From NCBI RefSeq assembly GCF_021560175.1, contig NZ_CP091110.1, forward strand, positions 982,001 to 1,046,000: a DNA stretch of 64,000 bases. Reading direction: 5' to 3'. The notes under the pieces are model-generated. The model was not told where the DNA came from. It did no database searches and saw only the letters and a list, made by a program, of their open reading frames with translations. The DNA is from Neobacillus drentensis. Its GTDB lineage: Bacteria > Bacillota > Bacilli > Bacillales > Cytobacillaceae. The translations under genes and the position numbers were made by a program. Shown in pieces: positions 1 to 64,000 of this stretch (its first letter is position 1; each line of letters begins with the position of its first letter).

Positions 1-1
1 A

Positions 2-58
2 AATTCTTCCATGTTTAAAAACTATGAGTTAAACCTTCAACGCAAAATAAATAAATAA
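2..58 (+). CDS. possible 3' end of a gene entering from the left edge
   Basis: One frame is open from the window edge and stops at 56-58, just before a rho-independent terminator in the same direction. Only about 18 residues are visible (ending KINK), so no function can be given. An 11-58 mini-ORF cannot be excluded. Confidence 0.35.
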   Translation, partial: NSSMFKNYELNLQRKINK

Positions 59-62
59 GAAG

Positions 63-108
63 AGCTGGTTTGGTGAATAGGGAGCTACTCATCACCAGCT
101 TTTTTTTC
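63..108 (+). terminator. rho-independent terminator
   Basis: The arms AGCTGGT (63-69) and ACCAGCT (94-100) form a hairpin followed by a run of T. It probably ends the transcript entering from the left. It overlaps the 3' end of the small minus-strand ORF at 85-204. Confidence 0.65.
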
Positions 109-204
109 TTGTTCAATCGGTTTGCACATTCTGTCTAATAAAAAGCCAGCAACCACCATAAAGGCAATAGGGATGGAAAAATTCAAAACATGTATCAAGG
201 TCAT
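85..204 (-). CDS. 39-residue single-pass membrane peptide
   Basis: A small ORF with ATG at 204 and a good ribosome site (GAGGTAGG) about 8 bases upstream. The product begins MTLIHVLNF. It has one hydrophobic stretch (roughly residues 5-23, ending AGFLLD), then a charged tail KPIEQEKKAGDE. This fits a small inner-membrane peptide with its C-terminus in the cytoplasm. I do not recognise a family. The RBS and membrane-plus-charged-tail layout support it being real, but it has no named neighbour in an operon. Confidence 0.55.
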   Translation of the reverse strand: MTLIHVLNFSIPIAFMVVAGFLLDRMCKPIEQEKKAGDE

Positions 205-519
205 TTTACACACCTACCTCATATTTTTTGAATTTTTAGTATATTTATATGTTGTTTAAATTATATGTCAGTTGTCACACTTTAGACAAATTTAACCCTA
301 ACCAGTAATTCAGGGAAAATTTGTAAATAAAAAGTAGTTATTTGTAGAATTATAGGAGAAATTGATTTAAAAAGGTGTTAGAAAATTAGTAAAAAATGAC
401 AAAAAACAACACAATCCAGTTGCGGTAATCGATATAATGAACATATCACAAAAAGATTAAGTAAAAAGACCTAGATAAAAAGTGTTGGTGAAAAGATTGC
501 ATTACTTAAGTAGGGAAAG
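205..519. other. AT-rich intergenic region before the sinI riboswitch
   Basis: No gene seen. A TATAAT at 433-438 could be the -10 of the riboswitch-sinI transcript, but no convincing -35 lies 16-18 bases before it. A single copy of the motif ATTTGTAGAATT lies at 340-351; the same motif forms an array near 12.8 kb. Confidence 0.4.
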
Positions 520-608
520 CAGAAAAGGGCAAACCTGTTGAAAAGCAGGGACGCAAAGCCGAGGATCTAAGGCAGGGAAAAAGCTGCTATGATGGCCGGG
601 TTACCTGG
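520..608 (+). ncRNA. cyclic-di-GMP-I (GEMM-I) riboswitch aptamer
   Basis: The conserved blocks of the class I c-di-GMP aptamer appear in order: GGGCAAACC (528-536), a GAAA-type loop, GGGACGCAAAGCC (548-560), a CTAA block (567-570), and GGCCGGGTTACC near 593-604. These are the same landmarks as in Vibrio Vc2. The aptamer ends about 30 bases before the sinI start. A short UACCU/AGGUA hairpin (about 602-620) followed by TTTT overlaps the closing stem. The expression platform may therefore be a weak terminator or may affect ribosome access; which one cannot be decided by eye. Confidence 0.9.
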
Positions 609-637
609 AATACAGAGGTATTTTGGGAGTGAGTAGA

Positions 638-781
638 ATGGTGATTACTGAAAAAGAAATGGATGTTGTTGATCAGGAATGGATGGAGCTTATTTTAGAG
701 GCAAGAAAAATCGGACTCTCCATCGAGGATGTGCGCAATTTTCTTACACAGGATGAGTTAAAATCATCAGCTACATATTAA
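638..781 (+). CDS. sinI: SinI-like antirepressor
   Basis: A 47-residue protein starting at ATG 638. It carries the SinI dimerisation motif DQEWMELILEARKIGLSIED followed by VRNFL, matching the DQEW-(V/M)EL-EAK pattern of B. subtilis SinI and the C-terminal domain of SinR. SinI binds SinR and stops it repressing biofilm matrix genes. The weak ribosome site GGGAG lies just upstream. The gene sits directly behind a c-di-GMP riboswitch and faces sinR, with which it shares a terminator. In B. subtilis sinI and sinR are instead tandem. The short C-terminus (LKSSATY) lacks the longer tail of B. subtilis SinI. Confidence 0.88.
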   Translation: MVITEKEMDVVDQEWMELILEARKIGLSIEDVRNFLTQDELKSSATY

Positions 782-784
782 AAA

Positions 785-829
785 AAAGCATTCTACAAAA
801 ATAAACGCTTTTGTAGAATGCTTTTTTTA
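785..829. terminator. bidirectional terminator between sinI and sinR
   Basis: Perfect arms AGCATTCTACAAAA (787-800) and TTTTGTAGAATGCT (809-822) with an 8-base loop, flanked by A-run and T-run. It can end both the sinI and the sinR transcripts. The right arm contains the TTTTGTAGAAT motif seen elsewhere in the window. Confidence 0.85.
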
Positions 830-1156
830 TTCATTATTATTTTGATTAATCCGCCATTTATTAAATTCGAGAAAATCCTTGAATTGCTCTTTAGAAACAC
901 CAGAATTCATGGCTTCTTTGACAAGGTTCATCCAATCCGTATCTAAATCGTCCTTATTGATTTGTTCGTGAATCAGATGCTCGACAGGAAGATTTAATAC
1001 GCCGGCAATTTTTTCAAGAAATTGAATGGAAGGGTTCTTTTGTAAATTTCTTTCTAAAGAACTTAAATAAGATTTTGCAACTCCCGCTTGCTCAGCAAGC
1101 TCGGATAGTGACATCTTCTTTTCTAAGCGGTATTTTTTAACACGGTCACCAATCAT
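827..1156 (-). CDS. sinR: SinR-like transcriptional regulator
   Basis: A 109-residue protein. Residues about 6-60 form an XRE-type helix-turn-helix (SLSELAEQAGVAKSYLSSLE). Residues about 72-103 repeat the SinI-type dimerisation motif (DTDWMNLVKEAMNSGVSKEQ). This is the layout of SinR, the master repressor of biofilm matrix operons, and length matches the family (111 in B. subtilis). ATG at 1156 follows GTAGGTGTGTGAG. It is transcribed toward sinI from its own promoter region (1157-1440), so it is not co-transcribed with its antirepressor. Confidence 0.92.
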   Translation of the reverse strand: MIGDRVKKYRLEKKMSLSELAEQAGVAKSYLSSLERNLQKNPSIQFLEKIAGVLNLPVEHLIHEQINKDDLDTDWMNLVKEAMNSGVSKEQFKDFLEFNKWRINQNNNE

Positions 1157-1477
1157 TGAATCTCACACACCTACATTTTAAATTTTTCCGATAAACAGTG
1201 TAATTACATTTTAATCGGTCAGAGTTCTTTACATATATTCTATCAAAAAGGTTGATGAAGTACCATATTAAGAACAGACTATTATTACAATATCATGAAC
1301 TATGTGAATATTTTCCTAGACCTAGGACCTGTGGAAGGTTTGTTTTGAAAAAAAAGCTCAATAGCGTTACTATTATGTTGTTGCCATTATAGTATGAAAG
1401 AATAATGTTCTAAACCACACTACAGCGAACAATATCAATGAATGTACATAAATATAATCAAAAAGGCAGGGAATCAG

Positions 1478-2227
1478 ATGATTGTATTAAAATCACAACG
1501 TGAAATTGAAGCAATGAAAAAGGCGGGAGAAATACTTGCAGCCTGTCATAAAGAAATTGCTAAGCTTATTAAACCAGGAATCACCACGTGGGAAATTGAA
1601 GAATTTGTAGATGAATTTCTCAGGAAACATGGAGCAACACCTGAACAAAAAGGGTATAAAGGATACGAATATGCAACCTGTGCTAGTATAAATGACGAGG
1701 TATGCCACGGGTTTCCTCGAAAGGATCCATTAAAAAATGGAGATATTGTTACTATTGATATGGTTGTAAATTATAATGGGGCGCTTGCGGATTCTGCCTG
1801 GTCTTACGGTGTTGGCGAAATTCCGGAGGAAGCAGCCCATTTATTAAATGTTACAAAAGAAGCCTTATACAAAGGGATTGAGCAGGCGGTTGTCGGGAAT
1901 CGAATTGGAGATATCGGTCATGCGATCCAAACGTATGTAGAAGGGGAAGGGTTTTCTGTTGTTCGTGATTTTATTGGCCATGGTATCGGCGCAGTTATGC
2001 ACGAGAAACCAGATATTCCGCATTATGGGCTTCCAGGCAAGGGGGCACGTATCAAAGAGGGAATGGTATTTACGATTGAGCCGATGGTAAATATCGGACG
2101 ATACCAGACCAAAATGGATCTCAACGGCTGGACTGCTCGAACAATTGATGGCAAATATTCTGCCCAATATGAGCACACACTAGCCATAACAAAGGACGGT
2201 CCCATAATTTTAACTGAACAAAAATAA
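1478..2227 (+). CDS. map: methionine aminopeptidase, type I
   Basis: Removes the N-terminal methionine from new proteins in the cytoplasm. The metal ligands of the family are all visible: Asp in TIDMVVNYNG and LADSAW, His in GHGIGAVMHE, Glu in FTIEPMV and Glu in QYEHTL. With ATG 1478 the protein is 249 residues, the same size as B. subtilis MapA/YflG. An upstream in-frame ATG at 1442 would add 12 residues of atypical sequence and has no ribosome site. The gene is monocistronic and ends in a strong terminator. It is not in the ribosomal-protein operon, so it is more likely a second, YflG-like copy. Confidence 0.9.
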   Translation: MIVLKSQREIEAMKKAGEILAACHKEIAKLIKPGITTWEIEEFVDEFLRKHGATPEQKGYKGYEYATCASINDEVCHGFPRKDPLKNGDIVTIDMVVNYNGALADSAWSYGVGEIPEEAAHLLNVTKEALYKGIEQAVVGNRIGDIGHAIQTYVEGEGFSVVRDFIGHGIGAVMHEKPDIPHYGLPGKGARIKEGMVFTIEPMVNIGRYQTKMDLNGWTARTIDGKYSAQYEHTLAITKDGPIILTEQK

Positions 2228-2230
2228 ACG

Positions 2231-2274
2231 AAAGACCCGTTATTTGGATAGATCTAAATAACGGGTCTTTTTTA
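2231..2274. terminator. bidirectional terminator after map
   Basis: Fifteen-base arms AAAGACCCGTTATTT and AAATAACGGGTCTTT with a 10-base loop and a T-run. It serves map on the plus strand and probably the yfkK-like gene on the minus strand. Confidence 0.9.
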
Positions 2275-2499
2275 TTATTTCTTTCTAAGACTACCAAGTT
2301 CCTCGACTAAAGCCTGCATTTCATTTGGACTAAACGATTTCTTCTTCAAGACCATTTCATAGATTTCTTTTAATTCTTCGTACATTTCTTCATCGAAATG
2401 GGAGGGTTTAATTGCTCCAAGGTTCAGCACCTTTAATTTTTCTTTTATTTGTTCGATCATGAATTCGACATTCTCAACAGACTTTTCTGATAAATTCAT
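2275..2499 (-). CDS. yfkK: UPF0435/DUF1128 protein (YfkK-like)
   Basis: A 74-residue acidic, helical protein of unknown role. The segments FDEEMYEELKEIYEMV and SFSPNEMQALVEELG are near-identical to the family signature of B. subtilis YfkK (UPF0435). No membrane segment or catalytic motif is visible. It opens a block whose remaining members (yfkI, yfkH, yfkF, yfkE, yfkD) keep the B. subtilis neighbourhood. The phosphatase gene yfkJ that accompanies it in B. subtilis is absent here. Confidence 0.85.
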   Translation of the reverse strand: MNLSEKSVENVEFMIEQIKEKLKVLNLGAIKPSHFDEEMYEELKEIYEMVLKKKSFSPNEMQALVEELGSLRKK

Positions 2500-2722
2500 T
2501 TTCCGTCACCCTTTTCACAAATTTTAATCCCATCTTTTCATGTTAAAAAGTATCTGTCAATACTAATCTCATTTGTAGTTTGTCCAAAGAAAATCATTAA
2601 TGATATCGATCTGTTTGCATTGTAAGGTTTGATATCGCAAAATAAATGGTAAGATAAACAATGGTATTATTTTCTTTTATGATGAGCAAATGATAATTAT
2701 AAAGAGGGAAGGAGAGGTTAAG

Positions 2723-3088
2723 ATGACAAGAAAAAACCAGTTTTGGAAGGGGATCCTGCTAGGGGCAATTGCAGGTGGTGCACTTAGCTTATTAGATAAA
2801 GATACACGTGAGGCTATGAAGGAAAATGTAATAAAGACTTCTGGAAAGGTAGGGTATATCATCCGTCATCCTGATGAAGTATCTGAAAAAGTGAAGGAAA
2901 CAGCTGCAAAATTTAAATCGACCTTTGAAACAGTTAGTGAGGATATAACCTTTATTACTGAAAAAGTCGAGGAGTTAAGGGAACTGACACCACAGGTAAC
3001 GGAAATGATTAAAGAAACAAAAGAAACCTTTGCTGTTAATGCGGAAGATGATTTATTTGACGATGTAACAGTAGGAAAGGGCGAATAA
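2723..3088 (+). CDS. yfkI: YtxH-like protein (YfkI position)
   Basis: A 121-residue protein. The start at 2723 follows GGAGAGG by seven bases; the ATG at 2690 would add 11 residues that include the ribosome site itself. Residues about 8-25 (FWKGILLGAIAGGALSLL) are a glycine-rich hydrophobic segment, followed by a charged amphipathic helix (DEVSEKVKETAAKFKSTFE), as in YtxH-type general stress proteins. It lies 25 bases before the yfkH-like gene and is probably co-transcribed. The function of the family is unknown; a membrane-attached envelope role is inferred only from the layout. Confidence 0.75.
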   Translation: MTRKNQFWKGILLGAIAGGALSLLDKDTREAMKENVIKTSGKVGYIIRHPDEVSEKVKETAAKFKSTFETVSEDITFITEKVEELRELTPQVTEMIKETKETFAVNAEDDLFDDVTVGKGE

Positions 3089-3113
3089 ATCTCAAATAAA
3101 AAGGAGGATCTAT

Positions 3114-3950
3114 ATGGACAAGAAAGCAAATGTACGCTCTTCATTAATTAGATTACTTTGGCATCGGATTGAAGAAGATGATCTTCCCGGTTTGAGTGCG
3201 CAATTGGCCTACTTTTTTCTTCTTTCCTTATTTCCACTTTTAATTGTATTATTTACGCTTCTTCCGTATTTCCCGATTCCACATCAGAATATACTCGGGA
3301 TGATCAAGGATTTCGCACCTGATGAGGCAATGGCACTTATTGAAAAAAATGTTAAAGAAATTATGAGTCAACGAAATGGCGGCTTGCTTTCGTTCGGGAT
3401 TATCGGGACCATTTGGTCGGCATCGAATGGAATTAATGCCATCGTAAGGGCTTTTAATAAGGCATATAACGTGAAGGAAAGCCGTTCCTTCATTGTCGCA
3501 AGGGGTATGGCGGTTTTATTAACATTTGGTATGATTTTTGTTTTCTTACTTGCCCTTATCCTCCCTGTTTTTGGTAAGGAAATAGGCCTTTTTTTATTCT
3601 CCCAATTAGGCTATACGGAAGAATTTATAAAGATTTGGAATGCGTTAAGCTGGCTGGGCAGTGCGATCATTTTATTTCTAATTTTTACCGGGCTTTATTG
3701 GATTGCACCAAATGTCAAAATCAAATGCAAAAGTGCTTTTCCGGGGGCTATCTTTGCCACGGTAGGCTGGATCATATCGTCAATGGGTTTATCCTTCTAC
3801 GTCGGGAATTTTAGTAATTATTCTCTTACATATGGGGGGATTGGCGCAATTATTGTGTTAATGATTTGGTTATACCTATCCGCCTTTATTATTATTCTTG
3901 GCGGTGAAGTAAATGCCTTCTACAGTGAAAAATACAAGACAAACTGCTAA
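3114..3950 (+). CDS. yfkH: YihY/BrkB family membrane protein (YfkH-like)
   Basis: A 278-residue integral membrane protein with about six hydrophobic segments. Signatures of the YihY/UPF0761 family are visible: LSAQLAYFFLLSLFPLLI near the N-terminus, GTIWSASNGINAIVRAFNKAYNV in the middle, and YGGIGAIIVLMIWLYLSAF near the C-terminus. The family was once called ribonuclease BN, but that activity is not supported. The ATG at 3114 has an ideal AAGGAGG site. It is the second gene of the yfkI-yfkH pair. Confidence 0.88.
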   Translation: MDKKANVRSSLIRLLWHRIEEDDLPGLSAQLAYFFLLSLFPLLIVLFTLLPYFPIPHQNILGMIKDFAPDEAMALIEKNVKEIMSQRNGGLLSFGIIGTIWSASNGINAIVRAFNKAYNVKESRSFIVARGMAVLLTFGMIFVFLLALILPVFGKEIGLFLFSQLGYTEEFIKIWNALSWLGSAIILFLIFTGLYWIAPNVKIKCKSAFPGAIFATVGWIISSMGLSFYVGNFSNYSLTYGGIGAIIVLMIWLYLSAFIIILGGEVNAFYSEKYKTNC

Positions 3951-4031
3951 CACTTACCTTACTGAAAATAACTTATCAGGCCAAACTATGATTAGGGGCT
4001 TAGCACCCGAACATCAAGGGAGGATGACAAG

Positions 4032-4136
4032 ATGACAAAGCATACGAAAAAAGATGGCAGCACAAAGCAAAAAGGTAAAGGCAGTAAGGGGAATAAAACT
4101 TCAGGTTCTGCAAACGGATCTAACGGCTATCACTAA
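4032..4136 (+). CDS. 34-residue Lys/Gly/Ser/Asn-rich peptide
   Basis: A short ORF (MTKHTKKDGSTKQKGKGSKG then an Asn/Ser/Gly-rich tail ending GYH) with a very strong ribosome site AGGGAGGAT placed correctly before ATG 4032. A perfect terminator starts 11 bases after the stop. The composition is basic, with no hydrophobic residues, and resembles small spore-associated peptides. I cannot match it to a named SASP family. The strong translation signal and private terminator argue that it is expressed. Confidence 0.6.
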   Translation: MTKHTKKDGSTKQKGKGSKGNKTSGSANGSNGYH

Positions 4137-4146
4137 GCCTTCTATA

Positions 4147-4183
4147 AAAGGACCAGGTGAGAAAATTCACCTGGTCCTTTCGA
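4147..4183. terminator. bidirectional terminator
   Basis: Perfect 14-base arms AAAGGACCAGGTGA (4147-4160) and TCACCTGGTCCTTT (4167-4180) around a six-base loop. It separates the small peptide gene from the convergent pfeT-like gene. Confidence 0.9.
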
Positions 4184-6103
4184 TTACCTTGATTTTAACA
4201 ACCTAAGGCTATTTAAGATCACAAGAATAGTACTTCCTTCGTGACCGATGACTCCGAATGGTAAATCCAGCAGTTGAAAGAAATTCGAGCATATGAGCAA
4301 CATAATTACAGCAATAGAGAAGACGACATTTTGTTTAATAATCTTGTTCATTCGCTGTGAAAGACGGACAGCCTCGGCAATTTTGGGCAAATCATTTTTC
4401 ATTAACACAATATCCGCCGTTTCGAGGGCTACATCTGTTCCTTCTCCCATTGCAATTCCAACGCTAGCAGTGGCGAGTGCCGGTGCATCATTAATTCCAT
4501 CCCCAACCATGGCGACCGTTTTGTATTTCTGCTTAAGTTGTTTTAACTGCTCCACCTTTTCTTCAGGAAGACATTCTGCGTAAAATTCATCCACATGACT
4601 CTCAGCAGCTATAGCATGGGCTGTTTTTTCACTATCACCGGTCAGCATGATCGTCTTTATGTTTTGTCTCTTTAAATCCTCAATCGCATGCTTAGTTTCC
4701 TCGCGAACCACATCTTTCATCGCAATCATCGCACTAAGCACACCATCAATCTCAATAAAAACTAAGGTATTCCCTAAGCCAGCCAGTTCTTTCGATTTAC
4801 CTTCAGCAAACGTATCGGCCTCGTCGTTTCCAACAAACGCTGCCTTACCAATTTTCCACTGCTCGCCGTTAATGGATGCTTTTACACCCCAGCCGGGTAT
4901 GTCTTCAAGGCTGTCTGGTTGTAATAATTCCTGTTTTAACGTTTGTTTAGTGTATTTGACAATTGCTTGTGCAAGTGGATGTGTTGATTGGTTCTCAATC
5001 GATGCAGCTTTTAAAATAAGTTCTTCTTTATTAAGTCCTTCTTTTACAATGACTTCGGTTACTTCGGGTTTTCCTTTTGTTAAGGTACCCGTCTTATCAA
5101 AGGCAATCGCTTCTAAATGTCCTAAATTTTCTAAATGGACACCGCCTTTAACTAAGATTCCGTGCTTTGCCCCATTTGAAATGGCAGAAAGGGTGGCAGG
5201 CATAATTGAGGCAACAAGGGCACATGGTGAGGCAACAACCAGTAAAATCATCGCCCGATAAAAAGACTCATGCCAGCTCCAGCCAAGTAAGAAATAGGGT
5301 AAAAAGAACATGCTGATCACGACAAGCAGGACCACTTTTACATAGGTTCCTTCAAAGCGCTCAATAAAAAGCTGAGAAGGCGATTTTTCACTTTGAGCCG
5401 ATTGAACCAGTTGAATGATTTTTTGAAAAAGTGTATCGGTGCTTGCCTTGTTTATTTGGACTGTAATTGATCCAGTCAAATTGACCGTACCAGCAAACAC
5501 TTCTGCTTGCTCGCGCTTCGAGACAGGCATAGATTCTCCGGTAATGGCCGCTTCGTCAATATTGGTTTGCCCCTTTATGATCACCCCATCAGAGGGCACA
5601 CGCTCACCCGGTTTAATTAAAATATGGTCACCCACTATTAGTTCAGAAACGGCGACTCGCTTTTCATATCCATTGGTAATCAGTAACGCCTCTTGCGGCT
5701 GCAGTTCCATTAAGGAGGAGATCTCCTTGTGGCTTTTATTCATGGTGTAGGTTTCCAAAGCTCCGCTGACAGCGAAAATAAAGATTAGCACGGCTCCTTC
5801 TGTCCAATAACCGATAATGGCCGAACCGACTGCAGCAAATATCATTAGCATTTCTACGTTTAGTTCCTTATTTTCATAGGTGGCCTCGATCCCTTCTTTT
5901 GCCTTGGCAAACCCCCCAATGACGAATGCTAATAAATAGGCAATAATCGCTTCGACCCCATAATCATACTTATCAAACAGCCAGCCTGCCGCGATTAAGA
6001 TGCCGCTTAACCCTGCAGCGATCAATTCAATATGTGGTTTTATTTTTTCAATCAAACTGGTTTCTTCAATCCCCTTTGTTAAAACTTTTGCATCTGAACT
6101 CAT
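4184..6103 (-). CDS. pfeT: P1B4-type metal ATPase, Fe(II) exporter (PfeT/ZosA-like)
   Basis: A 639-residue P-type ATPase (B. subtilis PfeT, formerly ZosA/YkvW, is about the same length). It shows the actuator motif TGES (188-191), metal-site SPC (292-294) in the sixth membrane helix, phosphorylation motif DKTGT (Asp336), a GDGINDAP hinge, and HEGST (from about 621) in the last helix. SPC plus HEG(S/G)T defines subgroup P1B4, which exports Fe2+ or Co2+. There is no N-terminal metal-binding domain; a short His/Asp-poor leader precedes the first helix. PfeT protects B. subtilis from iron overload under PerR/Fur control. A matching 15-bp box lies upstream at 6176-6190. The gene interrupts the otherwise conserved yfkH-yfkF order. 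Confidence 0.88.
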   Translation of the reverse strand: MSSDAKVLTKGIEETSLIEKIKPHIELIAAGLSGILIAAGWLFDKYDYGVEAIIAYLLAFVIGGFAKAKEGIEATYENKELNVEMLMIFAAVGSAIIGYWTEGAVLIFIFAVSGALETYTMNKSHKEISSLMELQPQEALLITNGYEKRVAVSELIVGDHILIKPGERVPSDGVIIKGQTNIDEAAITGESMPVSKREQAEVFAGTVNLTGSITVQINKASTDTLFQKIIQLVQSAQSEKSPSQLFIERFEGTYVKVVLLVVISMFFLPYFLLGWSWHESFYRAMILLVVASPCALVASIMPATLSAISNGAKHGILVKGGVHLENLGHLEAIAFDKTGTLTKGKPEVTEVIVKEGLNKEELILKAASIENQSTHPLAQAIVKYTKQTLKQELLQPDSLEDIPGWGVKASINGEQWKIGKAAFVGNDEADTFAEGKSKELAGLGNTLVFIEIDGVLSAMIAMKDVVREETKHAIEDLKRQNIKTIMLTGDSEKTAHAIAAESHVDEFYAECLPEEKVEQLKQLKQKYKTVAMVGDGINDAPALATASVGIAMGEGTDVALETADIVLMKNDLPKIAEAVRLSQRMNKIIKQNVVFSIAVIMLLICSNFFQLLDLPFGVIGHEGSTILVILNSLRLLKSR

Positions 6104-6126
6104 TGTACTCCCCCCTTATCATTGAT

Positions 6127-6166
6127 ACGGCTAGCTTCAGTGCCTAAACAAGGCGCTGAAGCTTTT
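6127..6166. other. hairpin in the pfeT leader
   Basis: Arms AGCTTCAGTGCCT and AGGCGCTGAAGCT pair around a short loop. A TTTT follows on the plus strand only, where no gene ends. In the pfeT direction it would be a structured 5' leader. Its role is unknown. Confidence 0.45.
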
Positions 6167-6175
6167 GAATCTAAT

Positions 6176-6190
6176 TGATAAAAATAATCA
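6176..6190. promoter_or_regulatory. Fur/PerR-type box upstream of pfeT
   Basis: TGATAAAAATAATCA matches the 7-1-7 Fur/PerR consensus TGATAATNATTATCA at 13 of 15 positions. It lies 72 bases before the pfeT start, in the expected promoter region. B. subtilis pfeT is controlled by PerR with Fur input, so the site and gene support each other. Confidence 0.6.
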
Positions 6191-6195
6191 TCTTC

Positions 6196-6240
6196 ATTAC
6201 CCTTAAAAAACACGAAAGCTGTCATCAAGTGATGACAGCA
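6196..6240 (-). terminator. 22-bp perfect palindrome, probable terminator of the yfkF-like gene
   Basis: GCTGTCATCA (6218-6227) and TGATGACAGC (6230-6239) form a perfect palindrome. Reading on the minus strand it is followed by TTTCGTGTTTTTT, so it can end the yfkF transcript. The two-base gap means a four-base loop must open; a protein operator is an alternative. Confidence 0.55.
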
Positions 6241-6320
6241 CAAATCTCGACATATATTCTTTTTATTTATTTTACCATATATCGTATGTTTAAGGATATG
6301 ATTTTGCTTTTAAAAAGCAC

Positions 6321-7499
6321 TTAGGAATTTTGCTGTTCAAGCCTTACCTCCGTGTTTTTTGCAAAGGAAAAAATGATGAAGGTGACGATTAGAAGCATCG
6401 TGCTAATAATGTAAAAGAAACTTACATGTTGAAAAAATTTAATAAATAGCCCGCCAATGATGGGTCCGCTTAAACTGCCAAGGCTATAGAAGATTCCACA
6501 TAATAAATTCCCTGTTGGCAGCAGAAACCTTGGAACCAAATCCGTCATAAAGCTAATACCGAGTGAGAAGGTCGAACCCACAACCATCCCAGAAAAAAGA
6601 AAAGCGATGAAAAGGCCAATAAACGAGTGCTCCACAAAACTAGCCATCGTAAAACTTAAAAATCCAAGCAGCAACACGATCATTAAGACATTTCTCCTCC
6701 CATATTGATCACTTAACATTCCTAAAGGGAGCTGTGTAATGATGCTGCCGACGGCAAATACAGAGAGAACAAGAGAAACATTGGAAACATTAATGTTGGT
6801 CCGAAGAGCGTAAACGGGAAAGCTTCCGTTTAAGCAAGATTCTAAGAACCCATATGTAAATGGAAGTAAAAATGCAACCCAGCCGTATTTGAAAGCTTGC
6901 TTAAATTGTTTAATGGTTGCTAAAAAAGAATGAAGGTTGACAGTTTGTTCAGGAAACTCATTTTTCAACGTAAATACAAAACCCCAGCCAATTAAACATA
7001 AAATCGAAGAGATAATAAAAGGTAAGGATTGAGTAATCGTGACGAGCGGGGTCATTAAAGGTCCTGCCGCAAAACCAATTCCAAAAAACAATCCATATAA
7101 GGAAATATTGCGGCCGCGTTTTTCTGCTGGAGAAGACGAGGTGATCCACGTTTGTGTTGCAAAATGGAGGGAGTGGTCACCAATTCCAATCAGTAATCGT
7201 AACGCAAACCAAAACCAAAATGTCTTCCATAGCGGGAATAAAGCAAGTGAAATAGCAACAAGACCTCCGCCCCAAACGATGACAGGCTTGTATCCATACT
7301 TTCTTAATGGCCTTTCCATAAACGGAGAGACTAAGAGTATTCCGATATATAAGGCGGTTGCATTAAACCCATTTAATGAAGGAGATACACCGTTCTTTTC
7401 AAAAATAATCGCAATGAGCGGAAGGAGCATCCCTTGAGAAAATCCTGAAATTGCCACAATACTGACAAGAATCCAGAAACGTACATTTATTTTATTCAT
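6321..7499 (-). CDS. yfkF: MFS transporter (YfkF-like)
   Basis: A 392-residue major facilitator protein with about 12 membrane segments. Helix 2-3 carries the drug-efflux-type motif around LLVSPFMERPLRKYGYKPV, and a second-half counterpart LPLGMLSDQYGRRNVLM. The ATG at 7499 follows GCGAGGATG; an in-frame start 25 residues earlier has no ribosome site. Length equals B. subtilis YfkF, and the neighbour is the yfkE/chaA homologue as in B. subtilis. The substrate is unknown. Confidence 0.8.
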   Translation of the reverse strand: MNKINVRFWILVSIVAISGFSQGMLLPLIAIIFEKNGVSPSLNGFNATALYIGILLVSPFMERPLRKYGYKPVIVWGGGLVAISLALFPLWKTFWFWFALRLLIGIGDHSLHFATQTWITSSSPAEKRGRNISLYGLFFGIGFAAGPLMTPLVTITQSLPFIISSILCLIGWGFVFTLKNEFPEQTVNLHSFLATIKQFKQAFKYGWVAFLLPFTYGFLESCLNGSFPVYALRTNINVSNVSLVLSVFAVGSIITQLPLGMLSDQYGRRNVLMIVLLLGFLSFTMASFVEHSFIGLFIAFLFSGMVVGSTFSLGISFMTDLVPRFLLPTGNLLCGIFYSLGSLSGPIIGGLFIKFFQHVSFFYIISTMLLIVTFIIFSFAKNTEVRLEQQNS

Positions 7500-7670
7500 A
7501 AAACATCCTCGCGTAATGTAAAGTAAGTTTATTAGTCCCTCCATGATGGTATCTAGAAAGTAGGTCATTTGCAAGGGAATTGTTACCTAGACATTTTACT
7601 CGTTTTTAGGTAAATTAAGGAACATATGGAAACATATAAAAACTAGTTCGAAGTAACTGGAGGGAATGCA

Positions 7671-8729
7671 TTGACGAATAAAGTTTTTATGCTAATGACA
7701 TTCATTGGGGTTCCAGTGTCTGTGATTGGGACCATGATGCACTGGTCGAGCATTATATTATTTATCCTGTACTGTTTAACGATTATCGCCTTATCGAGTT
7801 TTATGGGGAGGGCAACGGAGAGCCTTGCCATTGTGGCTGGTCCTCGGATTGGCGGACTGTTGAATGCCACTTTTGGAAATGCGGTTGAGCTGATCATTTC
7901 CATTTTCTCCTTGAAGGCAGGTCTTGTAGGCGTGGTTTTGGCCTCGTTAACCGGTTCAGTACTAGGGAACTTACTGCTTGTTGCGGGGCTCTCCTTTTTT
8001 ATTGGCGGTTTAAAATTCAAGCGTCAGGAATTTAATGTCTATGATGCCAGACATAATTCCGGCTTGTTAATGTTTGCTGTCATGATTGCCTTTGTTATTC
8101 CAGAAGTATTTTCCATTAATATGGATGATTCCAGTACACTAACCTTAAGTATAGGAACATCCGTTATTTTAATTCTGCTTTATTTAGCTGCTCTTTTCTT
8201 TAAGCTGGTTACCCATCGCGGGGTCTATCAATCAGGAGCCCCGAAAGAGGTCCATGACGAAGAGGTTCCCGAATGGGGGAAGGGGAAAGCAATCGCAGTT
8301 CTCCTCATCGCAACCCTTGCCGTCGCTTATATTTCCGAACACCTCGTTCATACGTTTGAATATGTTGGGGACACTTTCGGCTGGTCTGAATTATTTATTG
8401 GGGTCATTATTGTCGCTATCGTCGGAAATGCCGCAGAACATGCCTCTGCCGTTTTGATGGCCTACAAAAATAAGATGGACGTTGCTGTTGAAATTGCGAT
8501 TGGATCTACCTTACAAGTGGCGATGTTTGTCTTGCCAGTGCTAGTTCTAGTTTCACTACTTTTTGAAACGTCGATGCCGCTTATTTTCAGCTGGCAGGAA
8601 TTAATCGCCATGGTTTCGTCAGTCCTATTGATGGTGGTTATTTCGAATGACGGCGAGTCCAACTGGTTTGAAGGATTAACATTACTAGCTGCCTATGTCA
8701 TTATGGGGATTGGATTTTTCTTGTTATAG
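7671..8729 (+). CDS. chaA: Ca2+/H+ antiporter (ChaA/YfkE)
   Basis: A 352-residue CaCA-superfamily exchanger with 11 membrane segments. Both signature alpha repeats are visible: GNAVELIISIFSLKAG and, in the second half, GNAAEHASAVLMAYKNK followed by IAIGSTLQVAMFV. The acidic Glu in each GNAxE repeat is the ion-binding residue of the family. Start is TTG 7671 with GGAGGG six bases upstream. It is divergent from the yfkF-like gene and ends in a strong terminator. In B. subtilis YfkE exports calcium and is used during sporulation and phosphate stress; the same role is inferred. Confidence 0.9.
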   Translation: MTNKVFMLMTFIGVPVSVIGTMMHWSSIILFILYCLTIIALSSFMGRATESLAIVAGPRIGGLLNATFGNAVELIISIFSLKAGLVGVVLASLTGSVLGNLLLVAGLSFFIGGLKFKRQEFNVYDARHNSGLLMFAVMIAFVIPEVFSINMDDSSTLTLSIGTSVILILLYLAALFFKLVTHRGVYQSGAPKEVHDEEVPEWGKGKAIAVLLIATLAVAYISEHLVHTFEYVGDTFGWSELFIGVIIVAIVGNAAEHASAVLMAYKNKMDVAVEIAIGSTLQVAMFVLPVLVLVSLLFETSMPLIFSWQELIAMVSSVLLMVVISNDGESNWFEGLTLLAAYVIMGIGFFLL

Positions 8730-8738
8730 AAATAGAAA

Positions 8739-8775
8739 AGACTCTATGCCAAATGGTATAGAGTCTCCTTTTTAC
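8739..8775 (+). terminator. terminator after chaA
   Basis: Arms AGACTCTATGCC (8739-8750) and GGTATAGAGTCT (8755-8766) with a four-base loop, then CCTTTTT. Confidence 0.85.
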
Positions 8776-9113
8776 AAACTTTTTCAATGTACGGTAAATG
8801 CTCATCCATGTGCTATAATAATTCAGCACTATTTTTTAAGGGTTCTAAATCAATCGTTTTCATTTTGTGGGTACCATCAATCACCAACCTTCATGTTTAG
8901 TGGAAACTAATAGTAAAACACGAGTGTTGAATTTCATATAAGACGGGAATCCCAACCTCCTTAAGCTAAGTAAAAGTAAGTATATCGTAAACCGATTGAT
9001 TACTGCCCTCCTTTTTTTAAGGTTAAGTTTATTATAATTCCTAGTTAAAGTTTTGTAAATAATCAGATTATTACAATTTTGTTACTTCTGTACCAATACT
9101 TAAGGAGCGAGAA
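8776..9113. other. intergenic region, no convincing gene
   Basis: The minus strand carries two ribosome-site-like stretches (AAAGGAGGG near 9010 and AAGGAGG near 8958). Neither leads into an ORF of more than about 18 codons with correct spacing. This may be decayed coding sequence. Nothing else was recognised apart from the AAGGAGCG site of the next gene. Confidence 0.4.
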
Positions 9114-9734
9114 ATGAAATTTACGATACGATTACTATTTTTTATTATTGGGCTAGCAATCATGACCTTTGGTGTATGTATGACCATTAAGGTTGCGGAC
9201 ATTGGGGTGGGGGCATGGGATGCATTGAATGTTGCCCTGACAGAAAAATTGGGGTTATCGGTGGGGAAGTGGGTCATGATTGATGGGGTTATTTTAGTCT
9301 TTGTTAATGCCCTCTTAGTAAAAAGAAGACCAGATATCTTCTCTCTTATGACAATCATTGTGATTGGCTTGTTAGTCGACTTTTGGCTCGATACTGTTTT
9401 CAGTTTGTTTCAAGTTGATGACCTGCCAGTGAAACTGGTCATGCTATTGCTCGGGATTTTGATTATCGGTTTTGGCGCCTCTATCTATTTACAGGCAAAG
9501 TTTCCTCAAAGCCCGATTGATAATTTTATGCTAGCGATTAAGGAGCGGTTTCAAGTTAACTTGATGGCAGCAAAGACCATTGGTGAAATTACTGCATTGA
9601 TTCCGGCTTTTTTCCTACATGGACCTATTTCCTACGGTACTCTTATTATTACGTTTACTGTTGGACCAGCCATTCAACTGTTTTTTCCCTATTTTGAAAA
9701 ATTTATGCAGCATTTGCAAATGAAATATTCATAG
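9114..9734 (+). CDS. YczE/YitT-like membrane protein
   Basis: A 206-residue protein with five to six membrane segments. The N-terminal block (FGVCMTIKVADIGVGAWDAL) and GFGASIYLQAKFPQSPIDNF match the YczE/YyaS/YitT family (COG2364) of uncharacterised membrane proteins. ATG 9114 follows AAGGAGCG. It sits between chaA and yfkD, where B. subtilis has no such gene, so it is an insertion in the conserved block. Its substrate or partner is unknown. Confidence 0.75.
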   Translation: MKFTIRLLFFIIGLAIMTFGVCMTIKVADIGVGAWDALNVALTEKLGLSVGKWVMIDGVILVFVNALLVKRRPDIFSLMTIIVIGLLVDFWLDTVFSLFQVDDLPVKLVMLLLGILIIGFGASIYLQAKFPQSPIDNFMLAIKERFQVNLMAAKTIGEITALIPAFFLHGPISYGTLIITFTVGPAIQLFFPYFEKFMQHLQMKYS

Positions 9735-9835
9735 TATGGCTAAAAAAGTCTTAGAGGGAAATGGATAATATGAGGGAACTCCGAAAAAACTACTAGCAGA
9801 CTGATTAATGTTCTTAGTGAAAGGAGTTCCCACTC

Positions 9836-10645
9836 GTGAAGAAAAATGTTTCTTTACTTATGACATTGCTCTTAATGTTAACCTTTATACCGTCTGCTTT
9901 TGCTCAAAAAGCTCCGGTAAAACAATCTGCAGTAAAATATCAGGTTCCACCATCGGTTCGTAACATTTCAAAAGAAAATACGTATCCGAATTCAACACAG
10001 GACTTGCCATTGCTGCAGCCAAGTGATATGACCAAAAAACTGATTAATTCTTCAAGAGTTAAAATTGAAAACCCTGATCTGATTCGGATGCTTAATGAGT
10101 CAAGCATTAGCAGTTCACCGTTTGCAATTGGGTATAGGGCGATTATTTATCTGGGCCAGTGGCCATTAAACTACGAATCATCGGAAACTTCCCCAAACTG
10201 GGAGTATCAAAAAATTAACACCAACTATTTTGATAATCGTGGCGGCAAAACTCCGTATCAAATCAAGTATGTACAGGAATCGCAAAAGGTTATCAGAGGC
10301 GGTTTAACTTCTAAAATTCCCGATGCAGAAGAAGTTAAAAAGATGATGTTGTTGAAGGCAATGGAAAAGACTCGTCTTCCGCTAGCCTTTGAAACCATTA
10401 TTGGCACAGGGACCAAGAATGACCACATTTACAATATCCCGCCAAATCGCTTGGGTTATTTATATGCTTATGCGCCAGGGGTGAATGAAAAAGGAAAGGT
10501 AACCTACGGGGAAGTCTATTTGATGCTAAAAGGAAGTAAAAAGTTTATTGTGATCAAAAACGTTACATCCCAAGGCATTGGTGCTTGGATTCCTGTCCAG
10601 GATTATGTTTCCTTCGGATTTGCGGCCTCTGAACGGCCAAGATAA
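9836..10645 (+). CDS. yfkD: YfkD-like exported protein
   Basis: A 269-residue protein starting at GTG 9836 with AAAGGAG upstream. A signal peptide is clear (MKKNVSLLMTLLLMLTF..., cleavage after SAFA, about residue 23). The mature part contains SVRNISKENTYPNSTQDLP and GTGTKNDHIYNIPPNRLGYL, typical of the YfkD family (general stress protein in B. subtilis, function unknown). It is secreted or retained at the cell surface and lies next to chaA as in B. subtilis. Confidence 0.85.
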   Translation: MKKNVSLLMTLLLMLTFIPSAFAQKAPVKQSAVKYQVPPSVRNISKENTYPNSTQDLPLLQPSDMTKKLINSSRVKIENPDLIRMLNESSISSSPFAIGYRAIIYLGQWPLNYESSETSPNWEYQKINTNYFDNRGGKTPYQIKYVQESQKVIRGGLTSKIPDAEEVKKMMLLKAMEKTRLPLAFETIIGTGTKNDHIYNIPPNRLGYLYAYAPGVNEKGKVTYGEVYLMLKGSKKFIVIKNVTSQGIGAWIPVQDYVSFGFAASERPR

Positions 10646-10657
10646 TCGTGTGGATTT

Positions 10658-10693
10658 TTTAGGGCTCCTCAAACCGAGGGGTTCTTTTTTTAG
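10658..10693 (+). terminator. weak terminator after yfkD
   Basis: GGCTCCTC pairs with GAGGGGTT (several G-T pairs), then CTTTTTTT. The stem is imperfect but the T-run is good. Confidence 0.55.
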
Positions 10694-10776
10694 GGAAAAG
10701 GGTAAAATATGATTAATCCATTGCCAAAGTTGTTATATTTCGATAGGATGGAACGGTAATGAAAGGAGTGGATCAT

Positions 10777-10974
10777 TTGGGCAGCCCAATTCAGAATAAA
10801 AATACACAAGTGGATTTCCTAAAACACCGTTTAAACATGTTCATCGATGTACTTGATGCGATTGATCCGGAAGAAACGGATTTAGAGGATATTGATCGTT
10901 TAATCTCGATGCTCGATGAGATGGAGTCTAAGTGCCGTGAATTTACTAATCGTGATGTGAGTGAGTCTGTTTAA
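10777..10974 (+). CDS. SE1561-type small helical protein
   Basis: A 65-residue protein starting at TTG 10777, seven bases after AAAGGAG. The in-frame ATG at 10759 lies upstream of that ribosome site and is unlikely. The sequence is acidic and helical (FLKHRLNMFIDVLDAIDPEE, then TDLEDIDRLISMLDEMESKC). I believe it belongs to the small SE1561 family of Bacillales proteins, which has no known function. The stop codon lies in the loop of its own terminator. Confidence 0.7.
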   Translation: MGSPIQNKNTQVDFLKHRLNMFIDVLDAIDPEETDLEDIDRLISMLDEMESKCREFTNRDVSESV

Positions 10975-10990
10975 GAACAGGCTCTTTTTT
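10963..10990 (+). terminator. terminator overlapping the stop codon of the SE1561-type gene
   Basis: GAGTCTGTT (10963-10971) pairs with AACAGGCTC (10976-10984). The TAA stop sits in the loop and six T follow. Confidence 0.85.
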
Positions 10991-11103
10991 ACTGGGGAAA
11001 TTTCCTTTAATTCTAATGGTTATAGGAGTATAATGTAAGCGTGTAAATAGTTGTAAAATTAAAAATAGATAAAATTGCAGACAAGGGGAAAGGGGTACTC
11101 GAA

Positions 11104-12648
11104 TTGAATATCGAAAAATTTCAAGAAAGCATGTACGAGCTAATTGTTGAAACATCAACGAAACTCCCGAAAGACGTTCGCCGTGCTGTGTTAGCGGCAA
11201 AGCAAAAAGAAAATGCAGGAACAAGTGCCGCAATGAGTCTTGCAACGATTACCAACAATATTAAAATGGCTGACGATCAAGTTTCACCAATTTGTCAGGA
11301 TACTGGTCTGCCCACTTTTAAAATTAAAACGCCAGTGGGTGTTAACCAATTAGAAATCAAAGAAGCGATTAGAAATGCCATTGTCCTCGCTACAAATCAA
11401 GGAAAACTGCGACCGAACTCCGTTGATTCCTTAACTGGTAAAAACAGCGGTGATAACCTGGGTGCCGGGGTACCGGTTATTAAATTTGATCAATGGGAAA
11501 AGGACTATATTGATGTCCGATTAATTTTAAAAGGCGGCGGCTGTGAGAACAAAAACATTCAATACAGCCTGCCATGTGAATTAGAAGGGCTCGGACGCGC
11601 TGGCCGCGACCTTGATGGCATCCGTAAATGTATCATGCATTCTGTTTACCAGGCACAGGGCCAAGGCTGCAGCGCCGGGTTTATCGGGGTAGGTATCGGC
11701 GGTGACCGTTCATCAGGTTATGATTTAGCAAAAGAGCAATTATTCCGTTCGGTTGAAGATGTGAATCCAAATGAGGATCTTCGCAAACTAGAAGAGTATG
11801 TAATGGAAAATGCCAATAAGTTAGGAATTGGAACAATGGGCTTTGGCGGCGAAGCAACTCTTTTAGGTTGTAAAATCGGCGTCATGAACCGGATTCCAGC
11901 TAGCTTTTACGTTTCAGTTGCCTATAACTGCTGGGCATTCCGCCGCTTAGGTGTGAGTATCGATGCTTCGACAGGTGAGATTAATGAGTGGGCTTATCAG
12001 GATGGTGAGTTTATCGATTTCGCTGAAACGGAAGCTGAAAAGGAAACAGCTGCTGCGTTGTCGTCTGATGTGATTACGTTAGAGGCACCTATAACAGAAG
12101 AAAAGATTCGCTCGTTGAAAGTTGGCGATGTTGTTCAAATTAATGGTTTAATGTACACCGGTCGTGATGCGATTCATAAGTATTTAAGTGATCATGATGC
12201 ACCGGTTGATTTGAATGGACAGGTTATCTATCATTGCGGTCCAGTTATGTTGAAGGACGAGGATGGCCAGTGGCATGTGAAGGCTGCCGGTCCGACAACT
12301 AGTATTCGTGAGGAACCTTATCAAGGTGATATTATGAAGAAGTTTGGTATCCGTGCCGTGATTGGTAAGGGCGGAATGGGACCAAAAACATTGGCAGCCT
12401 TGCACGACCATGGCGGTGTGTATTTGAACGCAATTGGCGGCGCTGCTCAGTATTATGCGGACTGTATTAAAGGCGTTGAAGGCGTTGATTTGATGCAGTT
12501 TGGTATTCCTGAAGCCATGTGGCACCTTCGTGTTGAGGGCTTCACGGCCGTTGTCACGATGGACTCACACGGAAACAGCCTGCATGCGGATGTAGATAAG
12601 TCTTCTTTGGAAAAGTTAGCTCAGTTTAAGGAGCCGGTTTTTAAATAA
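11104..12648 (+). CDS. fumA: fumarate hydratase, class I (iron-sulfur)
   Basis: A 514-residue class I fumarase, which interconverts fumarate and malate in the TCA cycle using a [4Fe-4S] cluster. The N-terminal alpha domain has SPICQDTGLPTFKIK with the first cluster Cys, and GGGCENKN with another. The C-terminal beta domain (from about residue 330, ALSSDVITLEAPITEEKIRS) has IYHCGPV and GKGGMG. Both halves are fused, as usual for this type. Start is TTG 11104 with AGGGG eight bases upstream. It is monocistronic. Class II FumC (citG) would be expected elsewhere in the genome. Confidence 0.92.
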   Translation: MNIEKFQESMYELIVETSTKLPKDVRRAVLAAKQKENAGTSAAMSLATITNNIKMADDQVSPICQDTGLPTFKIKTPVGVNQLEIKEAIRNAIVLATNQGKLRPNSVDSLTGKNSGDNLGAGVPVIKFDQWEKDYIDVRLILKGGGCENKNIQYSLPCELEGLGRAGRDLDGIRKCIMHSVYQAQGQGCSAGFIGVGIGGDRSSGYDLAKEQLFRSVEDVNPNEDLRKLEEYVMENANKLGIGTMGFGGEATLLGCKIGVMNRIPASFYVSVAYNCWAFRRLGVSIDASTGEINEWAYQDGEFIDFAETEAEKETAAALSSDVITLEAPITEEKIRSLKVGDVVQINGLMYTGRDAIHKYLSDHDAPVDLNGQVIYHCGPVMLKDEDGQWHVKAAGPTTSIREEPYQGDIMKKFGIRAVIGKGGMGPKTLAALHDHGGVYLNAIGGAAQYYADCIKGVEGVDLMQFGIPEAMWHLRVEGFTAVVTMDSHGNSLHADVDKSSLEKLAQFKEPVFK

Positions 12649-12656
12649 GAGAGGGT

Positions 12657-12693
12657 TGGGGATAGGCGTGAGAGTGGCGCCTGTCCTCTTTTT
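12657..12693 (+). terminator. terminator after fumarase
   Basis: GGATAGGCG pairs with CGCCTGTCC (one G-T pair) and is followed by a T-run at 12687-12693. Confidence 0.8.
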
Positions 12694-12721
12694 ATTGAAG
12701 GAAGTTGGTAAAAAAATACAA

Positions 12722-12912
12722 TTTTTGTTGAATTAACTTTGGATTTTGTAGAATTTCTCTGGTTTTTTGTAGAATTAAGGTCATTATATTTTTAAATGGT
12801 AATTAATTTCCGGATTTTGTAGAATTGAAGCCTTGATTTGTAGAATAAATTAAATAATTGTAGAATTCCTCCACTGTTTTGTAGAAATCAGCATCAACTT
12901 TGTAGAATTCCT
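12722..12912 (+). repeat. phased array of TTTTGTAGAATT repeats (21-bp period)
   Basis: Seven clear copies of (T)TTTGTAGAAtt have the central G at 12748, 12769, 12819, 12840, 12860, 12881 and 12902. A degenerate copy lies at 12727 (TTTTTGTTGAATT). Most spacings are exactly 20-21 bp. The one gap (12769 to 12819) holds a very degenerate unit near 12799. Only the 11-12 bp core is conserved; the 9-10 bp between cores vary. All copies face the same way. The array lies between the fumarase terminator and the NERD gene. It is not a CRISPR (unit and spacer too short). Read on the minus strand, part of it gives a repeated Phe-Tyr-Lys heptad, but stops and shifts break the frame. Confidence 0.85.
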
Positions 12913-13022
12913 ATAACAAGATGCCCTATTTTATTAAATTCATAAAAAGTTCATGTAATTATTAAAGGATAATTCCTCAAATAAAACGAAAATATTCTTC
13001 ATTATGAAAGGAGGCATGAATT

Positions 13023-13979
13023 TTGTTTGTTAAAAACTTAAAAGTACCAATTATTTTGCAAAAAGCGGAAGCTCTTGAGAAAAGAATTCCCCCAAATCAT
13101 CCTAGAATTTCCGATTTAAAATCTTTTATCAAAAATTTACGATCAGGATATAATGGCGAAAGGAAAATAAATTATTATTTAAACCAAATACCGCCGCAAA
13201 GGTTCTATATTTTCCACGATCTTCGTCTACAATATGGTGAGAATGCCTACTTCCAAATTGATGCCCTGCTTCTCTGCTCGAGAGGAATATTTATGTTAGA
13301 TGGTAAAAATCACTCAGGAAAACTAACTATAGAACCGAATCAAATGATCCAAGATTATGATGGAAAAAGAGTTATTTATGAAAATCCTATTTCCCAGGCC
13401 AACCGTCATAATCTATTGTTAAATTATTTTTTAGAAAAAAATAAGATACCAGCTGTCCCAATAGAATCCCTTGTGGTGATTTGCAGATCCTCAACTGAAC
13501 TAGTTATTAGTCCTGGATATACAGAAGCTGCAAAGAAAGTCTGCCGGTTAAGTGACTTACTAAAAAAATTAGACGGACTATATCACCGTTATAATCGAGA
13601 GCTACTAGATAACAAAACCTTGGAAAAAATAAAAAAACTGCTTCTAAAGAAACATACCCCATTATATACAGACCTCTATGAAAAATTTGAAATTTCAAAA
13701 ACTGAAGTAGTTACCGGCGTCCAATGCCCCAAGTGTCTTTCTTTTTCAATGGATTATCATAGGAAGATTTGGCAGTGTCCTACCTGCAAATTTGTTTCCC
13801 AAGATGCCTATCTGAATGCAGTAAGAGATTACTTTTTGTTAGGAAATTCCTCGTTTACAAACATGGAATTACGGTCATTCCTTCACGTTCCATCTTCACG
13901 GGCTACCACCTATACCATATCATTATTAAATTTCCCTTATACAGGTTCAACCAAGGGCCGCTCCTACCACCCCCCCTAA
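13023..13979 (+). CDS. NERD-domain protein with C-terminal zinc ribbon
   Basis: A 318-residue protein starting at TTG 13023, eight bases after AAAGGAGG. Residues about 38-150 form a NERD (nuclease-related) domain: GYNGERKINYYLNQI, YIFHDLRL, YFQIDALLL and GIFMLDGKNHSGKLTI give the Glu, Asp and Glu/Asp-x-Lys-like core of this nuclease fold. A CxxC...CxxC zinc ribbon follows (VQCPKC and WQCPTC, about 237-258), then a short helical tail. NERD proteins are common in Bacillaceae; DNA processing is suspected but not shown. It stands alone, directly after the phased repeat array. Confidence 0.8.
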   Translation: MFVKNLKVPIILQKAEALEKRIPPNHPRISDLKSFIKNLRSGYNGERKINYYLNQIPPQRFYIFHDLRLQYGENAYFQIDALLLCSRGIFMLDGKNHSGKLTIEPNQMIQDYDGKRVIYENPISQANRHNLLLNYFLEKNKIPAVPIESLVVICRSSTELVISPGYTEAAKKVCRLSDLLKKLDGLYHRYNRELLDNKTLEKIKKLLLKKHTPLYTDLYEKFEISKTEVVTGVQCPKCLSFSMDYHRKIWQCPTCKFVSQDAYLNAVRDYFLLGNSSFTNMELRSFLHVPSSRATTYTISLLNFPYTGSTKGRSYHPP

Positions 13980-14058
13980 AGATTTCCTATAAATACTAAT
14001 CATCCTTTTCCCTTTAATAACAAACACTAAAATGAACAAAATAATAGGGGGAACATGG

Positions 14059-14826
14059 ATGAAACGCTTAATCACCTTTCTTGCCATCATGTGCTTAATA
14101 ATCCCGACAAGTACCTATGCGGCGGTATCCAACCAGCCGATTAACTGGGGGTTTAAAAAAGCCCAAAACGAGATTCCGCCGGAAGCGGGTGCTCAGTATG
14201 ATCAACTCTTAGCCAAATACGGGGCTTTTTATAAAGGCGACCCTAACTCAAAAATCTTATATGTTACCTTTGACAGCGGCTATGAAAATGGCTACACTCC
14301 GAAAATTCTTAAAGTCTTGAAAAAAGAAAAAGTCCCAGCAACCTTTTTTGTGACAGGCCACTTTCTAAACTCACAGCCTGAGCTTGCCAAGCAGATGGTA
14401 AAAGAAGGACATATCATCGGCAATCATTCCTGGAGCCATCCAGACTTTACGGCTGTTGGTGATGCAAAAATTCGGGAAGAGCTAAAAAAAGTAAAGGTTA
14501 AAACACAAGAAGTAACCGGGCAAAAAGGAATGAAGTATCTTCGCCCGCCTCGGGGTGTATTTAGTGAAAGAACCATGAAAATTGCCAAAGAAGAGGGCTA
14601 CACACATGTCTTTTGGTCACTTGCTTTCGTGGACTGGAATATTAATCAGCAAAAAGGCTGGCAATATTCCTACAATAATATCATGAGGCAAGTTCATCCA
14701 GGCTGTGTCCTCCTGCTTCATTCGGTTTCAAAAGATAATGCGGATGCATTAGAACAAGCGATTAAAGATTTGAAAAAGAGGGGCTATAAATTTAAAAGCC
14801 TTGATGATTTTCCTAAACCGAAATAA
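14059..14826 (+). CDS. pdaA: polysaccharide deacetylase PdaA-type (cortex muramic-lactam synthesis)
   Basis: A 255-residue exported CE4 deacetylase. ATG 14059 lies seven bases after AGGGGG; the ATG at 14032 precedes that site. The signal peptide MKRLITFLAIMCLIIPTSTY is cleaved near residue 22. CE4 motifs are clear: VTFDSGYENG (motif 1, with the Asp-to-Ser change typical of PdaA), GNHSWSHPD (metal His pair), LRPPRGVFS, and a C-terminal LLLHSVS. In B. subtilis PdaA makes muramic delta-lactam in the spore cortex and is needed for germination. Near-full identity of layout supports the call and marks the organism as a spore former. Confidence 0.9.
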   Translation: MKRLITFLAIMCLIIPTSTYAAVSNQPINWGFKKAQNEIPPEAGAQYDQLLAKYGAFYKGDPNSKILYVTFDSGYENGYTPKILKVLKKEKVPATFFVTGHFLNSQPELAKQMVKEGHIIGNHSWSHPDFTAVGDAKIREELKKVKVKTQEVTGQKGMKYLRPPRGVFSERTMKIAKEEGYTHVFWSLAFVDWNINQQKGWQYSYNNIMRQVHPGCVLLLHSVSKDNADALEQAIKDLKKRGYKFKSLDDFPKPK

Positions 14827-14827
14827 A

Positions 14828-14870
14828 TGCAAAAAGCTGAATTCAACCTGAATTCGGCTTTTTGCATTTT
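14828..14870 (+). terminator. terminator after pdaA
   Basis: Seventeen-base arms (TGCAAAAAGCTGAATTC and GAATTCGGCTTTTTGCA) with a five-base loop, then TTTT. Confidence 0.85.
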
Positions 14871-14911
14871 CTACTTTTTAAAAAGTCTTTTACTATAATA
14901 AAACTATTTTG

Positions 14912-14940
14912 TTGACATAATAGAATTTCTGGATTAATGT
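14912..14940 (+). promoter_or_regulatory. sigma-A promoter of the cystine-type ABC operon
   Basis: TTGACA (14912-14917), a 17-base spacer and TAATGT (14935-14940). It lies 42 bases before the binding-protein start. Confidence 0.6.
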
Positions 14941-14981
14941 AAAAAAATAAACAATACCGATAAGAATATGGGGGATTAATT

Positions 14982-15788
14982 GTGAGAAAATATTTACTAT
15001 CTATTGTAAGCATACTTTTATTGTTTGCACTAGCTGCATGTAACAATACAGAGAAAAAGAATGATTCAGCATCAACTGCTAATAAATCACTTTATGATCA
15101 AATTAAAGCGAAAGGTGAGATAACAATAGGTACTGAAGGTACTTATGCTCCATTTACCTTTCATGATAATAACGATAAATTAACCGGTTTTGATATTGAA
15201 GTTGCGACAGAAGTATTTAAGCGTCTAAACATTAAGCCAAAATTTATTGAAACAAAATGGGACGGAATGATTGCCGGCCTTGATGCGAAACGTTATGATA
15301 TGGTTGCAAACGAAGTGGCGGTTCGCCCTGAGCGCCTTGAAAAATACGATATGTCCGATCCTTATATCGCTTCAAAAGCAGTATTGGTTGTAGGATCAGA
15401 AAATAATACGATTAAATCGCTTGATGATTTAAAAGGTAAAAAAGTTGGACAGTCATTAGATAGCAATTACCGGGTCATTGCTGAAAAACATGGGGCAACT
15501 AATACAGTGGTTGACGGTTTTAACCAAGCAATTGATTTAATTACTTCTAAACGAATTGATGGAACCATTAATGATAGTCTTTCTTATTTAGATCTAAAGA
15601 AACAACGTCCTGATTTACCGATTAAGGTTGTTTATACAGAACCAAACGCTACAAAAAATGCTTTCTTATTCCGTAAAGACAACCCTGAATTAGTTAAGGC
15701 TGTAAATAAAGCATTAGCAGATATGAAAAAAGACGGAACCTACTTGAAAATTTCCAAGAAATACTTTGGAGAAGATGTTTCTAAGTAA
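14982..15788 (+). CDS. tcyA: amino-acid ABC transporter lipoprotein (TcyA-like, cystine)
   Basis: A 268-residue extracellular solute-binding protein. The lipobox LAAC anchors it at Cys20 after a hydrophobic signal. The body contains ITIGTEGTYAPFTFHD, LTGFDIEVATEVFKRL and VAVRPERLEKYDMSDPY, close to B. subtilis TcyA (also 268 residues, same C-terminal GEDVSK). Start is GTG 14982 after GGGGG. It is first in a three-gene operon with permease and ATPase. L-cystine is the likely ligand, but other polar amino acids cannot be ruled out from sequence. Confidence 0.82.
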   Translation: MRKYLLSIVSILLLFALAACNNTEKKNDSASTANKSLYDQIKAKGEITIGTEGTYAPFTFHDNNDKLTGFDIEVATEVFKRLNIKPKFIETKWDGMIAGLDAKRYDMVANEVAVRPERLEKYDMSDPYIASKAVLVVGSENNTIKSLDDLKGKKVGQSLDSNYRVIAEKHGATNTVVDGFNQAIDLITSKRIDGTINDSLSYLDLKKQRPDLPIKVVYTEPNATKNAFLFRKDNPELVKAVNKALADMKKDGTYLKISKKYFGEDVSK

Positions 15789-15802
15789 AGGATTGATTCA
15801 AA

Positions 15803-16486
15803 TTGATGGCAGATGATCGTTTACATCGGATAATGGGAATCCTAAGTGATTCCTTTTTTCCACTTTTAAAAGCGGGATTGTATTTTACAATCCCTTTAAC
15901 ATTGATTTCTTTTGCATTAGGGATTATTCTTGCTTTCTTGACCGCTTTAGCACGCTTGTCGAGTATAAAGCAATTGAATGCAATTGCGAGATTTTATTTG
16001 TGGATTTTTCGCGGCACACCATTATTAGTGCAGCTTTTTATCCTCTTTTATGGATTGCCAAGCATGGGAATCACGTTAAATCCATTTCCGGCAGCCGTCA
16101 TCGGTTTTACCCTAAATGTTGGTGCGTATAGCTCTGAAATTATTCGTGCCGCCATCCAATCCATCCCAAAAGGACAATGGGAGGCTGCCTTTTCAATTGG
16201 AATGACAAAGTCGAAGGCGATGCGGAGAATTATCCTGCCGCAAGCAGTAAGAGTATCCCTGCCGCCGCTTGGGAATTCCTTTATCAGTCTTGTAAAAGAT
16301 ACCTCCCTAGCAGCGACGATAACGGTTACAGAAATGTTTCAAAAAGGTCAACAAATTGCTTCAGTTACTTATGAACCCCTATGGTTATATATTGAAGTGG
16401 CATTTATTTATTTGATTTTTTGTACCTTCCTATCTAATCTGCAATCGAAGCTTGAGCGGCGCTATGAAAAAGGCGTTGCTAGATAA
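15803..16486 (+). CDS. tcyB: amino-acid ABC transporter permease (TcyB-like)
   Basis: A 227-residue membrane protein with about five helices. The EAA loop [20 protein letters not shown] (docking site for the ATPase) and [19 protein letters not shown] are diagnostic of the HisM/GlnP type. The start is either TTG 15803 or the next codon ATG 15806; spacing to AAAGG slightly favours the first. It follows tcyA by 14 bases. Its stop TAA overlaps an ATG (16486), but the ATPase really starts at 16504. Confidence 0.85.
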
Positions 16487-16503
16487 TGGAGGGAGGGAAA
16501 TAT

Positions 16504-17250
16504 ATGATTTCAGTTGAAAAAGTGGCGAAGCGATTTGGAGAATTGGAGGTCCTTCGGGAAATCAATTTATCCATCGAGAAAGGCAAGACAGCCGTTATTA
16601 TCGGTCCTTCCGGTTCAGGCAAGACGACATTTTTGCGCTGCTTAAATTTACTAGAAATTCCTGAGTCAGGAAAAATAACTTTAGGCGAAAAGTCCATTGA
16701 TTTTTCAGGAAAAACAAAATTGTCATCCTCGACGATAACATCATTTCGCCAGCAATCAGGAATGGTATTTCAAAATTATAATCTATTCCCGCATTTAACT
16801 GCGCTAGAGAACGTAATGGAAGGCCAGATTCATGTCTTAAAGCGAGAAAAAACAGCAGCTCGGGACAAAGCTTTGGCTTTACTAGACAGAGTGGGTTTGC
16901 GAGATAAAGCTGATATGTACCCGCATCAATTATCAGGTGGACAACAACAACGGGTGGGGATTGCTCGTGCCATGGGGTTGGATCCAGCTGTGTTGTTATT
17001 TGATGAACCTACCTCAGCACTTGATCCCGAATTGGTCGGAGAGGTCCTAAAAGTAATGAAAGACCTTGCAGATGAGGGGATGACGATGGTTGTGGTAACA
17101 CATGAAATGTCATTTGCTAAAAATGTCGCAGATCAGGTCATTTTTATGGACCAAGGGGTTATTGTAGAAAAAGGAACACCGGAAGAAATATTCACCAATA
17201 ATGAAAATCCAAGATTGGTTCAATTTCTAAATAAAGTGATTAGCAGATAG
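16504..17250 (+). CDS. tcyC: amino-acid ABC transporter ATPase (TcyC-like)
   Basis: A 248-residue ATPase with Walker [11 protein letters not shown]-loop in [13 protein letters not shown], signature LSGGQQQR, Walker [15 protein letters not shown] and switch His in VVVTHEMSF. The start at 16504 follows GGAGGGAGGG; the ATG at 16486 lies before that site. It completes the importer with the two upstream genes and is followed by a terminator. Confidence 0.88.
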
Positions 17251-17265
17251 AATAAATTGTAAAAG

Positions 17266-17301
17266 AAGGCAACTAACCCATTTGGGCGGTTGCCCTTTTT
17301 T
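17266..17301 (+). terminator. terminator after the cystine-type ABC operon
   Basis: GGCAACTAACCC pairs with GGGCGGTTGCC, then seven T. Confidence 0.85.
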
Positions 17302-17374
17302 GTTATTTGAAAGGAATTAACACTGCAATCGGGTATGTTAGGGTTAAACATGGCTCCAGCTGTGTGTTTAAAAA

Positions 17375-18685
17375 CTACCTTCTTTTACTTAATGCCGTCT
17401 GAAGAATCGGTCTTAATTCATCAAATGATTTACATTTATTCTCCACCACTAAATCCCATACAAACTGATAATTATGCCTAAGTCCTGGCATTGTTGACCA
17501 AAGTTCCATCTGCTCTCGCTGAATTAAGTTAATATTTACTCTCAAAAGTGATTTAAGTTCTTCGTAATTCATCTTTCTAGGGATATTTGAAGTACCTCTT
17601 TGTTTTATCATTTCTTGTCGTAGTTGATGTTTGCAATTCTGTTCTTCTTCTCTTGCTGCTTTAAGTCGTTCTTCCTGCTCATTAGCTTCTTGTAATACTT
17701 TTTGTTGCTCAGCTTCTTTAACTCTCAATTTTTCATGATATTCATCCCGTAAATGCTGATACCTTTTTAAAAAGTCTTCACGCTCATGTTGATCTATTTC
17801 TGGTTTACTTAATACGAATCCATTTTTGATAACAAGCGCATCTGCAAAAGGAATCTCATAGCCCTCGTTTAAAAGAAAGGCGCGGTATGGCTTTTCGATT
17901 CGATCTTTTAATAGTCGCTGCACTTTGACCACAATTCGATCCCCATTAGAATATATGTAATACATACTTCTTACATCTATCGAAAGATGACCGTGTGACA
18001 CGGGGTAATTAAAATAAGTAAAAAACATCTCGTCTTTTACCACGTCTGATAATATGGAATCCCATTCTTGATCTTCTGTCGTTTTCGCGGCAATCGTTAA
18101 TTCTGCATCCCACAACACGATTGAATTTTTATCCTTTTCAATCGATTGTTCCTTCTTTTCAATAAACCAGATAGGTTCCATCCCATGCTCAAGAAAGGTT
18201 TGATGTCTTTTACTAATTTGATTTGACAAATTGGAGTCTGCTGTTGATGTAACATTGGTAACAACGGAAATAGCAAATTCTCGATTGCCAATTCTTACCC
18301 AAATATCTGGATATTCTTTTAAACTAGGTTTTGCTTTGTAACCATAATTGACCTCAAGTTGAGGATTATTCTTCGCCTGGGTAGTAAGTTCGTCATGAAG
18401 AATAGCTTGTATGACTTGATGAACTTTGGTTTCTCTTTCAATTTGCTTTTTGTACTTTTTTTCAGCTTTATCTATTTTCCTAGATTCTTCACAAGCCTCT
18501 GAGTGCATATGTGAAAAATATAATCCTTTTTCGTCGCCATATTTTACTATTAATTTCGCTTTACAATAGGGGCAATGAAATAAGTTCTTCTCTGCCAATT
18601 TCTTTAAATTACTTACTTCATCCGTGGTTGTCGAATTGGGCAGTGTAATTACATCGTTATCGATAACATGCAGTGCCTCTTTCAA
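17375..18685 (-). CDS. CoiA-like protein with zinc finger, nuclease-like core and coiled coil
   Basis: A 436-residue protein. Near the N-terminus FHCPYCKAKLIVKYGDEKGL then YFSHMHSEAC resembles the CoiA zinc finger (CxxC...HxxxxxC). A nuclease-like core follows (YPDIWVRIGNREFAISVV, then HQTFLEHGMEPIWFIEKKE), as in CoiA-like competence proteins. Residues about 300-355 are a charged coiled coil (REDFLKRYQHLRDEYHEKLR onward). CoiA acts in DNA uptake and recombination, but this version is longer at the C-terminus, so the exact role is uncertain. It is a single gene on the minus strand between the ABC operon and rlmCD. Confidence 0.65.
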   Translation of the reverse strand: MKEALHVIDNDVITLPNSTTTDEVSNLKKLAEKNLFHCPYCKAKLIVKYGDEKGLYFSHMHSEACEESRKIDKAEKKYKKQIERETKVHQVIQAILHDELTTQAKNNPQLEVNYGYKAKPSLKEYPDIWVRIGNREFAISVVTNVTSTADSNLSNQISKRHQTFLEHGMEPIWFIEKKEQSIEKDKNSIVLWDAELTIAAKTTEDQEWDSILSDVVKDEMFFTYFNYPVSHGHLSIDVRSMYYIYSNGDRIVVKVQRLLKDRIEKPYRAFLLNEGYEIPFADALVIKNGFVLSKPEIDQHEREDFLKRYQHLRDEYHEKLRVKEAEQQKVLQEANEQEERLKAAREEEQNCKHQLRQEMIKQRGTSNIPRKMNYEELKSLLRVNINLIQREQMELWSTMPGLRHNYQFVWDLVVENKCKSFDELRPILQTALSKRR

Positions 18686-18900
18686 AAATTCTTCACCTCA
18701 AATTATTTCCTTTTTTTACAAGAATCTTATATTACAAGATGGAAGTCAATATGGATTTTTATATAAAAACAACAATTTTAGTAATTATTGTCTTTCTATA
18801 CAAGGCAGTTGGAATTGCTGTTTAAGCTTGTTCTCGATACCTTAGCAACCATTTACCAAGCTAGATTCAACAGAATTCGGCTTTTCGTATTAAAACATGC

Positions 18901-18906
18901 TATAAT
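18901..18906 (+). promoter_or_regulatory. -10 element before rlmCD
   Basis: A perfect TATAAT 38 bases before the start codon. No good -35 is visible at the right distance, so the promoter may be weak or activator dependent. Confidence 0.45.
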
Positions 18907-18943
18907 ACAACTCAAGCTTTTTTATAAATTTGGAGTGAGAAAA

Positions 18944-20332
18944 ATGAAAACCGAACAAGGTATTAAAATACAATTAAAACAAACCTTTCCGTTAACCATC
19001 AAAAGGCTCGGGATCAATGGAGAAGGCGTGGGTTATTTTAAAAAGCAGGTCGTTTTTGTGCCAGGTGCTCTTCCTGGTGAAGAAGTGGTCGTAGAGGCAA
19101 CCAAAATTAACCCCAAATTTGCCGAGGCACAAATTAAAAAAATTCGTGTAAAGTCACCTCATCGTGTTCAGCCACCCTGTCCGGTTTACGAGCAATGCGG
19201 CGGCTGCCAGTTACAGCATTTACAATATGGCCAGCAATTGAAAGAAAAACGCGATATCATTATTCAATCCCTGGAACGGCATACGAAGCTGAATGTGGCT
19301 AAACTTGATATCCGCGAAACGATTGGGATGGAAAATCCTTGGGGTTACCGGAATAAAAGCAGTTTTCAGGTAGTACAGAAAAATGGCAAAGTCTTAGCTG
19401 GATTATATGGCATGAATTCACACCAGCTTATTGATATTGAGCATTGTGCGGTCCAGCATTCGCAAACAAATGAAGCGGTAACAACTGTAAAGTCGATCCT
19501 CCAAGACTTGCAGATCCCTATATATAATGAAAAAACTAGAAAAGGAATTGTTAGAACGATTGTTGCACGTGTAGGTGTGGAAACAGGCGAGCTGCAGGTA
19601 GTCCTGATTACCACCCAAAATGATTTGCCTAAAAAGGTATCTATTATTGAGGAAATCCAAAAAAGGCTCCCTAAAGTGAAATCTATTGTTCAAAACATAA
19701 ATGGTGAAAAAACCTCATTAATTTTTGGAGAAGAAACTCTCGCGCTGGCGGGTGAAGAATTCATTCAGGAAACACTAGGAGATCTTCAATTTGAATTATC
19801 AGCAAGAACGTTCTTTCAGCTGAACCCTATTCAAACCGTCAAGCTTTATGATGAAGTGAAAAAAGCCGCAGACCTGACAGGAAACGAGAAGGTCCTTGAT
19901 GCTTACTGTGGTGTTGGGACAATTGGATTATGGCTTGCTGACCAAGCGGCAGAGGTCCGCGGAATGGACGTTATCCCTGAATCGATTGATGATGCTAAGA
20001 AAAATGCCAAGCGTCACGGGTTTACTAATACAAAATATGTCCCGGGTAAATCGGAAGAGGTATTGCCGAAATGGGTCAAAAAAGGGTGGAAACCGGATGT
20101 GATTGTGGTCGATCCACCAAGAACCGGACTAGACAATCAGCTCCTTCAAACCATTTTGCAGGTGAAGCCAGAGAAGCTTATTTATGTATCTTGTAATCCT
20201 TCTACGTTAGCAAAGGATATTCAAACTTTAAGTGCGAAGTTTGAGGTGAAATATATTCAACCTGTGGACATGTTCCCGCATACGGCGCATGTAGAGTGTG
20301 TTTCACAACTCATTTTAAAAGAAGGAAGCTAA
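18944..20332 (+). CDS. rlmCD: 23S rRNA (uracil-5-)-methyltransferase RlmCD/TrmA family
   Basis: A 462-residue methyltransferase. The start at 18944 follows TGGAGTG; upstream codons in frame are not protein-like. Residues about 10-70 are a TRAM RNA-binding domain. Cys79, Cys85 and Cys88 ([10 protein letters not shown]) plus a later Cys (IEHCAVQ) hold a [4Fe-4S] cluster. The SAM site is [16 protein letters not shown] and the catalytic Cys lies in [12 protein letters not shown]. It methylates U747 and U1939 (E. coli numbering) of 23S rRNA in B. subtilis (YefA/RlmCD, 459 residues). The catalytic and cluster residues are all present. Confidence 0.92.
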
Positions 20333-20566
20333 CCCACATTGGGTATTCCCTTTTCATTTTTCTTATAACAATTAACGTTTATTAATATTTAGCTTCTTCA
20401 TTAGAACATTAAAAGAGTTCTTTGTTCTTGTCGGACATTGCTTCATCATTTGTACGTCATTAAACGTCTCCCTCTGAATAACGAAGTAAAAAGGCTAGAG
20501 TTAAAGACTCTAGTCTATTCTTTATGTGCATACCATGTGTTTAATCTAATCCTGAGGTGAATATTC
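20333..20566. other. intergenic region before the AraC-GH39 regulator
   Basis: Contains a weak ACCCA/TGGGT hairpin just after rlmCD and a GGCTAGAG/CTCTAGTC hairpin (20493-20514) without a T-run. The 12-mer ATACCATGTGTT at 20530-20541 is repeated before the threonine dehydrogenase gene (24352-24363). Confidence 0.5.
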
Positions 20567-22894
20567 ATGAACAAGCCAATAAAAGATGATTCTTATCAAA
20601 TAAGTATACAAAACATTGAATATTACTCACACCATATCCGTTTAGGAATTGAGATTCTTCTTATTATAAGGGGAGAAATTGAGGTTACGGTCAATCAAAG
20701 TTCCTTCCAATTAGCCGAAAATGATCTTCTGCTTATAAATGCCAATGATATTCGCTCTATTAAAGGGAATAAGGAGAATGTGGTCTTATCGTTACAAGTC
20801 CCCTTGGATCTAATCGAGCAGCATTATCCGAATATCCATGAGTGTTATTTTAACTGCAATTCATCCAAAGAGGGTAACGGGCTGTATCTGCTTTTTGATC
20901 AAATTCGCCAACTAATGGCGAAAATTTTGATTGCCTATTATCAAAAGCAGGATGGAAGTGAGATCGAGATTAACGGACTGATTTTTCAGTTAGTTACACT
21001 GTTGATTCGAAATTTTAAAACCACACACCTTGGAAGTCATCAATTCACCGAAATGAAGGATGAAAGAATTAGAGAGCTCCTGGCTTTTATCGAAAGAAAC
21101 TATCGCAAACCGATATCATTGGAGGAAATCGCCAAGCAGCAGTATTTGTCTCTTTATTATTTATCGCGTTATTTCAAGCAGGAAGTTGGGGTTAGTTTCT
21201 CCCAATATGTTAAAAATGTCCGTTTGAAATCAGCGGTTCATGAGCTCCTGTATACCGACCATAACATTCTTCGGATCTCGCTGAATAATGGTTTTCCCAA
21301 TGTGAAGGCGTTTAATAAGGCTTTTAAAGAAATGTACCAGCAAACACCTACTGAATATCGCAGCCTTCATAAAGTGGAACCGATGGATGTCGAGGAAATG
21401 AACCATGAAACAGAACAATATACTTTACTGCAATCGCCTAATTTTTTAATGGAAATCAGCAAATATATTTCAGGAAATGAGAAAAGCACTACGCTGATGG
21501 AACCGGCTGCTTCAGCCGTATATGTGGAGCTGCCGCATGAGCCCATTTTTATCAAAGAAAAATCCTTAAAGGTACTGGTGATTGGGCAGCTGGAATATGC
21601 TTTGCACGAAGAGGTGCAGGCAGACTTAAAGTTAATTCAAGAGGAACTTGGTTTTGACTATATCTATTTTACGAACCTTTTTTCGGACAGCTTTGCGATG
21701 ACAACGCCCCTCTATCAAATCGGTGGGCAATTTTATCAGATGGATGCCTTGTTCACCCGCTTTCAGCAATTAGGGTTGGTTCCTTTCATTCGCGTAGAAG
21801 TAGAAAAGGAAGTAGAAAGAAGCTCTGAATATCTTAAAAAGCTTGATGAATTCTTACAGCACAGTCTTAGTTATTTTGGCGGTGCCTTTGTAGGCAAATG
21901 GCGGTTTGAATTGGTTTTCTCGGCTTGGGATGAGACAGGAAAGAGCTTTTATCAAGATTTTTATCAAACTGTTAAAAAGTGGGCCTCTGCCGCAAAAGTG
22001 GGTCTTCATGTGCCGTTTTCTTTAGGAAAGGCTATACCCGGTCCTGCTGATGACTTTTTAAAGCAAATTTCCGATCGTTGTGACCTGGTCTGCTTCACCT
22101 GCAACCCGAATGAAGAAGTGGATTTTACCGATATGGATAATCTTACTTTTGAAGGAGTAAAAAATTATGTAAAAAAAGCATGCAGCAGATTAAAGGAATG
22201 CTTATCTCCTGCCGGTTTGGAGGAGATTCCGATCTTTCTTACGGATTGGAATACGCTATATGGGAATACGATGGATTTAAGCGGCACCTTTTTCCGTTCA
22301 GCCCTTATTTTTAAAGAAATGCTGGATGCGATGAAGGAAATAACCGGTTTGGGGTTTTGGATTGATACCCACTCGCTGGAAAAAAATAATCTGGATCAAG
22401 ACCATATTGCCATGAATGGAATTGCTCTCCTTTATTATTATCAAATTAAACGCCCTGCTTATTTTAATTTTCAGCTAATGAAAAAAATAGACTTGAGGAT
22501 TTTAGCTGAAGGTGAGGATTTTGTCATGACAAAGGGGGAAAGCGGCTATCAATTGGTCGTTTATAACCCCTCCTATATTAATCCTTCTTATTCGGTCGAG
22601 AGCTTCTTTTTGCAATCCATCACAAAGGAAAAGAAAGTCGTGATTTCGGGTCTGCCGCCTGGACGGTACCAAATTCGCAAGCACATTCTTGACCAAAATA
22701 ACGGTGAATTTTATATTAACTGGATTAATTTGCAGCATCAGGATATTTACGACCAAGAGGTCATTTCTTTTATCAAGCAGGGAACCCGCCCTGATCTGCA
22801 AATTTATGAGGAAAAAGTGGAAGCAGAGCTTTATTTACAATCCATCCTGACCTTTAATGCTTTTCATCTCTTTGAAATTAAGCCATTAAGTTAA
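20567..22894 (+). CDS. AraC-family regulator fused to a degenerate GH39-like domain
   Basis: A 775-residue protein. Residues 1-100 look like a cupin sensor (LIIRGEIEVTVNQSSFQLAE). Residues about 165-270 are a double helix-turn-helix of AraC type (ISLEEIAKQQYLSLYYLSRY, then FPNVKAFNKAFKEMYQQTP). Residues about 315-775 resemble a GH39 xylosidase barrel plus beta domain. However, the acid/base motif (W-NEP) is replaced by WRFELVFSAW, and the nucleophile motif (TEfN) reads LTDWNTLYG, so both catalytic Glu are missing. The domain therefore probably senses a ligand rather than cutting sugar. It sits just upstream of the kbl-tdh genes, in the same direction, and has its own terminator. Confidence 0.8.
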   Translation: MNKPIKDDSYQISIQNIEYYSHHIRLGIEILLIIRGEIEVTVNQSSFQLAENDLLLINANDIRSIKGNKENVVLSLQVPLDLIEQHYPNIHECYFNCNSSKEGNGLYLLFDQIRQLMAKILIAYYQKQDGSEIEINGLIFQLVTLLIRNFKTTHLGSHQFTEMKDERIRELLAFIERNYRKPISLEEIAKQQYLSLYYLSRYFKQEVGVSFSQYVKNVRLKSAVHELLYTDHNILRISLNNGFPNVKAFNKAFKEMYQQTPTEYRSLHKVEPMDVEEMNHETEQYTLLQSPNFLMEISKYISGNEKSTTLMEPAASAVYVELPHEPIFIKEKSLKVLVIGQLEYALHEEVQADLKLIQEELGFDYIYFTNLFSDSFAMTTPLYQIGGQFYQMDALFTRFQQLGLVPFIRVEVEKEVERSSEYLKKLDEFLQHSLSYFGGAFVGKWRFELVFSAWDETGKSFYQDFYQTVKKWASAAKVGLHVPFSLGKAIPGPADDFLKQISDRCDLVCFTCNPNEEVDFTDMDNLTFEGVKNYVKKACSRLKECLSPAGLEEIPIFLTDWNTLYGNTMDLSGTFFRSALIFKEMLDAMKEITGLGFWIDTHSLEKNNLDQDHIAMNGIALLYYYQIKRPAYFNFQLMKKIDLRILAEGEDFVMTKGESGYQLVVYNPSYINPSYSVESFFLQSITKEKKVVISGLPPGRYQIRKHILDQNNGEFYINWINLQHQDIYDQEVISFIKQGTRPDLQIYEEKVEAELYLQSILTFNAFHLFEIKPLS

Positions 22895-22914
22895 AACTTA
22901 ATGGTCTTTTTTTG
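22883..22914 (+). terminator. terminator overlapping the stop of the AraC-GH39 gene
   Basis: CCATTAAG (22883-22890) pairs with CTTAATGG (22897-22904) with the stop codon in the loop, followed by TCTTTTTTT. Confidence 0.8.
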
Positions 22915-22950
22915 TCGTTGAATGTGACGAAATTGTGAAGGAGGGCAAAT

Positions 22951-23004
22951 ATGGGTGATACATACAACAAAGATGGGAATGTAAAGCGACAAAAAACGAT
23001 ATAA
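22951..23004 (+). CDS. possible 17-codon leader peptide before kbl
   Basis: ATG 22951 has a very strong ribosome site (AAGGAGGG) and a 17-codon frame encoding MGDTYNKDGNVKRQKTI. It lies between the AraC-GH39 terminator and the cre site of kbl. It contains two Thr codons. It could be a leader, a remnant of a gene, or chance. Confidence 0.3.
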   Translation: MGDTYNKDGNVKRQKTI

Positions 23005-23014
23005 ACTAGGTATA

Positions 23015-23028
23015 TGAAAACGTTTTCA
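23015..23028. promoter_or_regulatory. cre site (CcpA) upstream of kbl
   Basis: TGAAAACGTTTTCA is a perfect palindrome and a full match to the catabolite-responsive element TGWAANCGNTNWCA. It lies 70 bases before kbl, so CcpA probably represses the threonine operon when glucose is present. Confidence 0.8.
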
Positions 23029-23097
23029 ACCTAACTCTTCCTAATCGAGAATAAAAAGAAATTCTCACTGAAAAGTTAATCGATGGAGGTTTATACG

Positions 23098-24288
23098 ATG
23101 TCAAGAAAAGTTTTAGAAGAGATATTAACTCCCCAGCTGCAAGAGCTGCATGAGAAAGGGCTATATAACGTCATTGATACAGTAGAGGGAGCTAATGGCC
23201 CAATCGTGACAATCAATGGCAAAGAAGTCATCAATATGTCGTCCAACAATTACCTTGGATTAGCAAACCATGAAAGATTAATCCAAAAGGCGAACGAAGC
23301 CACAGAACAGTATGGTGTGGGTGCTGGTGCCGTTCGGACAATCAACGGAACGATGACCATTCATAATGAATTGGAAAAAAGGATTGCCGAATTTAAGCAT
23401 ACGGAAGCAGCGATTGCGTTCCAGTCAGGATTTAATTGCAATATGGGCGCAATCTCGGCAGTCATGACGAAGAAGGACGCGATTATTTCTGATGAATTGA
23501 ATCATGCCTCGATTATTGATGGCTGCCGTTTATCCGGAGCAAAAATCCTTCGGGTCAAGCATCAGGACATGGATGATTTAAGGCGGGTTGCAAAAGAAGC
23601 AGTCGAAAGCGGCGCTTATGAAAAAATTATGTATATTACCGATGGTGTTTTTTCAATGGATGGGGATGTGGGAAAGCTTCCGGAAATCGTGGAAATCGCC
23701 GAAGAATATGGCTTGCTTACATATGTTGATGACGCACATGGATCAGGCGTTATGGGCAATGGCGCCGGCACGGTTAAACATTTTGGCCTTTCCGATCAAA
23801 TTGATTTTCAAATTGGAACGCTTTCCAAGGCCATTGGTGTCGTGGGCGGCTATGTGGCCGGTACCCAGCAATTGATTGATTGGTTAAAAGTACGCGCCCG
23901 TCCATTTTTATTTTCAACATCACTTACACCCGGAGCTGCTGCTGCCTGCATTGAAGCCATTAACATCATGACGGAATCAACGGAGAGAGTTGATCAGCTA
24001 TGGGAAAATGGCCGCTATTTAAAAGAAGGCTTGAAAAACTTAGGGTTTGATATTGGACATTCAGAAACACCGATTACACCATGTATTATCGGAGAAGAAA
24101 CATTAACGCAACAATTTTCCCGCCGTCTACTGGAAGAGGGAGTTTACGCCAAAGCCATCACCTTCCCAACAGTGCCGAAGGGAACAGGCAGGGTGCGCAA
24201 TATGCCGACTGCAGCCCATACAAAAGAAATGCTGGACCAAGTGCTTGCTGTATATGGAAAGGTTGGAAAAGAGCTGGGCGTCATCTAA
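23098..24288 (+). CDS. kbl: glycine C-acetyltransferase (2-amino-3-ketobutyrate CoA ligase)
   Basis: A 396-residue PLP enzyme of the alpha-oxoamine synthase family. It converts 2-amino-3-oxobutanoate and CoA to glycine and acetyl-CoA, the second step of threonine breakdown. Visible motifs: [56 protein letters not shown] and TLSKAIG with the PLP lysine. ATG 23098 follows ATGGAGG; an ATG five codons earlier overlaps that site. It is followed by the threonine dehydrogenase gene in the same direction. The alternative, 8-amino-7-oxononanoate synthase (BioF), is unlikely given the neighbour. Confidence 0.9.
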
Positions 24289-24300
24289 GTTTAGAAGATA

Positions 24301-24343
24301 AACAGGAGAGGGTCTTGTTTCCGGAATAGGTCCCCTCTCTGTT
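24301..24343 (+). other. hairpin between kbl and the threonine dehydrogenase gene
   Basis: AACAGGAGAGGG (24301-24312) pairs with CCCTCTCTGTT near 24333-24343. No T-run follows, so it is more likely an mRNA stability or processing element than a full terminator. Confidence 0.5.
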
Positions 24344-24399
24344 AAAACTTGATACCATGTGTTCATTAGATAAGGGAAATACTCAGGAGGTTGTTTACG

Positions 24400-25377
24400 G
24401 TGAAAAAAATACTTGTGACTGGAAGCTTGGGTCAAATCGGTTCAGAGTTAACGTTGAGGCTTAGGGAACTCTACGGAGAGACAAATGTCCTTGCCACTGA
24501 TATCCGCCATGTAGATGGCAACCCAGTGGTGGAAAATGGCTTATTTGATACATTGGATGTGCTGGATGGAGAGAAAATGCAGAAGCTGGTTAATGACTAT
24601 CAGATTGATACGATTATCCATTTGGCAGCGCTGTTATCGGCCACAGCTGAGAAAAAACCGCTGCTGGCTTGGAATTTAAATATGGGCGGATTGGTAAATG
24701 CACTTGAGGTGGCGCGGAATTCCAATGCACAGTTCTTTACACCAAGCTCGATTGGCGCATTTGGTCTATCTACGCCAAAAGACAATACGCCCCAGGATAC
24801 AATCCAACGGCCAAACACGATGTACGGTGTCACCAAAGTCAGCGCCGAATTGCTTTGTGACTATTATTTTTCAAAATTTGGCGTCGATACCCGAGGCGTC
24901 CGCTTCCCTGGATTGATTTCCTACAAAACACTACCTGGCGGAGGAACGACAGACTATGCGGTTGATATCTACTATGAAGCATTAAGGAACAAAAAATATA
25001 CGTCCTATATTGCGCAAGGCACTTACATGGATATGATGTATATTCCAGATGCGATTGATTCGATTATCAAACTAATGGAAGCGGATTCATTTAGATTAAA
25101 ACATCGAAATGCCTTTAATATTACAGCGATGAGCTTTGAACCTGAAGAAATTGCTGCTTCCATCAGGAAATTTATACCGGATTTTACCATGGATTATCAA
25201 GTGGATCCAGTCCGGCAGCAGATTGCCGACTCTTGGCCAAACTCCATTGATGCGACCGCTGCCAAGGAGGAATGGGATTTTAATCCACAGTACGATTTAG
25301 ACCGTATGACAAAATCAATGCTCGAAAACTTAGCGAAAAAATGGGACGTTCCGATTGGAGAACTTATATTGGTTTAA
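24400..25377 (+). CDS. tdh: L-threonine 3-dehydrogenase, SDR (epimerase-like) type
   Basis: A 325-residue NAD-dependent enzyme of the extended short-chain dehydrogenase family, unlike the zinc-dependent Tdh of E. coli. It shows the NAD motif [31 protein letters not shown] and the catalytic YGVTK. The [19 protein letters not shown] block is typical of the GalE-like threonine dehydrogenases. It oxidises L-threonine to 2-amino-3-oxobutanoate, the substrate of kbl upstream. GTG 24400 lies nine bases after AGGAGG; TTG 24391 directly abuts that site and is rejected. The 12-mer ATACCATGTGTT precedes it by 36 bases. Confidence 0.88.
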
Positions 25378-25436
25378 AGGAAAGAATAACATCAAGAAGA
25401 AACGGTTTAAAACAACAAGGGGAAAGAGGGAAGTTT

Positions 25437-26840
25437 ATGTCAAAAAACCAGGAATTAAAGCGTGGACTTAAAGCGCGTCATATTCAAATGATTGCTTTGG
25501 GTGGTACAATCGGGGTTGGTTTATTTATGGGTTCGACCAGTACCATTAAATGGACAGGTCCATCGGTTATGATTGCCTATGCAATTGCCGGCCTTTTCTT
25601 ATTCTTCATTATGCGCTCGATGGGGGAAATGCTTTATTTGGAACCAACCACCGGTTCATTTGCTGACCTAGGAAATAAATATATCCATCCTTTGGCTGGT
25701 TATTTGACTGCTTGGAGCTATTGGTTCCAATGGATCACTGTCGGCATGTCGGAAATCATTGCGGTTGGTGCGTATATGCATTATTGGTTCCCACATTTGC
25801 CAACCTGGGTCCCAGGGGTGGTCGCAATGGTGATTCTGGGCGTTGCCAATATGATTTCGGTTAAAAACTTTGGTGAATTTGAATTCTGGTTCTCATTAAT
25901 TAAAGTGTTAACGATTGTCTTTATGATTATTGCTGGTATTGGTATTATTCTCTTTGGGTTCGGAAATGGCGGCCATGCCATTGGATTTTCAAACATTTGG
26001 AAAAACGGCGGCTTTTTCACTGGTGGATTTAAAGGATTCTTCTTTGCTCTTTCCATCGTTATCGGTGCTTATCAAGGGGTGGAACTAATAGGGATGACGG
26101 CTGGAGAAGCAGAGAATCCGCAAAAAACAATTACACATGCTGTGAAAACCACCGTTTGGCGTATTTTAATTTTCTATATTGGTGCTATCTTTGTCATTGT
26201 AACTGTTTATCCTTGGAACGAGCTCAATCAAGTTGGCAGCCCATTTGTATCGGTTTTCGCTAAAATTGGAATAACAGCCGCAGCTGGTATTATCAACTTT
26301 GTCGTCATTACGGCAGCAATGAGCGGCTGTAACAGCGGCATCTTCAGCGCAACACGAATGCTTTACGCATTGGCAAAAAATGGTCAGGCACCAAAGATTT
26401 TTGCCAAATTATCGGAAAATAAAGTTCCTGTTTATTCAACCATAACGGTTTTAATAGGTTTGGCTTTTGGTGTTGTGTTAAGCTATGTTGCACCGCCATC
26501 CATCTTTGTGTATGTTTACAGTGCGAGTGTACTTCCAGGAATGATTCCATGGTTTGTACTGCTCATCAGTGAAATCAAATTTAGAAAAGTAAACGCTGAT
26601 GCAATGGAAAAACATCCATTTAAAATGCCTCTTACACCGTATAGCAATTATGCTACAATTGTATTTTTACTAGTTGTTCTTGTCGGTATGGCGATCAATC
26701 CAAGCACACGCATCCCGTTAATCGCGGGAATTGGATTCCTTGCCATTATGACAGCCCTTTTCTATCTGTTAAAAATGGAAAAACGCGTACCGTTAGACGA
26801 GTCCGAAAACGAAAAAGACACAAAAACGAAAGCAGTATAA
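25437..26840 (+). CDS. amino-acid permease (APC family)
   Basis: A 467-residue transporter with 12 hydrophobic segments. The start at 25437 follows GAGGGAAG. Diagnostic APC/AAT motifs: RHIQMIALGGTIGVGLFMGS at the N-terminus, YQGVELIGMTAGEAENPQK in the middle, and SGCNSGIFSATRMLYALAKN later. It begins 59 bases after tdh and is probably co-transcribed with kbl-tdh. Threonine or serine uptake is inferred from the flanking enzymes, since the sequence alone does not fix the substrate. Confidence 0.82.
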   Translation: MSKNQELKRGLKARHIQMIALGGTIGVGLFMGSTSTIKWTGPSVMIAYAIAGLFLFFIMRSMGEMLYLEPTTGSFADLGNKYIHPLAGYLTAWSYWFQWITVGMSEIIAVGAYMHYWFPHLPTWVPGVVAMVILGVANMISVKNFGEFEFWFSLIKVLTIVFMIIAGIGIILFGFGNGGHAIGFSNIWKNGGFFTGGFKGFFFALSIVIGAYQGVELIGMTAGEAENPQKTITHAVKTTVWRILIFYIGAIFVIVTVYPWNELNQVGSPFVSVFAKIGITAAAGIINFVVITAAMSGCNSGIFSATRMLYALAKNGQAPKIFAKLSENKVPVYSTITVLIGLAFGVVLSYVAPPSIFVYVYSASVLPGMIPWFVLLISEIKFRKVNADAMEKHPFKMPLTPYSNYATIVFLLVVLVGMAINPSTRIPLIAGIGFLAIMTALFYLLKMEKRVPLDESENEKDTKTKAV

Positions 26841-26852
26841 TAAATAAAACAG

Positions 26853-26894
26853 GGGGACGGTTCTAATGCTTCTTGCATGGGGACCGTCTTCTTT
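26853..26894 (+). other. hairpin between the permease and serine dehydratase genes
   Basis: GGACGGT pairs with ACCGTC, followed by TTCTTT. It lies only 16 bases before the next start codon, so it may act as a partial terminator or attenuator inside the operon. Confidence 0.5.
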
Positions 26895-26908
26895 GAGGGA
26901 GTGATATT

Positions 26909-28468
26909 ATGTCTTTCACGAGTTTAAGAGAAGTAATTGAACTGGCCGAGCAGCAAAATATAACGATTGCGGAATTAATGATCCGAACTGAAATACAGCA
27001 AAAGAGCATTCCGCGGGAAGCGATTATCGAGAAAATGGCCGAGCAATTTAAGGTAATGGAAGAGGCTGTCCTTACGGGGACGACAAGTGCTGTCATGTCT
27101 CGTACCGGCTTGACAGGCGGCGATGGGTACCGACTTCACCAATACGCCCAAAATGGAAAATCCTTTATCAATCCCGTGACTTTAAATGCCGCAGCCAATG
27201 CACTAGCAGTATCAGAGGTTAATGCGGCAATGGGGCGGATTGTGGCAACACCGACTGCAGGCTCAGCAGGAATATTGCCGGCAGTACTTGTTCACGCTCT
27301 GAACAGCGGAAAATTCACACGGGAGCAGATCGTACTGTCAATGTTTACCGCCTCTGCCCTTGGTTTGGTGATTGCTAATAAAGCTTCCATATCAGGGGCT
27401 GCCGGCGGATGCCAGGCGGAAATCGGCTCAGCAACTGCGATGGCCGCTGGCACTTTAGTTGAGCTTGCCGGCGGCACTCCAAAGCAGGTTGGAAATGCCA
27501 TCGGAATTGCTTTGAAAAATTCACTGGGACTAGTTTGTGATCCGGTCGCCGGGCTGGTGGAAATTCCATGTATCCTTCGGAACGGGTTGCACGCAATTAC
27601 CGCCCAAGCTGCGGCAGATATGGCGTTAGCAGGGGTGGTCAGCATCATTCCACCGGATGAGGTGATCCATGTGATGCATGAAGTCGGGCAGCAAATGCCA
27701 GAGTCGCTGCGAGAAACAGGGATTGGCGGACTTGCCGGGACTCCGACAGGAAAAAAATTAAAAGAGCAGGTTTTCGGGGGAAGCAGTAAAAGTGGACCGG
27801 CGCAATACCAAAGTGCCTATGAGATTATCGGGCCTGTCATGGTGGGGCCATCCAGCTCTCATACCGCTGGGGCTGTCCGCATTGGCAATATTGCACGCCA
27901 GTTGTTAAACGAACAACCATTATTTGTGAGGTTTTCGTTAATGGGCTCCTTCGCCGAAACTTATCAAGGACATGGAACAGACCTGGCACTAATTGCCGGT
28001 GTAATGGGCATGACAACCAAGGATGGAGGCATTCCACAAGCTAAATCCATTGCTGAGGAAAATGGCTTACAATACGAGTTCACGAAACGAGTGCTTGGAA
28101 GCTACCATCCGAATACGGTGCTTGTAGAATTATCTGGGGCAACGCAGACTGTAAAGGTACTGGCCAGTTCTTTAGGCGGCGGCAAAGTAGAGGTTCAGGA
28201 ATTGAATGATTATCCCTTGAAGTTTTCCGGTGAACGGACGACACTTGTGATTCACCATACGGACCGAAAAGGGGTCATTTCCGAGCTATCAGGCATTCTT
28301 TATCAAAAAGGGCTTAATATTGCACGTATGGCGAATGAACGATCAAAAATCAATGGTCCAGCGATTACAATTTGCGAAATCGACAATCAGATTGGGGAAG
28401 AACTTTTAACCACATTAAAAAAGGAAATTCCAATCATTGATGAAATATTAATAATCCAGACTAAATAA
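26909..28468 (+). CDS. sdaA: L-serine dehydratase, single chain (alpha-beta fusion)
   Basis: A 519-residue iron-sulfur L-serine dehydratase that turns L-serine into pyruvate and ammonia. Residues 1-290 equal the SdaAA alpha subunit, with cluster cysteines Cys168, Cys210 and Cys221. Residues 300-440 equal the SdaAB beta subunit (EIIGPVMVGPSSSHTAGAVR). Residues about 444-519 are an ACT domain (HHTDRKGVISELSGILYQKG). In B. subtilis the two subunits are separate genes, and in E. coli SdaA the order is beta then alpha, so this alpha-beta order is notable. The ATG at 26909 follows GAGGGAG. It completes the pathway threonine to glycine, serine and pyruvate. Confidence 0.9.
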   Translation: MSFTSLREVIELAEQQNITIAELMIRTEIQQKSIPREAIIEKMAEQFKVMEEAVLTGTTSAVMSRTGLTGGDGYRLHQYAQNGKSFINPVTLNAAANALAVSEVNAAMGRIVATPTAGSAGILPAVLVHALNSGKFTREQIVLSMFTASALGLVIANKASISGAAGGCQAEIGSATAMAAGTLVELAGGTPKQVGNAIGIALKNSLGLVCDPVAGLVEIPCILRNGLHAITAQAAADMALAGVVSIIPPDEVIHVMHEVGQQMPESLRETGIGGLAGTPTGKKLKEQVFGGSSKSGPAQYQSAYEIIGPVMVGPSSSHTAGAVRIGNIARQLLNEQPLFVRFSLMGSFAETYQGHGTDLALIAGVMGMTTKDGGIPQAKSIAEENGLQYEFTKRVLGSYHPNTVLVELSGATQTVKVLASSLGGGKVEVQELNDYPLKFSGERTTLVIHHTDRKGVISELSGILYQKGLNIARMANERSKINGPAITICEIDNQIGEELLTTLKKEIPIIDEILIIQTK

Positions 28469-28480
28469 TGATTTCGTGAG

Positions 28481-28516
28481 AAAGGCAACTAACCACTATG
28501 GCAGTTGCCTTTTTCA
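28481..28516 (+). terminator. terminator after sdaA
   Basis: AAAGGCAACT (28481-28490) pairs with AGTTGCCTTT (28503-28512), then TT. Confidence 0.8.
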
Positions 28517-28605
28517 GTTTCCTGACAATAGCCTTTTTCTTGCTGATAATCAGAATATATTTTCTGCAGAGTACTTTCGTTAATTTCCCTATAAACGTAA
28601 TTTTT

Positions 28606-29772
28606 TTACCCCGCTAGCTGTTGTTCATGTTCATGATCAAATCTTCTAAATCTAATAAGTGAGTAAACAAGTACAAGCATCACTCCAAGCGCCAAATAAG
28701 GAAGGTAAGGAGAATGAATCGACTGAACAAACAGGTACAACAGCAGATATATTATCGAACGGCCAAGTGTGATTAAGAATTCACGTTTCAAAAGAATCAC
28801 GATTTGATCTTCTTTTTTCATGCCGTTTAAATATCGGAAAAAGGTATTGTCCATTGTGTAACCGTACACGTAAACTGAAATCACAAGTCCGACCATTGCC
28901 ACAAAATAAAGTGGTTTTAATTGTGCGAAGCCGGTGATCAGAATGAACGCGATACTAATTAGGGTATAAATCACAAACTGTTTTTCCATTTTCAATTCTT
29001 TCAATCTCGTTATATATACAATGCCAATGGTTAAAACCACAATATTTAACACATTCAAATACGATACATAAAGTGCATTTTTGGATAAAACCACCATCAA
29101 AATGACTTGAAGGCACGCCATACATTCTAAAACGCCTGCAGTAATGATCCCAAATGGCACCATTTGTTTAGATACTTTAACAGTCCTATAATCGTGGACG
29201 AAGTTGGATTTAAATTCAGCTTCAATGGAAGGCATTTTTGTGACCGCAACAAAATAAAAAATTGAAATCAAAAGCATAAAACAAAAGGAAACCGTGAAAT
29301 TAAAATAATAAATGAAAAAAGAGTTAATGAGCGGAAGTATAATCATTAAGATATTCTTTACATAACCAATTCGCGAATTAAAGATATCGAGTTCTGATCG
29401 AGTTGATAGAACACTTAACGCGTAATTGGAAGACGAATAAAAGAAACCAAAAACACAGCCAAAACAAGCAGATGAGATGACAAGAAGAACTATATGATTT
29501 AAGTAAGAACTTAAAAGCAGGACAATAAAAAGGATGATGGCGGACAAAGCGCTTAAATAATAGCTTGTTTTTAACTTATTTTTAAATAGATAATATGTTC
29601 CGATTGTATATGCAAAGCACGACAAAAAATAACTTAAGCCATTGAAGGCAATCAGTAGTCCGAGTGTGGTGCTGTTTTTCCAGAAATAATAACTGATAAA
29701 AATGGTGCTGTACCCGGTTATGCTCAAAAAAACCGATTGAAGAAGGAACAGCTTTTTCAAATCTGAATTCAT
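28606..29772 (-). CDS. MFS-like membrane protein
   Basis: A 388-residue protein with about 12 hydrophobic segments and few charged loops, fitting a major facilitator. The motif SNYALSVLSTRSELDIFNSRIGY follows helix 4, as in some Bacillus MFS proteins. The usual G-x3-D-R-x-G-R-[KR] loop is absent. The second ATG (29772) has better spacing to AAGAG than the first (29781). It is a single gene on the minus strand and I do not recognise a substrate. Confidence 0.6.
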   Translation of the reverse strand: MNSDLKKLFLLQSVFLSITGYSTIFISYYFWKNSTTLGLLIAFNGLSYFLSCFAYTIGTYYLFKNKLKTSYYLSALSAIILFIVLLLSSYLNHIVLLVISSACFGCVFGFFYSSSNYALSVLSTRSELDIFNSRIGYVKNILMIILPLINSFFIYYFNFTVSFCFMLLISIFYFVAVTKMPSIEAEFKSNFVHDYRTVKVSKQMVPFGIITAGVLECMACLQVILMVVLSKNALYVSYLNVLNIVVLTIGIVYITRLKELKMEKQFVIYTLISIAFILITGFAQLKPLYFVAMVGLVISVYVYGYTMDNTFFRYLNGMKKEDQIVILLKREFLITLGRSIIYLLLYLFVQSIHSPYLPYLALGVMLVLVYSLIRFRRFDHEHEQQLAG

Positions 29773-30108
29773 TAAAAACATCTCTTTTCTCGTTGAATTA
29801 AAGCATTTGTATACTTAGTTTAAAGGATAAACAAAGTATTGTAAAGGAGAATTAATTTACACTCATGATGGATATTAAGTCAAGGCTCTCATATATGGTG
29901 AGAGCCTTTTTACTTATGTCTGAACACTTACATCATAAAAACGACGCTACACCAAAGGGAAAGAAAATACATGATCTTTAAAGAGAATAAAAGCTTCTAA
30001 ATGATGAGGCTGCTTTGGCAATGGCAAAGCACTGGTGGGAACCTCTTGTTTCAAGCAACTTAGAAGGGGGTAATAAAAAAGAAAACCTATTAGAGGGGGT
30101 GGCACAAT
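29773..30108. other. intergenic region with an orphan terminator
   Basis: A perfect hairpin (AAGGCTCTCA and TGAGAGCCTT, 29882-29908) followed by TTTT lies on the plus strand at least 100 bases from any known plus-strand gene. It could end a short untranslated RNA starting near 29800-29850. A 38-codon ORF from 29863 runs through the hairpin and is probably not real. Confidence 0.5.
29882..29912 (+). terminator. orphan rho-independent terminator
   Basis: Ten-base perfect arms with loop TATATGG and a T-run. No plus-strand gene ends here. Confidence 0.75.
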
Positions 30109-30267
30109 ATGAAAATAGAAGTGAAATGTAATGTTAAAAATTGCAAGTATTGGGCTGATGGCGACCAATGTGTGGCTGACTCCATTTATGTGATCGGTTC
30201 ACACGGCAGCAGCGAGGCTGATAGTGTGGAAGAAACAGCTTGCAAAACTTTCGAGCTTCGTGAATGA
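30109..30267 (+). CDS. DUF1540 protein, small Cys-rich
   Basis: A 52-residue protein with ribosome site GAGGGGGTGG. Four conserved Cys occur in the DUF1540 pattern: CNVKNCKYWADGDQC (Cys7, Cys12, Cys21) and ACKTF (Cys45). They probably bind one zinc ion. DUF1540 proteins are small, often duplicated in spore-forming Firmicutes, and of unknown role. The gene is monocistronic with a strong terminator. Confidence 0.85.
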   Translation: MKIEVKCNVKNCKYWADGDQCVADSIYVIGSHGSSEADSVEETACKTFELRE

Positions 30268-30274
30268 AAATCAG

Positions 30275-30319
30275 GGGACTGTTCTTCTGCTTCACAAGCA
30301 GAAGGGCAGTCCTTTTCTT
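30275..30319 (+). terminator. terminator after the DUF1540 gene
   Basis: Long imperfect stem GGACTG-TTCTTCTGCTT with AAGCAGAAGGGCAGTCC, then TTTTCTT. Confidence 0.85.
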
Positions 30320-30371
30320 AAATGCCGGGAAAGAAACGGTATAGCTTGAACGAGAGAGGAGAACATCAAGC

Positions 30372-31154
30372 ATGAAAAAACGATACATAATGATACTATC
30401 GTGCTTGTTTCTAATGGGGATGCTGACTGGCTGTATCCAAAAGGATCAGCTGGCAGATGGAACAAAGCTGATAGATAAGCAGAAATTCATTTTTGCAGCT
30501 TCAGGAGAATTTAAGCCTTTTAGCTATGTTAAAAATGATGAGTTATCGATGACCGGTTTCGATATTGAGGTAGGAAACGCAGTTGGAAAAGAACTGGGCC
30601 TTAAACCAGTCCAAAAGAGGATGAAATTCAAAGGACTCATCGAGGGCATTAAAACGGGACGGGCAGACGCAGCCGTTGCCAGCCACACCATTAACCCAGA
30701 GCGTGCCAAACAAGTTAACTTTTCCACACCCTACTATTACTCAGGTCCACAGATTTTCACAAGACCTGACAGCAATATTAAAACAGTAGATGACTTAAAA
30801 GGAAAAGAAGTTGCCGTTGCAAAGGGCTCCACTTATGCGGATACAGCCAAAAAGTATACCAGCAATATTAAAATGTACGACAGTGATATTACGGCATTAA
30901 AAGCGCTAAGTATTGGCCGGCATGACGCCGTTATTACCGATTTTGTCACTGGTAAAAGTGCAAAAAAAGAGGGGTTCAAGATTCAGGGGCAGCAGTTAAT
31001 CGAGCGAAGCGAGCAGGCTATTGTTGTTCCGAAGGATAATCCAAAGCTGCTTAAGCGAATTAATGACGCACTTCAAAGACTTCGTAACGATGGAACACTA
31101 TCACGGATCAGTCAAAAGTATTTTGGTGAGGATATTACGAAAAAACCAGAATAA
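30372..31154 (+). CDS. amino-acid ABC transporter lipoprotein
   Basis: A 260-residue solute-binding protein with lipobox LTGC (Cys21). The core (KFIFAASGEFKPFSYV, MTGFDIEVGNAVGKEL and GRADAAVASHTINPERAKQ) places it in the polar amino-acid family (glutamine, arginine or similar). ATG 30372 follows GAGAGGAG. It is the first gene of a second ABC importer in this window and is clearly different from the TcyA-like one. The ligand cannot be fixed by eye. Confidence 0.85.
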   Translation: MKKRYIMILSCLFLMGMLTGCIQKDQLADGTKLIDKQKFIFAASGEFKPFSYVKNDELSMTGFDIEVGNAVGKELGLKPVQKRMKFKGLIEGIKTGRADAAVASHTINPERAKQVNFSTPYYYSGPQIFTRPDSNIKTVDDLKGKEVAVAKGSTYADTAKKYTSNIKMYDSDITALKALSIGRHDAVITDFVTGKSAKKEGFKIQGQQLIERSEQAIVVPKDNPKLLKRINDALQRLRNDGTLSRISQKYFGEDITKKPE

Positions 31155-31189
31155 TAGATTGATCATTAGAAAGAAAGGATGTTGTTATT

Positions 31190-31855
31190 TTGCCTAGTTT
31201 TTCTCACTTTTTACATACGTTGATCAGCAGCAAAAACCTTTTCATAGATGCAGCGCTGTTGACATTAAAGCTTACGGTTGTTTCTATTTTAATTGGGATT
31301 TTATTTGGATTATTTTTTGCTCTTTTAAAAATATCGAGGATTAAAGTATTGGAATATATTTCAAATGCGTATGTATTCCTAGTAAGGGGAACTCCGCTTA
31401 TAGTTCAGATTTTCATTCTGTATTTTGGCTTCAGCGGAATTTTCCTCATTCCTGACTTTTGGGCGGCGGCTCTGGCACTCGCCTTCCATAACGGTGCCTA
31501 TATTGCTGAAATTTTCAGGGGAACAATTCAGTCCATTGATAAGGGGCAAATGGAAGCGGCACGATCTCTCGGTATGACCAGAATACTAGCAATGCGCCGT
31601 ATCATTCTTCCACAGGCTTTCAAGAGGGCACTGCCTCCCCTTGGAAACCAATTTATTATTGGACTTAAGGATTCATCTCTGGCCGCCTTTATTTCCATGA
31701 ATGAATTGTTCAATGTCTCAACGACACTGGGTTCCAATAATTTCGATGAAATGACCTACTTGTTAATAGTAGCCGTTTATTATCTCATACTTGTTGCAGT
31801 ATTAACGATGCTGGTGAGCCTGTTCGAAAAGAGATTGGCCGTTAGTGATCGATAG
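31190..31855 (+). CDS. polar amino-acid ABC transporter permease
   Basis: A 221-residue HisM/GlnP-type permease. FLVRGTPLIVQIFILYFGFS and the EAA loop MEAARSLGMTRILAMRRIIL are present. Start is TTG 31190 after AAAGGATG. It lies 35 bases after the binding protein and 12 bases before the ATPase. Confidence 0.85.
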   Translation: MPSFSHFLHTLISSKNLFIDAALLTLKLTVVSILIGILFGLFFALLKISRIKVLEYISNAYVFLVRGTPLIVQIFILYFGFSGIFLIPDFWAAALALAFHNGAYIAEIFRGTIQSIDKGQMEAARSLGMTRILAMRRIILPQAFKRALPPLGNQFIIGLKDSSLAAFISMNELFNVSTTLGSNNFDEMTYLLIVAVYYLILVAVLTMLVSLFEKRLAVSDR

Positions 31856-31867
31856 GAGGACGATAGC

Positions 31868-32611
31868 GTGAATGAACGAGAAATGATAAAAATAGAAAAC
31901 TTACATAAATCTTATGGCAGTTTACATGTATTAAAAGATATAAACATGTCCGTGTATGAAAGTGAAGTTGTCTGCTTGGTCGGAGCATCTGGTTCTGGTA
32001 AAAGTACGCTGCTGCGCTGCCTGAACTTTTTAGAAAAAAGGGATGGTGGGAGAATTTCAATCCGCGGGGAAGAGATTAGCCCGGAAACCCACAATATTAA
32101 TAATGTCCGCCAAACGGTGGGGATGGTCTTCCAGCACTTTAATCTATTCCCGCATAAAACTGTTCTTGAAAATGTCATGGAAGCACCTATCATGGTAAAG
32201 AAAATCCCTAAAGACCAGGCGATTGCTGAAGCAAAGGAGCTGCTCCAAAAGGTGGGTCTTGAGGATAAGGCAGATGTTTATCCTAGCAAATTGTCAGGCG
32301 GTCAAAAGCAGCGTGTGGCAATTGCCAGGTCGCTGGCGATGAAGCCCGATATCATGCTTTTTGATGAACCGACATCTGCCCTTGATCCGCAGCTTGTTGG
32401 TGAGGTATTGACAACCATGAAAGAGTTAGCCGATGAAGGAATGACGATGGTAGTGGTTACGCATGAAATGGGCTTCGCTCGTGAGGTTGCTGATTGGATT
32501 GTCTTTATGGACGATGGGAGAATTATCGAAAGAGATCGGCCAAATGAATTCTTTGATCATCCAAAAGAGGAACGTACAAAAGAATTCCTCCAAGCTACCA
32601 TGTTAAAATAA
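31868..32611 (+). CDS. polar amino-acid ABC transporter ATPase
   Basis: A 247-residue ATPase with Walker [11 protein letters not shown]-loop [11 protein letters not shown], signature LSGGQKQR, Walker [15 protein letters not shown] and VVTHEMGFA. Start is GTG 31868, seven bases after AGGAGG. It completes the importer. ArtM/GlnQ-type proteins of B. subtilis are the nearest known relatives. Confidence 0.88.
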
Positions 32612-32691
32612 AATAGCAAAAGCTCCAATAACAATGATTGGCTTAATCAAAATGAATAATTGTTAATACTCAAGATGTTTGGAGAATAACG

Positions 32692-32748
32692 AAGAGGGGC
32701 TGTTCACGAAGTGTTGGAAAATAACTTTGTGAACAGCCCCTCTTCCCT
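32692..32748. terminator. bidirectional terminator between the ABC operon and azlD
   Basis: Sixteen-base perfect arms AAGAGGGGCTGTTCAC (32692-32707) and GTGAACAGCCCCTCTT (32729-32744) with a 21-base loop. Confidence 0.85.
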
Positions 32749-32771
32749 TATTACAGCAGTACTTTACCAAG

Positions 32772-33098
32772 TTAAAACACAAAACGTAAGACCATTATAG
32801 AGAGGATTCCAGCGACAACAGTTCCTAATAAACTGCGTGTGACAATCGCAATCATAAAAGCAGGCAAAGCGGCGAGTAGTTCAAGGTTTTTTTGCAAAGG
32901 TTCCAATTTTCCGTTTGGCATTAGTAATTCTTGCCCCACTAAGGCTGCCATAACGGCAATGGGAACGTAGTTCAACCACCGCATGGTCCATTCTGGCAGT
33001 TCAACACGGCTCAAGATCGCAATTGGAAGTACTCTTGGAATGAATGTTACAAGGGCTGAGCCTAAAATAATTAAAAAGATGGACCATCTTACTTCCAT
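32772..33098 (-). CDS. azlD: branched-chain amino-acid exporter subunit AzlD
   Basis: A 108-residue membrane protein with four hydrophobic segments. It contains the AzlD pattern ALVTFIPRVLPIAIL and WLNYVPIAVMAALVGQELL. With AzlC it forms a two-subunit exporter for branched-chain amino acids and their analogues. Its start overlaps the end of azlC by 10 bases, so translation is coupled. Confidence 0.88.
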   Translation of the reverse strand: MEVRWSIFLIILGSALVTFIPRVLPIAILSRVELPEWTMRWLNYVPIAVMAALVGQELLMPNGKLEPLQKNLELLAALPAFMIAIVTRSLLGTVVAGILSIMVLRFVF

Positions 33099-33808
33099 TT
33101 TTCCACCACCATTCCTACACTAGAGGCAATGATAGTCGCCACAATAACACCTACACTTCCAGATGCCACTAAACTTACCCCTACAACAATAGCAACAGCA
33201 GTTAGTGCAACAAGAACATCTTTCATCCATTTTCTTCGGCTGATCAATTGCAGGACAAGCAGGCCAATAAACATACCCGGCAATGCAAAATCAAGACCGA
33301 ATTTTTCCGGGTTCGAAATCCATTCTCCGAAAATTGCTCCTGCAATATTAGCAATAAACCAATTTAAATAAGCAGTTATATTTAACCCATACATCCATTT
33401 TTCGCTAAGCCATTTTTTACTTGCTGCTTCATTCATTGCTACACCAAATGTTTCATCGGTAAGTAAAGAACCGATAAATATATTCTTGAAGGGTGTAAGA
33501 TGACGGAAATAAGGCGATATAGCCGCGCTCATTAAAAGATGGCGGAGGTTAATAAAGAAAATAGTAAAAATAATCGCTAGAGTTGGACTATTAGCTCCAA
33601 TCATCGCGGCTGCAATAAATTGACCTGAACCAGCGTATAAAAGTAAGGAAATGAGTCCAATTTCAACAATCGATAGTCCTGCTGTTTTTTCCACAACACC
33701 GGCCGCAAAGCCAATACTTAAGTATCCAAGTACAGTGGGCAGACAATCCTTTACACCGGCAAGGAAGCTGCTTTCTTCCCGCAAAAACGTGTTATCACTG
33801 ATGTTCAA
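33089..33808 (-). CDS. azlC: branched-chain amino-acid exporter subunit AzlC
   Basis: A membrane protein with seven to eight hydrophobic segments. GVKDCLPTVLGYLSIGFAAG, LLYAGSGQFIAAAMIGAN and FFINLRHLLMSAAI are typical of AzlC. I place the start at TTG 33808 after GGGTGA (239 residues). The frame is open to 33892, but that would run through the operator repeats shared with the divergent regulator, so the start is uncertain. It forms an operon with azlD and is probably controlled by the adjacent MocR regulator. Confidence 0.8.
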   Translation of the reverse strand: MNISDNTFLREESSFLAGVKDCLPTVLGYLSIGFAAGVVEKTAGLSIVEIGLISLLLYAGSGQFIAAAMIGANSPTLAIIFTIFFINLRHLLMSAAISPYFRHLTPFKNIFIGSLLTDETFGVAMNEAASKKWLSEKWMYGLNITAYLNWFIANIAGAIFGEWISNPEKFGLDFALPGMFIGLLVLQLISRRKWMKDVLVALTAVAIVVGVSLVASGSVGVIVATIIASSVGMVVEKWK

Positions 33809-33830
33809 ATCTTTCACCCACTTATAAGAA

Positions 33831-33898
33831 ATTGTATGTAAATTTACTTTATCATCCCTATTGTATGGCTTCAATGATATAATTGTATGCAATACAAT
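33831..33898. promoter_or_regulatory. repeat operator between azlC and the MocR regulator
   Basis: Three direct copies of ATTGTATG (33831-33838, 33860-33867, 33882-33889) plus an inverted ATACAAT (33892-33898). The last pair forms the 7-3-7 palindrome ATTGTAT-GCA-ATACAAT. A TATAAT -10 (33878-33883) of the regulator gene overlaps it. MocR-type regulators commonly bind direct repeats, so this is the likely operator for both divergent genes. Confidence 0.6.
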
Positions 33899-33917
33899 TT
33901 TTCGGGCGAGGTGTTAT

Positions 33918-35303
33918 ATGCCAGTTAATTCATTTGAAAATTATCCTATGTCGTGGAAGCCGGATAAAAATCAGCTTGCTGCTCCATTATATCGATCGAT
34001 TGCCAGTCTGCTGGAATATGATATACTCAATGGTTTTCTCGCACCCAATACGCAACTTCCTCCTCAGCGAGAAATTGCAGACTATCTTGATATAAACCTA
34101 AGCACTGTCACAAGAGCATTTAAAATATGCGAGATGAAAGGATTCATCTATGCCGTTACGGGAAGAGGAACCTTTGTTACGCCCAATATAAAAAATGCGA
34201 TCTTTATGGCGGACAGTGATGAGAATAAGAATTATATAGAGATGGGGATCATCAAGCCCCTTGACAGCACAAACGCATTCGTCGCACAAGCGATTAAAAA
34301 CATTGCCACCAAAGATTATCTGGAAAATTTATTAGATTACAGACATCCGTTGGGAATGCCTTACCACCGAATGGCAGCTAAAAAGTGGATGCAGCGCTTT
34401 AACATGGATGTACCCATTGAAAATATAGCGATCACTTCAGGAGGGCAAAACTCGTTTTCGCTTATTCTAATGGCCTTGTTTCATCCGGGAGATAAAATAG
34501 CGGTCGATATCTATACTTATCCTAATTTTATTGAACTGGCCAAAATACTAAATATCCAATTAATCCCTATTGAGGGGGATGAGTTAGGCATGAAGCCGGA
34601 GAGATTGGATGCCGTCTGCAGAACAAATCCATTGCAGGGAATTTATTTGAGCCCCTCCTGCAACAATCCTACTGCTGTATCAATGAATATGAACCGCCGA
34701 AAGGAAATAGCAGAGGTCATTAATAAACACAGGCTTATTTTGATAGAGGATGATGTATACTCTTTCCTGGCACCAACAGGCTATTTCCCTATTTCACATT
34801 TTGTACCGGAAAGGTTTGTTTATATCCTGAGTATTGCCAAATCACTCAGCTCTGGTATCCGCGTTGCCTTTATCGCTTACGCCAATCAATTTGTTGAAAA
34901 AATCACCTATGGAATTTTCAATCTCAATGTAAAAACATCTGCCTTAAATGCTGAAATTATCACAGAATTAATTAATACAGGGGCTGCTGAACAAATTATT
35001 AGGAAGAAGCGGGAAATTTCGCAAGAACGGAACCATCTTTACCAGAAATACTTTCAAATCAATCATCCGAGCGAAAACCCGATTAGTTTTTTTCGCTGGT
35101 TACCATTGCATAAAGAATGGCAGCTAAACCAGTTTGAGGATATTGCTTTAAACCAGGGAATCCATGTTTATCATTCACATCGTTTCTTGGTCAAAAAAGA
35201 TGAATCACCTCAATTTATTCGTATTTCACTAACATCTCCTAAGGACTCTGTTGAATTGGAGAAAGGGCTTTGCATCCTAAAGAAATTTTTGTTAGAGTCG
35301 TAA
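33918..35303 (+). CDS. MocR-type (GntR-aminotransferase) regulator
   Basis: A 461-residue protein starting at ATG 33918 after GCGAGGTG. Residues about 15-80 are a GntR winged helix (LYRSIASLLEYDILNGFLAP, then PPQREIADYLDINLSTVTRA). Residues about 115-460 are a fold-type I aminotransferase (NIAITSGGQNSFSLILMAL, YLSPSCNNPTAVSM) with the PLP lysine in SIAKSLSSGIR. Such proteins sense PLP with an amino acid or amine ligand. Divergence from azlCD and shared repeats suggest that it controls branched-chain amino-acid export. Confidence 0.88.
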   Translation: MPVNSFENYPMSWKPDKNQLAAPLYRSIASLLEYDILNGFLAPNTQLPPQREIADYLDINLSTVTRAFKICEMKGFIYAVTGRGTFVTPNIKNAIFMADSDENKNYIEMGIIKPLDSTNAFVAQAIKNIATKDYLENLLDYRHPLGMPYHRMAAKKWMQRFNMDVPIENIAITSGGQNSFSLILMALFHPGDKIAVDIYTYPNFIELAKILNIQLIPIEGDELGMKPERLDAVCRTNPLQGIYLSPSCNNPTAVSMNMNRRKEIAEVINKHRLILIEDDVYSFLAPTGYFPISHFVPERFVYILSIAKSLSSGIRVAFIAYANQFVEKITYGIFNLNVKTSALNAEIITELINTGAAEQIIRKKREISQERNHLYQKYFQINHPSENPISFFRWLPLHKEWQLNQFEDIALNQGIHVYHSHRFLVKKDESPQFIRISLTSPKDSVELEKGLCILKKFLLES

Positions 35304-35320
35304 AGTTCTGGTCACGTTGT

Positions 35321-35352
35321 CCCAGACACTCTAGTCACCTTGAGTGTCTGGG
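35321..35352 (+). other. hairpin after the MocR gene
   Basis: CCCAGACACTC (35321-35331) pairs with GAGTGTCTGGG (35342-35352). No T-run follows, so it may stabilise the 3' end rather than terminate. Confidence 0.5.
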
Positions 35353-35405
35353 GAAACTAACCTGAGGAGTAATATTTTAAATTATCTTAATATTGGAAAT
35401 TATTG

Positions 35406-35434
35406 TTGACAATAGAAAAATAGGGTGCTAACAT
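35406..35434 (+). promoter_or_regulatory. promoter of the T-box operon
   Basis: TTGACA (35406-35411), a 17-base spacer ending TGC (extended -10) and TAACAT (35429-35434). Confidence 0.65.
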
Positions 35435-35447
35435 TCTTATAAACCAA

Positions 35448-35708
35448 AGACGAGGGAGTAAAACTGTTAAACGATCTCTTAGCGAATCCGGGATGGTGTA
35501 AGCCGGACAGATGCAGTCACAGCAATTGGGCCTCAGAGGGCGAAGTGAAAGAATTTTTTTAGTAGCTTAGACGCAAAGCCAGCGTTATGGGGCTAAGGGT
35601 GTGAAAACAACACCCTGCAGAGTGGGTATGTATGATACATATCAAACAAGGTGGTACCGCAAGTTAACACTTGTCCTTGAATTATATTTAAGGACAGGTG
35701 TTTTTTAT
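35448..35708 (+). ncRNA. T-box leader
   Basis: Stem I elements are visible: AGTA of the specifier loop (35457-35460), the distal AGCGAATCCGG...GATGGTGTAAGCCGG loop (35481-35505), and the descending strand with GCAATTGGG (35522-35530). The 14-base T-box sequence AAGGTGGTACCGCA ends at 35661, with terminator arms AACACTTGTCCTT and AAGGACAGGTGTT then T-run (35666-35706). The specifier is unclear. UGG (Trp) fits the loop best, but the T-box base U in UGGU predicts a tRNA with discriminator A, and Trp tRNA normally has G. UUG (Leu) or AUU (Ile) would fit that base. Confidence 0.9.
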
Positions 35709-35748
35709 TTATTTTATGAGCCCAAACAACTGTAAAGGAGAAGGTGTG

Positions 35749-36093
35749 ATGGATGATAGATTTACACTATTTAACTTAAAAGTAGAGGTGGTGGCTACTG
35801 ATAAACCAATGGTCTGCAGTCATAAGGAAGGTGACTATTTCTTGGTTATAGGGGAAAACCTGATCTTTCCGGAAACTAATTCATTTTCCATGTATGCATT
35901 AAGCGCTATTTTGCCACTGCTTCCTGCAAAGCAGCGGGCATTACATGCTAATGACTGGATGTTGTCTGATAGTCTCATTGCCTGCCCGGACCCAAACTGT
36001 GGTGCCAAATTTAAAATAACTCGTATCGGAACTCAGGAATTTAGTCATGCTGTATGCACAATAGAACCCATACATAAAGGAGATCGAGAATAA
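35749..36093 (+). CDS. TIGR04076-like protein
   Basis: A 114-residue protein starting at ATG 35749 after AAAGGAGAAGG. The layout VCSHKEGDYFLVIGENLIFP, then SAILPLLPAKQR and CPDPNCGAKFKITRI resembles the TIGR04076 family, a small protein with paired Cys (CPDPNC) that often accompanies reductases. No function is known. It is the first gene behind the T-box and its stop overlaps the next start (TAATG), so the two are translationally coupled. Confidence 0.7.
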   Translation: MDDRFTLFNLKVEVVATDKPMVCSHKEGDYFLVIGENLIFPETNSFSMYALSAILPLLPAKQRALHANDWMLSDSLIACPDPNCGAKFKITRIGTQEFSHAVCTIEPIHKGDRE

Positions 36094-37139
36094 TGGCAGA
36101 ACGATTCGAATTAGCAAAAGATTATACAATCAATAGAGTGATCAACGGCTGTTGGCAATTATCAGAAGGTCATAGTTTAGAAACGAAATTGGATATGAAA
36201 GATGTCATGAAGGCCTTCTATATGCTTGCTGACAAAGGATTTACGACATTTGATTGTGCAGATATCTATACAGGTACTGAAGAATTTCTAGGTGAATTTT
36301 TAACGGAACTAAAAACAGGGAGTACCCTTTCACCACATGATATCCAAGTTCATACCAAGTATGTACCGGATATCAACTTGCTTCGTGAGGTCGATTACAG
36401 TTACACCGAAAAAATAATAGACAGAAGTCTCAAACGTCAAAAACGTGATGTATTGGATCTTGTTCAGTTTCATTGGTGGGATTACAATGTGCCCGGCTAT
36501 GTTGAGACAGCGGGAGATCTATTGAAACTTAAAGAAAAAGGAAAGATCCGTAATATCGGCGTTACAAACTTTGATACGAAGCATTTGGCCGAACTTGTTG
36601 ATGCCGGTATCCCTGTTGTGTCCTGTCAAAGTCAATACTCGGTTTTTGATAGACGTCCAGAAAAAGAGTTACTAGATTACTGTAAAAGCAAGGGAATTTC
36701 TCTGCTGTGCTATGGTACATTATCAGGAGGTATGATAGCGGAAAAATGGATTGGACAAACTTCTATTCAACCAGAAACGCGCTCACATGTAAAATATTTT
36801 CAGGTAATTGAGGATACCTTAGGTTGGGATGACTATCAAGAATTATTGTTATTGCTGCAAGGAATCGCTAATAAACATTCTGTCAAGGTTTCACAAATTG
36901 CAACAAAGTATATATTAAATCAGCAAGGTGTCGGAGCTTCCATTATTGGAGTTAGAAATAGCAGGCACGTTGATTCAAATGCGCAAATATTTACATTCGA
37001 ACTCGACAAGTCTGATATGGATGAGATAAAACAATTCTTAGACAAGTATCCAATAGTAGAGGGTGAACCTTTTGAGTTAGAGCGGACAATTGGTTCGAAA
37101 TATCGTAATATTATGAAAATGAATTTAAACGAAGAATAA
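36093..37139 (+). CDS. aldo/keto reductase
   Basis: A 348-residue TIM-barrel oxidoreductase using NAD(P)H. The catalytic tetrad of the family is visible: Asp54 and Tyr59 in FDCADIYTGTE, Lys89 in VHTKY, and His127 in VQFHWWD. The cofactor end contains GVGASIIGVRNSRHV. Substrate is unknown. Start overlaps the previous stop. Position in a T-box operon with a transporter suggests that it reduces a compound derived from an amino acid, but this is inference. Confidence 0.88.
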   Translation: MAERFELAKDYTINRVINGCWQLSEGHSLETKLDMKDVMKAFYMLADKGFTTFDCADIYTGTEEFLGEFLTELKTGSTLSPHDIQVHTKYVPDINLLREVDYSYTEKIIDRSLKRQKRDVLDLVQFHWWDYNVPGYVETAGDLLKLKEKGKIRNIGVTNFDTKHLAELVDAGIPVVSCQSQYSVFDRRPEKELLDYCKSKGISLLCYGTLSGGMIAEKWIGQTSIQPETRSHVKYFQVIEDTLGWDDYQELLLLLQGIANKHSVKVSQIATKYILNQQGVGASIIGVRNSRHVDSNAQIFTFELDKSDMDEIKQFLDKYPIVEGEPFELERTIGSKYRNIMKMNLNEE

Positions 37140-37198
37140 ATATTCCAGCTTTCCAAAATTACCAGAGTAAAAATTTACTATTAAAAGGGGGGTTTTAT

Positions 37199-38668
37199 AT
37201 GGATAAAAAACTTGAATTTAGAGGCGGCTGGGGAGTTGCGTTTATTCCAGTTGTGATTTTTCTGTTCTTCTGCATATTGTATTTTATCGTTTTTAAAGCA
37301 TTTGAAATGTATGCTCTTGCAATGGGCGCTTTCGTAGCACTTATGGTCGGTGCCATTTTTGCCAAAAAGGGCAACTACGATCGATACTGGGATTCAGTCT
37401 ATGCAGGTGTAAAGGAGGCCGTCCCGATTTTAATCCTTCTGTTCGTCATCGGGATGTTCTCGGAATTGATAAAATCTACAAACATTTCGTCGGGTTTCGT
37501 ATGGCTTGCAAACCTCTTGGGTGTGGATGGAGGATTATTTACGGCGTTTACATTCCTGGCAGTTTGTATGATTTCGACTGCCACCGGATCATCGATTGGA
37601 ACAATGTTTACCTGCTTCCCTATTTTCTACCCGGCTGGGGTATTGTTGGGAAGCGATCCTGCCGTTCTTGCAGGTGCACTCGTCAGTGCTTCTATCTTTG
37701 GTGATAACTTAGCACCGATATCAGATACCACCATCATCTCTGCAGGAACGCAAGAATATACAAAAAAAGAAGGTTTTGCTGAAGTGGGCGGCTGTGTTGC
37801 CAGCCGGTTGAAATATTCCTTGGTCGCAGGTACTATCTCTTTTGTTCTGTTCTGGATGCTCGGCGGCGGCGGCACGGTAGGCGATGGCGCTTCGGATATC
37901 CTTGCCAAGAACATGAATCCAAACTCACTGGTTATGCTGGTTCCGGTCGTCGTCATGTTAATTATCGCTATCAAAACCCGCAATATCTATAAAGCTATAA
38001 CTATAGGGATTATTTTAGGAACAATAACAGGCCTAGCGTTTCACCTTCTAACGTTCGACAATGTTATCTCCGTTAAGGATGGTGCACCGAAAGGTTTCCT
38101 AACGGGCGGCATCAGCAGCATGATGGCAACGGTTACGCTGGTTATTTCTGTCTATGGAATAATGGGTGTACTCAACGGTGCCGGTGTGCTAGAAAAGGTG
38201 ACAAATGGCATACTTAACAGCAAAATGGGTAAGACAGTCCGCGGTGCAGAAATTGCTATGATGTTAGGTATTTCGTTTACAACCTTGCTCTTCGGTGGTG
38301 TGACTAGTGCATCAATGACGACATTTGGAAAAGTACAGAATGAGATTGGTAAACGTGTAGGATTGCATCCATACCGACGTGCCTATCTATTGGATGGTTT
38401 CGCTAATGCTATTGTGCTGGTTATACCTTTTTTAAGTGTTTTTGTATTCCTCGGTGCGTTGCTGTCGAAAGGATATGATTTTGTTAAACCGCTTTTACTA
38501 ACACAGGTCTCAAGCGGTATGATTTATTCCATGGTACTGTTTTTGGTGCTATTATCCTCGGTCATAACGGGATGGGGCCGTGAATATGAGGGCTCTGAAG
38601 GGAAAGTAGTTAGAAATCCTCAAGAATTAGCAAAACAAGGAACCAAGCCCGCCTCTCATAATATATAA
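37199..38668 (+). CDS. NhaC-family transporter (probable amino-acid/H+ or Na+ exchanger)
   Basis: A 489-residue membrane protein with about 12 helices. STATGSSIGTMFTCFPIFYP and SASIFGDNLAPISDTTIIS carry the signature of the NhaC family. Members controlled by T-boxes in other Firmicutes have been proposed to move amino acids rather than only Na+. ATG 37199 follows AAGGGGGG. It is third in the T-box operon, so its substrate is probably the amino acid sensed by the leader or a product of it. Confidence 0.82.
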   Translation: MDKKLEFRGGWGVAFIPVVIFLFFCILYFIVFKAFEMYALAMGAFVALMVGAIFAKKGNYDRYWDSVYAGVKEAVPILILLFVIGMFSELIKSTNISSGFVWLANLLGVDGGLFTAFTFLAVCMISTATGSSIGTMFTCFPIFYPAGVLLGSDPAVLAGALVSASIFGDNLAPISDTTIISAGTQEYTKKEGFAEVGGCVASRLKYSLVAGTISFVLFWMLGGGGTVGDGASDILAKNMNPNSLVMLVPVVVMLIIAIKTRNIYKAITIGIILGTITGLAFHLLTFDNVISVKDGAPKGFLTGGISSMMATVTLVISVYGIMGVLNGAGVLEKVTNGILNSKMGKTVRGAEIAMMLGISFTTLLFGGVTSASMTTFGKVQNEIGKRVGLHPYRRAYLLDGFANAIVLVIPFLSVFVFLGALLSKGYDFVKPLLLTQVSSGMIYSMVLFLVLLSSVITGWGREYEGSEGKVVRNPQELAKQGTKPASHNI

Positions 38669-38673
38669 TGGCC

Positions 38674-38725
38674 AGTGCCTGTCACTCCTATCGACTAATT
38701 TCGGTGGTGACAGGCACTATTTTTT
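38674..38725 (+). terminator. terminator after the T-box operon
   Basis: AGTGCCTGTCAC pairs with GTGACAGGCACT around a 22-base loop, then ATTTTTTT. Confidence 0.85.
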
Positions 38726-38971
38726 TGATTAGGAAAAAAATTAGCAATGCTGAAACCTGAACGATTTGTCTATACCTTTTTCCTAAATTACCTCAACTTC
38801 CCTATTTTCCTTTGCACTTTTTATTTGATAATATTAAAATGTATATTTACTATAGCTTGATAAAAGTGCTTAAGCACGTATCAGGGTAGAAGAAGCAGGG
38901 GAATCCTTGCTTTTTATTTTGGGGAACAAGGCTTGCACAGATATCCCGTAATGAGAGGATTTGAATTTGAT
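38726..38971. other. leader region of the dihydrouridine synthase gene
   Basis: Contains the palindrome GTGCTTAAGCAC (about 38867-38878) and an imperfect GCAGGG/TCCTTGC hairpin followed by TTTTTATTTT (about 38896-38920). Together they could form an attenuator, but no known riboswitch motif was recognised. Confidence 0.4.
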
Positions 38972-39949
38972 ATGATAGATAATTTTTGGCGTGATTTACC
39001 ACGACCATTTTTTATACTGGCACCAATGGAAGAAGTGACAGATGTTGTTTTTCGCCACGTAGTAAGCGAGGCAGCCAGACCTGATGTGTTTTTTACAGAG
39101 TTTACAAATTCGGAGAGTTATTGTCACCCAGAGGGAAAACAAAGTGTGAAGGGGCGTTTGACTTTTACAGAGGATGAACAACCGATAGTAGCCCATATAT
39201 GGGGAGATAAGCCTGAATATTTTCGGCAAATGAGTATTGGTATGGCGGAACTTGGGTTTCGAGGTATAGATATCAATATGGGTTGTCCCGTACCTAATGT
39301 GACACAACATGGAAAGGGAAGCGGCCTTATCCTTCGTCCAGAAGTTGCTGCAGAATTAATTCAAGCAGCAAAAGCAGGAGGATTGCCCGTTAGTGTAAAG
39401 ACAAGGCTTGGTTTCACAGAGGTAGACGAATGGCGCGACTGGCTGACACACATATTGAAACAGGATATTGCTAATCTTTCCATTCATCTGCGGACAAGAA
39501 AGGAAATGAGCAAAGTAGATGCTCATTGGGAACTAATCCCGGAAATTAAGAAACTTCGAGACCAGGTGGCACCGGATACACTCTTGACAATCAATGGGGA
39601 TATTCCTGACCGTCAAACTGGCTTGAAGCTTGCTCATCAATATGGTATTGATGGGGTTATGATTGGACGTGGTATTTTCCATAATCCTTTTGCCTTTGAA
39701 AAAGAACCGAAAGATCATAGCAGTAAGGAATTACTTGATCTCTTAAGATTGCATTTAGATCTCCATGATCAATATTCAAGTTTAGGGCTGCGTCCGTACA
39801 CTGCTCTTCATCGCTTTTTTAAGATATATGTCAAAGGGTTTCGAGGGGCAAGTGAATTAAGAAATCAATTAATGAATACAAAGTCAACAGATGAAGTGCG
39901 TGAATTGCTTGATAACTTTTTAAATAGTCTTGAAGGAATCGGCGAATAA
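38972..39949 (+). CDS. dus: tRNA-dihydrouridine synthase
   Basis: A 325-residue FMN enzyme that reduces uridines in tRNA D-loops. It contains [15 protein letters not shown], the catalytic Cys in [30 protein letters not shown] and [13 protein letters not shown]. The start at 38972 ([14 protein letters not shown]) matches the usual N-terminus of this subgroup; AGAGGA is 12 bases upstream, somewhat far. TTG 38933 in the same frame adds 13 atypical residues. It is separate from the usual ribosomal or lysyl-tRNA synthetase context, so it may be a second copy. Confidence 0.88.
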
Positions 39950-40023
39950 TAAAACTTTTAATTGAAGGTCTCCTATTATTACTAGTGACTACTCCAGATA
40001 AAAAAAGTTCAATAAGTAAAAGA

Positions 40024-40065
40024 GCCTGTATCGTGGATTACCAAGTAATCGTCGGCGATACAGGC
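40024..40065 (+). other. stem-loop with inner hairpin after the dus gene
   Basis: Outer arms GCCTGTATCG (40024-40033) and CGATACAGGC (40056-40065) enclose an inner GATTAC/GTAATC hairpin. The downstream CATTTCTATT is a poor T-run, so termination is possible but weak. Confidence 0.5.
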
Positions 40066-40503
40066 CATTTCTATTACGTTTATTTTAATGATTTACTACT
40101 ATGTTCACATAATTGTAGAAAAGCTTTTGAAAAGACTAAATTATATGAAATCTAATGTGATATTATTTTATCGGGAGGAGGTAACAAAATGGAAATATGC
40201 CAATAAAAATAATTATTTTTAAAATTATGGCGAATCTTTTCTTCATCATTTTCCCCATCAAAACGATGATTTTATGATGCCCTCGAAGAATAAATACAAC
40301 TTTTAATGATACAACGTTTATGTACAACCTTCTTATTGAACCTTCACGTATTTCTCTTTTAACATCCATTTCTTCCGTGTTATTCCAAACAAATTGTTTA
40401 ATAAAAAAATAGACCTGAAAGGATAGGTAAACCAAATATATAAGTTTCCTAAGACTATTTATTTCTGATAAGTTAATTTAGATTTGAAGGAGGAAAATTA
40501 ATA
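40066..40503. other. intergenic region with no convincing gene
   Basis: A strong GGGAGGAGGT site precedes ATG 40189, but that frame stops after five codons (MEICQ). A 90-codon minus-strand frame (40163-40435) has no ribosome site and unusual composition. Possibly decayed sequence. Confidence 0.4.
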
Positions 40504-40836
40504 ATGGGCCACGATATATCAGGATTCAATAAAGCAGGAGAAGAAATTGCTTATGCTCGATTTAGCATGGGGAATTATAATGCTACCATACTATATAATG
40601 TGCTTGATGCAAATAACTACTATGCAGGAGTTAGTGGATCAGGCGGCAGTACTACCTTCTCCATACAACAAATTGAAAAGGCTCTGAATGCCTACAAGCA
40701 ATTTTGTAAAAAAGGTGATTTTTCTCTGGTAAGAAGGGAGTTCTTTCCTTGGGACCAAAAACAAATCCTGGATTTTATCCAAAATTGTTTAACAACAGCA
40801 AAAGTAGAAGGGAGTGTAAGAGTGTACTTTGGCTAA
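40504..40836 (+). CDS. uncharacterised 110-residue protein
   Basis: ATG 40504 follows GAAGGAGGA with good spacing. The product begins MGHDISGFNKAGEEIAYARF and contains SGSGGSTTFSIQQIEKALNA and FFPWDQKQILDFIQNCL. It is soluble, has one Cys pair candidate (Cys68 and Cys94 region) and no signal peptide. I do not recognise a named family. It is monocistronic. Confidence 0.7.
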   Translation: MGHDISGFNKAGEEIAYARFSMGNYNATILYNVLDANNYYAGVSGSGGSTTFSIQQIEKALNAYKQFCKKGDFSLVRREFFPWDQKQILDFIQNCLTTAKVEGSVRVYFG

Positions 40837-41145
40837 TGTTTTAAGAAGTTTTCTGTAAACTCCTCCATTTCACTGCGTATCCATACCCCTCTATAGAAGC
40901 AATTACTTCCTAAATAACCATTTGCCTTCATTTCCAGATCATCTTAAGATTTTCCTTTTATCTTAAAAAAAACCCTACTAAATTTAAACATTTATTATTT
41001 ATCGACAAAATGAAGAAGGTATAAGAAAATAGTAGATGAAGTAACCAAAAAGAACCATTTCTGAAAAGTAAGCGAATTCTCTCGGGGCAAATGAAGTAAT
41101 CTAAAAAAGGTAGTTCTAATCATATTATACAAAGAGGGTTTTAGT
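40837..41145. other. intergenic region, nothing recognised
   Basis: AT-rich. No gene, known RNA motif or strong terminator was seen. Confidence 0.4.
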
Positions 41146-41715
41146 ATGGAAAATGATAAAAGGAAGTTGTCACCAGAACAACAGGAAGAAATACTCAAAA
41201 CATTAAAAGCCCGTTTTGAGAAAAACATGAATCGCCATAATGGACTCGAATGGGCTAAAGTACAAACAAAGCTAGAAACGAATACGGAAAAACTGTGGTC
41301 GCTTAATGAAATGGAAAAAACCGGCGGTGAACCGGATGTTGTTGCCTATGATATAAAGGCAGACGAATACATTTTTTATGATTGTTCAGCGGAAAGTCCT
41401 AAAGGCCGCAGAAGTGTTTGCTACGATCGTGAAGCGCTAGAGTCGAGGAAAGAACACAAACCAAAAAACAGCGCTATTGATATGGCTGCTGACATGGGTA
41501 TTGAGATTTTAACGGAAGAACAATACCGGGAGCTGCAGGAACTTGGGAATTTCGATACTAAAACATCGAGCTGGGTGAAAACACCTGCGAATATTAGAAA
41601 ACTCGGCGGGGCCATCTTTTGTGATCGTCGCTATGACACTGTCTTTAAGTACCACAATGGAGCAGAATCCTACTATGCTGCCAGGGGATTCCGTGGTTCG
41701 CTAACGGTCTTTTGA
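41146..41715 (+). CDS. DUF4256 protein
   Basis: A 189-residue soluble protein. The segments LEWAKVQTKLETNTEKLWSL, EPDVVAYDIKADEYIFYDCS and LGGAIFCDRRYDTVFKYHNG match the DUF4256 family as I know it. No catalytic role is established. ATG 41146 follows AGAGGG. It is monocistronic with a terminator downstream. Confidence 0.8.
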   Translation: MENDKRKLSPEQQEEILKTLKARFEKNMNRHNGLEWAKVQTKLETNTEKLWSLNEMEKTGGEPDVVAYDIKADEYIFYDCSAESPKGRRSVCYDREALESRKEHKPKNSAIDMAADMGIEILTEEQYRELQELGNFDTKTSSWVKTPANIRKLGGAIFCDRRYDTVFKYHNGAESYYAARGFRGSLTVF

Positions 41716-41769
41716 GGAAAAAACAGTATATTAGTTAAGCTTGGCACGAATGGTTATTAATAATTTGAA

Positions 41770-41818
41770 AAAAACTGACCCAATCCATTTTTCTGATGGT
41801 AGAGTCAGTTTTTTCTTT
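41770..41818 (+). terminator. terminator after the DUF4256 gene
   Basis: AAAAACTGAC pairs with GTCAGTTTTTT across a loop of about 26 bases. Confidence 0.7.
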
Positions 41819-41907
41819 CTTTAATTAAAAAGCTGAGGTCCAGCCAGCGTCGGTTACTATAACCATTAAATTTTCTACATATACTTTATTTTACTTCCTT
41901 CGAAAAT

Positions 41908-43383
41908 TCAACTTTCTTCAGCAGGCTTCGTAGTGTGTTGCCGTTCTATTATGGTTTTCTCTTGCTTCGCCGCTCCCTTTCTAGGCATTAATAAAGTCAA
42001 AAGGAAGGCGATGATGACCAAAATGACCGTGAAAATATAGGCATCACTTGTGCCAAGTATAGAAGATTCCATCATTAGCTGAGATTTAGACAGCCCTTTA
42101 CCAGAAAGAATGAGCCCAGTAGCATGACTTTTCGCTCTGGTTGTCATAATGGTGATCACCAGTGCAATTCCAATTGAACCCGCTACCTGGCGGACCGTGT
42201 TAGAGACAGCTGAACCGTGGGAATGCAGGTGTTTCGGAAGAGCATTTAGCCCTGCGGTAGTAATCGGCATCGTAATGAAAGACATACCAATTCGCAAGAT
42301 AATAGTTCGAATTAGCAAATAACTATAACTAGTCGTTTCACTTAAATCGGTAACTCCCCATGAGGCCGAAATAATAAAGATTAACCCAATTATCGCAAGC
42401 GGTTTTACCCCAAATTTATCGAATAACCTGCCGGTGATCGGAGACATGATCGCATTAATGAGAGCACCAGGCAGTAATAGCAGTCCCGTTTCAAGAACGG
42501 TATATCCTCTACTTGTTTGCAAGTAGATAGGCAATAAAATCATATCCGCATACATGACCATCGTCACCAAAATATTAACAATGGTGGTCATGGTGAACAT
42601 TCTGATTCTGAAGACTCGGATATTTAACAATGGATTCTTCGAAGCCAGCTGCCGCCAGCAAAAGAGTATTAAACATAATATACCTGCTGTTATACAGCTC
42701 AAAACCAAAACATTTCCCCATCCTTTGTCGCCTGCAATGCTGAACCCATAAAGCAATGCACCAAACCCTGCGGTAGACATAATTATACTGGTGATATCGA
42801 GAGTTGGTTTAGAGGTTTCCGATACGTTTACTAGATATTTTAAGGATAAAGCAATCACGATGGCGACAAGAGGGAACATGCCAATAAATAACCAGCGCCA
42901 TGAAAAGTGTTCAATAATGAATCCAGCTAAAGTCGGACCAATTGCTGGTGCAAAAATCATCACAAGTCCGAGCATCCCCATTGCCGTCCCCCGTTTTTCT
43001 TCGGGAAACACTGTAAGAGTAACGGTCATTAATAGAGGCATAATGATACCTGCTCCGGCAGCTTGAATTAGCCTGCCAGTTAATAAAAGAGCGAAGTTTG
43101 GGGCAATGGCATTGATGAAGGTCCCCACAAGTAATAAAACCATCGAGCTAATAAAAAGCTGCCGAGTGGTAAAACGCTGCATTAAAAAGGCTGTTACCGG
43201 AATTAAGATTCCATTTACGAGCATAAAACCAGTTGACAGCCATTGAATGGTAGTGGCTGAGACCTCAAATTCCTTCATCAAATCAGGTAATACCACATTT
43301 AAAATTGTTTGATTTAACACGGATAAAAATGAGCCTAACAATAAGACGAAAAGTAGAGGCCCTTTTTTTATTGATTGATTCAC
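41908..43383 (-). CDS. DHA2-family multidrug efflux MFS transporter
   Basis: A 491-residue exporter with 14 predicted helices. The DHA2 marks are present: SVLNQTILNVVLPDLMKEF in helix 1, QWLSTGFMLVNGILIPVTA, GRLIQAAGAGIIMPLLM and GTAMGMLGLVMIFAPAIGPT. The start is GTG 43383, immediately after the broken tetR fragment. No ribosome site lies in front of this GTG in the present arrangement, so expression may be low or coupled. See the tetR fragments and the inversion finding. Substrate unknown (drug-type). Confidence 0.82.
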   Translation of the reverse strand: MNQSIKKGPLLFVLLLGSFLSVLNQTILNVVLPDLMKEFEVSATTIQWLSTGFMLVNGILIPVTAFLMQRFTTRQLFISSMVLLLVGTFINAIAPNFALLLTGRLIQAAGAGIIMPLLMTVTLTVFPEEKRGTAMGMLGLVMIFAPAIGPTLAGFIIEHFSWRWLFIGMFPLVAIVIALSLKYLVNVSETSKPTLDITSIIMSTAGFGALLYGFSIAGDKGWGNVLVLSCITAGILCLILFCWRQLASKNPLLNIRVFRIRMFTMTTIVNILVTMVMYADMILLPIYLQTSRGYTVLETGLLLLPGALINAIMSPITGRLFDKFGVKPLAIIGLIFIISASWGVTDLSETTSYSYLLIRTIILRIGMSFITMPITTAGLNALPKHLHSHGSAVSNTVRQVAGSIGIALVITIMTTRAKSHATGLILSGKGLSKSQLMMESSILGTSDAYIFTVILVIIAFLLTLLMPRKGAAKQEKTIIERQHTTKPAEES

Positions 43384-43384
43384 A

Positions 43385-43546
43385 GTAGAACGTCGCCCGG
43401 TTTAATTCAGCTCGGTCCGCAATCATTTGTACTGTCAATCTACTTGCATCTTCGTGTTCCTGAATCAATGAGATGAGTGCCTCTTTAAACATTTTCTTTG
43501 TCCGTTTGATTCGTGGATCGGTCTTTAACTTCTCTTGATTAGACAT
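43385..43546 (-). pseudogene. TetR regulator, N-terminal half cut off by inversion
   Basis: ATG 43546 follows GAAGGACTGATAAG. The 54 residues up to 43385 form a complete TetR helix-turn-helix (MFKEALISLIQEHE, LTVQMIADRAELNRATFY). The frame then runs 34 codons into the efflux gene in a wrong frame and stops at 43283. The missing ligand domain lies on the opposite strand at 43737-44138. Confidence 0.8.
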
Positions 43547-43641
43547 CTTATCAGTCCTTCGTCTATAATTTCCAACTTTATCGACAAACACATTATAGAA
43601 TGTTGATTAGTTTACATTTAATCAAAAAGTGTTTATGGTTT

Positions 43642-43688
43642 TACCACTATTCTCATGGTAGTATTTAATTTATTGATACACTATCAAT
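43642..43688. promoter_or_regulatory. operator palindromes inside the inverted segment
   Basis: A perfect 7-3-7 palindrome ATTGATA-CAC-TATCAAT (43672-43688) and TACCA...TGGTA (about 43642-43659). They are likely TetR operators of the original divergent promoter. Confidence 0.5.
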
Positions 43689-43736
43689 CAAACGACAACA
43701 TGTCAATTAAATAACAAATGGGAAAGGAATTTAATC

Positions 43737-44138
43737 ATTCACTATCACGATATTCACGATCTAATGGAGCAGATGATTGAGGAAGTATTCGAAGATCTAA
43801 ATGATACAATAAAATCTTCACCGGAGGGGCAACGGACCATGAAAGTTCAAACACCTCCGGGAAAGCTGGTCTCCTTTCTTGAGCATTTTTATCGAAATGC
43901 CAGACTCTACAATGTAATGCTCGAAAACAAGGATTTCCGCAAAAGAGTGTTTGGTATCTTGTTAGATATCGTCACTTATTCGGAAGTAAATCGCAGAGAA
44001 AAAGGGCAGTCGTTCCAATTGCCCAAAGAGATTCTTGTTGCCTCGTCACTTGGCATCATTACATGGTGGATACAAGAAGGGACCCCTTATAGCCCAAGTT
44101 ACTTAGCAGAGCTTATTATGCAAAGGTTCAATAATTAA
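43737..44138 (+). pseudogene. TetR regulator, C-terminal half
   Basis: The frame from 43737 reads IHYHDIHDLMEQMIEEVFED and continues as a typical TetR ligand domain (LEHFYRNARLYNVMLENKDF, then ASSLGIITWWIQEGTPYSP). It has no DNA-binding part. With the minus-strand half it makes a 187-residue protein, the normal length. An ATG at 43764 could still give a 124-residue fragment. Confidence 0.8.
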
Positions 44139-44194
44139 CAAAACCTTCATAGTTTGGAGACAACATTTTTTCTGATGTACATTTCTTAAAAAAG

Positions 44195-44237
44195 AAAAAA
44201 GACGTATCGAACAATTGGAGGTTCGGACGTCTTTTTC
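44195..44237. terminator. terminator between the tetR fragment and the GPH transporter
   Basis: AAAAAGACGTATCGAAC pairs with GTTCGGACGTCTTTTT (one bulge). Confidence 0.8.
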
Positions 44238-44301
44238 GTGTCATATTTGTTTTTTAGATTAACTCGAACCCATTAATAGGTTCCCCTTGATTTTCCAAAC
44301 G

Positions 44302-45681
44302 TTAAGCTGGTTTGCCGCTTGATTCAAGCGGAGCTTTTCTTTTTTCTGTTAAATCAACGGTTAGTTGTAGTGTGCGTTTTTTGTTTAATGGATACAAGAA
44401 TAGGATGATTAATCCTACTACAGCATAGCCAACTCCCATTATAATTGTATTAAGTGAGAAAATCCCATGAAGTGTACTTGCTGTTTGTGCTTTAAGCGTA
44501 GCATCGTATCCAACAGCGGAAAGGGCAAAACCACCAAGACCGCCAGCTACAGCTTGGCCTACTTTGCGTGAAAAGGAATAAATCGAATAGATCGTTCCAT
44601 CTTCTCTTATGCCTGTTAATAGTTCCTGGTAATCAATACAGTCTGTTACAAATGCCCAAATTGCTGTATTGAAGAAACAAAGTGCAAAGTAAGCAAGAGA
44701 TGAAAGAACAATAAATGTTGTTAGACCCATATTTGGCATGAAGTACATTGCAGTGTACACAACACCAGAAATCACCATCGATATACCGGACATTTCTTTT
44801 TTTCCAAACTTTTTCGCTAATGGAGTGATTAAGGGTATAGCTACGAATGCTAGAACAGTTTGGACAGTGGTCATGATACTTAAGGTTGTGGCACTACCAA
44901 AGTAATCTTTCAGTAAATACGTTTGAACAGTTCCTTGGAGCATAGTAACAACAAGTAAAACCAAGGCAGCAAGCAGAAGCACCAACAATGCTTTATTTTT
45001 CAAAACACCTTTTAAGGTTTTTCCAAGGTTAACTTTTTCCTGAGTTTTAGCGTTCATTTCAATTCGTTCAGTTGATAATTTATAACATGCCATGTAGCAA
45101 GCAAGAGAAAGGATAGCAAAAATTACTGCCCCCATTAGAAAACGATTTGCATTTGCCTGATTATTAACAAAAAAGATAAATGGAGATGCAGCCCCAATGA
45201 TTAACCAGGCAAAGTTTGCACCTGCTGTTCTCCAAGTGGCTAAACTTGTACGTTCATTCGGATTATCTGTCACCACAGATGCCATTGAGCCGTATGGAAT
45301 ATTGACTGTGCTATAAAGAGTTCCCCATAAAATATACGTAACGAATGCCCATGCTAAATGAAAACCATCTGATACACCCGGGATTTTCACAAACATCAAT
45401 ACACCTGAAATCACAAGCGGGATTGACATTCTTAAAATCCACGGTCTAAATTTACCATTTATCCCAGCTTTTCTAGAATCAATAAAACGTCCCCAAGTAA
45501 CATCAGCCACCGCATCCCATAATCGGGCCGTTAAAAAGAGGACACCAACAGTTGCAGGGCTGATATGAAGAATATCCGTATAAAAAACCATCAAATAATA
45601 AGTTACGATTGCAAAGAAGAAATCATTGCCAAAATCTCCAAACATGTAGCCGATTTTGTCTTTCAATCCAAATTGTTGCAT
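44302..45681 (-). CDS. GPH-family sugar/cation symporter (XynP-like)
   Basis: A 459-residue transporter with 12 helices. It starts at ATG 45681 after GGGGG; 37 further in-frame codons upstream have no signals. GYMFGDFGNDFFFAIVTYYL, DAVADVTWGRFIDSRKAG and NGKFRPWILRMSIPL are typical of the glycoside-pentoside-hexuronide family (MelB, UidP, XynP). It probably brings in xylosides or another plant oligosaccharide with Na+ or H+. Divergent from an AraC regulator, with cre-like sites between them, and in the same region as a GH10 xylanase. Confidence 0.85.
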   Translation of the reverse strand: MQQFGLKDKIGYMFGDFGNDFFFAIVTYYLMVFYTDILHISPATVGVLFLTARLWDAVADVTWGRFIDSRKAGINGKFRPWILRMSIPLVISGVLMFVKIPGVSDGFHLAWAFVTYILWGTLYSTVNIPYGSMASVVTDNPNERTSLATWRTAGANFAWLIIGAASPFIFFVNNQANANRFLMGAVIFAILSLACYMACYKLSTERIEMNAKTQEKVNLGKTLKGVLKNKALLVLLLAALVLLVVTMLQGTVQTYLLKDYFGSATTLSIMTTVQTVLAFVAIPLITPLAKKFGKKEMSGISMVISGVVYTAMYFMPNMGLTTFIVLSSLAYFALCFFNTAIWAFVTDCIDYQELLTGIREDGTIYSIYSFSRKVGQAVAGGLGGFALSAVGYDATLKAQTASTLHGIFSLNTIIMGVGYAVVGLIILFLYPLNKKRTLQLTVDLTEKRKAPLESSGKPA

Positions 45682-45720
45682 TAGTGTTACCCCCATTATT
45701 CTTAAATATGATAAGAATTC

Positions 45721-45734
45721 GTAAAACGCTTTCA
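45721..45734. promoter_or_regulatory. cre-like site before the GPH transporter
   Basis: GTAAAACGCTTTCA (its reverse TGAAAGCGTTTTAC matches cre at 12 of 14 positions) lies 40 bases before the start codon, suggesting glucose repression. Confidence 0.5.
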
Positions 45735-46183
45735 GTTTTAGTAATATAAGATTGATTGAAATTAGAATTATTCCTGTTTGCTGGTGTTCCAAAAAGCGTT
45801 AAAGTATTGACTGTAAAATCCCTTTCAAATCCTATTGAAAAAAGTACATTAACAGACCTTTCTAGAGAGATTTCAATTAATTAGTTAATTTATTAAACAA
45901 ACCAATTGAAGATTCAAATTATCATCCATTACCTCCTTTATTCGAGTCTTTTTCTAAAGTAAAATGACCAAAATGACCCAACCTTACTTAAACTTAAACT
46001 TGTTGTTGGCTTAACCGTTAATTGGTATCATTAACATATTCAAATAATAAAGAGAATAAAGCGTTTTCACATCCAATTTTGTTGTTTTTTTTATAAAATT
46101 GAGACTTTGCAAAAAAAATTAATTTTTCCATTCTTACTATGATCTAGATATCAATGTGGTAAAGGATTCGAAAGGTGATTATA
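45735..46183. other. divergent intergenic region GPH transporter / AraC regulator
   Basis: Apart from cre-like and shared elements listed separately, the minus strand holds AAAGGAGG two bases before ATG 45929 with a 14-codon frame. The spacing is too short for a normal start. No other gene was seen. Confidence 0.4.
46056..46077. promoter_or_regulatory. cre-like site within a 17-bp element shared with the ROK gene
   Basis: ATAAAGCGTTTTCA (46056-46069) matches cre at 12 of 14 positions. GCGTTTTCACATCCAAT (46061-46077) is the exact reverse complement of 49356-49372, upstream of the ROK regulator. Confidence 0.55.
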
Positions 46184-47401
46184 ATGGATGAACTTCTAAG
46201 TAAATGTTTGCTTATTAAAAATGCTTTTAATATAGATGTTCAGGTGTTTGATCACCAGTTTCAAACGATTTTTCACCTATCTAGTGATAATGAGCCGCTC
46301 ATTTTGGTTGAAGCAAGAAAAAGAATCTACTCTGATCTTCAACGGGCGCTAGAAAAGGCAAATAAAAATAGTTTTTGTTTTCATACAGATTCTTTTCAAC
46401 TCTCGTATTTCGCGGTTGGTAACCATGAAGAAGCACAGGTTGCAGAAATTATTTTAGTTGGTCCTTTCTTAAATGAGCGAGTTAATGACTCATTTCTATG
46501 GAATATAATTAGGAACAATCGTCTTGAAAATACCTGGTTCAACCCTTTAGAAAAGTTTTATAAATCATTAGTCTATTTAGGACAATCATACCTAGCAGTC
46601 GGTGATATGTTAGTAAATCTAATAGTTAACCCGCATATTGACTCTCAATTTATTATGATGAATAACAGAGATAAGCGCGATCAGCCATTGTTACAGCTAG
46701 AGGATTATGATCGGAAGGGCTTGGACATTAAACTAAGGTATGAGGCAGAAAAGAAGTTTTTACATTTTATTGAAACTGGGGATAAAGAAAATGCCATGAA
46801 AGCATTGCCTGAATATACAGGTGATTTTTTATATAGAGTCCCAGGGAATCCATTAAGGGCAAGAAAGAATATTACCTTTTCGAGTAATACCCTGTATAGG
46901 ATCGCTGCGGCTAAAGGAGGAGTTGAACCACAATATTTACATGCAATTTCCGATAAATTCGCGTTGAGGATTGAGGAGGCTGTGTCTATGTCGGAATTAG
47001 ATACAGTCGAATTCAGTATGATAGAAGAATATTGTGAGGCGGTAAAGAACTTTGCAGTTAAAGGATATAGTCCTGTCGTAAGGAAAGCCTTAGTGTATAT
47101 AAATCTCTACTTTAATGAACCAATAAATGTGCAAACTATAGCTGATGAAATTGGATTTAATCGAACCTATCTTGCAAAGAAATTTAAACAGGAAGTGCAA
47201 ATAAGTGTGATTGATTATATTCATAAAAAGCGGATCGATGAGGCCATTTTTCTCATTGAGCAAGGGCGGTTATCGATTACGGATATTGGTATCCAAGTAG
47301 GCTTTAGCAGCTATAATTATTTTTGTAAGGTATTTAAAGAAGTAACACGAATGACAGCAACAGAATATAAAGGCAGTAAGAAAAAAGAGGCACATGATTA
47401 A
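46184..47401 (+). CDS. AraC-family regulator with N-terminal sensor
   Basis: A 405-residue protein starting at ATG 46184 six bases after AAAGGTG. Residues 1-150 resemble the sensor of YesN-like regulators (NAFNIDVQVFDHQFQTIFHL, IILVGPFLNERVND). Residues about 300-400 are the AraC DNA-binding domain (INVQTIADEIGFNRTYLAKK, then LSITDIGIQVGFSSYNYFCK). It is divergent from the GPH sugar transporter and probably activates it. The ligand is unknown; a plant sugar is inferred. Confidence 0.85.
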   Translation: MDELLSKCLLIKNAFNIDVQVFDHQFQTIFHLSSDNEPLILVEARKRIYSDLQRALEKANKNSFCFHTDSFQLSYFAVGNHEEAQVAEIILVGPFLNERVNDSFLWNIIRNNRLENTWFNPLEKFYKSLVYLGQSYLAVGDMLVNLIVNPHIDSQFIMMNNRDKRDQPLLQLEDYDRKGLDIKLRYEAEKKFLHFIETGDKENAMKALPEYTGDFLYRVPGNPLRARKNITFSSNTLYRIAAAKGGVEPQYLHAISDKFALRIEEAVSMSELDTVEFSMIEEYCEAVKNFAVKGYSPVVRKALVYINLYFNEPINVQTIADEIGFNRTYLAKKFKQEVQISVIDYIHKKRIDEAIFLIEQGRLSITDIGIQVGFSSYNYFCKVFKEVTRMTATEYKGSKKKEAHD

Positions 47402-47418
47402 CTTCATGGCCTCTTTTT
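47383..47418. terminator. bidirectional terminator at the end of the AraC gene
   Basis: AAAAGAGGC-CATGA pairs with TCATG-GCCTCTTTTT and overlaps the AraC stop codon. Confidence 0.75.
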
Positions 47419-47435
47419 GAATGTTAAGCAGGCAT

Positions 47436-47993
47436 CTATTGGATACCTCTCCAATAAATATCCCATGTGATCTTTTGGGCTCTTTCGTAAGCCAGGCGTG
47501 TTTCATATACTAATTGAATATCTAGACCATCCAGCATCGTAACAAAAGCAATCGTACATTCTTCAGGGCTTAATCTACTCTTATGCTGGGTAAAGCATAA
47601 TCTTAGTACCTCTTTTAACGCTGTTAAGTACATCCGGAATTGTGAGAGTACAAAATCATGCACCTCTAATGGTGTAATGAATGATAATGAGTACATTAAG
47701 GTAACATTAGGTTCTGTCAAAAAACGATTCTTATGTTCAGTGATAAAATCATATAACTGTTTTTCTAATGGTTCTTCTTTATGTTCTTCAAAATAGTGAC
47801 GAACAAAGGCACATTCTTCTTCGATTACCTCTTTATATACTTCCATAAGTAACACTTTTTTTGTTGGATAGTGGTAGGAAAGGGATTGTTTGCGAATTCC
47901 AGCCTCTTCAGCGATTTGAGCCATCTTAGTTCCATCAAAACCAAATTGGTTAAAATGTTTTATGGCGACTTTTTTAATCTGTTCTTTGCTCAT
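47436..47993 (-). CDS. TetR/AcrR-family regulator
   Basis: A 185-residue protein with an N-terminal helix-turn-helix (DGTKMAQIAEEAGIRKQSLS, then YHYPTKKVLLMEVYKE) and a typical helical ligand domain. It starts 10 bases after the stop of the MFS gene and is translated from the same mRNA. It probably represses the MFS-tetR operon through the palindrome at 49279-49296. Confidence 0.88.
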   Translation of the reverse strand: MSKEQIKKVAIKHFNQFGFDGTKMAQIAEEAGIRKQSLSYHYPTKKVLLMEVYKEVIEEECAFVRHYFEEHKEEPLEKQLYDFITEHKNRFLTEPNVTLMYSLSFITPLEVHDFVLSQFRMYLTALKEVLRLCFTQHKSRLSPEECTIAFVTMLDGLDIQLVYETRLAYERAQKITWDIYWRGIQ

Positions 47994-48003
47994 ATTACCT
48001 CCA

Positions 48004-49227
48004 TTAGCGAAAAAGTGAAACCTTCTGATTTTTTGCAGCGGATATCTGTCTATTTTTACTGGCAGTATAGATTATATAGATAAGTAGAAACAATAAATAA
48101 GCGATTATAGCTACGAAATATACTGACTGGTATGAAAATGCTTCTGCAACGATACCAAGAATAAGTGAACCTCCTCCTAAACCAAAATCGAAGAAATTAA
48201 AAAAGGAGGCAATTGAATTTTCGCGTTCATATATTTCAACCATGTTTAAGCACCATGTTTGAAGTGCTGGGAAAATAGCCCCAAATCCTGAGCCATATAG
48301 GAATCCGGCTATAAGAAACTGGGGTTCATTATGTGCTAATAATAACACAATAAACCCCGCTATCGTAATCAATCCTGAGGGTATTAAAACTGCCCCAGGT
48401 CCGTAACGGTCAAACATTTTTCCAGATATCACCCGCACCACTAGACCACTCGCTGCGGAAAGAAAGAAAAACCATGCAACAAGGTGGAATCCTTTTTCTA
48501 CTGCGTATAAAGCCGTAAAGGACATGACTCCACCAGCAGCTATTCCTGTCATAAAGATAAGAATAGAAGGGAGCAATACTCGTTTTTCAACCCATTTGAA
48601 TTTTGAAGGAGTATGGTTTTCAGTTCCATTTTCATTACTAAACTCAGATTTTCTAGAAGTATAACAGGCGAATAATATTGCTAAGAGAGAAATCGCCATA
48701 GCACTCCAAAACATTCCGTTAAAATTAAAGGATTGTAACAGACTAACCCCTATTACCGGTCCTAGAGAAATAGCGATGGTCTCCCCAACACCAAAATAAC
48801 CCATAGCTTCACCCATTCGCTCCTTAGGCATATTTTCAGCCGCAATGGTTGTAATATAGATGGTTGCTAATCCAAATCCAATCCCATGAATTAAACGAAT
48901 AACAAGAAGCATCCAAACATCTGACGCCAGGTAGTAAAGACCTGTTGAAAGTGCACAAATTGCCATCCCGAAAATCAGTAGATATTTTTTATTGAATCTT
49001 GTTGTGAGTATCCCAGAAAATGGACGGACAAGAATAGCTGAAACTGTAAAAATCCCTGTAATCAGGCCAATTTGGGAAGCTTCACCTCCAATGCTTGATA
49101 CAAACAAGGGCAAGGTGGGAAGCAACATTTCAAACGCCATAAACAGCAAGCCGTTTGCTGCCATAATAAAGAGGAAAGAACGGGTCCATAAGCTTACTTT
49201 TGCAGCTGAATCGATTTGGTCAGACAT
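48004..49227 (-). CDS. MFS drug-efflux-type transporter
   Basis: A 407-residue transporter with 12 helices. ILVRPFSGILTTRFNKKYLL and RLIHGIGFGLATIYITTIAA carry the motif A and helix 4-5 features of the DHA1 efflux group. ATG 49227 follows GAGGTG; GTG 49236 lies inside that site. The gene forms an operon with the downstream TetR regulator. Confidence 0.85.
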   Translation of the reverse strand: MSDQIDSAAKVSLWTRSFLFIMAANGLLFMAFEMLLPTLPLFVSSIGGEASQIGLITGIFTVSAILVRPFSGILTTRFNKKYLLIFGMAICALSTGLYYLASDVWMLLVIRLIHGIGFGLATIYITTIAAENMPKERMGEAMGYFGVGETIAISLGPVIGVSLLQSFNFNGMFWSAMAISLLAILFACYTSRKSEFSNENGTENHTPSKFKWVEKRVLLPSILIFMTGIAAGGVMSFTALYAVEKGFHLVAWFFFLSAASGLVVRVISGKMFDRYGPGAVLIPSGLITIAGFIVLLLAHNEPQFLIAGFLYGSGFGAIFPALQTWCLNMVEIYERENSIASFFNFFDFGLGGGSLILGIVAEAFSYQSVYFVAIIAYLLFLLIYIIYTASKNRQISAAKNQKVSLFR

Positions 49228-49278
49228 AAATATCACCTCAAAATTGAAATATATCCTTTCAGATATAAAAAGTATTCT

Positions 49279-49296
49279 ATCTGACGATAGTCAGAT
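49279..49296. promoter_or_regulatory. TetR-type operator upstream of the MFS-tetR operon
   Basis: A perfect palindrome ATCTGAC-GATA-GTCAGAT, 52 bases before the MFS start. Its size and position fit an AcrR-like autoregulatory operator. Confidence 0.65.
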
Positions 49297-49355
49297 TGTA
49301 AATAATTATAAAAATATTTAAAGCCATTACGCAATTTTATATAAAAGATAGCAAT

Positions 49356-49377
49356 ATTGGATGTGAAAACGCATTCA
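49356..49377. promoter_or_regulatory. cre-like site and shared 17-bp element before the ROK gene
   Basis: TGAAAACGCATTCA (49364-49377) matches cre at 13 of 14 positions. ATTGGATGTGAAAACGC (49356-49372) is identical (inverted) to a site between the GPH transporter and AraC gene. Confidence 0.6.
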
Positions 49378-49549
49378 ATATTGCTACTATAAATCTATAT
49401 ACTATTTAGGGAATCGAAAATAAATAATGATTTCGCACTGGAAACATTCTGTTTGTTAGGAAATCTATAGACTGGGTCATGGACTAACATATTAATGTAG
49501 CATGTCAATACGTTAGATAGATGTTTTTATGAGTAGAAGGGTGATCTTC

Positions 49550-50734
49550 ATGGAAATAGGCGTAGGTACTTATCTTAAGAAGATAAATAGAAGCTTGATT
49601 ATTAGTAAAATTATCGAACATGGAAAAATTTCGAGGGCCGATTTATCTACTATAACTAACTTAACTAAAGCTACTATTTCTGTACAGGTAGCAAATCTAC
49701 TAAAAGAAGGGATAATTGTTGAATCGCAGCAGGAGTATAACCATGTTGGAAGAAAGCCAATCATGCTATCTTTAAATGCGGATGCTGGTTATGCTTTAGG
49801 AGTTGATTTAGACTATCAAACTATAACTTTTACTGTATCCGATATTCTGGGGAATCCAGTTCATTCTGAAACTTTAAAGGTAGAAAACTCAAACTATAAA
49901 GAGATTCTTCAAATATTAATCGACCATATTAGAGAATATAAAGAAAAATATTCTAATAGTCGATTTGGGATTGTTGGCGTAGTCATTGGAATTCATGGAA
50001 CTGTGAAGAGTGACCAAACCATCGGCTTTGTTCCACAGCATCAATGGCATAACAAGGATTTAAAGGGCGATTTAGAGAAAAATTTAGGTATGATCGTTTA
50101 TATTGAAAATAATGCAAATTTATGTGCATTTGCGGAAAAGGTCTTTAATTGCCATCGAAGTGAGAACTTAATCAGCATCAGTATGTATTCTGGAATAGGC
50201 CTAGGATTTTTGATTAATGGTGAATTAGTAAAAGGATATCAAGGATACGCAGGTGAAATGGGCCACATGATCATTAATCCTAATGGGGAATTATGTAATT
50301 GTGGTAATTCAGGCTGCTGGGAGCTTTACACTTCAGAAGTCAGCTTTTTTAAACAATTATCTAAAAAACTAAATAAAACCAAATTGACTTATAAAGAGCT
50401 TGAAAATCTAATTGAATTAAGAAATCCAATAGTTATGACTCAGATGGACGTGTTTATTAAGTATATCTCTATCGGTTTAAATAATATAATAAATATATTA
50501 AATCCTGATACAGTAGTGTTTAATAGTGAATTATTGCAATTGTTTCCTGATGTTGAGAGTAAAATTAAAACAAACTTAAAATCCTCCATTAGTAATTATA
50601 AAGAGTTCTTACTATCAAGGCTTGGGAGAAATGCGTGTGTATTGGGCGCCTGTACCCTGGCAATAAAGAATTTCTTGGAAATACCTGATTTAAGGCTGCC
50701 ATTTGAACAGAATGTGTTGGAACAGATTATTTAA
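49550..50734 (+). CDS. ROK-family transcriptional repressor (XylR-like)
   Basis: A 394-residue protein. ATG 49550 follows AAGGGTGATC. Residues about 15-70 are a MarR-like winged helix (GKISRADLSTITNLTKATIS). Residues about 85-390 are the ROK sugar-binding fold, with YSGIGLGFLINGELVKGYQG, GEMGHMIINPNGELCNCG and the zinc motif CNCGNSGCWE. XylR-type proteins of this layout repress xylose or xyloside genes until the sugar binds. The xylanase and sugar transporter nearby support that role, although no xylA/xylB genes are in the window. Confidence 0.85.
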   Translation: MEIGVGTYLKKINRSLIISKIIEHGKISRADLSTITNLTKATISVQVANLLKEGIIVESQQEYNHVGRKPIMLSLNADAGYALGVDLDYQTITFTVSDILGNPVHSETLKVENSNYKEILQILIDHIREYKEKYSNSRFGIVGVVIGIHGTVKSDQTIGFVPQHQWHNKDLKGDLEKNLGMIVYIENNANLCAFAEKVFNCHRSENLISISMYSGIGLGFLINGELVKGYQGYAGEMGHMIINPNGELCNCGNSGCWELYTSEVSFFKQLSKKLNKTKLTYKELENLIELRNPIVMTQMDVFIKYISIGLNNIINILNPDTVVFNSELLQLFPDVESKIKTNLKSSISNYKEFLLSRLGRNACVLGACTLAIKNFLEIPDLRLPFEQNVLEQII

Positions 50735-50747
50735 TAAAGGTCATAAA

Positions 50748-50785
50748 ACCGAGCCCTAAAATCTTTGGTGATTTTGGGGCTCGGT
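50748..50785. terminator. bidirectional terminator ROK / EamA
   Basis: ACCGAGCCC-TAAAAT pairs with ATTTTGGGGCTCGGT. A T-run exists on the minus-strand side. Confidence 0.75.
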
Positions 50786-50842
50786 GCTTGTCAAACTTAT
50801 AACAATTAAACGAGGGTCTGCTTTCGGTTTCCTTCTGAAATA

Positions 50843-51739
50843 TTAAGCTCCAATTTTCCCTTTAATGACAGCCTGTTTCGTGGTCTGCTTCCTATTTACG
50901 AGATAAATACTAGCCACAATCAGTACAATTCCTAAAAATAAGAGTTTCGTAAAGGGTTCGTTCAAAAATAAAGTTCCTATGACAACTGCGAGCATTGGAA
51001 CTAAAAATGTAAATGTTGCCACAACACTTGCGTCCCCTGTTTTCACAAGCATGACGTACAGAATCCATGATATCGCGATCCCGAGAATTGTACCAAATGA
51101 AAGTCCCCATAAAAAAGTATCATTCCAGACAATACTAGTCCATTTTTCAGACGAAAGTCCGGCTATCATAAGAATACATCCCCCAATTAAACACTGGAAA
51201 GCAACCATCCAAAGAGAATCAACCGAGTGAGCATTTTTTTTTGTGTAAACCGTCCCTAACGCCCAGGAAAGGGCTGAAAATAAACCAAATATAATACCTA
51301 AAATTGAGACATGGCCGGAAAATCCCTCTGCGCTGACCGAAATGACTCCAAGAAACCCTAGAAGCAGCCCCAATACTTTAGTTAGTGTCATCGACTCGCC
51401 TAACCATAGCCAAGCAAGGAGACCTACTAAAATAGGTTGAAAATAGACAATTACAGAGAATAAACCCGATGGTACTAATTTAAGACCCTCTGTTTGCAGC
51501 CCATAAAACAACGCAATATTTAAAGTGCCGGTAACAATATATATTTTCCAATTCTTTCGCCATTGAATGCGGGCACGTGTTTTCCAAATGACTGCACCTA
51601 GGAGCACGCCGCCAAACAAACACCGCATCCCTGCAAAAAGCAATGGAGGTGTAAATACCAATGCAAGTTTATAAATGGGCCAAGAAACACTCCAAATTAT
51701 GATTAAGCCTGCCATCATTAAAAACCATTTTCCATTCAT
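50843..51739 (-). CDS. EamA/DMT-family transporter
   Basis: A 298-residue protein with 10 helices and two EamA repeats: IIIWSVSWPIYKLALVFTPP and the second-half LGTVYTKKNAHSVDSLWMVA. Such proteins export metabolites or amino acids. ATG 51739 follows AGAAGGGC; TTG one codon earlier is less likely. Substrate unknown. It is a single gene. Confidence 0.85.
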   Translation of the reverse strand: MNGKWFLMMAGLIIIWSVSWPIYKLALVFTPPLLFAGMRCLFGGVLLGAVIWKTRARIQWRKNWKIYIVTGTLNIALFYGLQTEGLKLVPSGLFSVIVYFQPILVGLLAWLWLGESMTLTKVLGLLLGFLGVISVSAEGFSGHVSILGIIFGLFSALSWALGTVYTKKNAHSVDSLWMVAFQCLIGGCILMIAGLSSEKWTSIVWNDTFLWGLSFGTILGIAISWILYVMLVKTGDASVVATFTFLVPMLAVVIGTLFLNEPFTKLLFLGIVLIVASIYLVNRKQTTKQAVIKGKIGA

Positions 51740-52141
51740 CAAAGCCCTTCTCCCTCATTGAACTAACTAACTGGCTCATAAACTTTGGAGCCAATGTCCT
51801 ATCACTAAAAAAACAATAACTTTCATAGAATACGCCCCTTGATAAAATATTTCAATTAAGAAATCTTGGATAAAATTTACCATGACTGTTAGATTCCCAA
51901 GAAGCATGGTTAAACTGCTGCAAAATTCAAATCATCGCCACTACAGGTGACCTCCTAATGTTTACCTCATTTCCTGATAGGGTATTTGATGATGTAGAAA
52001 AGGGAGATACACAAAAATGACTTCCTAGTTCTATTCTTTTATTCAAGCAATTAAAGAAATAATGTTTTTTGACATTGATAACATCTTCTACCGGTATTTA
52101 CAATAAATAGACAACCAAAAAATGAAACGAGTGTTTATGTA
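51740..52141. other. intergenic region before ung
   Basis: No gene or RNA motif recognised. TTGACA at 52069-52074 has no good -10 at 16-18 bases, so it is not called a promoter. Confidence 0.4.
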
Positions 52142-52816
52142 ATGACTACTTTAAAAAATGACTGGGCTCCTTTACTAGAACGGGAATTCACAGAAAGCTA
52201 TTATCTGCGTTTGCGGCAAATACTAAAGGAAGAATACCAAAACAAAGTAATTTATCCTGATAGGAATGATATATACAATGCACTCCATTTTACTTCCTTT
52301 GAGGATACAAAAGTGGTGATTATCGGACAGGATCCCTATCATGGAAAGGGACAGGCTCATGGACTTAGTTTCTCCGTCAAGCCAGGGGTGGCCATACCGC
52401 CTTCATTGAGAAATATTTATAAAGAATTGCATGATGATATAGGCTGCGAGGTACCAAATCATGGATCTCTAACGGAATGGACGGGGCAGGGAGTGCTGCT
52501 GCTTAATGCGGTGCTTACGGTACAGGCGGGAAAACCCAACTCGCATAAAGGATTAGGATGGGAAAAGTTTACTGATAGAATCATAGAAATCTTGAATGAA
52601 AGGGAGAAACCGGTCGTCTTTATCTTATGGGGGAGATTTGCTCAGCAAAAGCAGGAGCTCATCACTCAAAAAAGGCATTACATCATAAAATCGCCGCATC
52701 CTAGTCCGTTTTCTGCCAACAGTGGTTTTTTTGGCAGCAAGCCTTTTTCCCGGACTAATGAGTTCTTACGCCAAACAGGGCAGAAGGAGATTGACTGGAC
52801 CATCGCTAACATTTAG
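52142..52816 (+). CDS. ung: uracil-DNA glycosylase
   Basis: A 224-residue family 1 enzyme that removes uracil from DNA in base-excision repair. The catalytic motif [18 protein letters not shown] and the second motif [19 protein letters not shown] are complete. ATG 52142 lies at the expected point for the family ([12 protein letters not shown]). The ribosome site is weak. Monocistronic with a terminator. Confidence 0.95.
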
Positions 52817-52905
52817 GTACAAGTCTAATGGTGAAAATGAAGTTTTGTTTGATTGACAGATAAGTCGCAAATATTTAGCTAACTTTAACAAAATATATAT
52901 CAAAA

Positions 52906-52938
52906 AAATACCCTGAATGGTGCACATTCAGGGTATTT
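52906..52938. terminator. terminator between ung and the xylanase
   Basis: Perfect arms AAATACCCTGAATG (52906-52919) and CATTCAGGGTATTT (52925-52938). Confidence 0.85.
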
Positions 52939-52952
52939 CGACATTTTAAATA

Positions 52953-55900
52953 TTATTTAGATTGATCGTGTGGAACAGTGACAGTAACACTCTTAGTTGT
53001 TACATTACCAGCTTTATCTGTAGCCGAAAAAGTAATCGTGTAAACACGTCCATTACCGTTTCCTAATCGATCTGCACGAAGATCAAAGGTAGCAGTAGAA
53101 CCAGTAATGGCTGTATTCAATTTAGCGCTCTGAATATCATCAGATTGAAGCTTCTCATTGCTTGTAATGGAAGTTAACACAACTGAGTCAACTCCTGATG
53201 CTTCATCAGACGAACGAATAGTTGCGGTGACAGGCACCATTTTATGATTCGGTGACCAAATAGTCGTTTTATCTAGAGTAATAGATAACGTTGGTGCTGT
53301 CTTGTCAATTTTGACCGTCGCTGTATGTTGCGCTTCGGTATTTCCAGCGTTGTCTACACTCCAATAAGTGATAGTATGAACACCCTCATCAGAAATAGTG
53401 ATAGATTTTCCAGTTTGTTCGGTTCCGTTATCCATTTTGTAATACGTAGCTTTAACTCCTGACCCGTTATCAATTGCTGTAAGATTAACTGTCACATCTT
53501 TATTAACCCAATCTTTTGGTGCGTTATCTTTAGTAACAGGTGCAGTGGTGTCAACCAGTGTTAGGATGCCAAATACAGATGTATCTTGATATCCATTACC
53601 AGTTGTGTCGTTCCATGTAGCAGAGCTTTGACGGGCTCCATCTTTACCGTCATTGATCTGTACGTCAAAACCAATCTTCGAGTTATATTGTGGAGTAACG
53701 GTTTTGAACGGAATCTTCATTTCAACGACGTAGCTATTTCCAGAAACGTGTGTTGCAGATTCGAAACCATTGGCAATGCTTCCTGGGTTGAAGGAAGTTT
53801 CATTGTCAAAGTTTACTCGATATTGTCCGTCTCCGTTTTCATAAGACGATGTTTTTGCATTGTTTTCGTCGACGAAGACTTCAACCGAATCCTGTTCCCA
53901 TGGATTAGGGCTTGATTTGTCAAGCTGAGAGTCACTGACTTGTGTTAGAATATACAAGTTTTTATTATCCCAAAGGACCTTGGAAACACCATTTGCTCCT
54001 TGCCAAGCCTGTAGATAGTGGTTAACTGGAAGCTCTGGCGCGTTCTTCCATACATCATCTACTGATCCATCAATGGTAGGAGTACCGAATAAAGCGGTAG
54101 ATTGTTTAGCGACCTTCACTTCAGGTGCATGTTCTGCGATAAATTTATCAGGATTGATGACAGCATAGTAAGCTGGTTTCGCTTGTAAGTTTTTATCAAA
54201 GATAAGCGGACTTTGAGCAGATCTCCAGCTTGTTGCATCATTTAATCCCCAGAATGTAACGCGACCGATGTGAGCTGCGTGATCTTTATAGATCTTAAAT
54301 AATTGCGCGTATAGATAAGCCTGATCATTCGCTTGCTTTTCAGTAAGTTGGCTGTTGCTGCCGGCTGTAACATCAAGCTCGGAAATACTTACTTGAACCC
54401 CTAAAGATATAAACTTTTCCATCGACGCTTGAACGTTTGCAGGATTGGTGTTTAAGTTATAGTGCGACTGCATGCCAATGCCGTCAATCAGAAGTTCTCC
54501 ATTGTGATCTTTTGCATATTTATCGTTAATATTTTTAACCATGTTATAAATGGCTTGAGCTTTGTTCTGATTATCCTCATTGTAATCGTTGTAATAAAGC
54601 TTAATATTCCAACCATGTTCGTCGACTACTTTTCTTGCTTCTAAGAAGGCCTGCTCAACGAAGTCCGGTCCAATTGATTTATACCAACCGGATTGGCGTA
54701 AGTTTGCTTGCCAATCTGCTGGGTTTGTTATGCCATCATTAATTGCTTCGTTGACCACGTCCCAAGAAACGACCTTGTTTCCGTAATGTTCAATGACTGT
54801 GTCAATATGTCTTCTTAAATTGGCTAGTGCTGTATCACGACTTAATGGTTGTCCATTTTCATCAGAATACAACCATGTTGGGGTTTGCTGGTGCCAAACA
54901 AGGACGTGTCCGTGCAATTTTAGGCCTGCAGCTGCAATTTTGTTAACAAGCGCATCCTCATCGGTAAAGTCAAATTGTCTGTTCGCATTGTACACTCCAT
55001 CTGGTTTCATGGCGTTTTCTGCTGTGACAATATTGAAATGCTTTTTGAGAAGCTCGCCTCTAACACCATCCAAGTCTGCTAATGATACAGCATTTCCGAT
55101 CAAGAAATCATTTTTATAGACATCTTTTATCGGAGTTAAATCTTGGACGGTAACCGGAGCTGAACCAGTAGGTTCAAAGGTGATGTCGTCAATATAGAAA
55201 GATGCGGTAGCGTTATTTGAACTTTCTACATAAATCGTCAAATTTTCGTCGCCTGCAGTGGTATAACGATAAGTTCCTTCTAGCTTAACCCAGCCGTCTG
55301 CCTTATTGATTGTTTTCCCTTGAAGGTTATTGTAGCTGGCAGCGCCGCCAGTTCCAACCTGTGTGGAAAGCTGAAGCTGTGAGCTTTCTGGTGAAATCAG
55401 CTTGACCCAAGCAGAAATCTTATATTCTTGTCCAAGATCAATGTATTTCGCAACATTTAAAGATGGACCATTCCAGGCTTGTGTTCTTCCCTCAATTTTC
55501 AGAGCATAAGAACCGCCAGAAGTATGGTTATCTTCATTAGTTACAGTAAGCGTTTCAGTACCAGCTCTGCCCACGAAGCCACCTGATGTTTGATTTTCAA
55601 ACGTAATTGGATTGAAGGTTTGCGCTGCTGGTCTTGTAACCACAGGAGTAGGGCTAGTTACCTTTTCCGTGATCAGGATATCTCCAATGTAGAACGGAAC
55701 AGTTTTTCCTGCGTCGTTAGATTGAATACGCAGTGCGCTATCTTTGCTTGTATCAACGGTGTAATCTCCAGTTAACGTAAAAGCTTGTCCTGCTTTATAA
55801 TCGGCTGCTACATACAAGCCATTATAGCTGTTTACATTCTGAAGCAAAGCTTGTGCACCTGCAGGAACACTTTCACTACCGTCAACGTACCCTTTGACTG

Positions 55901-56921
55901 TGATCGTATATTTTTTGCCGTTTACTATGCCAACTTTGCTGAAAGGGATATCTACGCTATCCCAGTTGTTCACTCTACCGCTTACAGAGATCGCTTTTCC
56001 ATCAGCATTGCCATCAAAAACCTTTCCGGAAACTGCTTCTATTTGCGGGTTGCCTGCTTTTGTTGCAACACCTAAACCATTTTCAAAGGTTTCGTGAAAA
56101 ACCGTTTGCGTTTGGTCTCCGGTTGTTGGAGGAGTTGTTGGCTCAGGTGCTGGTCCGCCAACCCAGCCTGCAATTGTTGCTAAATCTGCATCTAATACAT
56201 AGTAACGACCCTTTTCGTAATCCCCAGTACTAGGGGTACCAACCTTAAATGCATACTTGATGCCGTTGGTTTTAGCAACATCCTTTACAGTTGCATTAAA
56301 AGAACCATATGGATAGGCTAAAAGGACAGGAGCTTTGCCTGTTAAATCTTTTAAATAATTTTCCGCTGTTACAATTTCATCTGAAGCTTGCGCAGTCGTC
56401 ATTGGACTATTGCCCGCAGCACCATTTCCCCAGATATTTTGATCGTGAGTTTTGGAATGATTCTCAATGCTCACACTTGGTTCATTCAACAAACTTTTCA
56501 ACTGGTCTAATGACATGCTGTAACCGCCGCCAATCCAACTGCTGACAACAAACAAAATGGATTTCATGTTATATTGCTTCAATACTGGAAGAGCAGTGGT
56601 AACGAAGTCAGGAGTAGCATCATCAAATGTTAATAAAACAGCCTTCGCAGGAGCCGTTGCAGTTCCTTGCATGATGCTCACATATTCATCCGCTGATAAC
56701 GTGGTGTAACCATTGTCATGAAGGTACTTCATGGCCTGGTTAAAATGGTCAATGCTTGTATCAGTCCATTGGTTGGTAGGAGTTTGAACAATTCGGTGAT
56801 ACAAAAGAACGGGAATATCTACATTTGTCGCTGCCTTTGCAACATGTCCAATCCAGCCTGTCGGGATTACTAAAAAGGCTACAAGAAGTAATGAAATGAA
56901 TCTTTTCAACTTTCCTCTCAT
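52953..56921 (-). CDS. secreted multidomain CE4 deacetylase - GH10 xylanase
   Basis: A 1322-residue exported enzyme. Signal peptide 1-31 (cleavage near AKAA). Residues 35-255: CE4 deacetylase of the PgaB/IcaB kind, with LLTFDD (Asp100, Asp101) and metal pair HSKTH (His155, His159). A Pro/Thr linker follows (257-270). Residues 273-420 and 435-585: two CBM22/4_9-like xylan-binding modules. Residues 597-925: GH10 xylanase, with acid/base Glu725 in WDVVNEA and nucleophile Glu848 in SISELDV. Residues about 945-1125: CBM9-like module. Residues 1128-1322: two Ig-like repeats, without SLH or LPXTG anchor. It probably cuts and deacetylates xylan outside the cell. A cre-like site precedes it. Confidence 0.9.
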   Translation of the reverse strand: MRGKLKRFISLLLVAFLVIPTGWIGHVAKAATNVDIPVLLYHRIVQTPTNQWTDTSIDHFNQAMKYLHDNGYTTLSADEYVSIMQGTATAPAKAVLLTFDDATPDFVTTALPVLKQYNMKSILFVVSSWIGGGYSMSLDQLKSLLNEPSVSIENHSKTHDQNIWGNGAAGNSPMTTAQASDEIVTAENYLKDLTGKAPVLLAYPYGSFNATVKDVAKTNGIKYAFKVGTPSTGDYEKGRYYVLDADLATIAGWVGGPAPEPTTPPTTGDQTQTVFHETFENGLGVATKAGNPQIEAVSGKVFDGNADGKAISVSGRVNNWDSVDIPFSKVGIVNGKKYTITVKGYVDGSESVPAGAQALLQNVNSYNGLYVAADYKAGQAFTLTGDYTVDTSKDSALRIQSNDAGKTVPFYIGDILITEKVTSPTPVVTRPAAQTFNPITFENQTSGGFVGRAGTETLTVTNEDNHTSGGSYALKIEGRTQAWNGPSLNVAKYIDLGQEYKISAWVKLISPESSQLQLSTQVGTGGAASYNNLQGKTINKADGWVKLEGTYRYTTAGDENLTIYVESSNNATASFYIDDITFEPTGSAPVTVQDLTPIKDVYKNDFLIGNAVSLADLDGVRGELLKKHFNIVTAENAMKPDGVYNANRQFDFTDEDALVNKIAAAGLKLHGHVLVWHQQTPTWLYSDENGQPLSRDTALANLRRHIDTVIEHYGNKVVSWDVVNEAINDGITNPADWQANLRQSGWYKSIGPDFVEQAFLEARKVVDEHGWNIKLYYNDYNEDNQNKAQAIYNMVKNINDKYAKDHNGELLIDGIGMQSHYNLNTNPANVQASMEKFISLGVQVSISELDVTAGSNSQLTEKQANDQAYLYAQLFKIYKDHAAHIGRVTFWGLNDATSWRSAQSPLIFDKNLQAKPAYYAVINPDKFIAEHAPEVKVAKQSTALFGTPTIDGSVDDVWKNAPELPVNHYLQAWQGANGVSKVLWDNKNLYILTQVSDSQLDKSSPNPWEQDSVEVFVDENNAKTSSYENGDGQYRVNFDNETSFNPGSIANGFESATHVSGNSYVVEMKIPFKTVTPQYNSKIGFDVQINDGKDGARQSSATWNDTTGNGYQDTSVFGILTLVDTTAPVTKDNAPKDWVNKDVTVNLTAIDNGSGVKATYYKMDNGTEQTGKSITISDEGVHTITYWSVDNAGNTEAQHTATVKIDKTAPTLSITLDKTTIWSPNHKMVPVTATIRSSDEASGVDSVVLTSITSNEKLQSDDIQSAKLNTAITGSTATFDLRADRLGNGNGRVYTITFSATDKAGNVTTKSVTVTVPHDQSK

Positions 56922-56955
56922 TTTCTACCCCCACAAAAATATTTTTCATAATCGA

Positions 56956-56968
56956 TGAAGCGCTTACA
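56956..56968. promoter_or_regulatory. cre-like site before the xylanase
   Basis: TGAAGCGCTTACA contains the AAGCGCTT core of cre but is one base short of the 14-bp consensus. It is 35 bases before the start codon. Confidence 0.4.
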
Positions 56969-57209
56969 GGTGAAGAGCTGCCCTCCTCCCATTCTCTTAT
57001 TCTTTTATTCTAGCTTGGCTCTCAAAACTTTTAACCACCAAAAACTAAAGATAATACTTAAGAAATTAAAGATACTTCTGGTTTGCGGGTGTGAGACACT
57101 TTATGTTTTGTGTTGCATTAAATAATGATGGAAAATACTTGAAGATGAGTTTCGATATTTTTACTTATGGGGATAATAAAAACATTGATCGCAATAGGAG
57201 AGTAACGGG

Positions 57210-59246
57210 ATGAATTTATTAATGACTATTTTAATCTTGCTGTTATGTTTATTAATATCAAATGTTATCAGCCATTATATACCGTTTATTCCGACAGCAT
57301 TAACACAAATTGCCTTCGGTATAATGATTGCCCTACTATCAAGCAAATTAACACTTGAACTGGAAGCAGAGTGGTTTTTGCTGCTATTTGTAGCACCATT
57401 GTTATATAACGATGGGCGGCATTTTCCGCGGGATGAACTGTGGAAAATGAGAAGACCCATCCTTGCTAATGCCATTGTCCTTGTTTTGGTCACTACTATT
57501 GGCGGTGGTTATTTCATTCATTGGGTGATTCCAAATATTCCCATTCCGGCGGCTTTTGCATTGGCAGCGATTCTATCACCAACGGACCCTGTTGCAGTAA
57601 ATGGAATTGCAAAGCGAATCCATATACCAGAAAAGGTATTAAATCTGGTTAGAGGAGAATCCCTCATTAATGACGCCTCTGGTTTGGTGGCATTTAATTA
57701 TGCAGTTGCAGCTGTTGTAACGGGTTATTTTTCCTTAAAAGAGGCGATATTTGATTTCTCCTATATGTTCATTGTAGGGGCAGCCGCCGGTCTATTCCTA
57801 GGAATCCTGATTACTTGGGTCCGCTATCTATTAAGAAAACAAGGAATCATCGATGTGACTTTTCACTCCTTATTACATATCCTGACACCGTTTGTTATTT
57901 TTATCATAGCTGAAGAACTGCTCCATGCTTCTGGAGTGATTGCAGTTGTTGTTGCCGGAATATTTCATTCCCTCGTAAAAGAAAAGACAGAAACCTTCGT
58001 GGCCGAAGAGCAGGTGCTGACAGAGGGGATTTGGTCGATTGTGCTATTTGTGCTAAATGGAGTTGTCTTCCTTCTATTAGGATTAAACATACCAACATCG
58101 ATGGAGCAGGCAGTCAGAAATCCCAATATAGGAAATGGGTTAATCATTTGTTATGTGATCGCGCTTGGAGTTGTGATTCTTGGGATCCGAGCTATCTGGT
58201 CGTACTTTATTTCATATTATGAATATCATGAGGCAGGAACAAAGGATACACCGAAGCCCGATATAAAAACAGCACTAATCACTAGTTTAACGGGGGTTCG
58301 CGGAGCTGTGACAATGGCAGGCATACTTTCGATTCCTTTTACCAAGATAAACGGCGCGGCATTTCCGGAACGTTCCTTGCTTCTCTTTTTGGCAGCAGGG
58401 GTGATTCTGTTTACACTGCTTGCTGCTACAGTGTTTTTGCCATTTTTAAGCAACCATGAAAAGATTGAGGGAACGGACAAGCATTACATAAGCATTCAAG
58501 AGGCAAAGCGAAAGATTTTGCTGGCAGCGATAAAGAAGATTAGGGAAGAAATAAACGAAGAAAATGAAGCCGCAGGATATGAGTTAATGGCTGAATATAA
58601 ACGGAAGTTTCATCAAATTCAACCTGGTAAGAATGCCAACTCAAAATATTCTCACGTCTTTCAACAACAGGTAACCGAAATTCGATTACTGGCATTGAAA
58701 GTGGAACGAATCTATATACATGATCTTATGAGAAAAAAAGGGTTGGATGAGGAAGTATTTGCTACGTTTGAAAAAGCGCTGGATCATCGTGAAGAAGCGT
58801 TATCTAACAATGTTCGCTCGAGGACCTTGTATCTTTTACGGGTAATAAAAAGAACATGGGACCGCTTTTTGCTAAAATATCGAAAGGATAAAGAAGTAAG
58901 AGTCGCTAGATTACGTGTAAGCAGAGGAATTCAATTAAAATCCTTGCATGCCGCACTAAAATTTCTAGAAGAATATATAAACAAATCAGATAAAATAACA
59001 GATGCAGTGAACCTGGTGATCCTCGATTACAAACGAATCATTGATCAATTAAAACAACGGGCTGCCCGTTATAATGAAAAAAGCGAAGAGCAAAAAGAAG
59101 AGCTGCGGCTGAGGGTCATGGATATCGAACGTGCAGAAATACATAGAATGTACGAGTTTGGTGAAATTGGAAGAGATCAAACAAAAGAACTTCGAAAATT
59201 CATAAACTACATTGAAAGTGTAACTTTATACGAACATGTGGAGTAA
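57210..59246 (+). CDS. nhaK: Na+(K+)/H+ antiporter, CPA1/NhaK type
   Basis: A 678-residue protein. Twelve to thirteen helices (1-420) contain ILSPTDPVAVNGIAKRIHIP and LVRGESLINDASGLVAFNYA, where the Asp residues carry the ions. A long cytoplasmic domain follows (about 430-678), rich in Lys/Glu coiled coil. Size and layout match B. subtilis NhaK (YvgP). It exports Na+, K+ or Li+ in exchange for H+. ATG 57210 follows TAGGAGAG. Monocistronic. Confidence 0.9.
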   Translation: MNLLMTILILLLCLLISNVISHYIPFIPTALTQIAFGIMIALLSSKLTLELEAEWFLLLFVAPLLYNDGRHFPRDELWKMRRPILANAIVLVLVTTIGGGYFIHWVIPNIPIPAAFALAAILSPTDPVAVNGIAKRIHIPEKVLNLVRGESLINDASGLVAFNYAVAAVVTGYFSLKEAIFDFSYMFIVGAAAGLFLGILITWVRYLLRKQGIIDVTFHSLLHILTPFVIFIIAEELLHASGVIAVVVAGIFHSLVKEKTETFVAEEQVLTEGIWSIVLFVLNGVVFLLLGLNIPTSMEQAVRNPNIGNGLIICYVIALGVVILGIRAIWSYFISYYEYHEAGTKDTPKPDIKTALITSLTGVRGAVTMAGILSIPFTKINGAAFPERSLLLFLAAGVILFTLLAATVFLPFLSNHEKIEGTDKHYISIQEAKRKILLAAIKKIREEINEENEAAGYELMAEYKRKFHQIQPGKNANSKYSHVFQQQVTEIRLLALKVERIYIHDLMRKKGLDEEVFATFEKALDHREEALSNNVRSRTLYLLRVIKRTWDRFLLKYRKDKEVRVARLRVSRGIQLKSLHAALKFLEEYINKSDKITDAVNLVILDYKRIIDQLKQRAARYNEKSEEQKEELRLRVMDIERAEIHRMYEFGEIGRDQTKELRKFINYIESVTLYEHVE

Positions 59247-59419
59247 CTTTCTGATCAGGAAAAATACAAAGTAGAACTAGTTAGCAAAGCAAATAGGTCT
59301 TAGGCACAAGTAAAATAATGAAATGGGATTATAGATCCTGTTTCTTTTTTTTGCCGGTTGTACCTCCTCTAGTATGTAATAACAGAAGTCGACACTCTAA
59401 CTATATTATTCTACATTAA

Positions 59420-59436
59420 ATTACAATTATATTACA
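59420..59436 (-). promoter_or_regulatory. WalR box upstream of the CwlO-like gene
   Basis: ATTACA-ATTAT-ATTACA is a perfect reverse copy of the WalR consensus TGTWAH-N5-TGTWAH. It lies 111 bases before the start of a D,L-endopeptidase gene. WalR activates cwlO in B. subtilis. Confidence 0.6.
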
Positions 59437-59546
59437 TTATCGACTAATTCATTGTTTTTAGTCCTTTCGGAATATAAACTAGGAATATATTAAGAATAGA
59501 TTAAGAATGTATGAATGAATTATAGGTTACTAGAGGAGAACTACTA

Positions 59547-60791
59547 ATGATAAAAAAATTAATAAAATATACCGTATCCGCTTCCATAATTGCGACAATG
59601 ATTTCTGCTACACCTGCTTTTGCGAATCCAGTCACCCAAGGTCAAATCAATCAAACACAAAATCAAATTGATGACTTTGAAACAAAAGTTCAACAATTAG
59701 ACGATCGAATTTCTATTGCAATCGAGAAAAGTCAAGAACTTAATAATCAAATTAAAACACAACAAGGGAAAATCGAAGAAACAAAGGGTGAAATCACAGC
59801 GGCTCAAAAGTCTCTAGATGCTCACAAAGAGGTCTACGCTGAAAGACTAAAAACTATTCAATTAGAAGGAAAACAGTCTGTAGCAACATACGCAGAACTT
59901 TTGCTGTCATCTGATAACATTTCTGAGTTTTTAACTAGGTTTACTGCAATTTCTAGTATTATGCAAAGTGATACAGATTTGCTGAATGGTTTGAATGAAA
60001 AAGAACAAGCGTTAAAAAATGCTGAGGAAAAATTACATAATGAATTCGATCAATTAAAAGAGAGCCAAACTGAATTAGCTTCTGAACAACAAAAGATTGC
60101 AGAAGATAAAAAAGAAATTGAACAAGAATTAGCAGATGCGAAAAATACATTACAAAATCAACAGGCGCAATTGGCAGAACAAAAGGCTGAAGAAGCCCGC
60201 CAGATTGCACAACAAAAGGCTGAGGAAGCAGCTCGTCAGTTAGCCCAACAGCAAGCGCAACAGCAAGCCCAACAACGTGCTCAACAAGCACAACAGCAAG
60301 CTCAACAACAGTCCCAGAAGCCTGCTCGACAAACCGAGCAGCAACCTGTACAACAAGCACCTGAAACGAAAGCGCCAGTAAGCAGCCCGCCTGTTAAACC
60401 TGCACCACCGGCAGTCGCAGCTCCTCCAGTTAACTCTGGTTCGGCAAGTGCAATTATTGCTTATGCAAAACAATTTTTGGGCACTCCTTATGTTTGGGGC
60501 GGGACAACGCCAAGTGGATTTGATTGCTCGGGATTCACTTCATATGTGTTTAGAAATGCAGCTGGCATTAATCTTCCAAGGGTAGCACGAGACCAGCAAA
60601 ATGTTGGTACCAGAATTTCTCCTAGTCAAGTACAGCCGGGAGATTTGGTATTCAGAGGAAATCCAGCTTACCATGTTGGTATTTACATTGGCGGCGGACA
60701 ATATATCCACGCGCCACAAACCGGTGACGTTGTAAAAATCGCAGCTTATAATCCGTCTAAATTTACTAGTGCAGCTAGAGTTTTACGTTAG
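59547..60791 (+). CDS. cwlO: peptidoglycan D,L-endopeptidase (CwlO-like, NlpC/P60)
   Basis: A 414-residue secreted enzyme. Signal peptide 1-26 (ISATPAFA). Residues 30-215 are a long coiled coil of the PcsB/CwlO type (FETKVQQLDDRISIAIEKSQ). Residues about 215-285 are a Gln/Ala-rich then Pro-rich linker. Residues about 298-414 are an NlpC/P60 domain with catalytic Cys in GFDCSGF, His in AYHVGIYIG and third residue in YIHAP. It cuts the D-Glu-DAP bond during cell elongation, in the family under FtsEX control. ATG 59547 follows AGAGGAG. Confidence 0.88.
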   Translation: MIKKLIKYTVSASIIATMISATPAFANPVTQGQINQTQNQIDDFETKVQQLDDRISIAIEKSQELNNQIKTQQGKIEETKGEITAAQKSLDAHKEVYAERLKTIQLEGKQSVATYAELLLSSDNISEFLTRFTAISSIMQSDTDLLNGLNEKEQALKNAEEKLHNEFDQLKESQTELASEQQKIAEDKKEIEQELADAKNTLQNQQAQLAEQKAEEARQIAQQKAEEAARQLAQQQAQQQAQQRAQQAQQQAQQQSQKPARQTEQQPVQQAPETKAPVSSPPVKPAPPAVAAPPVNSGSASAIIAYAKQFLGTPYVWGGTTPSGFDCSGFTSYVFRNAAGINLPRVARDQQNVGTRISPSQVQPGDLVFRGNPAYHVGIYIGGGQYIHAPQTGDVVKIAAYNPSKFTSAARVLR

Positions 60792-60824
60792 GTCGAACCA
60801 TTTTTGATATATAGCTATAACCTC

Positions 60825-60860
60825 AAAACATCCTATTTACGAGAATAGGATGTTTTTTTT
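60825..60860 (+). terminator. terminator after the CwlO-like gene
   Basis: AAAACATCCTATT (60825-60837) pairs with AATAGGATGTTTT (60844-60856), then TTTT. Confidence 0.9.
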
Positions 60861-61007
60861 GTGGAGCAATAAAAGTTCGTTGCTAGATTTGTAACTAGAA
60901 AATTAGAAAAGGATAATTTAGTTCTTAGGTATAGCAAAGTTCTTCAATTTTATATTAACTCGTGAACAAATGGATTAAACACTATTGTAAATATCGTGTG
61001 AGATTAT

Positions 61008-61038
61008 GTGACGATAATGTTCAAAAAGTGACGATTAT
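61008..61038 (+). promoter_or_regulatory. 20-bp-spaced direct repeats before putB
   Basis: GTGACGATAAT (61008-61018) and GTGACGATTAT (61028-61038) are direct repeats starting exactly 20 bases apart, on one DNA face. They lie 124-154 bases before putB and may bind its activator. Confidence 0.5.
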
Positions 61039-61161
61039 AGTTTATTATCAATTTGTTAAGTTAACAACATTGTTTAAATTAAAAATATATAGACAAATGT
61101 GTGTAAATAATATTAAAATTGTGTAAGAGCTTACATAATATTTTAAGGAGGATTGAAGGAT

Positions 61162-62076
61162 TTGGAATTAATAATGAGAAACATGTTTCAATCACTTGGG
61201 AAAAACTCTTCCGCCAATAAGCTTGCAAAGAAATATGGATTGCGTTTTGGGGCAAACCGTTTTGTAGCAGGTGAATCCATTAAATCTGCTATAGAGGCTG
61301 TTAAAAGGCTTAATAGCGAGGAGAAGGTTGTGACCTTAGACCATTTGGGTGAATTTGTTTATACCGAAGAAGAGGCACTCGAATCAGCAGCCATGTGTAT
61401 TCAAACTTTGGATGCTATTAATGAAGCAGGCGTTAATTCAAATCTTTCCCTTAAGATGTCTTCTCTTGGCCTTGATATTAGCAAAGAGCTGTGTATGAAA
61501 AATATGCGTAAAATTCTCGATCGTGCTAAACTCTATAATAATTTTGTACGAATTGATATGGAGGATTATGCGCATTGCCAACTATCAATCGATATTTACA
61601 AAGAGCTTCGCAAGGAATATGACATTGTCGGCCTGGTCATCCAAGCTTATCTCTACAGGACCGAGCAGGATATAGCCGAGTTAAATATGCTGAATGCAAA
61701 CTTACGCCTTGTAAAAGGAGCTTACAAAGAATCACCGACTGTAGCCTTTCCAGAGAAAACAGATGTGGATGAAAACTACAAAAAAATCATTAAGCAGCAT
61801 CTACTGAATGGCAACTATACTGCCATCGCAACCCATGATGAAACAATGATTGAATATACCAAGTCAGTTGTTAAAGAGCATCAAATACCGAAAGAGCAAT
61901 TCGAATTCCAAATGCTTTATGGAATTTGTGAAGATATTCAAACAAAACTAGTAAAAGAAGGCTTTAAAGTTCGAGTGTATGTACCGTACGGGGTCGATTG
62001 GTTTGGCTATTTTATGAGACGTTTGGCAGAAAGACCTGCTAATGTTTGGTTTGTACTGAAAAATCTATTAAAATAA
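61162..62076 (+). CDS. putB: proline dehydrogenase
   Basis: A 304-residue FAD enzyme that oxidises proline to pyrroline-5-carboxylate. Visible motifs: VTLDHLGEFVYTEEEA, RIDMEDYAHC, LVIQAYLYRTEQDI, LVKGAYKESPTVAFPEK, FQMLYGICED and the C-terminal YFMRRLAERP. They agree with B. subtilis PutB (303 residues). The start is TTG 61162, ten bases after AGGAGG; TTG 61153 is too close to that site. It forms an operon with putC. Confidence 0.9.
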   Translation: MELIMRNMFQSLGKNSSANKLAKKYGLRFGANRFVAGESIKSAIEAVKRLNSEEKVVTLDHLGEFVYTEEEALESAAMCIQTLDAINEAGVNSNLSLKMSSLGLDISKELCMKNMRKILDRAKLYNNFVRIDMEDYAHCQLSIDIYKELRKEYDIVGLVIQAYLYRTEQDIAELNMLNANLRLVKGAYKESPTVAFPEKTDVDENYKKIIKQHLLNGNYTAIATHDETMIEYTKSVVKEHQIPKEQFEFQMLYGICEDIQTKLVKEGFKVRVYVPYGVDWFGYFMRRLAERPANVWFVLKNLLK

Positions 62077-62106
62077 CAATTTTATATACAGAGGAGTCGA
62101 AAAATT

Positions 62107-63678
62107 ATGACAACAACAATTCAGGTATCACCATTTAAAAACGAGCCTTTCACTGATTTTTCAATCGAGGAAAATAAACAATCCATGTATGCAGCTCTTG
62201 CAAAAGTTAAAAAAGAGCTTGGCAAAAAGTATCCAATAGTAGTTGGGAAAGATAAGCTTTTTACCGAAGAGCAAACCGTTTCTATTAATCCGGGAAATGT
62301 AGATGAAATGATTGGAACTGTTAGTAAAGGGAGTAAGGAGATAGCTGAAAAGGCTATGCAGGAGGCTTTGAAAACATTTGAAACGTGGAAAAAAGTTGCC
62401 CCCGTCGAACGGGCAGAGTATTTATTCAAAGCAGCTGACTTAATGAGACAACGAAAGCATGAGTTTTCTTCCTATCTTGTATATGAGTCAGGTAAAAACT
62501 GGGCTGAGGCGGATGCAGATACTGCAGAGGCAATAGATTTTATGGAATTTTATGCGAGGGAAATGATTCGTCTGAGTGAGACAAGCATTCATCAGCCTCT
62601 TACTAAAATCGAAGGAGAAGACAACCAAATTTCTTACATCCCGCTGGGCGTTGGTATTGTTATATCTCCATTCAACTTTCCATTGGCCATCATGGCAGGG
62701 ACGACAGTGGCAGCGATTGTATCTGGAAATACAGTTATTTTAAAGCCTGCAGATGCAACTCCTGTGATTGCAGCTAAATTTGTGGAATTAATGGAAGAGG
62801 GTGGACTTCCTTCAGGTGTACTTAACTTTTTGCCTGGGGATGGAATTGAAGTGGGTGAGTATCTGGTTGAACATCCAAAAACACGTTTCATCTCGTTTAC
62901 AGGCTCACGTGCTGTAGGATGCCGGATTTATGAGCGGGCATCAAAGGTACAGCCAGGCCAGTTATGGTTAAAGCGTGTCATCGCCGAAATGGGTGGGAAA
63001 GACGGCGTTGTCGTTGATGAAACAGCTGACTTGGATGCAGCGGCGGCAGCAATCGTGGCTTCAGCTTTTGGTTTTCAGGGACAAAAATGCTCGGCTGGAT
63101 CTAGGGCGATTATCGTAGAATCGGTTTATGACCAAGTGGTAGAAAAAGTTGTAGAATTGACGAAGAACCTATCCATTGGTTTGCCGGAAGAGAACAGTTC
63201 AATTGGTCCAGTAATCGATCAGAAATCGGTCGATAAAATTATGGACTATATTGTAATTGGTAAAACGGAAGGCAGACTGCTTACTGGAGGTTCAAGAGCG
63301 GAAGGGAACGGATTTTATATTGAACCAACAATTTTTGCTGATGTTAATCCAAAAGCCCGTATCATGCAGGAGGAAATCTTTGGACCGGTTCTAGCGATTT
63401 CGAAAGCTGCTGATTGGAAGGAAGCCATTGAGATTTATAATGATACAGAGTATGGTTTAACAGGTGCCTACCATTCAAAGGATGAGGAAAGAATTAACTT
63501 TGCTCTTGAAAATCTGCATTGTGGCAACTTGTATATCAATAAAAAGTGTACGGGTGCATTAGTGGGAGCACACCCGTTTGGCGGTTTTAATATGTCAGGA
63601 ACGGATTCAAAAGCAGGCGGATACGATTACTTACTGTTATTTACTCAAGCTAAGTTAAAATCTAAAAAACTATCATAA
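62107..63678 (+). CDS. putC: 1-pyrroline-5-carboxylate dehydrogenase
   Basis: A 523-residue NAD-dependent aldehyde dehydrogenase that finishes proline breakdown to glutamate. [28 protein letters not shown], catalytic Glu in [12 protein letters not shown] and catalytic Cys in [11 protein letters not shown] are present. The C-terminal [17 protein letters not shown] is typical of this group. ATG 62107 follows AGAGGAG, 30 bases after putB. RocA would be the alternative name; the putB neighbour favours putC. Confidence 0.92.
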
Positions 63679-63690
63679 CCAAAATGATCG

Positions 63691-63718
63691 GAGAGCTCCC
63701 TCTTGAGGGGGCTCTCCC
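63691..63718 (+). other. hairpin between putC and putP
   Basis: GGAGAGCTCCC pairs with GGGGCTCTCC. No T-run, so probably an mRNA stability or partial attenuation element. Confidence 0.5.
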
Positions 63719-63795
63719 GGGAAATTGAACCAAGTGTATCTTCTATGGATGTAATCGTGTTATTATGGGGTAATACGGAAAATGGGGGATGAAGA

Positions 63796-64000
63796 TTGAA
63801 TACTCAGATACTTATTTCAATTGGTATTTATATGGTGGGAATGCTGTTAATTGGTTATTTCGCCTACAAACGAACTTCTAATCTATCAGATTATATGATT
63901 GGTGGAAGAGGCCTGGGAGCGGCAGTTACGGCATTAAGTGCCGGTGCATCTGATATGAGCGGATGGCTGCTAATGGGATTGCCTGGTGCGATGTTTACCC
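63796..64000 (+). CDS. putP: sodium/proline symporter, N-terminal part (runs off the edge)
   Basis: TTG 63796 follows GGGGGATGAAGA. The visible 68 codons read MNTQILISIGIYMVGMLLIG, then RTSNLSDYMIGGRGLGAAVT and GASDMSGWLLMGLPGAMF. This is the start of PutP (SSSF family), which imports proline with Na+. It follows putB-putC in the same direction. The rest lies outside the window. Confidence 0.88.
   Translation, partial: MNTQILISIGIYMVGMLLIGYFAYKRTSNLSDYMIGGRGLGAAVTALSAGASDMSGWLLMGLPGAMFT

Follow-up and report, generated by a model that had tools for sequence, protein, structure and literature searches.

In Bacillus subtilis, sinI and sinR lie in tandem, and SinI switches off the biofilm repressor SinR. 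To our knowledge, control of sinI by a c-di-GMP riboswitch is not known from that species. The available passages of PMC10134886 place B. subtilis sinI under the control of phosphorylated Spo0A (Spo0A~P). A putative c-di-GMP riboswitch before sinI has been recorded in Bacillus methanolicus MGA3, where an RNA-seq study gives "(c-di-GMP)-sinI" in a table (PMC4342826, seen as passages); the record is a table entry, and the mechanism, switching direction, conservation and paralogues described below come from the present analysis and are absent from those passages. Besides that study, no c-di-GMP riboswitch on sinI was found in the literature searched, the scope of which did not extend to subscription papers and preprints. 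The locus is a known riboswitch class on a target listed once before; the mechanism proposed here is new, and the breadth of the arrangement was not found in print.

Also the cbpA riboswitch of Bacillus thuringiensis, another member of the Bacillaceae, responds to c-di-GMP and is called an ON switch in the parts available of PMC7423583 and PMC7793685; there the target is a collagen-binding surface protein, whereas here it is an antirepressor. According to the portion seen of PMC9262584, the Cd1 and pilM riboswitches act on terminators and Vc2 is a translational OFF switch, while the present locus has a hairpin on the ribosome-binding site.

The window, i.e. the whole 64-kb stretch of DNA analyzed, contains homologues of the B. 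subtilis antirepressor and repressor, and possibly a 0A-type promoter element as well. It differs from B. subtilis in the c-di-GMP riboswitch on sinI and in the convergent order of sinI and sinR. The features of the locus are the following.

397 to 412, plus strand: conserved element (Y)GACAAA...AACAC of the leader pattern, a candidate reversed Spo0A box, weakly matched in the window
433 to 438, plus strand: TATAAT, the putative -10 box of sinI by its conserved spacing, with a predicted transcript start near 445
518 to 608, plus strand: c-di-GMP-I (GEMM-I) riboswitch aptamer (Rfam RF01051, 78.5 bits, cut-off 35)
604 to 627, plus strand: expression-platform hairpin CCUGGAAUAC/GUAUUUUGGG with conserved pairing (-9.3 kcal/mol, z -3.21)
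625 to 631, plus strand: Shine-Dalgarno sequence GGGAGUG of sinI, from its sequence and its distance to the ATG at 638
638 to 781, plus strand: sinI, predicted SinR antirepressor of 47 aa (PF08671 53.3 bits; 1b0n_B E 1.4e-4)
781 to 828, no single strand: predicted bidirectional intrinsic terminator common to sinI and sinR (U-tract stem on the plus strand, symmetric A7/T7 flanks)
827 to 1156, minus strand: sinR, repressor of 109 aa with a helix-turn-helix (HTH) and a C-terminal SinI-type domain (PF01381 56.1 bits, PF08671 53.1 bits; 1b0n_A E 7.2e-37)

The aptamer matches RF01051 over its full length (model positions 1-87 of 87, E 9.6e-14), and its platform is a ribosome-binding-site hairpin, seemingly toggled at three base pairs. 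It was the sole Rfam family called in the window at gathering thresholds. The preliminary description had recognized a GEMM-I aptamer from three sequence blocks, all of which were found (GGGCAAACC at 527-535, GGGACGCAAAGCC at 548-560 and GGCCGGGTTACC at 594-605), and the covariance-model score, well above the gathering score of 35, confirmed the identity. Its distance of about 30 bases to a SinI-like gene was also accurate, the ATG at 638 following the aptamer end by 29 nt.

The Neobacillus-like host genome (6.26 Mb) has seven c-di-GMP-I aptamers, of which two precede SinI-like genes. Directly before the C of CAAA, at what we take to be the ligand-selecting position of GEMM-I from its presumed numbering, all seven aptamers, including that of the window, have G and not A. 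Furthermore, 16 GGDEF-domain matches were found in the host, and it therefore probably can make c-di-GMP. Both observations speak against the reading that the aptamer senses another cyclic dinucleotide, e.g. 3',3'-cGAMP, which can hardly be given any credence even though the passages available of PMC9262584 put cGAMP sensors in the same riboswitch family and those of PMC6274999 use a G20A variant of GEMM-I as a model of cGAMP binding.

The window SinI exceeds the Pfam SinI cut-off of 31.4 bits, and no HTH family scored above cut-off in its 47 aa, while SinR combines HTH_3 (PF01381) with the C-terminal SinI-type domain. Against the NCBIfam equivalog NF046031 (Bacillus SinI) the window SinI reached 32.7 bits, below the cut-off of 80, and it is classed from its sequence as a homologue outside the NCBI SinI equivalog. 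In sequence searches the two proteins matched both chains of the solved SinR-SinI complex 1b0n, a homology from which SinI is predicted to bind and disable SinR. The closest named match of SinR, 99% identical, is in Neobacillus cucumis V32-6. As originally described, sinI and sinR face each other and have a common terminator, the stem at 781-828 between them, which should be readable from both sides because of its A7 and T7 flanks. An intrinsic terminator between the aptamer and sinI was also sought; none was found in the 29-nt spacer, and the terminator that was found sits after sinI.

Elsewhere in the host, a second SinR-like gene lies beside another HTH-type frame (L124, 1273-1632 and 574-888), and a SinI-like gene without riboswitch is present far away from the locus (L122, 1456-1599). 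A plasmid origin was considered and rejected, as the distant plasmid search gave two partial matches, a SinR of Bacillus badius and an unrelated match of 42 nt. The former, on the 396-kb B. badius plasmid pPM400 (L207), is a SinR homologue with a DNA identity of 66% along some 250 nt; its annotation is helix-turn-helix protein. Next to it are a phospho-sugar mutase and a hypothetical gene, and a sugar-phosphate nucleotidyltransferase is also close by.

At least 123 of the 150 genomes searched, host included, had a SinI-domain match. One SinR region was taken from each of 112 relatives, while ten matching relatives were left out since no SinR-like row was among the matches listed; the genomes left out or matchless include G006, G039 and G048 of the same genus. 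The seven host aptamers were made into a covariance model for searching these regions. Of the 57 same-genus SinR loci, 55 had an aptamer by this model, each ahead of a SinI-like frame, and the two misses (L030 and L061) have a contig edge on the sinI side. In other genera and families the aptamer was present in 37 of 55 SinR loci, one of which has two. All 94 aptamers, with that of the window counted, were followed by a SinI-like frame on the same strand, the weakest scoring 14.3 bits (L095) and the next 25.9 bits. The relatives thus bear out the aptamer-sinI arrangement of the preliminary description, and the pair is not peculiar to this genome, as is evident from the same-genus loci and the B. 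methanolicus listing.

Among 80 named GTDB SinR loci (Neobacillus, Cytobacillus, Mesobacillus, Robertmurraya, Niallia and others), 71 had the aptamer within the fetched stretch, a count of the aptamers only, and not independent of the fetched set, because many of the loci belong to the same species. The nine aptamer-less named loci include one cut at a contig end (L163) and two without a sinI frame (L149 and L171), and in the remaining six a SinI-like frame is present, short in L181. When 20 aptamer-less loci were searched for hidden aptamers with filters off, the best score was 13.3 bits. In a search of 14 loci (the nine named ones and five retried) the best was an unconvincing 17.1 bits (E 0.045), just upstream of sinI in L181. 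The control search with RF01051 gave matches in none of 14 well-known genomes, B. subtilis among them.

Read by eye, the hairpin is present before sinI in L110 in the absence of an aptamer, and in L181 and L185 together with a portion of the aptamer 3' end, while L168 and L196 have only such a portion; these apparent remnants suggest riboswitch loss in those lineages. Two same-genus loci with low-scoring aptamers, L009 and L051, were considered as decayed, but this was rejected since both core halves and the hairpin are present. Long inserts interrupt the variable stem of these aptamers in its apical region, with the core halves and the platform intact. The same-genus genome G006 has three aptamers, none of them on a SinI-like gene.

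Gene order was compared in 111 loci, with the window included and L030 and L061 dropped. An aptamer occurred together with a sinI convergent to sinR in 79 loci and with a sinI on the same strand as sinR in 14, while the aptamer-less loci comprised seven same-strand, five convergent and six without sinI. As aptamer loci thus exist in both gene orders (79 of 93 convergent, 14 of 93 tandem), the aptamer goes with sinI and not with the convergent layout. In the SinR tree, aptamer loci fall on both sides of the branch holding most convergent loci. The fewest changes on that tree were ten for aptamer presence and four for gene order; the tree is poorly resolved (109 columns, quick method) and was used solely for the two-sided placement.

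The pairing extends beyond sinR. A second aptamer-SinI-like pair of the host lies at genome position 5172346, without sinR beside it, and its aptamer scores best of the seven. The 23 genomes with complete lists contained 141 aptamers in about 118 Mb and 85 SinI-domain matches (E up to 0.001), of which 53 were SinI-like, i.e. open frames of less than 100 aa, a few of these below the Pfam cut-off. An upstream aptamer was detected for 27 of the 53, distributed as 17 of 23 genes with a SinR-like match at 1500 nt or less, and 10 of 30 genes farther away; the 26 genes without aptamer include 20 away from SinR. Only 0.014 aptamer-sinI pairs would be expected among the 53 genes by chance in comparison to the 27 observed, which makes chance an unlikely source of the pairing. 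The distance from the aptamer to the SinI domain was 45-64 nt in 26 of the 27 pairs, the exception, 264 nt, being the locus of L009 with its insert. The aptamer-sinI spacing is nearly fixed in convergent and tandem layouts alike, and also where sinI is far from sinR.

These results bear on a reading in which sinI and sinR, being transcribed towards each other, are coupled by interference and the riboswitch is secondary. The predominance of convergent layouts among the aptamer loci agrees with it, but the bidirectional terminator separates the genes, 14 of the 93 aptamer loci are tandem, and within 1500 nt of ten riboswitch-sinI pairs there is no SinR-like gene. Transcriptional interference is not needed as an explanation, and as the main one it is very improbable.

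The expression platform consists of a hairpin of ten base pairs (604-613 with 618-627) with the general form CCUGGAAUAC-loop-GUAUUUURGG. Its 5' arm opens with the last CCU of the aptamer (604-606), and its 3' arm extends into the ribosome-binding site of sinI, of which it covers the first half. At least ten uninterrupted pairs starting from the terminal CC of the aptamer were present in 79 of the 94 aptamers. Of the rest, as judged by eye, seven have one interruption (L035, L038, L056, L065, L069, L079 and L085) and eight lack the hairpin (L081, L095, both aptamers of L097, L099, L101, L106 and L111); the latter eight may switch by other means. Most loci have a strikingly similar spacer from the aptamer to the start codon.

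The hairpin alignment included 88 distinct sequences, namely 86 of the 94 (L009, L051 and duplicates were dropped) together with the host L001 and L002. In these, 96.1% of the cells were paired, as compared to 26.0-55.9% when the partners were slid, and the covariation score was 0.136 against 0.031-0.076 for the slid partners. Seven cells were changed on both sides, a number reached by none of 500 shuffles; as the slid partners gave from two to eight, this count does not single out the hairpin register. Three pairs had a change on both sides, a number that 62 of the 500 shuffles attained. In sequence, the arms are for the most part conserved. By these comparative measures the pairing is well conserved, with moderate support from covariation.

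With the energy model, bases 625-627 were almost never unpaired in the free leader (0.00-0.03), but were unpaired with 0.87-0.95 when 604-606 were withheld, at an ensemble cost of 5.6 kcal/mol. Bases 628-632 of the ribosome-binding region were partly paired in both modelled states. Because the 5' arm of the hairpin uses the aptamer's own terminal CC(U), the pairings of aptamer and hairpin compete. The passages of PMC9262584 available for Cd1 place c-di-GMP binding at C87 and give a KD of 1.9 uM for the 87-nt and of 0.25 uM for the 88-nt RNA. A translational ON switch is predicted since the terminal bases of the aptamer matter for ligand binding in the class and form the foot of the hairpin.

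The riboswitch in the sinI leader is thus probably a translational ON switch of the antirepressor SinI. At low c-di-GMP, the foot of the 10-bp hairpin would form between the CCU of the aptamer 3' end and the first half of the sinI ribosome-binding site, and SinI would not be made. With c-di-GMP bound, the aptamer would retain its CCU, for which only the bottom three pairs of the hairpin would have to open; the ribosome-binding site would then be exposed and SinI produced. In tandem loci, such a switch would alter SinI and yet not terminate the transcript shared with sinR.

The direction of switching is not derivable from the class, because Vc2, its best-studied GEMM-I member, is called a translational OFF switch in what is available of PMC9262584. 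The bound RNA might instead keep or strengthen the hairpin, e.g. with the upper stem stacked on the aptamer, and c-di-GMP would then lower SinI and favour repression by SinR. Not only the Vc2 precedent agrees with such an OFF switch but also the upper 7-bp stem beside the ribosome-binding site, which persists in the modelled bound state. It is nevertheless considered improbable, as the hairpin takes the terminal CC(U) of the aptamer into its 5' arm and the two pairings compete.

The leaders upstream of the aptamer share a promoter-like pattern. Of the 56 same-genus leaders, 48 contain the element [CT]GACAAA[AT]...AACA (shuffles gave an expectation of 0.0), as do five of 37 leaders of other genera. 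The shorter T[CT]GACAAA was present in 15 of the 56 (0.8 expected) and in eight of the 37 (0.6 expected), the window copy being a weak match. TATAAT begins exactly 36 nt after the start of [CT]GACAAA in 42 of the 49 same-genus leaders holding both, and in 46 of the 49 it ends 61-91 nt before the aptamer. The window copies lie at 397-403 ([CT]GACAAA-type element) and 433-438 (TATAAT), the latter not listed by the generic promoter scan. The conserved TATAAT at this position suggests that the sinI transcript starts upstream of the aptamer; leader transcription would begin about 75 nt upstream of it. An inverted repeat, TTAAGTAA/TTACTTAA (window 457-464 and 502-509), lies between the predicted transcript start and the aptamer, and some relatives have GGACTA/TAGTCC around the -10 box.

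The SinR half-site motif is GTTCTYT, and it was not enriched in the sinI leader (0 of 56). The available part of PMC10134886 gives TGTCGAA as the Spo0A box consensus, and the conserved upstream element may on this basis be a 0A-type box. As the window copy is weak and the full pattern is present in only five of the 37 leaders of other genera, an input from Spo0A is put forward as a suggestion. The promoter may still need Spo0A~P, in which case the two inputs would form an AND gate. The preliminary description had c-di-GMP set the amount of antirepressor directly, and gave no direction of switching, for which ON is the likely one; the proposal stands in that the aptamer belongs to sinI by its fixed spacing, whereas a replacement of the Spo0A input by c-di-GMP is not supported, since an element resembling a 0A box lies upstream, weak as its match is in the window.

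It could also be that the promoter mainly sets sinI output, through Spo0A~P or some other activator as in B. subtilis, and that c-di-GMP only trims it. The upstream element in 48 of 56 same-genus leaders and, in 42 of 49, its constant 36-nt distance to TATAAT would fit such a minor role of the riboswitch, as would the several relatives that have sinI without an aptamer. On the other hand, aptamer, platform and spacing have been kept across genera and on SinI-like genes far from sinR, and we regard the minor role as unlikely, although it is the alternative with the greatest weight. It is very likely, judging from the conserved arrangement, that c-di-GMP sets SinI synthesis.

In the proposed ON switch, SinI made in response to c-di-GMP would tie up SinR, and the biofilm genes would be derepressed. 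Because the arrangement recurs in many relatives, c-di-GMP probably turns on biofilm formation at sinI. The host has two TasA-type matches behind a candidate sipW-like signal peptidase gene (sequence reading). At about 2485-2515 of L205 (host 4.21 Mb), GTTCGTTAAAAAGAAC, which resembles the SinR half-site, lies just upstream of this candidate gene, followed by the two TasA-type genes. In B. thuringiensis, overexpression of a c-di-GMP-making protein was accompanied by raised expression of sinI and spo0A and by more biofilm (deposited array data), as reported in the passages available of PMC7793685; these data concern sinI expression and not an aptamer-sinI riboswitch.

The same platform was looked for in 40 further aptamers. 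Ten of these precede SinI-like genes that lie outside the fetched SinR loci; the other 30 were taken from the 114 aptamers of the 23 genomes that are not associated with sinI. The script rule found the hairpin in seven of the ten. Seven of the 30 were also flagged, but L224 has no ribosome-binding site there, which leaves six. In the host, L001 and L002 show the platform, which is absent from L004, L005 and L007; the hairpin of L006 is a different one. In L002 (host genome 2726006-2726089) as well as in L229, L230, L231, L233, L237 and L238, the platform riboswitch precedes one family of small proteins, those of the latter six loci being 39-96% identical to that of L002.

Direct scans of four of these proteins with the Sda family PF08970 gave 12.9 and 13.7 bits for two, and whole-genome scans 17.8 bits at best, all below the cut-off of 22.6. 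Four riboswitch genes of the family were among the weak PF08970 matches at E up to 1, where also seven of 14 control genomes match. A profile-profile comparison gave a probability of 90.4 over 43 columns. The family weakly resembles Sda, an inhibitor of sporulation kinases.

Tentatively, and with somewhat less than even confidence, the c-di-GMP-I riboswitches sharing this platform across the relatives can be seen as a regulon of tiny antagonist proteins. One is SinI, including paralogues far from sinR through which SinR or repressors like it might be titrated; the other is the Sda-like protein, a possible brake on sporulation kinases. In such a regulon c-di-GMP would, by RNA alone, bias the Spo0A/SinR network for biofilm and against sporulation, with B. 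subtilis as a lineage lacking this control.

A riboswitch on the antirepressor would connect c-di-GMP directly to the SinR biofilm switch, a link not clear from the model species, and a translational switch would let SinI be set apart from SinR even in tandem loci. The riboswitch is present at sinI in most of the relatives examined and in both gene orders, and conclusions drawn from B. subtilis on c-di-GMP and biofilm may not carry over to these relatives.
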